Shown here: one piece after another, positions 1-27,366 of the stretch | Position numbering within the stretch: position 1 is the first letter of the stretch | How the letters are laid out: the number at the start of each line of letters is the position of its first letter | NCBI GenBank assembly: GCA_024278345.1 | Contig: JAJRTK010000092.1 | Coordinates: 1-27,366, forward strand | Reading direction: 5' to 3' | Source of the DNA: a bacterium | Lineage (GTDB): Bacteria; CSSED10-310; JAJRTK01 | Length of the DNA stretch: 27,366 nt | Notes under the pieces: model-generated | Databases searched by the model: none | The model's input: the letters and a program-made list of their open reading frames with translations, nothing else | What the model was told of the DNA's origin: nothing | Program-made: the position numbers and the translations under genes

Positions 1-2
1 CG

Positions 3-179
3 GAGCTGGAAGAGGATGAGATCCTGGCGGAGCTGGAAGAGGATGAGATCCTGGCGGAGCTGGAAGAGGATGAGATCCTGGAGGAGCTGGAAGAGGATGA
101 GATCCTGGCGGAGCTGGAAGAGGACGAAATCCTGGAGGAGCTGGAAGAGGACGAAATCCTGGAGGAGCTGGAAGACGAT
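3..179 (+). repeat. 27-bp in-frame tandem repeat encoding an acidic nonapeptide
   Basis: The 27-bp unit starts at 3, 30, 57, 84, 111 and 138, with a partial copy from 165. Copies differ mainly at GAT/GAC, GAG/GAA and GCG/GAG codons, so the peptide is better conserved than the DNA. The unit length is a multiple of three, so gain or loss of copies would keep the frame. Confidence 0.95.
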
Positions 180-1010
180 ATTCCGCCGGGGGCCGATTCG
201 AGTCCGAAGATTGAGAAAGTCGGTCAACTCCAATTCGGGCACTCTGACCTTTTCCGCGGGAGTGAGGATGGCGAGTCAGGATTTCACGGTGCTCCGGGGG
301 CCTTGTGGCCGGAGCCTGAAGCCAAGCTGCCGAATGGTGATATCTCTCACGTAGATTTGGCGGCTCAGCTCATTCACGAGGATGAATTCGCCGAGACAAT
401 GCGCTTGGATCTAAGGGATATCCGATCCGCGCTGAAAGACCGGCTGCCCGTATCGTCGCCATCTGGTGAGCCCGTTTCTAGGCAGGGTGGGCAGGCTGCC
501 AGTATCGGGAGTGAAACGACCCGGTTGACGAAGTCTGAGTTGCGGGCGATTCGTGCGGAGCACAAACCAATTCGCATGGTGGATCGGTTGGGGCTTATAT
601 CGACAGATTCGAGCAAGAGTTCGTTTCAGATGGAGATGGAGCAGGTGCGTCAGGCAATTGAGGCAGGTCGATTCACAGACGCAATGACGTTGCTTCGTCC
701 CCATCTGTCGGCCCCTCCTCAACAGGAATCCGAGCAGGACTACGTGGCTCTTCTTCGTGGGGAGCTTCGTCGTCGTTGTTTGCGTTTCATGAGGAATGAG
801 GAACGCGTTCCCCGGAACAGCATGGGGCAGAACTCACTACTTTTTCAGGCCCTGTTGCGCACGCCGTCCGGTCCGATCCTGAAGGCAATGGACGGCCAGT
901 TGACGCTTTCGAAACTTCGGCGGAAGTTGGCGATGGAAATGGACGAGTTTGCCGAGCATCTTCTCTCGCTCATGGAGCGCGGTCTTGTCGAGTTCGACGT
1001 CGAAGGCTGA
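3..1010 (+). CDS. Acidic-repeat protein with C-terminal helical/winged-helix-like domain (5' partial)
   Basis: The reading frame is open at the left edge, so the true start lies outside the window. The visible N-terminal part is six tandem copies of a nine-residue unit, ELEEDEILA or ELEEDEILE, plus a partial seventh, giving a very acidic and probably helical stretch. A Pro/Ser/Gly-rich linker follows. From about 120 residues before the end there is a helical segment with a TPR-like 'QAIEAGRFTDAMTLL', then a C-terminal region ending in 'LTLSKLRRKLAMEMDEF' and 'LLSLMERGLVEFDVEG'. That shape resembles the small winged-helix-like tail seen at the C-terminus of many myxobacterial and deltaproteobacterial regulatory proteins. 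No catalytic motif is seen. The gene sits 24 nt upstream of a degenerate HD-GYP gene on the same strand, so the two are probably co-transcribed. Function unknown; a scaffold or regulatory role is inference. Confidence 0.7.
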   Translation, partial: ELEEDEILAELEEDEILAELEEDEILEELEEDEILAELEEDEILEELEEDEILEELEDDIPPGADSSPKIEKVGQLQFGHSDLFRGSEDGESGFHGAPGALWPEPEAKLPNGDISHVDLAAQLIHEDEFAETMRLDLRDIRSALKDRLPVSSPSGEPVSRQGGQAASIGSETTRLTKSELRAIRAEHKPIRMVDRLGLISTDSSKSSFQMEMEQVRQAIEAGRFTDAMTLLRPHLSAPPQQESEQDYVALLRGELRRRCLRFMRNEERVPRNSMGQNSLLFQALLRTPSGPILKAMDGQLTLSKLRRKLAMEMDEFAEHLLSLMERGLVEFDVEG

Positions 1011-1034
1011 CCAAGAGAGAATCGGAGAGTTGGA

Positions 1035-2402
1035 GTGAACGTCATGGCGGCCGATGAACGAATAGGTTTGGTGAAAGAAGAAGCTCAACATCTTGCGCGA
1101 TCAATTTGCGAGACTTTGCTGGAATTAGTTCGAGCTTCGCAGCGGACCCCCATGGATTCGGCGAAGGTTCGGCAGTGTGCCACCCGGCTTCAGCGCTATT
1201 TTGGGACTTGGCTCCAGAGAGAGGGCGATCTCGTTCTGGATTTCTCTGATCGCTGCCTTACCGTCGGTGGTGTCAAGCCGGACATGGATTTCAACGGTTT
1301 TATTTTGTCTGTTCGCTACGCGAGCCAGTGGCAGTCGGCTAGCATCTCTGGTCTTGTGTTTCGGCGGCAGCTCGATATTAGGGATCTGGCCAAGATCCTG
1401 CTCCGGCCGTTTCATCCCAAGGCGGCGGGAGGCCTTGGCTGGATTGAGTCGCAGCTCGAAAAATATACTCAACCGAGTTGGTTGGAGATTTACCCTTTAC
1501 AAAAGGGCTCGCCTCCTGAGTTCTTTCAATACGGGCATCTGAGTCTTCTTCTGGAGATGGTCTGGACCTTGCGGCATATGCTTCGCCAAGATCCAGCTTC
1601 GTACCAATACGATCTTGCGATGTTGAGGTTGAAGCGCCTCAGCCAGGGATTAGTCGATCTCTCTGTCCAAGGTGAGTCGATTCTTGCGTTGGTGACATTG
1701 AGGGCTCCCTATTGGTCGGGGTTATTTGTAATTGTCCAGACGGTGATCTTGGCGGTTTTGTTTGGCCAAAGTCTCAAGCTTGGGCGGCAACTCTTGGTAA
1801 ACTTGGCATTGACTTCTTTGTTGCACGACTTGCCGTCCGGTCTTCTGGAGGCGACGGAGCATGAGTCATCTCGGAGGCCCGAGCTCGAGGGAATCCACTT
1901 TTTTGCTCGGCGGGGCCGGATGGACCAAGCGTTGATGCAGGGGCTGGTGATTTCTGGGGAAGTTCGATCCGCAATAGCTTCTACCGCGACGGCTGCCGCG
2001 GAGTTCCACATCTTTAGCCGAATTGTGACAATTTGCCGGATCTACGTGCAGCAACTCCAAATGGGAATCGCGCCCCATCGAGCGCTTCGGCAGCTCCTCA
2101 AGAACCCCGGTGGTCGGCTAGATCCGGCATTGCTTCAGTGGTTTGCTTTCATTATGAATGAGTTGCCGGTGGGGAGCGTAGTGGAGCTGGAGGGACTGTC
2201 TGAGCTTGGTGTTGTCTGTGGCCACTGGATGGATCAGAATCAAAGGTTCCAGCCTGTCGTGATTTCGACGGTCTCTGACTTGGGGCAATTCAAGGCGGTT
2301 TCCTCGGAACCGGCGGCAGGTGATGAAGGCTACCCCCGGATCTTGCGGATCGCATCCACAAACACTGAAGCTGGTGCTTTTCTTGCGGATTTATGGCGCT
2401 GA
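1035..2402 (+). CDS. Degenerate HD-GYP-domain protein (probably no phosphodiesterase activity)
   Basis: This 455-residue soluble protein has an N-terminal helical region (about residues 15-150) of the kind that precedes HD-GYP domains in deltaproteobacteria, then an HD-like core. The HD pair survives as 'SLLHDLPSG' (H264, D265) and a later His as 'GIHFFARRG' (H288). The HHE and GYP motifs are gone: the expected place reads 'AAEFHIFSRIVTICRIY' (about 321-337), where the usual 'ICDxYDAL' Asp is Arg. The C-terminal 'LDPALLQWFAFIMNELPVGSVVEL' is typical of the family's end. Established for the family: HD-GYP enzymes hydrolyse cyclic di-GMP and need these metal and GYP residues. Inference: this is a catalytically dead paralogue acting by binding. 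The start is GTG at 1035 or ATG at 1044; both have a weak purine-rich site upstream. Confidence 0.65.
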   Translation: MNVMAADERIGLVKEEAQHLARSICETLLELVRASQRTPMDSAKVRQCATRLQRYFGTWLQREGDLVLDFSDRCLTVGGVKPDMDFNGFILSVRYASQWQSASISGLVFRRQLDIRDLAKILLRPFHPKAAGGLGWIESQLEKYTQPSWLEIYPLQKGSPPEFFQYGHLSLLLEMVWTLRHMLRQDPASYQYDLAMLRLKRLSQGLVDLSVQGESILALVTLRAPYWSGLFVIVQTVILAVLFGQSLKLGRQLLVNLALTSLLHDLPSGLLEATEHESSRRPELEGIHFFARRGRMDQALMQGLVISGEVRSAIASTATAAAEFHIFSRIVTICRIYVQQLQMGIAPHRALRQLLKNPGGRLDPALLQWFAFIMNELPVGSVVELEGLSELGVVCGHWMDQNQRFQPVVISTVSDLGQFKAVSSEPAAGDEGYPRILRIASTNTEAGAFLADLWR

Positions 2403-2482
2403 GCATCTTGATGCCGCTGCAAGGTCGGTCGCGCTGTTTTTGGGCTCGTGTCCCCTTTGTCGGGCAACGGTGACGAGTCCTC

Positions 2483-2515
2483 CAGAAAAGAATTTTGGGC
2501 GTTCTGTTTTTTTTT
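2483..2515 (+). terminator. Weak Rho-independent terminator candidate
   Basis: A short stem CAGAA/TTCTG (2483-2487 with 2502-2506) is followed directly by nine T (2507-2515). Upstream, GGGCTCGT (2442-2449) can pair with ACGAGTCC (2473-2480) with one G·U. The stem next to the T run is only 5 bp and A/T-rich, so termination strength is doubtful. It would end the HD-GYP transcript. Confidence 0.35.
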
Positions 2516-2645
2516 GGGGGGGTGGCGCGGCGTTCTTGACCGGCCCTGCAGGACATCTTTGCTGAGGTTACAGTGCCAAAAGAGTTGCTTGTTTTCGGGT
2601 GGTGCTCTGGCTTTTAGTCTGGCCGATGGAGACGGGGGCGAAGAT

Positions 2646-2704
2646 GGCGAGTAGCGGGTGTCGGACGGCGCCCGATGGGAGCGGAACGCAACACAGGAAA
2701 AAAG
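2646..2704 (-). repeat. Dispersed repeat R1, copy 1
   Basis: Read on the minus strand it runs: a seven-T tract, GTTGCGTTCCGCTC, a 27-nt spacer containing GTCCG, then CTCGCC. It aligns best with copy 3 (both have CTCCCATCGG after the core). Confidence 0.75.
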
Positions 2705-2775
2705 GGAGTTCCGAAAGCTATGCCCTAGAGCAAGAGTCCGGCCTGTTTTCGTCAGGAGAAAAAAGCTCCGTAGTG

Positions 2776-2783
2776 AAGGAGGA
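2776..2783 (+). promoter_or_regulatory. Ribosome binding site fixing the dehydrogenase start
   Basis: AAGGAGGA lies 4 nt before ATG 2788. The frame is open back to 2599, but family N-termini begin right here ('YRIACLPGDGVG'), so 2788 is the start. Confidence 0.85.
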
Positions 2784-2787
2784 TAGA

Positions 2788-3906
2788 ATGGGATACCGAA
2801 TCGCTTGCCTACCTGGAGATGGTGTGGGCAAAGAAGTCATGGATGCGGCCTTGATGGTCTTGGAAAAGTTGGAGTTGCCGGCGGAGTTCATCCATGGGGA
2901 TGTGGGATGGGAGTTTTGGCGCTTGGAGGGAGACCCGCTTCCCCAGAGGACCCGCGAGCTTTTGGCCAGTACGGATTGCTGTTTGTTTGGGGCGATTACC
3001 TCGAAGCCCAAAGAGGAGGCGGAGGAGGAGCTTGTCCCGGAATTGCGAGGCCAAGGCTTAGTCTATTTCAGTCCCATCGTTCGAATTCGTCAAGAGATGG
3101 ATCTGTTCGCGAATGTGCGCCCTTGCAAGGCTTACCCGGGTAATCCGTTGAATATTCGTGGGGATGATATTGATCTGGTGGTCTTCCGAGAGAACACGGA
3201 AGGGCTTTATTCGGGCGTCGAATACCATCCCGTTCCCAGGGAGGTGCGGCGAGTTCTTGAGGAAACGCACCCGAAAATGTCAAGGTTTTCGGCTGTGCCG
3301 GACGACGAGATTGCCATATCCACACGGATTATGACGCGGAACGCGTGCGAGAGGATCGTTCGAGCAGCCTTTGAATACGCCAAGGCACACAAACGGCCGA
3401 CGGTCACGTTGGTGGAGAAACCGAATGTACTCCGGGAGACAGGTGGCTTGATGACCCGGGTTGCTCGAGAGGTTGCCTCGGGTTTTCCAGAGGTGGAGCT
3501 CTGGGAAACCAATATTGACGCCATGTGCATGTGGCTTGTGAAAAACCCGAATCTCTACGATGTCATTGTGTCGGAGAACATGTTTGGAGATATCTTGAGC
3601 GATCTTTGCGCGCAGCTCGTGGGCGGGTTGGGATTCGCTTCATCGGCCAATATCGGGCAGCGGTATGCGCTGTTTGAGCCGACCCACGGATCGGCGCCAA
3701 AATATGCGGCTCAAAACAAGGTCAACCCCTTGGCGATGCTGCTGACATCGGTGCTGATGCTCGACTGGATCGACGAAAAAGAAAGGTCCCGGCGCCTTGA
3801 GTCAGCCATTGCTCAGGTCATCGATGAGGGGAAGAGCCGGACCTATGACATGGGTGGAACCACAAGTCTGCACGACATGGCAAAAGCTGTGGCCGCCAGG
3901 CTGTGA
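2788..3906 (+). CDS. Isocitrate/isopropylmalate dehydrogenase-family enzyme
   Basis: This 372-residue protein belongs to the beta-decarboxylating dehydrogenases, which oxidise a 2-hydroxy acid with NAD(P)+ and remove the beta-carboxylate. Family marks: R101, R111 and R134 (in 'FRENTEGLYSGVEY') for substrate, Y141 and K211 for catalysis, D244, D268 and D272 for Mg2+/Mn2+. The region 'FSPIVRIRQEMDLFANVRP' keeps the Ser that aligns with isocitrate-binding S113 of E. coli IDH, but the position of N115 is Ile, and the Arg typical of homoisocitrate dehydrogenase is Val. The cofactor loop 'APKYAAQNKVNP' matches the K344/Y345/V351 pattern of NADP-dependent E. coli IDH, while R395 is not conserved. 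The substrate is therefore unsettled; isocitrate, homoisocitrate, isopropylmalate and tartrate relatives all exist. It is followed 17 nt later by an MmgE/PrpD gene. Confidence 0.88.
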   Translation: MGYRIACLPGDGVGKEVMDAALMVLEKLELPAEFIHGDVGWEFWRLEGDPLPQRTRELLASTDCCLFGAITSKPKEEAEEELVPELRGQGLVYFSPIVRIRQEMDLFANVRPCKAYPGNPLNIRGDDIDLVVFRENTEGLYSGVEYHPVPREVRRVLEETHPKMSRFSAVPDDEIAISTRIMTRNACERIVRAAFEYAKAHKRPTVTLVEKPNVLRETGGLMTRVAREVASGFPEVELWETNIDAMCMWLVKNPNLYDVIVSENMFGDILSDLCAQLVGGLGFASSANIGQRYALFEPTHGSAPKYAAQNKVNPLAMLLTSVLMLDWIDEKERSRRLESAIAQVIDEGKSRTYDMGGTTSLHDMAKAVAARL

Positions 3907-3923
3907 CGAAGAGGGAATGAACC

Positions 3924-5294
3924 ATGGTTGAGACCGTGACTTATCGACTTGCGGAGTTTGCGGAATCCTTGAGATATGAAGATCTTTCCGCGGAGGCCAT
4001 CGAAGCGGCCAAGCGCTTCATCCTAGATTCCATCGGTTGCGCCCTAGGTGGAAAGGAGTCCCATGACTGTCAGATGGCGCTGAAGGTCCTGACAAGGCTT
4101 GCAGGGCCTGGTCGTTCAGGAATTATCGGGCGGGAAGAAGTCATGGATCCGGTTTCCGCGACTTTGATGAACGCCTTGCTGATCCGTGTGTTGGATTACA
4201 ATGACATCTACTGGAAAGCCGATCCGTCCCACCCGTCCGACCTCATTCCGGTAGCTCTTGCCGCGTGCCAGGATGCTGGATTGGGTGGCCGGGATCTTCT
4301 TTTAGGCGTTGTGTTGGCCTACGAGATGGAAATGCGGTTGTGTGAGTTTGCTCGTCCGGGGATTCGGGAGCGCGGCTGGCATCACGCGACGCTGACGGCA
4401 TTTGCGGCGCCCATAGTCGCGGGTCGGCTCTATGGCCTCAGCCCTGGTCAAATCCAGCATGCCGTGGGAATCTCCGCTAGCCATTCCGCGACGCTGGGTG
4501 CCGTGACGGCGGGCAAGCTCACGATGATGAAAAATACGGTCGATCCCATGGCGAGTCAGGCCGGGCTCTTTGCGGCGCTGCTTGCCAAAGAAGGGTACAC
4601 GGGCCCAGAGCATGTTTTGGATGGCAAGGAGGGGTTGGCTCATTGTCTTGGGCCAGATTTCGATTTCAAGGTTCTTACCGATGGCTTGGGTGACTCCTGG
4701 CGAATTACGTCTTGTTCCATGAAGGCCTATCCCACGGAGGCTTTGACCCACGCGCCAATTTCGGTCGTTCTTGACCTGGTGACGACTCATGATTTGGCGG
4801 CGGATCAAATTCAGAAGGTCGAGGTTTACACCTTGGCCCGGGCTGCCGACATTCTGGCGGACGAGTCAAAATATGACCCCAGGACGAAAGAGACGGCGGA
4901 TCACTCCCTGCCTTATTGCCTGGCTGTGGCTATCGTCGATCGACGGGTGACCACCGCTCAGTTTACCGATCAACGGATCATGGGTACAGATGTCCGGAAG
5001 GTCCTGCCGCGTATCGAAGCGATTGCCGATGCCGGTGCTGAAGAAGCTTTTCCGGCCAGGCAGCTTTGCCGGGTCGTCATCACAACCACGGACGGTGAGC
5101 AGCATGCCGGGCAAGTGGAGTATCCCAAGGGCGACCCCAGGAACCCCATGACTCAGGAAGAGCTTGAAAGCAAATTCGTTGGATTGACTGGGCATTTGCT
5201 TGGCGATGACAGCCGTCGCGAGCTGTACCAGGCCGTGGAGGCTTTGCCGGAGGGTGGAACCGTGGAGCGCCTGATGGAGGCAACTCAATGTTGA
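3924..5294 (+). CDS. MmgE/PrpD-family protein
   Basis: This 456-residue protein matches the MmgE/PrpD family along its whole length. Known members are 2-methylcitrate dehydratase (PrpD), citrate/2-methylcitrate dehydratase (MmgE), cis-aconitate decarboxylase and iminodisuccinate epimerase; none uses an iron-sulfur cluster. Visible family marks are 'DSIGCALGG' near residue 35, the 'LDYND' loop (D91-D94), 'GWHHATLTAF' (151-160), and 'SMKAYPTEALTHAP' (K267, H276). The start at 3924 has GAGGG upstream and follows the dehydrogenase stop by 17 nt, so the two are co-transcribed. Prp partners (methylcitrate synthase, methylisocitrate lyase) are absent, so prpD is not assigned. Inferred: it makes or interconverts the hydroxy-acid substrate of the neighbouring dehydrogenase, as aconitase does for IDH. 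Confidence 0.88.
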   Translation: MVETVTYRLAEFAESLRYEDLSAEAIEAAKRFILDSIGCALGGKESHDCQMALKVLTRLAGPGRSGIIGREEVMDPVSATLMNALLIRVLDYNDIYWKADPSHPSDLIPVALAACQDAGLGGRDLLLGVVLAYEMEMRLCEFARPGIRERGWHHATLTAFAAPIVAGRLYGLSPGQIQHAVGISASHSATLGAVTAGKLTMMKNTVDPMASQAGLFAALLAKEGYTGPEHVLDGKEGLAHCLGPDFDFKVLTDGLGDSWRITSCSMKAYPTEALTHAPISVVLDLVTTHDLAADQIQKVEVYTLARAADILADESKYDPRTKETADHSLPYCLAVAIVDRRVTTAQFTDQRIMGTDVRKVLPRIEAIADAGAEEAFPARQLCRVVITTTDGEQHAGQVEYPKGDPRNPMTQEELESKFVGLTGHLLGDDSRRELYQAVEALPEGGTVERLMEATQC

Positions 5295-5664
5295 GTCTGC
5301 ACGGCACTGGTCATCGAATTGGCCATCCGACAAATACGCCGAAGCATACAAAGAAGTGGGTAGGGAACCCGTTGCCTTTCATTGCAACGGGTCCTGCGAG
5401 CTCTCTGGCGAGGTCTGATGCCGAGCGTAAGCGAGACGCGGCCCAAAGGGCTGCGGCGCAAGCTCCTTGCGGAGGTCCGGAACCGGAGCGTAGCGGAGAT
5501 AATGGCCGAAGGCCATATCCGGCGCCTCAGCCGGGTTCCAGGGCTGGAAACCCTGGGGTTGTGTCTGGGATCCGGAGCGTGGACGGGGCCCAGCGACAGC
5601 GAGAGCTGCCGAAGGCACCACCGATGACCACGGCCAGTCTGCTTCCGGGGGGGGAGCGGGCAAG
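5295..5664 (+). other. Gene-free hairpin-rich stretch upstream of tsaB
   Basis: No gene is supported here. It contains R2 copy A (5332-5408), then a chain of short palindromes: GCGGCCC/GGGCTGC with loop AAA at 5438-5454, ATGGCC/GGCCAT with loop GAA at 5502-5516, and a GGGTTCCA/TGGAAACCC stem with one bulge near 5533-5553. Related phrases such as 'GAGCGTAAGCGAGA', 'GGAGCGTAGCGGAGA' and 'GGAGCGTGGACGG' recur, which suggests decayed tandem modules. Eight G (5647-5654) lie just before the tsaB ribosome site. Confidence 0.7.
5332..5408 (+). repeat. Dispersed repeat R2, copy A, with 9-bp hairpin
   Basis: It runs from AAATACGC to GCGAGCTCTCTGG and carries a perfect stem ACCCGTTGC/GCAACGGGT (5367-5375 with 5384-5392) around the loop CTTTCATT. 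A second copy at 27073-27149 differs at scattered positions. Confidence 0.85.
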
Positions 5665-6390
5665 ATGCTTGTTCTAGCGGCGGAGACATCCACGCTTCTG
5701 GGGAGTGTGGTCCTTCTTGGCGATGATGGGACCATGGGTGAAATCCGGTTTCAGCAGGTGGGGCAGGGCCATTCCGAGATGCTGTTGTTCATGGTGGACC
5801 GGCTTTTGGGACTCGCTGACAAGAAGATTTCTGATGTTGAGTTGTTGGTGGTTTCGGCGGGTCCGGGTTCGTTTACTGGCGTGAGAATCGGAGTCGTGAC
5901 GTTTCGGACCCTGGCCTGGATCAATGAGATTCCTTTGCTGAGTGTTTCGAGCTTAGAAGCGATGGCCGCGAGTTTCGGCCTTGAGACGGGTGTGATGGTT
6001 CCCCTGCTCGATGCCCACAAGAAAGAGGTCTACACGGCGGTATTTCGTGGTTCTGGGGGCAAGCTGGAGAGGCTGACGGAGGACTGCGTTCTTTCGCCTG
6101 CTCGGGTCATCCAGCAGTTGAGAGATCTGTCCGGGGAACCGCTTGTTCTTTTTGGTCCGGGGCTTCGAAGGTATCGTGAGAGCTTTGACGTTTTCGGGAG
6201 GAATGTTTTGAAAGTTAGCGGCCTCACGGCATCAGCGGTGGGTGTCGGTCGACTTGGAATGGAGAGATTTGAGCGGGGCGAGCGCTCCCATCGTGCGGCA
6301 GTGGTTCCCAACTATGTTCGCAAGAGTGAGGCGGAGCTCAACTGGTTGAGTCGCACTTCTGTCGCCTTGGCTATGGAGAAGGAGTCGTGA
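5665..6390 (+). CDS. tsaB: tRNA threonylcarbamoyladenosine biosynthesis protein TsaB
   Basis: This 241-residue protein is TsaB (YeaZ), the non-catalytic ASKHA-fold partner that dimerises with TsaD in the complex adding threonylcarbamoyl to A37 of ANN-decoding tRNAs. The start 'MLVLAAETSTLLGSVVLL' and the motif 'VVSAGPGSFTGVRIG' are diagnostic, and the length is normal. GGGGAGCGGG lies just upstream of ATG 5665. Its stop overlaps the GTG start of tsaE by 4 nt, and tsaE overlaps tsaD, so the three are translationally coupled. The N-terminal half is better conserved than the C-terminal half, as usual for this protein. Confidence 0.95.
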   Translation: MLVLAAETSTLLGSVVLLGDDGTMGEIRFQQVGQGHSEMLLFMVDRLLGLADKKISDVELLVVSAGPGSFTGVRIGVVTFRTLAWINEIPLLSVSSLEAMAASFGLETGVMVPLLDAHKKEVYTAVFRGSGGKLERLTEDCVLSPARVIQQLRDLSGEPLVLFGPGLRRYRESFDVFGRNVLKVSGLTASAVGVGRLGMERFERGERSHRAAVVPNYVRKSEAELNWLSRTSVALAMEKES

Positions 6391-6902
6391 CAAGCGTTGT
6401 GGGACGGGGGCCGGAATCGGTTGTGTTGCGGGGGGAGAGCGAGACTCGGCGGTTTGGTCGGCGGGTTGGGCGCGTTTGCCATCCCGGGGACATCATCGCT
6501 TTGGTGGGAGAGCTTGGGGCGGGAAAGACTTGCCTCGCCGGTGGTGTTGCCAGGGGGCTGGGCTTGGAAGAATCGGTTGTCGTCTCAAGTCCGACTTTTA
6601 GCATCGTCCATGAATATCCGGCATCGTTGACGGTGGCGCACATGGATTTTTATCGTCTTTCTGAGTCGGATCTGGAGATGATGGGGCTGGAAGAGATCCT
6701 TGATTCCCCTTGCGTATCGATCATCGAGTGGGCTGAGCGTTGGCCGTTGGTTTTGCGGATGGCGACGTTGACTCTCTGTTTTCAGGTGGCCCCTGACTCC
6801 AGGAGCGTTGAGCTTCGTTCGGAGGAATCAAGGTTTCTGGAGGTTGCGCAAGAGTGGCGGAGAGAGCGTGGCTCAGGTCTTCTTGAGGGCGAAGCATGTT
6901 GA
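6387..6902 (+). CDS. tsaE: tRNA threonylcarbamoyladenosine biosynthesis ATPase TsaE
   Basis: This 171-residue protein is TsaE (YjeE), the P-loop ATPase that drives cycling of the TsaB-TsaD complex. The Walker A motif 'GELGAGKT' lies about residues 45-52 after 'CHPGDIIAL', then 'SSPTFSIVHEY', 'AHMDFYRLSESDLEMMGLEEIL' and 'VSIIEWAERW' follow in family order. The start is GTG at 6387, overlapping the tsaB stop as GTGA, with GGAG at 6375-6378 eight nt upstream. The C-terminus extends about 15-20 residues past the conserved core and runs 7 nt into tsaD. Confidence 0.95.
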   Translation: MTSVVGRGPESVVLRGESETRRFGRRVGRVCHPGDIIALVGELGAGKTCLAGGVARGLGLEESVVVSSPTFSIVHEYPASLTVAHMDFYRLSESDLEMMGLEEILDSPCVSIIEWAERWPLVLRMATLTLCFQVAPDSRSVELRSEESRFLEVAQEWRRERGSGLLEGEAC

Positions 6903-7888
6903 TCCTTGGCATCGAGTCATCTTGCGATGATACCTGTGCCAGTGTTCTTGATGGGCAGAGGAGCATCCTCTCAAATGTCCGGGCTGGCCAGGATGAGTTT
7001 CACGCTCGTTATGGTGGAATCGTTCCGGAGATCGCTTCGCGCCGTCATACAGAGGTGTTGGAGTTTGTGATCCAGGAAGCGCTCTCGGTGGCCGGCGTTG
7101 AGCTACGCGATCTGGACGCCATAGCGGTCACCGCCTTGCGTGGCCTTTCGGGGTCCCTTGTGGTCGGTATTTCCGCGGCCAAGGCGATGGCCTATTCACT
7201 GGGGCTTCCCTTGGTGGGTGTGCATCATATCGAAGCTCACCTTTACTCTCCCCTTCTGACCCATCCAGATCTTGCTTTTCCCTACATTTGCTTGACGGTG
7301 TCTGGCGGTCACACTCTCATCGCCATTCTCCGGAGTGAAAAGGACTACGAGGTTCTTGGGCAAAGTCGTGATGACGCGGCTGGAGAGGCTTTTGACAAGG
7401 TTGCCAAACTCCTCGATCTGGGATTCCCGGGCGGGCCCGCTATTCAACGCCTGGCCCAGGCTGGAGACAGAAAGGCTGTTCTACTGCCCAGGCCCATGCT
7501 TCGTCGAGGAGGTTATGAATTCTCCTTTTCCGGCCTGAAAACAGCAGTGCTCCAGCGACTGCGGAGTCCGACTCCACCGACTGCTGAGGATCTGGCCGCG
7601 AGTTTTCAGGAGGCGGTGGTGGATGTGCTCATCCATCGATGTGTCACGGCAGCCGAAGAGTTTTCCTTGCGCCAGATCGCCATCGCCGGCGGGGTCTCGG
7701 CGAACCAGCGTCTTCGCCAGCAACTGGAGGATGTTACGGGTCGCCTCGGCCTTACTTTTTTCCACCTCCCTCTTGAGCTTTGTACCGACAACGCGGCGAT
7801 GATCGCCTTCCGCGGTCGGATGCTGTTGGAGCGCGGCATTCGGCATGGGTTAGGGTTGGCTCCCGTGGCGTACAGCCCCCTCCGCTAA
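6896..7888 (+). CDS. tsaD: tRNA N6-adenosine threonylcarbamoyltransferase TsaD
   Basis: This 330-residue protein is TsaD (Gcp/Kae1), the catalytic subunit that transfers threonylcarbamoyl from threonylcarbamoyl-AMP to tRNA A37. The N-terminus 'MLILGIESSCDDTCASVL' is canonical. Metal ligands are H111 and H115 in 'VHHIEAHLYS' and D298 in 'ELCTDNAAMIA'. 'VSGGHTLI', 'DDAAGEAFDKVAKLL', 'FPGGPAIQRLA', 'FSFSGLKTAV' and 'IAGGVSANQRLR' appear in order. One oddity: the loop usually written GPGL near residue 82 reads 'LRGL'. It ends the tsaB-tsaE-tsaD operon; tsaC, which makes the activated intermediate, is not in this window. Confidence 0.96.
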   Translation: MLILGIESSCDDTCASVLDGQRSILSNVRAGQDEFHARYGGIVPEIASRRHTEVLEFVIQEALSVAGVELRDLDAIAVTALRGLSGSLVVGISAAKAMAYSLGLPLVGVHHIEAHLYSPLLTHPDLAFPYICLTVSGGHTLIAILRSEKDYEVLGQSRDDAAGEAFDKVAKLLDLGFPGGPAIQRLAQAGDRKAVLLPRPMLRRGGYEFSFSGLKTAVLQRLRSPTPPTAEDLAASFQEAVVDVLIHRCVTAAEEFSLRQIAIAGGVSANQRLRQQLEDVTGRLGLTFFHLPLELCTDNAAMIAFRGRMLLERGIRHGLGLAPVAYSPLR

Positions 7889-7939
7889 GGGGCGGCTTGA
7901 TGGTTTGTCCCGCGCGGTTGGTAGCAGGGAGAGTTCCGC

Positions 7940-8371
7940 TCAGACAGCAAGAAGCCAAGCCGCAACGATGTGGCACACAAGGATCAGGGCGGCAAGTTGC
8001 ACGAAAAAGCGGTGGGAGCCTCGCACAAGCTCTCCCTGGGAAAGGCGGATTCCGAAGCTGACTGCCGTCAGAATCGATAGAATCCCGCCAAATCCAAGAA
8101 TTGTGACAAGCCCTTGCCGCCAGGTGGAACCCCACCCGCAGAAGAGCAAGATGGCTCCACCGTGAAGGAGGGCCAGAGTTGTTGTAAGCCCTCCAAAGTA
8201 CTTGTGGAAACGGAATGCCTCCAGGCCATGGGTCGCCGACAAACCTAGGATCATCGCGATGATCAGACTACCAGCCGTCGCCATTCCTAGGATTCGTACA
8301 AGGAGGGAAAAGGACCAGCTTGCCTCCAAGGCAGGCAAAACCAGTGCGGCCGATTCGAGGAGTAGATCCAT
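7940..8371 (-). CDS. Small four-helix ferric-reductase-like bis-heme membrane protein
   Basis: The 143-residue protein is almost all membrane: helices at about 21-45, 55-77, 85-108 and 120-142. Two helices carry paired histidines with identical spacing, H56 and H70 ('FHKYFGGLTTTLALLHGG') and H120 and H134 ('HRFFVQLAALILVCH'). His-x13-His on two helices of an antiparallel bundle is the heme ligation pattern of the ferric reductase/NADPH oxidase/YedZ superfamily. No flavin or NAD domain is present and neither neighbour supplies one, so this is a stand-alone electron-transfer module or a subunit. The gene is convergent with tsaD and divergent from the SGNH lipoprotein. The assignment rests on the histidine pattern; other b-type cytochromes are possible. 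Confidence 0.62.
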   Translation of the reverse strand: MDLLLESAALVLPALEASWSFSLLVRILGMATAGSLIIAMILGLSATHGLEAFRFHKYFGGLTTTLALLHGGAILLFCGWGSTWRQGLVTILGFGGILSILTAVSFGIRLSQGELVRGSHRFFVQLAALILVCHIVAAWLLAV

Positions 8372-8584
8372 TGATCGGGGGCTCCGTGGGTTGATTGTGC
8401 CGTTCCCGCATGGGAGAACTTGAGAAGAGAATACCCGAATCCACTATTTTTCTCTCCCGCTCCATTTTCTTGTCACAGGGTTGCAGCCTATGTTCCACAG
8501 CCTTCCCCGTGGGTCTTACTGGCCGATGATTGCATGATTGTTGACTCTGCTTGTTCGTTCTGGCATGGGCACTCGTGGGCTGTT

Positions 8585-8690
8585 ACACAGGGAGGTGTGT
8601 GAGTCCGAGGTGCAAACGTTTGGCACCCGTGCTAAAAGGAAGCTAAACTATACGCTGTGTTGTGTGGACTCCCTAGGTAGGGGAAGCACT
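8585..8690 (+). promoter_or_regulatory. Structured 5' leader candidate with mutually exclusive stems
   Basis: Directly upstream of the lipoprotein ribosome site. GAGTCC (8601-8606) pairs with GGACTC (8666-8671); AGGGAG (8589-8594) pairs with CTCCCT (8669-8674), so the two compete for the same bases. Inside are GGTGC/GCACC (8609-8613 with 8623-8627). CCCT/AGGG (8671-8674 with 8679-8682) and GTGCT/AGCAC (8629-8633 with 8685-8689) are further alternatives. It does not match the cyclic di-GMP, cobalamin, TPP or fluoride riboswitch consensus as I recall them. A ligand-sensing or attenuating role is inference. Confidence 0.4.
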
Positions 8691-8696
8691 CAAGCG

Positions 8697-8705
8697 GAGG
8701 AGAGG
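8697..8705 (+). promoter_or_regulatory. Ribosome binding site of the SGNH lipoprotein
   Basis: GGAGGAGAGG-type purine tract a few nucleotides before ATG 8711, sitting just 3' of the leader stems, so folding of the leader could expose or hide it. Confidence 0.75.
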
Positions 8706-8710
8706 AACTC

Positions 8711-10138
8711 ATGCTAGGTCAGTCGAAAATCTGCGGAAATTTCCCGCTGCTCACGGGATTGCTGGTTCTGGTAATTAGCGCCGGAGGGTGTACGGAGGAC
8801 AAATACCAAAAGTTTGTCACTGTGGGAGATTCGCTTACGGAGGGCACGCAGAGCTCTAGAGGCCTGCCCTTTTTCATGACGCAACCGAACGGGTATGCCA
8901 AGAGGATTTCCTACAAGATCTTGGAAGATCCGGAGGCTCAGTTCAAGCTTCCTCTGTTGACGGTGCCGCTGCCCACCAACCTCGATCCAACGGGTGGCCG
9001 CCGCCGCATTGATTCAAGCCTCAGAAGCCCCAATCTTGGCGTGGATGGGTTTACGGTGAGAGATCTCCTCCAGACACCCGCCACCGCGAAAATCTCAGAT
9101 TTTTTCTTCAACCAAGTTGATCGAGTCATGTACCCCCGAACGGGCACCGTGATCGATGCGGCCGTCGCCGAGGATCCAGAGCTCTTGATTCTCTGGATAG
9201 GCGCCAATGATGTGCTTGGAGCGGTCATCAATCCCCCAGAGATCGATGGTGTTTCCTATTTGACCCCCGTGGACCAGTTTCGGGGAGATTATGAAGAAGT
9301 CGTTCGAAAGCTCAATGCCACGGGCGCGGACATGGTGATTGCGACCATTCCGAAAGTTACCATCGCAGCCTACCTTCTGGACGGCAAGCTGTTTGGGTTT
9401 CCAGATGGATTCTTTGTTCCTCTGCCCGTTGCGTTGGGGGTGCTGAGCGGGGCCTTGGGGCCCGAGGCGTTGTTGATTCCCGGTAACATCATGGATCCCC
9501 TGGAGGTCGCCGCCATCAATGCCCATACAGAGGCACTCAATGCCGTGATTACCGAGGTCGCTTCGGCGCAGGGGATTCCTGTTCTTGATGTCTACTCCTG
9601 GCTTGAAGGACTCGCACAAGCTCAGCCCATCAAGATGGGCCCCTTTTCCATCGGCCTTGATTATGCGCCGGCTTTTTCAGCCACGGGGACCAGTGGGTTC
9701 TTTTCGCTTGATGGCTTCCATCCCAGCAACACAGGGTATGCTCTTGTGGGCAACGAGTTCATCAAGATCATCAACCAGAACTTTGGCAAGGAGTTCGAGC
9801 TTCTGGACATCGCGAACTTCGTCTTGATTGATCCCTATGTTGACAACGACGGCGATGGCCTTATCGAGGGGCCAGGATTCTTCCCACCGCTTCCAGGTGT
9901 GACAGGGGATTGTGACGACACTGATCCCACCGTCGGCGACTGTGACTCCACACCGGGCAAAGCTCTTTCAGGGCCCGGAGTCTTCGCCGAGTCCATTGGC
10001 TTGGCAGGGGCATTTCTCCCTGTTCGCGCATCCAGTAGGCCAGGTTCCCTGGAAGGCCGCCAGCCCAGCCTGCTCCCGTTGGAGTGGCGGATGAACCTCC
10101 AGCAAGCGCGGAAGCTGGTTCTCTCACACCAGATGTAG
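8711..10138 (+). CDS. SGNH/GDSL-hydrolase lipoprotein with calcium-binding-like tail
   Basis: This 475-residue exported protein has a lipoprotein signal peptide with the lipid-carrying Cys at C27 ('VLVISAGGC'). The SGNH hydrolase blocks follow: 'VGDSLTEG' with nucleophile S41, 'WIGANDVLGAV' with N166, and 'SLDGFHPSNTGYAL' with D334 and H337. These give an esterase or lipase catalytic triad and oxyanion hole. After the catalytic domain come 'DNDGDGLIEG' (378-387) and 'GDCDDTDPTVGD' (399-410), acidic loops of the MopE/thrombospondin type-3 kind that bind calcium. The last 50 residues are low-complexity and unrecognised. Likely a lipid-anchored ester hydrolase on a membrane; the substrate is unknown. 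It stands alone between convergent and divergent neighbours. Confidence 0.82.
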   Translation: MLGQSKICGNFPLLTGLLVLVISAGGCTEDKYQKFVTVGDSLTEGTQSSRGLPFFMTQPNGYAKRISYKILEDPEAQFKLPLLTVPLPTNLDPTGGRRRIDSSLRSPNLGVDGFTVRDLLQTPATAKISDFFFNQVDRVMYPRTGTVIDAAVAEDPELLILWIGANDVLGAVINPPEIDGVSYLTPVDQFRGDYEEVVRKLNATGADMVIATIPKVTIAAYLLDGKLFGFPDGFFVPLPVALGVLSGALGPEALLIPGNIMDPLEVAAINAHTEALNAVITEVASAQGIPVLDVYSWLEGLAQAQPIKMGPFSIGLDYAPAFSATGTSGFFSLDGFHPSNTGYALVGNEFIKIINQNFGKEFELLDIANFVLIDPYVDNDGDGLIEGPGFFPPLPGVTGDCDDTDPTVGDCDSTPGKALSGPGVFAESIGLAGAFLPVRASSRPGSLEGRQPSLLPLEWRMNLQQARKLVLSHQM

Positions 10139-10162
10139 AGGCAAGGTGGCGTCCTGTTTTTG

Positions 10163-10192
10163 GGTCCAGGTGCATTCCGTTGCACCTGGGCC
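10163..10192. terminator. Strong hairpin between convergent genes
   Basis: GGTCCAGGTGC (10163-10173) pairs with GCACCTGGGCC (10182-10192) over 11 bp with one G·U, around an eight-base loop. It follows the SGNH gene by 24 nt. There is no immediate T run (TTTT comes about 22 nt later), so it may be a bidirectional stop, an RNA-end stabiliser or a Rho-assisted terminator. Confidence 0.55.
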
Positions 10193-10261
10193 TCACTCAA
10201 TCCTGTTTTGCCCCATTTTCCGAGAGTGTTCTTCGTTAGGGCGGGATTCTTCCACAAAGCC

Positions 10262-10322
10262 TTTTCTCTCTTTGTGTTGTCTTCCGCTCGCGGCGCCGGC
10301 AATCCGTCCGCCGCCACTCGCC
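10262..10322 (+). repeat. Dispersed repeat R1, copy 2
   Basis: A T-rich tract, GTTGTCTTCCGCTCGCG (10276-10292), a spacer containing ATCCG, then CTCGCC (10317-10322). The 17-base core is identical in copy 4 at 26913-26929. Confidence 0.8.
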
Positions 10323-10373
10323 TTTCATAGCCCCCGGGGAGGCATGGCCTTCCAAAGGGAGTCCCGCCTCCCG

Positions 10374-11678
10374 CTAGTCTTCAGCGAAGTAGAGGGTCAG
10401 CAGGTAGCGGGCGAGGCGTTGCGGGTTCGCTCTTTCCCGTGATCCGTGGAGGACCAGAGCCGAAAAAGCGAGCTGTTTTCCCGTCTCTTGACGCTTCGCC
10501 CAACCCATGAACCACTCAGCTCGACCGGGCGGCGTCTCGCCCGTGAGCGTTCCGGTTTTGCCACCGATATCGAGCCCGCGGATGACCTGGTTGCGGTACA
10601 GGAAAGCACCTTTGGCGGTTCCTTCCATAAGAGTCGATCGCATCATGGACCGAAGCTCGCGAGCCACTTCTTTTGTGACCACGCGATTCCCTTCCCAGGA
10701 ATTGGCGGTGTAACGAAGCCGTTGATAGTTGTCGGTCATGGACCGGATGACGGTGGGAGAAGGCATGATGCCGTCGTTGACCATGGATGCAGCGATTGCA
10801 GCGGCGTGAACAGGCGAAAGAGTCGTGGTCGTCGTATAGCCTGATCCCGTTTTTGCCCAGGAAAACGGCCCTTCCGCCGCCTGCAATTGGCTCTGTTGGA
10901 GATGAATCTCAGGGGTTATCGCCTCGTTCCATCCGAACCGTTTTGCCCAGTAGACCAGTCGGGGCCCTCCAATATCGAAAAGTCCCAGCTTCCCGAATAC
11001 GGGATTGTTGCTCGTGGCAAAAGCATCTTCCAGAGTCGTCCAGTGGCTTCGGTAGCTCACGGAGGTTTTCATGTTCCACCGGTTTGGTGGAGCGGTCTTG
11101 GAGCCAGTAAAGGGAATGGTGCTTGTGCGTCCGCGGGTTCCCTCTGAGATCACTGCCGCCGAGGTCACGAGCTTAAATACAGAGGCTGCCGGAAAAGGTG
11201 CCAGCAGTGCCAGGTTTTTTTTCCGATAACGGCGATCCCGGGTGTAGCTTACCAGGCAAAGGACTGCCCCAGTTTTTGGTTCAATGGCGGCCACCGCGGC
11301 GTAGATGGGGCGCCGCCGCTTGATGTAGCTTGTGACTTTCCCTTGAAGGTCGTGGTCGAGACTCGTCAGAATATCGTACTGGCGGAAATGAAGATTTCGG
11401 GCGATCGGCGTCTTGAGGGGAAAAAGATCGGCGAGCTCCCGCCGCATTTTCTGGAGCGTGAGCAGAGGCAGGGCCGGCGTTAAGTTCGCCGGTGTGGGTT
11501 CAACGGTCGATTCGATCCGCTGTCCGAGGAACTGAGCCCCAAAGCCGGCCAGTATCAGGCCGCTCAAAAACATACAGATGCCCCAGCCCGGGCTTCTTCG
11601 CTTGCTTGTTACGAGCTTCGGCGGAGAGGGATAGGCAGTTCTTCGTCGATTGCCTTTGACAACAATGGTGACCCGCAT
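10374..11678 (-). CDS. Membrane-anchored penicillin-binding transpeptidase, single domain
   Basis: This 434-residue protein has a basic N-terminus, one membrane anchor at about residues 30-52 and a periplasmic penicillin-binding transpeptidase domain. The three active-site motifs are present and in order: SVFK (S166, K169) in 'FPAASVFKLVTSAA', SNN (223-225) and KTG (374-376) in 'GGKTGTLTG'. Enzymes of this type form D,D peptide crosslinks in peptidoglycan and are beta-lactam targets. It lacks the N-terminal pedestal of class B PBPs and the glycosyltransferase of class A, and is shorter than either. It is the last gene of a minus-strand run containing a transmembrane Ser/Thr kinase, which suggests cell-wall work under kinase control. 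A carboxypeptidase or a penicillin sensor remains possible. Confidence 0.83.
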   Translation of the reverse strand: MRVTIVVKGNRRRTAYPSPPKLVTSKRRSPGWGICMFLSGLILAGFGAQFLGQRIESTVEPTPANLTPALPLLTLQKMRRELADLFPLKTPIARNLHFRQYDILTSLDHDLQGKVTSYIKRRRPIYAAVAAIEPKTGAVLCLVSYTRDRRYRKKNLALLAPFPAASVFKLVTSAAVISEGTRGRTSTIPFTGSKTAPPNRWNMKTSVSYRSHWTTLEDAFATSNNPVFGKLGLFDIGGPRLVYWAKRFGWNEAITPEIHLQQSQLQAAEGPFSWAKTGSGYTTTTTLSPVHAAAIAASMVNDGIMPSPTVIRSMTDNYQRLRYTANSWEGNRVVTKEVARELRSMMRSTLMEGTAKGAFLYRNQVIRGLDIGGKTGTLTGETPPGRAEWFMGWAKRQETGKQLAFSALVLHGSRERANPQRLARYLLTLYFAED

Positions 11679-11710
11679 TTTTCTTGTCTTGTCGTGAAAT
11701 CAAGTTCTAG

Positions 11711-12034
11711 TCAGACTCTTCCAGAGGAGTCGGGTACGATGTAGATTCCTTTACGCCAGATGGAGACGGCCACGGATTTTTCAATCATTGCCCGCTGCAG
11801 GCAGCGTTCAATCTCGTTGGCCGTGGGCTGGATCGGTTCATGGGTCTGGGGATTGACGAGTGCGAGTTCCTTGAAAAGACTCGTAATATCACGCGTTTGG
11901 AACATTGCATTCCCAGACTTGACAAGGAATCGGACCAGTGCGGTGACCTGGTTCCGCAGAGGGAGAAGCTCGAATTGGGCCGATGGCCGGGCAAGTTGCC
12001 GAAGAGCCTGCTTGGAGTAGTGGACTTTTTTCAT
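11711..12034 (-). CDS. Conserved-looking hypothetical protein, 107 aa
   Basis: I do not recognise this small basic soluble protein. It has no signal peptide or membrane helix. The text suggests three helices followed by a short strand region ('SVAVSIWRKGIYIVPD'), compatible with a small winged-helix domain, but no signature supports DNA binding. Its ATG overlaps the TGA of the upstream TPR lipoprotein as ATGA, so it is translationally coupled to it, and the PBP gene follows after 32 nt. The tight packing argues that it is real and works with the kinase/TPR/PBP set. Confidence 0.65.
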   Translation of the reverse strand: MKKVHYSKQALRQLARPSAQFELLPLRNQVTALVRFLVKSGNAMFQTRDITSLFKELALVNPQTHEPIQPTANEIERCLQRAMIEKSVAVSIWRKGIYIVPDSSGRV

Positions 12035-12540
12035 AGATCGCTCACGCCTTTCTTGGCTTGAGCCTCCCGAGGTTCCATGTCGAATTCGGGCGGCTCAGTG
12101 GTTGAAGAGCTCCAAGTTGTGGATGTTTCATGGCTCTCGCTCAGTTGACTTTCGCCTTGCCGGATGCCCCATCGGGCTGCCCCGTGGGTGGGCTCGATTT
12201 TCAGTGCCCGCCGATAGGCGTCAAGGGCTTTGGCCGGCTGCCCTATCTTCAAGAGGGCGAGCCCTTTTGAAACCAGAAGGCGCGTGTTTGCAGGATCCTG
12301 CTTCAATCGCTCGCTGTAGCAGTCGATGGCTTCCTGGAACCTCTGTTCCATGTAGCGCTGATGGCAGGAGAAGGATGTTGGTTCTGACGCGCAGGATCCA
12401 ATGACCAGGAGCATTCCCCCTAGAATCACCGCAATGATCTTCTCTCGACCGATCCTCGCCTCTTTCACCTTGCTCCAAGACTCTCGTACAACGTTTTCAC
12501 GCGGAAGTCCCAAGTCAGCCGTGAGCTTGGCCTGGTTCAT
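12031..12540 (-). CDS. TPR-containing lipoprotein
   Basis: From ATG 12540 this gives 169 residues. A hydrophobic segment ending 'IIAVILGGMLLVIGSC' has a lipobox with the lipid Cys at C50. Two TPR units follow ('YMEQRFQEAIDCYSERLKQDP' and 'LLKIGQPAKALDAYRRALKIEP', about 64-118). The tail is Ser/Thr/Glu-rich. The ATG overlaps the kinase stop as ATGA, favouring coupling, but leaves an unusually long 34-residue region before the hydrophobic core. GTG 12468 with GGAG four nt upstream would give a normal-length signal peptide and may be the true start. TPR lipoproteins commonly scaffold envelope complexes; a link to the adjacent kinase and transpeptidase is inference. Confidence 0.78.
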   Translation of the reverse strand: MNQAKLTADLGLPRENVVRESWSKVKEARIGREKIIAVILGGMLLVIGSCASEPTSFSCHQRYMEQRFQEAIDCYSERLKQDPANTRLLVSKGLALLKIGQPAKALDAYRRALKIEPTHGAARWGIRQGESQLSESHETSTTWSSSTTEPPEFDMEPREAQAKKGVSDL

Positions 12541-14621
12541 GGGAAGAGTTCCGGATCTAGAGTCCAGCCCAGTTCCGGAGTGTAGTTCCATGCCAGATAC
12601 CAATCGGTTTCGTCTGCCTCTTCATCATCCACGATCTGGCACAGGAGGTGCGTTTGGCCGGTGGAGCTGTCCAGATCGACCGTTACCCTTTCCAGGTTGC
12701 ACCCCATGAGCCTACCTTCTTCCGACAGGCCCAGCACGTTCCAAAGGGTTTCTTGGATGTTTTGAAGAAGCTCGGTTCTTCGACGTAACCTCAGTCCGCG
12801 GCGACTTGCCCCCTGTCCGAAGCGGTTTGCCCGTTCTTGGAGACTTGCCGGAATTAGTGGCAGAAGGCTCTTCCAGTTATGGCTGTTGAGGGCGGTGAGA
12901 AACTTGTTCGCGCGCTTCTTGAGCCGAGCATCGAGGTACAGCTCGTCAATTCGGCGCCGAACCCGATCCAGCGTGTTGCTCCAGCTTCCTTGGCCATTTC
13001 GCTGCTCGAAGGCATTGACAAGGAGAAGGGCATCCCTGTAACGGCCTCGCTGAACGAGCGCCTTGACTCCCGCCGTCATCTTTTCCAGATCAAGATGCAC
13101 GAGTTTTTCTTTCAGAGTTCTCGCACGATCCGGGTCCATGGCCGAGAGGAGCGCTTCCAAGCGAGAACGGATCTTCGCAAGCTCCGTTCCCTGAGTGGAC
13201 TTCTGGAATTGTTCCAGGAGCTCCCTGGCCCGCAGAAGTGCATTCTCCGGATCCAGTGTCTCTGAGCGGCCTTTCTTCGGAGTCCCAGGCTTTGGCGTGG
13301 GATCTGGAATCGGTTTGCTCATTCCTGGCAGGGGGATGGCTCCCCGGAGATCTAGGACGAGCTTGGCAAGCTTGTTGGTTGCTTTTCTGCCCGCGGGCGT
13401 TTGGCGCGCCGCAAGGATCACCGCAAGGAGCGTCAACACCAGAAGGAGTGCTCGCCAAACCCGTCGGCCCACCTTGGGTCTGACGATTCTGGGACGCATG
13501 GGATCCGGTGCATCGAAGATCGGAGTGCGAACCAATCTGTCCGGTCGGGACAGGGTTGGGGTCCCCCAGTCGGTCTCCCTTGGCGTGGGGTTGCCGCGGC
13601 TGGCGGCCAAGGGCTGTGCTCCAAGAAAACTCGCGCCCGAATCGACGCCAAGAAGGTCCAATATTTCTTGGCAATTCTGAAATCGCACCTCCCTCTCCTT
13701 GGCCAGCATCCGTTCCACCATGGAAGCGAGCTCGAGATCGATATCCGATTTTGCCTGAGAGATCGGAGGAAGAGGATCGTTGACGATTCGGTAGAGCACA
13801 CCCATGGGAGTCTCCGCTACAAACGGAGGAGTGCCGGTGAGCAAATGGTAGAACGTGGCCCCCAGAGAATAGATGTCCGATCGCTGGTCCAGCGCTTCTC
13901 CTCTGGCTGCCTCCGGGCTCATGTATTTCGGGGTCCCCAAGATGGTTCCAGCCGACGTAAGCTGCTGATCTGAGTGGAGGACCTTCGCAAGGCCAAAGTC
14001 CGCGATTTTCACTATGGGGCCATCTTTGAGCAGAAAATTGTCGGGTTTTATGTCCCGGTGGATGATCCCCTTCGAGTGAGCGAATCCCAGCCCCGTGAGC
14101 GCTTGAGTGAGCAATAGCTTGCACGTTTTCTGGGATTGGGGTTGCTCTGAAAGCATCCACTGACGCAAGTTGGGGCCATCGACGAACTCCATGACAATGT
14201 ACTGGAGCCCATCTTGGCTTCCCACGTCGTGGATCTGAAGGATATTGGGATGATCGAGGGCCGCCACCACACGGGCCTCGCTCCGGAACCTTGCCATGAG
14301 CTCGGCGTCATCGGTCCGGAGACTGCGGATGATCTTCACCGCAACGATTCTTCCAAGGGAGAGCTGCTCGGCACGAAAGACTGCCCCCATTCCCCCTCGA
14401 CCCACCAGTTCCAGCAAGCGGCAGCCCCCGACTTCCGTCGCTAGAAGAGAGTCATACACTGCGGCAGCCGCTGGCTTGCCAGGCGGAGAATGGACGGTCA
14501 ACGTTTGGGAGAGAGAGCCGCTCGGGCCTGGATCGCGTCCCTCCGCCGGAAGACGGGATTGGGAGGGCCTTCCGGGACTTGCCCCTTGCCCTTGGCTGTC
14601 TGGAAGTTGTTTGTCGGCCAT
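12537..14621 (-). CDS. Transmembrane Hanks-type Ser/Thr protein kinase
   Basis: This 694-residue kinase has a Pro/Ser-rich N-terminus, then a complete catalytic domain (about 67-325): glycine loop 'VGRGGMGAVF', K96 in 'VAVKII', 'HRDIKPDN' (188-195), DFG (208-210), and 'GTPKYMSPE'. All ATP and metal ligands are intact, so it should be active. A single membrane helix (about 388-406) separates the cytoplasmic kinase from an extracytoplasmic part. That part is a helical region (about 450-560) and a C-terminal domain with 'FLTALNSHNWKSLLPLIPASLQ' and 'DWYLAWNYTPELGWTLDPELFP', shaped like an NTF2/SnoaL-like fold (tentative). The topology is that of a receptor kinase. It is coupled by ATGA overlap to the TPR lipoprotein, and a transpeptidase gene lies further down. 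The ribosome site before ATG 14621 is weak. Confidence 0.92.
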   Translation of the reverse strand: MADKQLPDSQGQGASPGRPSQSRLPAEGRDPGPSGSLSQTLTVHSPPGKPAAAAVYDSLLATEVGGCRLLELVGRGGMGAVFRAEQLSLGRIVAVKIIRSLRTDDAELMARFRSEARVVAALDHPNILQIHDVGSQDGLQYIVMEFVDGPNLRQWMLSEQPQSQKTCKLLLTQALTGLGFAHSKGIIHRDIKPDNFLLKDGPIVKIADFGLAKVLHSDQQLTSAGTILGTPKYMSPEAARGEALDQRSDIYSLGATFYHLLTGTPPFVAETPMGVLYRIVNDPLPPISQAKSDIDLELASMVERMLAKEREVRFQNCQEILDLLGVDSGASFLGAQPLAASRGNPTPRETDWGTPTLSRPDRLVRTPIFDAPDPMRPRIVRPKVGRRVWRALLLVLTLLAVILAARQTPAGRKATNKLAKLVLDLRGAIPLPGMSKPIPDPTPKPGTPKKGRSETLDPENALLRARELLEQFQKSTQGTELAKIRSRLEALLSAMDPDRARTLKEKLVHLDLEKMTAGVKALVQRGRYRDALLLVNAFEQRNGQGSWSNTLDRVRRRIDELYLDARLKKRANKFLTALNSHNWKSLLPLIPASLQERANRFGQGASRRGLRLRRRTELLQNIQETLWNVLGLSEEGRLMGCNLERVTVDLDSSTGQTHLLCQIVDDEEADETDWYLAWNYTPELGWTLDPELFP

Positions 14622-14644
14622 CTTTTCAGACTTTCAGAGGGGGC

Positions 14645-14667
14645 GTGGCGATAGATATTCCCGCCAC
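14645..14667. other. Hairpin in the kinase 5' leader
   Basis: GTGGCG (14645-14650) and CGCCAC (14662-14667) form a perfect 6-bp stem around an 11-nt loop, about 25 nt upstream of the kinase start on the minus strand. There is no T run, so it is more likely a leader structure than a terminator of the upstream gene. Confidence 0.35.
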
Positions 14668-14765
14668 TGCGGCCAGAATGGAGAATCTAGTTGATCCGGT
14701 TGTTTCCCAAGGGCCAACCCCATGGTAACGCAGGCGCCCCAATTCAGTAAAACGCCGATTCTCCG

Positions 14766-17009
14766 TTAGTTGACGTAGCCAAGGCCTTCAAGGGTCTCTT
14801 GTAGTTCCGGATCGAGGGCCACATCGGCTCCTTCTCTCGTCGCTTGCCGGGTGAGGCTCGCCTTGAATCGATGAAGTTGCTGGCGCAAGAGGCTGAGCAT
14901 CGCCGAGCGGGTCCTGGCGATGTTTTGGTGATTTCCCGGGTCAGCGACAGTATCGAAGAGCTCGAAGAGGGGAAGCGCCTTTTTTGATTTCCAGCCATGG
15001 CGGTTGTGGTTGACCACCATGAGATACCTTCCGTCGAAAACGCCTTCTTTCAGGAAACGCCCCCTGTTGAAGAAGTGGATTGCCAGCGCGGGACGAGTCT
15101 TTCCATCGATGACTTCAGCAAGGTTCCTGCCGGGAAGCGAAGGCTGTGCGTCCGCGCCGACGATATCCAGAAGAGTCGGCAACAGATCGAGATGTGTCAC
15201 TGCCGACGTGCTCACTCTAGGAGCAGGTTGACTCCCGGGAAGCCGGAGCATCAATGGCACATGGAGTAGCTCGTGGTAGAAGGAGAAACCGTGCTGGAGC
15301 CCTCCATGTTCCAAAAACTGTTCTCCGTGATCCGCGGTAACGATGACCAGAGTATCTTCCAGTAACCCGAGGAGTCTAAGCTTCTCCATCAACCGCCCAA
15401 ACTGCGCATCCACATAGGCGACCTCGGCCCGGTACATTTGACGGGCTCGATGCAGCTTATCAGGCGGGAACTCCGCGATGCCCGCCGTAGCGAACGCCTG
15501 GAGCTCCCTCGGCAACACCGCCTTGGCATGGGGATCAGCCAGTTGCACCGCCACAACCTGCCTTGGGGGATCGTAGGGAGCATGAGGATCGGTGACGTGG
15601 ACATAGAGATGAAAGGGCCGCCTACCGGTCAGTCGTTCCAGGCGGCGGAGGAGATCGTTGGTCACCCGCTCCGCTCGCTCGTGGAGTCCCGGGCGGTCAT
15701 TGTCTTCCGGATAGTATTTCCAGTCGTCGTAACCCTTCGAGAAGCCGAAATTGGCATGAATGTTTCCGTTCGTGATGACCGCCTCGCTTCGATACCCCAG
15801 GATGGCTAGTATCTGAGCCAGGGTCGGCACGTCCGGGGAGAGGCCTTTGCTTCCCTCCACCGCCTTATGCTCAAGCGGCTGCCTTCCCGTTAGAAGAGAA
15901 GCCACAGAGGGTCGCGTCCAGGGAGTCAGCGCTCGCGCACTGGCAAAAACAAGCGATTCTTTCGCAAAGCGGTCGAAATTGGGAGTCGGAGCGTCAGACG
16001 AACCATAGGCCGCCAGGGCGTCGGCTCGGAGAGTATCGACACAATAAATGAGGATATTAGGCCGTATTTTCTTGACCAGAGGGGTAATTCTGGGAACAAG
16101 GCTTACGGGGCCTTCAAGGTTGAATTGTCTCAGCGTAATCGGTGACGAGGCTCCGGAAATTACGGACAACCAGGCCGGCTCGCCCAAGGCGGGGAGCTCC
16201 ATCTTCGTTTTTCTCAGAACGGACCATTGTACGTCTCGTTTCCAGAGCAGGGTGAAGTCAGCCGAATGAAGCCGAAGATGAATCAGTCCCTGGCCTGGTT
16301 CCGGAGGGCCAGACATCTGGATCTTCCACGACAACAAGAAGGCGGGAAGCCAAGTCTGGACCGTAACCCCGGGCAACAGGGATATCGGTGAGCCAAGAGG
16401 ACCAGAATCCCCAGTCTTGCGGCCATGCGGCGCGGGGTGACCGTCCCTGGGAACAAACCCTTCCACTGCACTCGATGGTCCCGCACTTGAAACCTCATCG
16501 ATGCTCATTGCCAGGAAGCGAAATCGCAATTGCCGCCTCTGGACCCGAGGTGCGAGGCTAAAAAAACTGAAATATAGATGGTTTTCTCCTGGCTCCAAAA
16601 GGTCCCCGGGGATCCTGAACTCCAGCCATCGACCGGGTTCCAGCGGGAGATAGGCTAACTCTCGATCACCCATGAGCGCCTTGAAATAGACCTTCGGAAA
16701 AGCCGCCTCGTTGCTCACTTGGAGGCAAACCCGGAGAGATGACTTTCCGGTGGTGTAGATCCGAACGGCGGAATCGGGTTTCAGCCACACCTGTTTGCCC
16801 TTGCGGTGGTAGCTGGTGCCGAACAGAAACTCCATCCGATCAACCGGTGTCGCGGTCAATTTTTGAGTCAGATCATGGAAGACGAGCTGATCCCGAAGTT
16901 GCAGCAGATCAAGGGCCTGAGCCCAGGCGACGGAACCAGATCCCAACAGTGCGAGAAGCATGACCGTCAAGGCAAAATACCCTGCCCGGGGGGGGGGATT
17001 TCGCTTCAT
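14766..17009 (-). CDS. Exported alkaline-phosphatase-superfamily 'sulfatase' with Thr at the nucleophile position
   Basis: This 747-residue protein has a cleavable signal peptide (to about A30, 'GSVAWAQA'), an N-terminal beta-rich region (about 35-310), then a sulfatase-type catalytic domain (about 315-747). The metal site is visible: D325 and D330 in 'ILIYCVDTLRAD', D560 and H561 in 'VTADHGEQFLEHG', and H583 in 'HELLHVPL'. Classical sulfatases need Cys or Ser in C/S-x-P-x-R, converted to formylglycine. Here the site is T365-R-P-S-V369 in 'TPWTRPSVASLLTG', so it has Thr and no Arg. Thr nucleophiles occur in related phosphotransferases such as LtaS and the phosphoethanolamine transferases. A phosphodiesterase or phosphoryl-group transferase is more likely than a sulfatase. 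Codons 5-8 lie in a C10 tract. GGGAGGGAG precedes ATG 17009. Confidence 0.85.
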   Translation of the reverse strand: MKRNPPPRAGYFALTVMLLALLGSGSVAWAQALDLLQLRDQLVFHDLTQKLTATPVDRMEFLFGTSYHRKGKQVWLKPDSAVRIYTTGKSSLRVCLQVSNEAAFPKVYFKALMGDRELAYLPLEPGRWLEFRIPGDLLEPGENHLYFSFFSLAPRVQRRQLRFRFLAMSIDEVSSAGPSSAVEGFVPRDGHPAPHGRKTGDSGPLGSPISLLPGVTVQTWLPAFLLSWKIQMSGPPEPGQGLIHLRLHSADFTLLWKRDVQWSVLRKTKMELPALGEPAWLSVISGASSPITLRQFNLEGPVSLVPRITPLVKKIRPNILIYCVDTLRADALAAYGSSDAPTPNFDRFAKESLVFASARALTPWTRPSVASLLTGRQPLEHKAVEGSKGLSPDVPTLAQILAILGYRSEAVITNGNIHANFGFSKGYDDWKYYPEDNDRPGLHERAERVTNDLLRRLERLTGRRPFHLYVHVTDPHAPYDPPRQVVAVQLADPHAKAVLPRELQAFATAGIAEFPPDKLHRARQMYRAEVAYVDAQFGRLMEKLRLLGLLEDTLVIVTADHGEQFLEHGGLQHGFSFYHELLHVPLMLRLPGSQPAPRVSTSAVTHLDLLPTLLDIVGADAQPSLPGRNLAEVIDGKTRPALAIHFFNRGRFLKEGVFDGRYLMVVNHNRHGWKSKKALPLFELFDTVADPGNHQNIARTRSAMLSLLRQQLHRFKASLTRQATREGADVALDPELQETLEGLGYVN
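16988..16997 (-). repeat. C10 homopolymer within codons 5-8 of the sulfatase-like gene
   Basis: Ten consecutive C on the minus strand encode Pro-Pro-Pro and the first base of Arg, right after the start codon. At length ten the frame into the signal peptide is open; nine or eleven would destroy it. Confidence 0.9.
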
Positions 17010-17181
17010 GTCGTTGTCTCCCTCCCGGTTCCACTCTCCATGGCCAAGTTCTCCCCGTAGTCACCGACTCTTACAACGCTAGCTAGCACAGGTGTTTCGA
17101 AGTTGGCAATAGGCCGGATCTAACGACCAAAAAAAACGGTGAAATCGGCTGTTTTCCACGTGGCGGGCCGGCGGCCTCGGG

Positions 17182-20100
17182 TCAGGGCCAAGGCATCTTG
17201 TAAAGACCTTCCCCATGGGTTCCCACAAGAAGGGTGTTGGAGTCCAAGGCCGCCAACTTCGTGATCCGGAGCCAGTCCAGATCGATGGCGACCTCCTGCC
17301 AAGTCAGTCCCCCGTCGCTGCTTTTGTAAAGGGCTTGGCCCGGGGATGCCGCGACGAGCTTGGCTGGATTGGTGGGATTCGCCACCACACTGATGAAGAA
17401 AGCAGCGCGGGTTCCGCTCAGTCGCCGGCTCCAGGCCGGAGTTCCGCTGTAGCTCAAAGTACGCGTCATCATGCCTTCGGCGGTTGCCAGGATTTGTCGG
17501 CCCAGGCTTGGAAGTGCCAGAGCCCCGTTCAGGTGGAAGGAAAACCCCGCGGGCTCTCCTGGCAGGTCGATTTCAGAAAAGCTTGTCCCATTTCCTGACA
17601 CCCAGCTCGTCGTATCCGCCGTGATGAGGATCTTCGACTCGTCTGACTCGATCTCGATGTCCAGAGCAATACCTTTGCCCTTGGAATTGAACGTGACGGC
17701 TTGCCAACTGGCTCCGGCATCAGTGCTCTTGTAGATTTTTCCCCCGCTGGCGGTGACGAAGAGACGATCTGGATTCTGGCCCACGACCACATCCCACATG
17801 TGGTTGGTTTGAGGGGGATTCATCTTTTGCCAGGTTGCTCCGGTATCATCGCTCACGTAGAAGCCGCGGCTTCGGCTGGCGGCGTAGATTCTCGTGGCAC
17901 TGGCCTGGGCGATGGCCCGAATGTCGATGGCGAAGCTCTCTCCACTGTCGAAGCCCTGGTTCGCAAAGGTGAAACTGCCTCCACCATCAATAGAACGCTG
18001 CACACCGCCTTCGCCACCGACAAAAATCGTGTTGCCCCTGACGGCCAAGGTCCGGATCACGAAGCTGTCAATTCCCTGCGTTGCCGGCGCCAGACTTTGT
18101 CCAGAATCCGTTGAGGCCCAAACACCGATCCCGTTCAACGCAGCCCAGAGGTTCTGGCCGCTCCCATCCACGGCAAGGTCATTGACCACCGCCTTGATCA
18201 TCACAGGAGTGTAGTTGCCCAGAGTCGGGTCGCCATCGGAGCGGTAGAAACCGGTCCTGGAAGTTCCCACGAAGACAGAGCTTCCTGTGATGGCCACCGA
18301 TTCGACGCCATAGAAATCCCGGTTCAGATTGGACAGCCCCCAGCTCGCGCCTCCATTGTATGTCACATAGAGATCCCCGGAATTCGTTCGAACCGTAGTT
18401 GGTGCTTCTTTGTCATTGAGCCCCACGTAGATGGTGGAAGTCGATCCCGGCTCTTTCCGGATCACCTTGACGTAGCCTGCTTCAGGGAGGGCTCCCAGCC
18501 CCATCTCCCTGGCGGTCCAAGTCGCACCGCCGTCCGCGCTGGAAAAGAGTCCCTGGCCGTCGGTGCCGATCCAGATCTCGCTGCCAATGACTTCCACGGT
18601 ATTGAGATGGAGAGAGCCCAACCCCGTGATGCCCGTCGTGGACCAAGTGGAACAGCCATCGGAGCTCACCAGGAGACCACTTCCGCGAGTGGCGGCATAA
18701 CATCGCCCGCCAGCCCCCACGGGATCGACCTCCAGATCTTCGATCCAGGCGTTCTTTTGGAAACTCCAGGTCAGCCCGCTATCGACGGAACGGAAAAGCC
18801 CGGCCACCGTACCAGCCACCACCAGGTCTCCACCGTCACCAGCCATGGCGGTAACGATGGGTTCATCCAACCCCTCACTGGAGCGCTGCCACGAGATCCC
18901 GCCGTCGATGCTCCGGTAAACCCCGCCGCCGTTGGTCCCGGCAAGCAAAACCCCCGAGTCGGTCCGGTAGATGGCAAGCACCGTTCCGCCAGCCAGAGGT
19001 AAAGCAGTGGTCTGGGCCCTGGCCGTAGGGGCCGAAACCGTCAATAAAAATAAGACCAAGAGTCCCATGGACATGGATCTCCGGGCCTTTTCCGCTCCTC
19101 GCAAGAACCATCCGAAAAGAGCTAGAACCAAGACCAGAGCAATCCATCGAAGAGAAGGAACCGTGTACCCTTCCAGCACCTGGAAGAAGACCTGTTGGGT
19201 GTTGGCTCCGTCATCGAAACTGTAAAACAGATAAGTCTCGCTGCCATCGGTGACCGCCGTTGGAAAAGTCGATGCGCCTCCGCCTTTGACGATTTCCTGA
19301 GCTTTCCAGGTTCCGCCACCGTCGTCACTGATGGCTCGGTAGAGATCTCCGCCAGCATCGGATTGGGGCAACACCGTTTCCGGGCGGACCCAGTACACTT
19401 CCACCCGTTCTCCGCGAATCACAATGGCGGGCCGCCCGGGAGTCGTGTCGGTTTCAAGGGTCTGGGCCGGCGTGTGATCCGAAAGAGGAGCCGGCCGCGA
19501 CCAGGTTAATCCGCTGTCGCTACTTCGGGAATAGAAGACGTTCCGGCCTCTGGTGGTCTGGTACCAGGCCGCGTGGAGCACGTTGTCACTCCCAGCCTCC
19601 AATACGGGAAACATGGCGTTTCCATAGTCTTGTGGAAGGGGCCTCGATACAAATACCTCGTCCAAGAAGCTGATACCCCCGTCCAGGCTGAGCTGAACCT
19701 GGATGTCAAAAGGTGGCTGTCCCCCCTGGGGGAGGCCTAGTGGGTCGGAACGGTAGGCGATGGCCACTCGGCCGTTCGGAAGAATCCGGACACAGGGCAT
19801 GGAAAAATCCAACATCCGGCGTGCGTCGTCCACCACCAGCTCCGGCCCCCAAAATCCAGAAGCCCCGCGGTTGCTACTCCTTCGAATGAAGACGTTTGTA
19901 TGGTTCAGGTTGTCCACTTTGCGGCGGTCGAAATAAGCAACGATCACTGTTGCTCCATCCTGGGATGCCGCAAGACTCTTGACCAAAGACTCTTTCCCGT
20001 CATCGGCGGAGAGAAGCTGTGGCGACTCGAAGCTCAGGCCGCCATCGGTACTCCGCGTGAAGTAGACCTCCATGGTCCCACTGGGATCGGCTTGCCAGGC

Positions 20101-20370
20101 GATGTAGACGTTCTGATCCACGGCGGCGATATAGGGCTCCATGTCCAGAGCCAGGTCACCAATCACCTGAGAAGTCCAGTCCTTTCCCAGATCGGTGCTT
20201 CGGTAGTACGTGATGGTGGCCGCTTCCTTGAGAACCAGGTGGAGGACTCCGTTGGAAAAGGCGGCCCTGGGAGTGCGGGCGTGTCCTGGAGTCGCGGTAA
20301 TCGGGGTTTGCGCAAAAGAAATCGTCGCGGCGAAGGTGGCCCAAAGGTAGAGTGTGGGTTTCCATGTCAT
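17182..20370 (-). CDS. Asp-box (BNR/sialidase-like) exported protein, apparently two proteins fused in frame
   Basis: This 1062-residue protein has two unequal halves. Residues 1-20 are a signal peptide ('TISFAQ'). Residues about 25-400 hold Asp-boxes ('RSTDGGLSF', 'SRSSDSGLTW', 'ISDDGGGTW') of the six-bladed sialidase type. 'VPSLRWIALVLVLALFGWFLRGAEKARR' in two parts (404-417 and 418-431) looks like an IPTL-CTERM sorting tail: P-x-L-x-W, a hydrophobic run, then basic residues. Instead of ending, the frame continues into a second signal-peptide-like segment (433-452, 'LLTVSAPTARAQ'). A second propeller of about ten Asp-boxes ('RSIDGGISW', 'SSADGGATW', 'KSSDGGLTW') follows. Catalytic sialidase residues are not evident, so a binding or structural role is likely. 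AGA at 19080-19078 is one base from TGA. I annotate it as one frame, as the sequence shows. Confidence 0.8.
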   Translation of the reverse strand: MTWKPTLYLWATFAATISFAQTPITATPGHARTPRAAFSNGVLHLVLKEAATITYYRSTDLGKDWTSQVIGDLALDMEPYIAAVDQNVYIAWQADPSGTMEVYFTRSTDGGLSFESPQLLSADDGKESLVKSLAASQDGATVIVAYFDRRKVDNLNHTNVFIRRSSNRGASGFWGPELVVDDARRMLDFSMPCVRILPNGRVAIAYRSDPLGLPQGGQPPFDIQVQLSLDGGISFLDEVFVSRPLPQDYGNAMFPVLEAGSDNVLHAAWYQTTRGRNVFYSRSSDSGLTWSRPAPLSDHTPAQTLETDTTPGRPAIVIRGERVEVYWVRPETVLPQSDAGGDLYRAISDDGGGTWKAQEIVKGGGASTFPTAVTDGSETYLFYSFDDGANTQQVFFQVLEGYTVPSLRWIALVLVLALFGWFLRGAEKARRSMSMGLLVLFLLTVSAPTARAQTTALPLAGGTVLAIYRTDSGVLLAGTNGGGVYRSIDGGISWQRSSEGLDEPIVTAMAGDGGDLVVAGTVAGLFRSVDSGLTWSFQKNAWIEDLEVDPVGAGGRCYAATRGSGLLVSSDGCSTWSTTGITGLGSLHLNTVEVIGSEIWIGTDGQGLFSSADGGATWTAREMGLGALPEAGYVKVIRKEPGSTSTIYVGLNDKEAPTTVRTNSGDLYVTYNGGASWGLSNLNRDFYGVESVAITGSSVFVGTSRTGFYRSDGDPTLGNYTPVMIKAVVNDLAVDGSGQNLWAALNGIGVWASTDSGQSLAPATQGIDSFVIRTLAVRGNTIFVGGEGGVQRSIDGGGSFTFANQGFDSGESFAIDIRAIAQASATRIYAASRSRGFYVSDDTGATWQKMNPPQTNHMWDVVVGQNPDRLFVTASGGKIYKSTDAGASWQAVTFNSKGKGIALDIEIESDESKILITADTTSWVSGNGTSFSEIDLPGEPAGFSFHLNGALALPSLGRQILATAEGMMTRTLSYSGTPAWSRRLSGTRAAFFISVVANPTNPAKLVAASPGQALYKSSDGGLTWQEVAIDLDWLRITKLAALDSNTLLVGTHGEGLYKMPWP

Positions 20371-20451
20371 GGCACCGAATTCCCCTGATCTGTTTTGAGT
20401 CGTCCTAGTCGCCCCAGCCCGAATTGGCGCCGAAGAACGGTTCTCTTGTTG

Positions 20452-21189
20452 TTACCGTGGCTCCGAGCTGCCGTGAAGGAGCGGAGGCAATGGTCCTGAG
20501 AGCAGCAGGCGGAGATCGGGGTCTCCTTCGATCTTCTTTGAAAGCTCTTCGAGTCGCTCTTTTGCGTCGGGAGAGCGCTTTGCCGCATGGAGCAGCCATT
20601 GTCCCGCTCGCCCGACGGCTGGTGCGGAAAGGATGCCCCCCAACAGGGCCGGAGCCTCGATAAGCGAGTAGAGGAACTCGTCAAATCCACTGCTGAAACC
20701 AGAGCCCGCGAAGGTGGATAGATCGATCAGCAGCGCGATGGCGGCGGCAAAGATCGCCTTCGTTTTCAGGGCCAGAGGGAGAAGCTTTTCCCGGGCGAAC
20801 CAATGTTTGAAGCGAACCCAGCGGCTTGCCCCGGAAGCGCGTGATTCGGCCCCGGTCGGAGCGTCATGGTTCTCGTGGGGGAGTTCGACCGCCCGGGCGG
20901 CCCTTTCTTCCAGACGTGCGAAGAGCTGCTCCAGTTTTTCGTCTGCCGCCGCGCCTTCCTGATTTCGGAAATAATGGCGTGCCATTGTTGCCGCGTTCCG
21001 AAATTCTGGATCCTGAAGTGCCTGCTTCGCGTTTTTTGGCTGGTAATTCTCTACCAGATACCGGAGGGCTCCCAAAAGCTTGATCCGTTCGCGTCGCTCT
21101 TTCCCTGTCCGAATCCAGTTGCTGGAAGCACGATCCGCTTCACCAAGAAGAACGCCCAATAAGAAATACTTGATGATTTCGCCGATCAT
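20452..21189 (-). CDS. Hypothetical membrane protein, 245 aa
   Basis: I do not recognise this protein. It begins with a short hydrophobic N-terminus ('IIKYFLLGVLLG'), then a charged helical region (about 25-100) rich in Arg, Glu and Ala that could be a coiled coil. A central hydrophobic pair follows (about 145-165 and 181-200, 'AIFAAAIALLIDLSTFAG' and 'APALLGGILSAPAVG'), then a basic-acidic helical tail. The two hydrophobic segments probably form a membrane hairpin. It is divergent from the kinase-like STAND/TPR gene with only 88 nt between starts, and lies 81 nt upstream of the Asp-box gene on the same strand. Its proximity to the degenerate kinase is the only functional hint. Confidence 0.65.
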   Translation of the reverse strand: MIGEIIKYFLLGVLLGEADRASSNWIRTGKERRERIKLLGALRYLVENYQPKNAKQALQDPEFRNAATMARHYFRNQEGAAADEKLEQLFARLEERAARAVELPHENHDAPTGAESRASGASRWVRFKHWFAREKLLPLALKTKAIFAAAIALLIDLSTFAGSGFSSGFDEFLYSLIEAPALLGGILSAPAVGRAGQWLLHAAKRSPDAKERLEELSKKIEGDPDLRLLLSGPLPPLLHGSSEPR

Positions 21190-21263
21190 GTCATGCTCGC
21201 TTCCGGCAACGATGGGAATCTGATTCGGGGCGCCCGGTTTTTCTCCACGGGCTTCAACTAGGT

Positions 21264-21269
21264 TATACT
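21264..21269 (+). promoter_or_regulatory. -10 box giving a probable leaderless transcript
   Basis: TATACT ends 8 nt before ATG 21278. Transcription from this box would begin about 21276-21277, at or next to the start codon. No Shine-Dalgarno sequence precedes the ATG. The -35 region (TTCTCC at 21241) is poor. Confidence 0.5.
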
Positions 21270-21277
21270 AAGCCTTT

Positions 21278-24200
21278 ATGACCTCTCAACGCCAAGTACT
21301 TCCAACGATTTGGCCCGATCATTTCGCTGATCGTTTCGAGTTGATCGGGACTTTGGGCAGCAGCCTCATCTGTCGTTCCTTCCTTGTTCGCCAGGAGGGC
21401 AGGGGCGAGCGGTTGGTCGCCGAGTGGTATTTCGGGCACCGCACCGGGCTCCCAGAGCGCTGGGACGAGCGGAAGACCCTGAGCCACGAGCGGCTGTTGG
21501 TGCCGTTCTGGATAGGGACCTGCGCCGACGGGAGCTGGCTCGGGGTTCGGCACTGGGCCAGCGAGCTCCTGACGCCTCAGCGAGGGGGCCGGGATCCATC
21601 GGAGTTGGCGCGTTGGCTCGCCCAGGCGGCTCATGCGCTGGCTTATCTCCACAGCCTGAAACGTCTTCACGGTGTGCTCCGGCCCACAAGCCTCTTTTTG
21701 GACGGAGGGGCGAACTTGCTTTTGGCCGTTGGCCCGGAATACCGGGTGGACAAGCTTCCGCCTCCTTCGGCGGCCTCCGCCATGTGGAGCTCGCCGGAGC
21801 GGCTCCAGGGGCAGCCACTCTCCCCTTCCAGCGACCTCTATTCTCTGGGCACGGTTTTTTACCAGCTCGCCACGGGAAAGCCCCCGTTTGGCTCAAGTGG
21901 AGGGGAATTGCTGCGGCAGCAGATCAGCGATTCGATCCGTTCGCCCCTCCTGCTCAATCCCCGGTTGGGCCTTCCCGTCGCTCGAATTTTGGCGAAGTTG
22001 TTGCGCAAGGACCCCGCGGAGCGATTCCACAGGGCGAACGAAGTCATCGAGGCTCTGAACCAGGGTATGAGGACTCATTATCCCACCCACGCGGCTTCGC
22101 CTGTCCGCCGTCGGATCGGGAAGGCGCGATGGCTGGAGCCGGTAGAGGCCACGGGGATGGTGACCCAAGTTCTTGGTGCCTTGTGTAGAGGGGAGAACCA
22201 CCTGGTTCTCGTCGATGCCGAGGCCGGGGCCGGTCGCCATGAGTTTCTCCGGCGGATTCGGGCAAAGTTTCGGGAAGTTTCATGGGCTTGCGGTCTGGCC
22301 GGGCTCTATTCCAGGCCTTTCGCCCCCGTCTTTCAACTGCTGGAGCAGCTTTCTAGCAGACAACCGGATGGAAGATGGGCTTCTTGGAAAGAGAGATTAA
22401 CTTCGGCTTCCGTCGCCACTGGCGCCGCTCGCCGGGAAATGATCGAGGCTGCTCTCGTATCTGTTCACCGCCATGCCCCCTTGGTCTTGCAGATCGATTC
22501 GGCGGAGCTGCTCGATCCGCCGAGCTTAGAGCTTTTATGCCGCCTGCTCGTACGGTCGTCGGCCGGGCTCCTCGTCTTCCTGAGCCAAATCCGGGGAGGC
22601 GACGCGGCGCTGGCGGATAAAGTTCTTGCCCGCCTCGGATCCGTCCCTTTGCACAGGATACGTTTGCCGAGGTTAACTCCAGATCTATCGGCGGAGCTTG
22701 TACGCTCTTCTATCGGACGGGTTTTGCCCTCACTGGAAGCCGCGACCTATCGTTTGGCCGGTGGGAACCCCATGGCGACGCGCCTTGTCTTGGAATTGCT
22801 CGTTGAGACGGGAGAACTTACCGCCGAGGGCGAGGGATGGGAATTCGAGGCGGATGGCCCGGCGTCGGCGCTTTCTTTCGGAGGTCTTGTCCAATCCTTC
22901 CTGAATGCTGGTCCGGAAGGCCAGAAATCTATTCTGCAAGCCCTCGCCTTGTTTGGCCGGCCCGCTACCGCCAGCGAGATTATCCGATTGTCGGGCCTGG
23001 GAGAAGATGGCGCCGATTTGCTTCGACAGCTCGGGGATCTTCGGATCTGTGTGTCGAGAGATGGCCTGTGGCAGTTTGGGGACGAGGAAATTCGGACTCG
23101 CGTCCTGGCGAAACTGGAAGCTCCGCGCCAAATAGAGCTCCACCGCCGAGCGTACAGTCAGCTTCTTGAATCTGGAGCAGCGGACCAGGAGTTGGCTCAT
23201 CACGCCTTGGGATTCGGAGACTACGAACTTGGTGCCCGGCACCTCATGGCGGCTGCGAAGGTGTGGGATGGGCTCTACGAGATCGAGCGTGCTTCCGAGC
23301 TCTACGGCACGGTGCTCCGGGTTTTGGAATCGAGCCCCCTCGTAGGGCGAAAGCTCGAGGCAGCCAGCAAGTTGGGTCATCTTTGTCTGTTGCAGGGGAA
23401 CTTTTCCGCCGCACAGCGTTACATTCGGATGACGCTGGAGCACACGGAGGATGCGCGGGAGCGTCTTGCATGGCTCGAAGAGCTTGGTGATGCACTGCTG
23501 AGGGCCGACGATAACCAGGCCGCCTTGGAGATCTTCGACGAGGCTCTGCCGTTGACCTCGGAGAATCCCAGTGCAAGAGCTCGGATTCTTGCCAACAAGG
23601 GCTGGCTCCTTCTTCTTGTGGGGAAGGAACGGCAGGGAAGCGCTTTGATTTCCGAAGCCTTGGCCATGGTCAGCACCAACGCCTCCCATGAGGTCGTTTC
23701 CATGCGGCATGTTTCCCTGGGTCGCCTTGCTTGGGTCCACGGCGACCTCGAAGAGGCGCTTCACCACTTTTCGAGCGCCGTGGTCATTGCCCGGGAGCAG
23801 GGGATCCTCAAGGACGTGATGACGCAGATGGTCAACCAGGCGATCCTTCACAGGAGCTTGGGTCAGGGGCCACAGGTGGTGGAACTCTGCCATCAAGTTC
23901 TGCGCCTCGCGGAGCAGACCGGTGATCTCTTCGAGGAGGCCCGGGTTCACAATGTCCTGGGAAACCACTACGCCGAGCAGGGGCTTTCCGCCAGAGCGGT
24001 GACCTGTTATCAAAAGGCTCTTGAATCCGCTGAACGGCTTGCCAATGACTCGCTGGCCGCCTCCATCGCCATCAACCTGGCCAACCTCTACAAGGAACAG
24101 GGCCGTTTGGAGAAGAGCCTGACGACGTACGAGGAGGCCTGCAAGCTCGTGGACGAGGTCAAGCATCCTCACCTCATGGCGGAGTTTATGGGGACTTTGT

Positions 24201-24868
24201 GCGAGATCGAGTTTCGCCTCGGCAGGTTCGAGGAAGCCCTGTCGGCAGGTCGCCAAGCTCTCCAGATCTTGCGAAGGATAGGGCAAACCCGCGGTCGCGC
24301 CTGGAACCTCTATCTTCTGGGGCAGGTGGAGTGGGAGAGGTGTCGGCTCCAGGAGGCGAAAGGCTATTATGATCGAGCTCGACAGATTCTCCAGCGTCAT
24401 CCGGCAGCCGACTGGCAACACGCTCTTCTGGAGATCGCCTTTGCCCAGCTCTTCTCGGAAGAAGGACTCGAATCCAGGGCAGGCACGGCTCTTCGGCAGG
24501 CGGCCCGCCGTCTGGACAGCCACCGCCTTTCCGTTCCCGCTGCGCAACTGAACATTGCGAGGGCTCGGATGACAGCCGGCCCCGAAGGGATTGTCGCCGG
24601 GGATAGAGCCGTTTCCATCGTGGAGCGGCTAGGTTACCCCGAGCTCACGGCTATGGCCCACGCCGCGGCGGGTGAACGTTGCCTGGCCGAAGGGAACGAT
24701 TTGGCGGCGTCGCGCCACTTTGACCATGCGGTGCGCGGCCTTGAAGGACTGGCTGAAGCGGTCTCCGATCCCGAGCTCCGGGCAATCTTCCTCTCAACTC
24801 CCCGCCGAAAAGCCCTCTTCGCCCTGGCCAAAGATACACATGCACGGGTCTTGTCGGCACGGGGCTGA
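21278..24868 (+). CDS. Degenerate Ser/Thr kinase-STAND ATPase-TPR protein (pseudokinase hub)
   Basis: This 1196-residue soluble protein has three parts. Residues 18-262 are a protein-kinase fold with the catalytic residues lost: the VAxK lysine position reads 'VAEW' (W50), HRDxKPxN reads 'HGVLRPTS' (131-138), and DFG is absent around 'LLLAVGPEY'. Structural marks survive ('WSSPERLQG', 'SSDLYSLGTVFYQLATGKPPF', and the Arg of 'RKDPAERF'). Residues about 285-600 are a STAND/AAA-like domain: Walker A reads 'AEAGAGRHEF' (R320, H321 for Lys and Ser/Thr) and Walker B 'LVLQIDSAELLDPPSLELL' has a single Asp. Residues about 640-1190 are a long TPR array. The architecture matches PknK-like kinase/ATPase/TPR regulators of deltaproteobacteria, but with neither active site intact. 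It is probably a signalling scaffold. Start ATG 21278 is supported by the -10 box. Confidence 0.88.
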   Translation: MTSQRQVLPTIWPDHFADRFELIGTLGSSLICRSFLVRQEGRGERLVAEWYFGHRTGLPERWDERKTLSHERLLVPFWIGTCADGSWLGVRHWASELLTPQRGGRDPSELARWLAQAAHALAYLHSLKRLHGVLRPTSLFLDGGANLLLAVGPEYRVDKLPPPSAASAMWSSPERLQGQPLSPSSDLYSLGTVFYQLATGKPPFGSSGGELLRQQISDSIRSPLLLNPRLGLPVARILAKLLRKDPAERFHRANEVIEALNQGMRTHYPTHAASPVRRRIGKARWLEPVEATGMVTQVLGALCRGENHLVLVDAEAGAGRHEFLRRIRAKFREVSWACGLAGLYSRPFAPVFQLLEQLSSRQPDGRWASWKERLTSASVATGAARREMIEAALVSVHRHAPLVLQIDSAELLDPPSLELLCRLLVRSSAGLLVFLSQIRGGDAALADKVLARLGSVPLHRIRLPRLTPDLSAELVRSSIGRVLPSLEAATYRLAGGNPMATRLVLELLVETGELTAEGEGWEFEADGPASALSFGGLVQSFLNAGPEGQKSILQALALFGRPATASEIIRLSGLGEDGADLLRQLGDLRICVSRDGLWQFGDEEIRTRVLAKLEAPRQIELHRRAYSQLLESGAADQELAHHALGFGDYELGARHLMAAAKVWDGLYEIERASELYGTVLRVLESSPLVGRKLEAASKLGHLCLLQGNFSAAQRYIRMTLEHTEDARERLAWLEELGDALLRADDNQAALEIFDEALPLTSENPSARARILANKGWLLLLVGKERQGSALISEALAMVSTNASHEVVSMRHVSLGRLAWVHGDLEEALHHFSSAVVIAREQGILKDVMTQMVNQAILHRSLGQGPQVVELCHQVLRLAEQTGDLFEEARVHNVLGNHYAEQGLSARAVTCYQKALESAERLANDSLAASIAINLANLYKEQGRLEKSLTTYEEACKLVDEVKHPHLMAEFMGTLCEIEFRLGRFEEALSAGRQALQILRRIGQTRGRAWNLYLLGQVEWERCRLQEAKGYYDRARQILQRHPAADWQHALLEIAFAQLFSEEGLESRAGTALRQAARRLDSHRLSVPAAQLNIARARMTAGPEGIVAGDRAVSIVERLGYPELTAMAHAAAGERCLAEGNDLAASRHFDHAVRGLEGLAEAVSDPELRAIFLSTPRRKALFALAKDTHARVLSARG

Positions 24869-24886
24869 GGCCCGCCGGTATCGATG

Positions 24887-24943
24887 GGCGAGCAGTGGGA
24901 ACGGATGTGACCGATGGGAGCGGAAGGCAACCGAAAAGAAAAG
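24887..24943 (-). repeat. Dispersed repeat R1, copy 3
   Basis: Read on the minus strand: a T-rich tract, GTTGCCTTCCGCTC, a 25-nt spacer with ATCCG, then CTCGCC. It lies between two convergent gene ends and resembles copy 1 most (shared CTCCCATCGG). Confidence 0.78.
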
Positions 24944-24989
24944 ACCGCCTCAGAGCCACGAACAACTTGGCACGAATCTTCCCGGGTGC

Positions 24990-25964
24990 TTATCCGAATT
25001 TGATGTGGTGTCTGGGGCGAAACCCCAGATCCCGGGCTGCCTTGTCGCCGTCCAGAACCAGTGAATAGCGCAGCCGATTGCCATTGAGATCGAAATCGAA
25101 TTTCGTGAGGCTCAAGGTTCGGGCCATCTTGTAAAGTCGGCCGAGCATGGCAAAGGGTGCCGCGTAATTCCTACATCCCGCCAGCCGAAGAAACTCGCTC
25201 AACGGCCCGATGTCGGGACCAGCGACGTTGTAGATGCCCCGTACGTCGTGGGCCATCACTTGCTTGAGGGCTCGGACTACGTCCAAAGAATGGATGGGAT
25301 TGACCATGGGATCGAATCCCATGGGCGTGAAACAAACGGCCGATTCGAACAGGAGGTTCAGCTCGGAAGCGACATTACGCCCGATCATGCCGCTGGGCCT
25401 GAGCACGACGATGCTGCAGCGGGGGTGATCCATTTGGGCGCGGCAGAGCATTTCCGCGCCCACGGCATCTTGCACGATGGGATGAGCGTGGGGATCGAAG
25501 TTCAGATCGTCGCCTTCCCGCAGCGCTACAGGATTGCTCGGGTGGAGCTTATAGACGCAGGCACTGGAAAAGTAGACGAACTGTGTCACGCTTTTGGTGT
25601 GGAGGCAGCGGTCGAGGAAATTCTTTGTTCCCTCGACGTTGAGGCGATGGGTCCGGGCGCCGTAGGTCTGAGGGTTTCCTCGGAAGGCCAGGTGGACGAC
25701 GGTGTTGATTTCGGCGTCGCGGAAGGGTCTGGACTGGAAGAAGTCCTGTAACGAACGGTAGCGATTGAGATTCAGCGGTTGATAGGAAAACCGGTGCCGA
25801 TCAAAATACCGGTAATAATAGGGCACTTCACGGTCCCGCGCGGTGGCCACGACCATCTCCACGCGCTTGTCGTAGTAGAGAGATTCGGTGAGCTGGCGGC
25901 CAAGGCACCGTGTCGAGCCCGTGATCAACACACGGCAGGCCTCTGTTCTGGGCGGGCGCCTCAT
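24990..25964 (-). CDS. Extended SDR/NAD-dependent epimerase-like protein with degenerate active site
   Basis: This 324-residue Rossmann-fold protein matches the extended short-chain dehydrogenase (nucleotide-sugar epimerase) family: 'VLITGSTRCLGRQL' at the N-terminus, 'INTVVHLAF' (85-94), 'RLNVEGTKNFLDRC', 'FVYFSSACVY' with S133/S134, and 'VVLRPSGMIGRN'. Two family hallmarks are changed. The middle Gly of TGxxGxxG is R19. The catalytic YxxxK pair, expected around 163-167, reads 'IVQDA', with neither Tyr nor Lys. It is therefore unlikely to be a normal oxidoreductase and may bind a nucleotide or act as a regulatory subunit. The start overlaps the stop of the upstream acyltransferase as ATGA, so the two are a coupled pair. 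Confidence 0.82.
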   Translation of the reverse strand: MRRPPRTEACRVLITGSTRCLGRQLTESLYYDKRVEMVVATARDREVPYYYRYFDRHRFSYQPLNLNRYRSLQDFFQSRPFRDAEINTVVHLAFRGNPQTYGARTHRLNVEGTKNFLDRCLHTKSVTQFVYFSSACVYKLHPSNPVALREGDDLNFDPHAHPIVQDAVGAEMLCRAQMDHPRCSIVVLRPSGMIGRNVASELNLLFESAVCFTPMGFDPMVNPIHSLDVVRALKQVMAHDVRGIYNVAGPDIGPLSEFLRLAGCRNYAAPFAMLGRLYKMARTLSLTKFDFDLNGNRLRYSLVLDGDKAARDLGFRPRHHIKFG

Positions 25965-26836
25965 GAGAAAACCCCCTTGCGCCTGGAGAGACCCAGCTCA
26001 AGGAGATCCGCAACCCTGGTTCGGACGAGCTCCGCGAGGGAAATCACGATTTCCGGGCTTCCGGCGTCGGCTTCGCTCACTTCTTCCCAGAGCCGCAGCG
26101 GTTTTCCATAGTAGATGAAATACTTGACCGGAAGTGGGATGACGCCCAGTGGGCCAAGCCACGGAAAGGTAGGTGTAATGGGGAAATACGGTAGATTCAA
26201 GAGCTTCGCGGCCGGTTTGAAGTCCAGGAGCATGGGAGCCTGTTCTTCGGCACCGATCACCGCCGTGGGAATAATCGGTGCTCGGTAGCGCAGCGAGAGC
26301 TCCACGTGGCCAACATTGAATTTCCTGAGCCGATAGCGTTCCCAGAAGGTCTTGCCCGTGCCCTTGGCGCCTTCGGGAAAGACACAGAGCAGCTCGGCGC
26401 GCCGCATCAGCTCCGCGAAGTTCCGGCGCGTTCCCGCCACCTGCCCCACCCGCGTCATGGCCACGCCTACCCAGGGGAGCCGGAAGGCCAGATAATCGAC
26501 CATGGTTCGGATAAGTCGCGGAGGATCGGTCTTTTGCACGATGTCGATGGCAATCATCATGGCGTCGAGGGGGAGGATCCCGCTGTGGTTTGGAGCCACA
26601 ATCGCGGCGCCTTCGGAGGGCACGTTCTCGATCCCAAAGCTCTCCACCCGGAAGTAGTGACGATGAAGAAAGCTCCCAAGGGCATAGGCAACCCAGGAGG
26701 ACTCCCGCTCAAGGCCGAAGATATCGTATCCAAATCCCGCATCGTGAAGGGTCATGGCACGGAGCCGCTCGCATTCCTCATCACCCAGCACCCGGCGGAG
26801 CAGATTCCGCGCCAACACCCGCTGCCTCGGCAACAT
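25961..26836 (-). CDS. Lysophospholipid acyltransferase-family protein (PlsC-like)
   Basis: This 291-residue protein belongs to the PlsC-like glycerolipid acyltransferases, which move an acyl group onto a lysophospholipid or similar alcohol at the membrane. Motif I is 'APNHSGILPLDAMM', with H84 and D91 separated by six residues rather than the usual four, a spacing I associate with a deltaproteobacterial subgroup. 'RRNFAELM' is motif II, 'CVFPEGAKGTGK' (151-162) is motif III and 'APIIPTAVIG' (186-195) is motif IV. It has no clear membrane helix. It overlaps the degenerate SDR by 4 nt, a pairing suggesting joint lipid work. A perfect GGAGGT eight nt before ATG 26836 fixes the start. Confidence 0.88.
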   Translation of the reverse strand: MLPRQRVLARNLLRRVLGDEECERLRAMTLHDAGFGYDIFGLERESSWVAYALGSFLHRHYFRVESFGIENVPSEGAAIVAPNHSGILPLDAMMIAIDIVQKTDPPRLIRTMVDYLAFRLPWVGVAMTRVGQVAGTRRNFAELMRRAELLCVFPEGAKGTGKTFWERYRLRKFNVGHVELSLRYRAPIIPTAVIGAEEQAPMLLDFKPAAKLLNLPYFPITPTFPWLGPLGVIPLPVKYFIYYGKPLRLWEEVSEADAGSPEIVISLAELVRTRVADLLELGLSRRKGVFS

Positions 26837-26844
26837 CTCTTACC

Positions 26845-26850
26845 ACCTCC
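26845..26850 (-). promoter_or_regulatory. Ribosome binding site of the acyltransferase
   Basis: GGAGGT on the minus strand, eight nt upstream of ATG 26836. It is the strongest Shine-Dalgarno sequence in the window and settles the start. Confidence 0.88.
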
Positions 26851-26900
26851 GGTTTTCAAGTTACTGCACCTGAAAGTCGCCTGCAACCTTCGTCAGCCCA

Positions 26901-26958
26901 ATTCTTTCTTTTGTTGTCTTCCGCTCGCGTCCCTCCCATCCGGTGCGGGCCACTCGCC
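26901..26958 (+). repeat. Dispersed repeat R1, copy 4
   Basis: T-rich tract, GTTGTCTTCCGCTCGCG (26913-26929, identical over 17 bases to copy 2), a spacer with ATCCG, then CTCGCC (26953-26958). Confidence 0.8.
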
Positions 26959-27072
26959 CGGGGGGCGCCCCGAGGAACCGGGCCACGGACCGCCTAGGTC
27001 TGCCGTCCGCCACTGGCGTATCCACGTAGCGCTCACGGAGACGAATCGAACCACACCCCAAGAGCATGAAAA

Positions 27073-27149
27073 AAATACGCGCAGCGCACAAAAATGTGGG
27101 TGGGGAACTCGTTGCTTTTCATTGCAACGGGTCCTTGCGAGCTCCCTGG
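27073..27149 (+). repeat. Dispersed repeat R2, copy B, hairpin kept by a G·U pair
   Basis: Matches copy A at 5332-5408 from AAATACGC through GCGAGCTC. The stem ACTCGTTGC/GCAACGGGT (27107-27115 with 27124-27132) has T opposite G where copy A has C opposite G, so the RNA stem still forms with the same eight-base loop size. Confidence 0.85.
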
Positions 27150-27220
27150 TGGGTGCAGGGCGAAGTCCTGCCATGGGACGGGGGACAGCGTCCCTGGACG
27201 ACCGCCGGGTAACGCAAGGC

Positions 27221-27296
27221 GTGACCCTTCGAGTCACGCAAACGTGACCCTTCGAGTCACGCAAACGTGACCCTTCGAGTCACGCAAACGTGACCC
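27221..27296. repeat. 23-bp tandem repeat with palindromic core
   Basis: Three identical copies (27221-27243, 27244-27266, 27267-27289) and a 7-bp start of a fourth. Each unit contains GTGAC-CCTTCGA-GTCAC, an inverted repeat. Direct tandem units with no spacers rule out a CRISPR array. Confidence 0.93.
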
Positions 27297-27366
27297 GCCG
27301 AGCGGAGCGCGGCGCTGCCCGATGCCAAGTTTTTTTTCCGCGACCCATTGTCCCGCTTTGCGTGGA

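Follow-up and report, generated by a model that had tools for sequence, protein, structure and literature searches.

A bacterial pseudokinase-STAND-TPR protein without canonical residues at either of its predicted nucleotide sites

The closest described systems to the protein analysed here belong to CP1, a COG3899-linked family of cytosolic kinases in which ~40% of members are pseudokinases and whose functions are unknown (O'Boyle et al. 2025, PMC12599244). CP1 pseudokinases are Hanks-type proteins that have diverged in one to three motifs and are fused to a predicted STAND-type ATPase; GAF/FhlA or PAS domains are frequent, although not universal, among CP1 proteins, and almost no experimental functions have been assigned to bacterial pseudokinases of this type (PMC12599244). 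In STAND proteins (PMC4381067), nucleotide exchange at the nucleotide-binding domain (NBD) drives assembly and activation, the repeat domain senses the inducer and the proteins act as multimers. A further point of comparison is the PknK type, represented by PknK of M. tuberculosis and by a large paralogous family in the host phylum, which resembles our protein in its kinase-STAND-TPR order and its length.

Here we describe P0001, a predicted pseudokinase-STAND-TPR protein of 1,196 amino acids encoded in a window of 27,366 nucleotides (the whole stretch of DNA that was analysed) from a fragmented draft genome (G000; 6.06 Mb, 550 contigs, 88% complete). P0001 resembles CP1 in its predicted cytosolic Hanks-type pseudokinase fold and its STAND-type module, and all three of its kinase motifs are lost. 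In contrast to CP1, it ends in a TPR array: no output domain was recognized, and searches of Pfam and NCBIfam found no GAF/FhlA or PAS domain.

Results

P0001 occupies an open frame at 21278-24868 on the forward strand (stop codon included) with no internal stop. At the stop frequency given by local composition, the probability of 1,196 open codons is ~1.6e-16, and homology continues in frame from the kinase through the end of the TPRs. Pfam detects the C-lobe of Pkinase at residues 101-251 (48 bits), AAA_16 at residues 295-429 (slightly under the cut-off), TPR_12 (112 bits) and TPR_MalT (70 bits). The full AlphaFold model, for which the input was an alignment of homologues gathered in this analysis, has a mean pLDDT of 80.9 and a pTM of 0.72 and arranges the chain as a two-lobed kinase, then a nucleotide-binding fold with winged-helix and arm regions after it, and last a TPR superhelix that runs to the C-terminus. 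The superhelix (residues ~701-1194; 23378..24859, forward strand) is modelled as continuous helical hairpins. With a maximum 19-residue Kyte-Doolittle mean of 1.65, the protein has no transmembrane segment. These features, together with codon usage, underlie its description as a pseudokinase followed by a degenerate STAND module and TPRs.

The gene appears to be monocistronic, lying 88 bp from the divergent orphan gene P0002 (20452-21189, reverse strand; 245 amino acids with a hydrophobic segment) and converging with an epimerase-acyltransferase pair. P0002 has no match in Pfam, NCBIfam, PADLOC or the genomes of the same phylum, and the adjoining epimerase has only distant homologues in the phylum, so that no shared synteny was found for P0001. 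A PknB-like kinase (P0003; 12537-14621, reverse strand), which has intact motifs and probably a membrane segment, lies 6.7 kb from P0001, on the other strand. The genes between them, which encode a sulfatase-like protein, a BNR-repeat protein and the orphan, are unrelated, and nothing links this kinase to P0001. The BNR-repeat protein is of the sortilin type with a beta-propeller (1,062 amino acids; 17182-20370, reverse strand), and it has a signal-like start and a hydrophobic segment near residue 404. An anti-phage role for P0001 of the PD-T4-6 or MAD6 kinase kind was considered and rejected because the PADLOC matches are generic, covering the kinase C-lobe only, and the ordinary kinase nearby (P0003) has far higher scores with these models. 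Immediately upstream of P0001, a TATACT-like -10 element lies ~9 bases 5' of the ATG (21262-21280), at a site absent from the consensus-scan list. With this element so near the start codon and no Shine-Dalgarno sequence evident, the mRNA of P0001 may be leaderless.

The pseudokinase domain (residues 14-264; 21317..22069, forward strand) is modelled with a pLDDT of 84.5 and finds its best PDB matches in PknB. Superposition on M. tuberculosis PknB gives a Z score of 28.3 and an r.m.s.d. of 2.2 A over 248 residues, and the structural neighbours listed for the model are kinase chains only, so that this comparison is silent on the STAND part. Alignment with 24 active relatives locates each of the losses on the forward strand. 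The glycine-rich loop (residues 27-34, GSSLICRS; 21356..21379) is degenerate, with LGSSLI replacing GxGxxG. At the beta3 VAxK position (V47-A48-E49-W50; 21416..21427) the lysine is replaced by Glu49 or Trp50, depending on the alignment, the beta3-alphaC region is shorter and the alphaC glutamate is missing. The catalytic loop HRDxKPxN reads H131-G-V-L-R-P-T-S138 (21668..21691), with V133 in place of the aspartate and the catalytic asparagine also lost, and A150-V151-G152 (21725..21733) stands in place of DFG. P0001 therefore has none of the three residues of an active Hanks-type Ser/Thr kinase (VAIK lysine, HRD aspartate and DFG aspartate). Segments that shape the fold are kept, including S-P-E at residues 172-174 (21791..21799), the alphaF segment SDLYSLG at residues 185-191 (21830..21850) and PPF at residues 202-204. 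Of the sites conserved across the 24 active relatives, 3 of 15 catalytic ones and 26 of 45 structural ones persist in P0001 (Fisher p 0.016), and catalytic residues have therefore been lost faster than fold residues. Its structural retention (58%) nevertheless falls below that of the lowest active relative (71%), which is compatible with relaxed constraint on the kinase domain.

The STAND module (residues ~289-700; 22142..23377, forward strand) comprises a nucleotide-binding fold followed by helical, winged-helix and arm regions. It was delimited from the AAA_16 match, a profile alignment and the structural match to 6mfv; against a profile of CP1-like STAND modules it aligns over 356 columns (E 3.4e-19, probability 99.2). 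The parts of a STAND fold are present, namely the NBD, winged helix, arm, repeat sensor and a GxP motif (GNP, residues 496-498). The residues of a functional STAND NTPase (GxxxxGK[ST] in Walker A, two adjoining acids in Walker B) are not. Walker A reads AEAGAGRH (residues 314-321; 22217..22240), with A314, R320 and H321 departing from GExGxGK[ST], and Walker B reads QIDS (22496..22501), in which D407 is kept and the second acid is S408. Loss of the VAIK lysine and the DFG aspartate, and a change from lysine to arginine in the P-loop, are strong, although not absolute, predictors of non-binding. Since R320, the sensor-1-like R439 and GNP all persist in P0001, its STAND module may still bind nucleotide weakly or bind ADP only.

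These results bear out what the original prediction, made from the letters of the sequence, had read there: a kinase without its ATP-binding lysine, HRD aspartate and DFG that keeps SPE, SD-L-YSLG and PPF; Arg-His for Lys-Ser/Thr in Walker A with a single Walker B aspartate; and an intact frame carrying a long, well-formed TPR array. R439 and the GNP motif had gone unmentioned. The hub role that it envisaged, with the neighbouring active kinase as a candidate partner, is conjecture. Its further claim of a new kind of regulator is not supported, as fusions of CP1 pseudokinases to COG3899 have already been described (PMC12599244).

We then compared P0001 with its relatives. Its best long sequence matches are CP1-like proteins, by which we mean kinase-STAND-TPR proteins whose outputs are of the histidine-kinase, HD or sigma-54 type. 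The STAND module scores 93 bits with an HMM built here from 11 long CP1-like STAND modules versus 37-69 bits with six HMMs of the classical group, each built from an equal-sized sample of kinase-STAND-TPR proteins; classical members mostly show the opposite preference, roughly twofold, the one exception being L218. By sequence, the module thus fits the CP1-like group best, as represented by the profile built here. Apart from one protein, L258, the CP1-like pseudokinases in our set keep the Walker A lysine, which P0001 has lost. In other phyla, CP1-like proteins (from Mesorhizobium, Caballeronia and Paraburkholderia plasmids) have no alignable beta3 lysine and GFG for DFG, and their Walker A is kept. 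The top Foldseek match to the whole P0001 model is 6mfv, a STAND structure whose sensor is built of tetratricopeptide repeats (E 2.9e-13). Because the global TM-score is low (0.25/0.40), the two are comparable in domain order only, and no kinase domain is known in the aligned chain of 6mfv, as we take it from the structure title.

The kinase family of the source genome is very large: the P0001 kinase domain by itself finds 96 matches there. We formed a census of 106 proteins with both kinase and AAA matches from this genome (36 sampled), further genomes of its phylum and a single genome from elsewhere; it was built on fetched genome stretches, and its members were picked by similarity to P0001 and are therefore not a random sample. 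Six kinase proteins without a STAND module (L096, L087, L091, L079, L086 and L088) were left out of the STAND set. Both sites are intact in 96 of the 106 homologues, in contrast to P0001, in which neither is. Single losses occur in each direction: six pseudokinases keep the Walker A lysine (L038, L039, L057, L062, L065 and L080), and three active kinases carry arginine in its place (L040, L047 and L251). P0001 is the sole census protein that lacks all three kinase motifs together with the Walker A lysine in a STAND module that can still be aligned. In one of the six pseudokinases (L080:2496-8426, reverse strand, G000:C218), a STAND-TPR half precedes a pseudokinase-STAND-TPR half, an arrangement that resembles a tandem fusion.

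The other protein of this genome in which both sites are lost is L258 (L258:471-4898, reverse strand, G000:C154), a protein of 1,476 amino acids that consists of a pseudokinase, an eroded STAND NBD, TPRs, a sigma-54 activator and a Fis-type HTH. It has likewise lost all three kinase motifs (HGALCPEFL at the catalytic loop and no DFG) and its P-loop, and the kinase tree places it with P0001 (support 0.87), both being long branches. The two proteins differ in that the NBD of L258 is no longer alignable, with VGQDARFALQ at the P-loop position, and in that its TPR array, kept as in P0001, is fused to a sigma-54 AAA+ domain, itself intact, and a Fis-type HTH; the STAND arm is also kept (E 7.7e-13). 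An apparently intact STAND Walker A in L258 was rejected on inspection, as the match lies in the sigma-54 domain and the true STAND P-loop is gone. TPR-sigma-54 proteins of the phylum form a graded set in which L247 has both sites intact, L251 has an intact kinase with GRS in Walker A, L312 has a kinase and no NBD that could be found, and L317, L318 and L319 begin at the STAND arm, with neither kinase nor NBD. By analogy, L258 suggests how a platform of TPRs could signal when no N-terminal switch is left, through a fused, intact sigma-54 activator.

Discussion

The residue sets of both ATP sites of P0001 are lost and the shapes of the two domains are kept, and P0001 is therefore probably a protein-binding platform. 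The reading we prefer, which we regard as evenly poised between right and wrong, is that P0001 is a CP1-like TPR scaffold or adaptor that works without nucleotide, neither N-terminal site having its canonical residues. Such a protein would operate as a fixed platform with no ATP switch: its TPR superhelix would capture a partner protein, with the pseudokinase and STAND folds serving as fixed docking or assembly surfaces. In the simplest form, it would enter mixed complexes with an active kinase-STAND-TPR paralogue of its own genome, which it would scaffold or restrain. Its output would have to come from another protein, since, unlike L258, it has no recognizable output domain of its own. The group to which P0001 appears to belong is known but unstudied; its sequence is unusual in having a second dead site and lacking an output domain.

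A rival reading takes P0001 for a recent pseudogene, or a misassembly, of an ordinary kinase-STAND-TPR gene that is otherwise active; in its favour are the draft state of the source genome and the want of an orthologue to check it against. We consider it scarcely credible, as many separate sites are affected. A neutral copy of P0001 would have picked up ~11 stops after 0.1 substitutions per site and 47 after 1.0, as opposed to none in the actual gene, and no close active paralogue that could be a recent parent was found in its own genome. Codon usage resembles that of neighbouring genes in all three domains and is far above that of random synonymous versions, and the tip branch of P0001 is ~2 substitutions per site long in both the kinase and the STAND trees. 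Across long stretches, identity to the best sequence matches is 23-30%. No orthologue was found in the 386 genomes searched, among which the host phylum is represented by eight (best match 27% identical, E 6.6e-27). Pattern scans of 84,980 species and of viral contigs likewise recovered no close relatives, a weak negative at moderate identity because exact 8-residue matches were required. P0001 is not a recent pseudogene; the recent decay that the original prediction had itself raised as a challenge is at odds with the native codons, the absence of stops and the long tip branches.

A slower form of loss is a serious alternative. Under reductive evolution, only the TPR array would be functional, and the kinase and STAND domains would be folding-competent remnants heading for loss. 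P0001 may stand at one point along the route traced by the sigma-54 series (L247, L251, L312, L258 and L317/L318/L319), and its structural retention below that of every active relative points the same way. However, remnants free of constraint should have decayed or been lost, while both domains remain at full length, are confidently predicted and are written in native codons with no stops despite great divergence; we therefore treat reductive evolution as possible but doubtful. P0001 might instead be a dominant-negative decoy that poisons an active paralogue by joining its oligomer. Dozens of homologous active kinase-STAND-TPR proteins in the genome, as judged from the 36 sampled, would offer targets, the pseudokinase fold is predicted to be intact and STAND proteins are multimeric (PMC4381067). 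Yet no paralogue is close enough to be its specific target, the best matches being no nearer than given above, and P0001 stands alone, convergent with its downstream genes and with no co-transcribed partner, which makes a decoy unlikely. A further alternative is a non-canonical enzyme that uses ATP otherwise, in the manner of SelO or SidJ. SelO does have H-G-V at the HRD position (PMC12599244), as does P0001, and the fold is intact; but SelO and SidJ keep the VAxK lysine and a DFG-like aspartate, both of which are absent from P0001 along with the alphaC glutamate. Identity as a SelO-like AMPylase was accordingly rejected because the required lysine and aspartate are missing, and we hold non-canonical catalysis in general to be very improbable.

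If P0001 is a nucleotide-free scaffold, its double loss with both folds kept would separate the scaffold role from the switch role in large kinase-STAND proteins, in which loss of the kinase site has already been documented. The host phylum offers a natural series for this purpose, comprising proteins with both sites intact, with each single loss and with the double loss in the presence or absence of an output domain, so that which domains matter is directly testable. A broader conjecture, which we put forward tentatively and would not expect to hold in full, is that the lineage has repeatedly converted CP1-like kinase-STAND-TPR switches into nucleotide-free platforms. P0001 would then be a free-standing example that assembles active paralogues or uses an output in trans, with its two ATP modules persisting as selected binding surfaces.

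Among the single losses, L040 (L040:2354-5419, forward strand) and L047 (a 1,014-amino-acid open reading frame, reverse strand) come from two families of the phylum and are the mirror image of the pseudokinase cases, with full kinase motifs, arginine for the Walker A lysine and no GNP motif.
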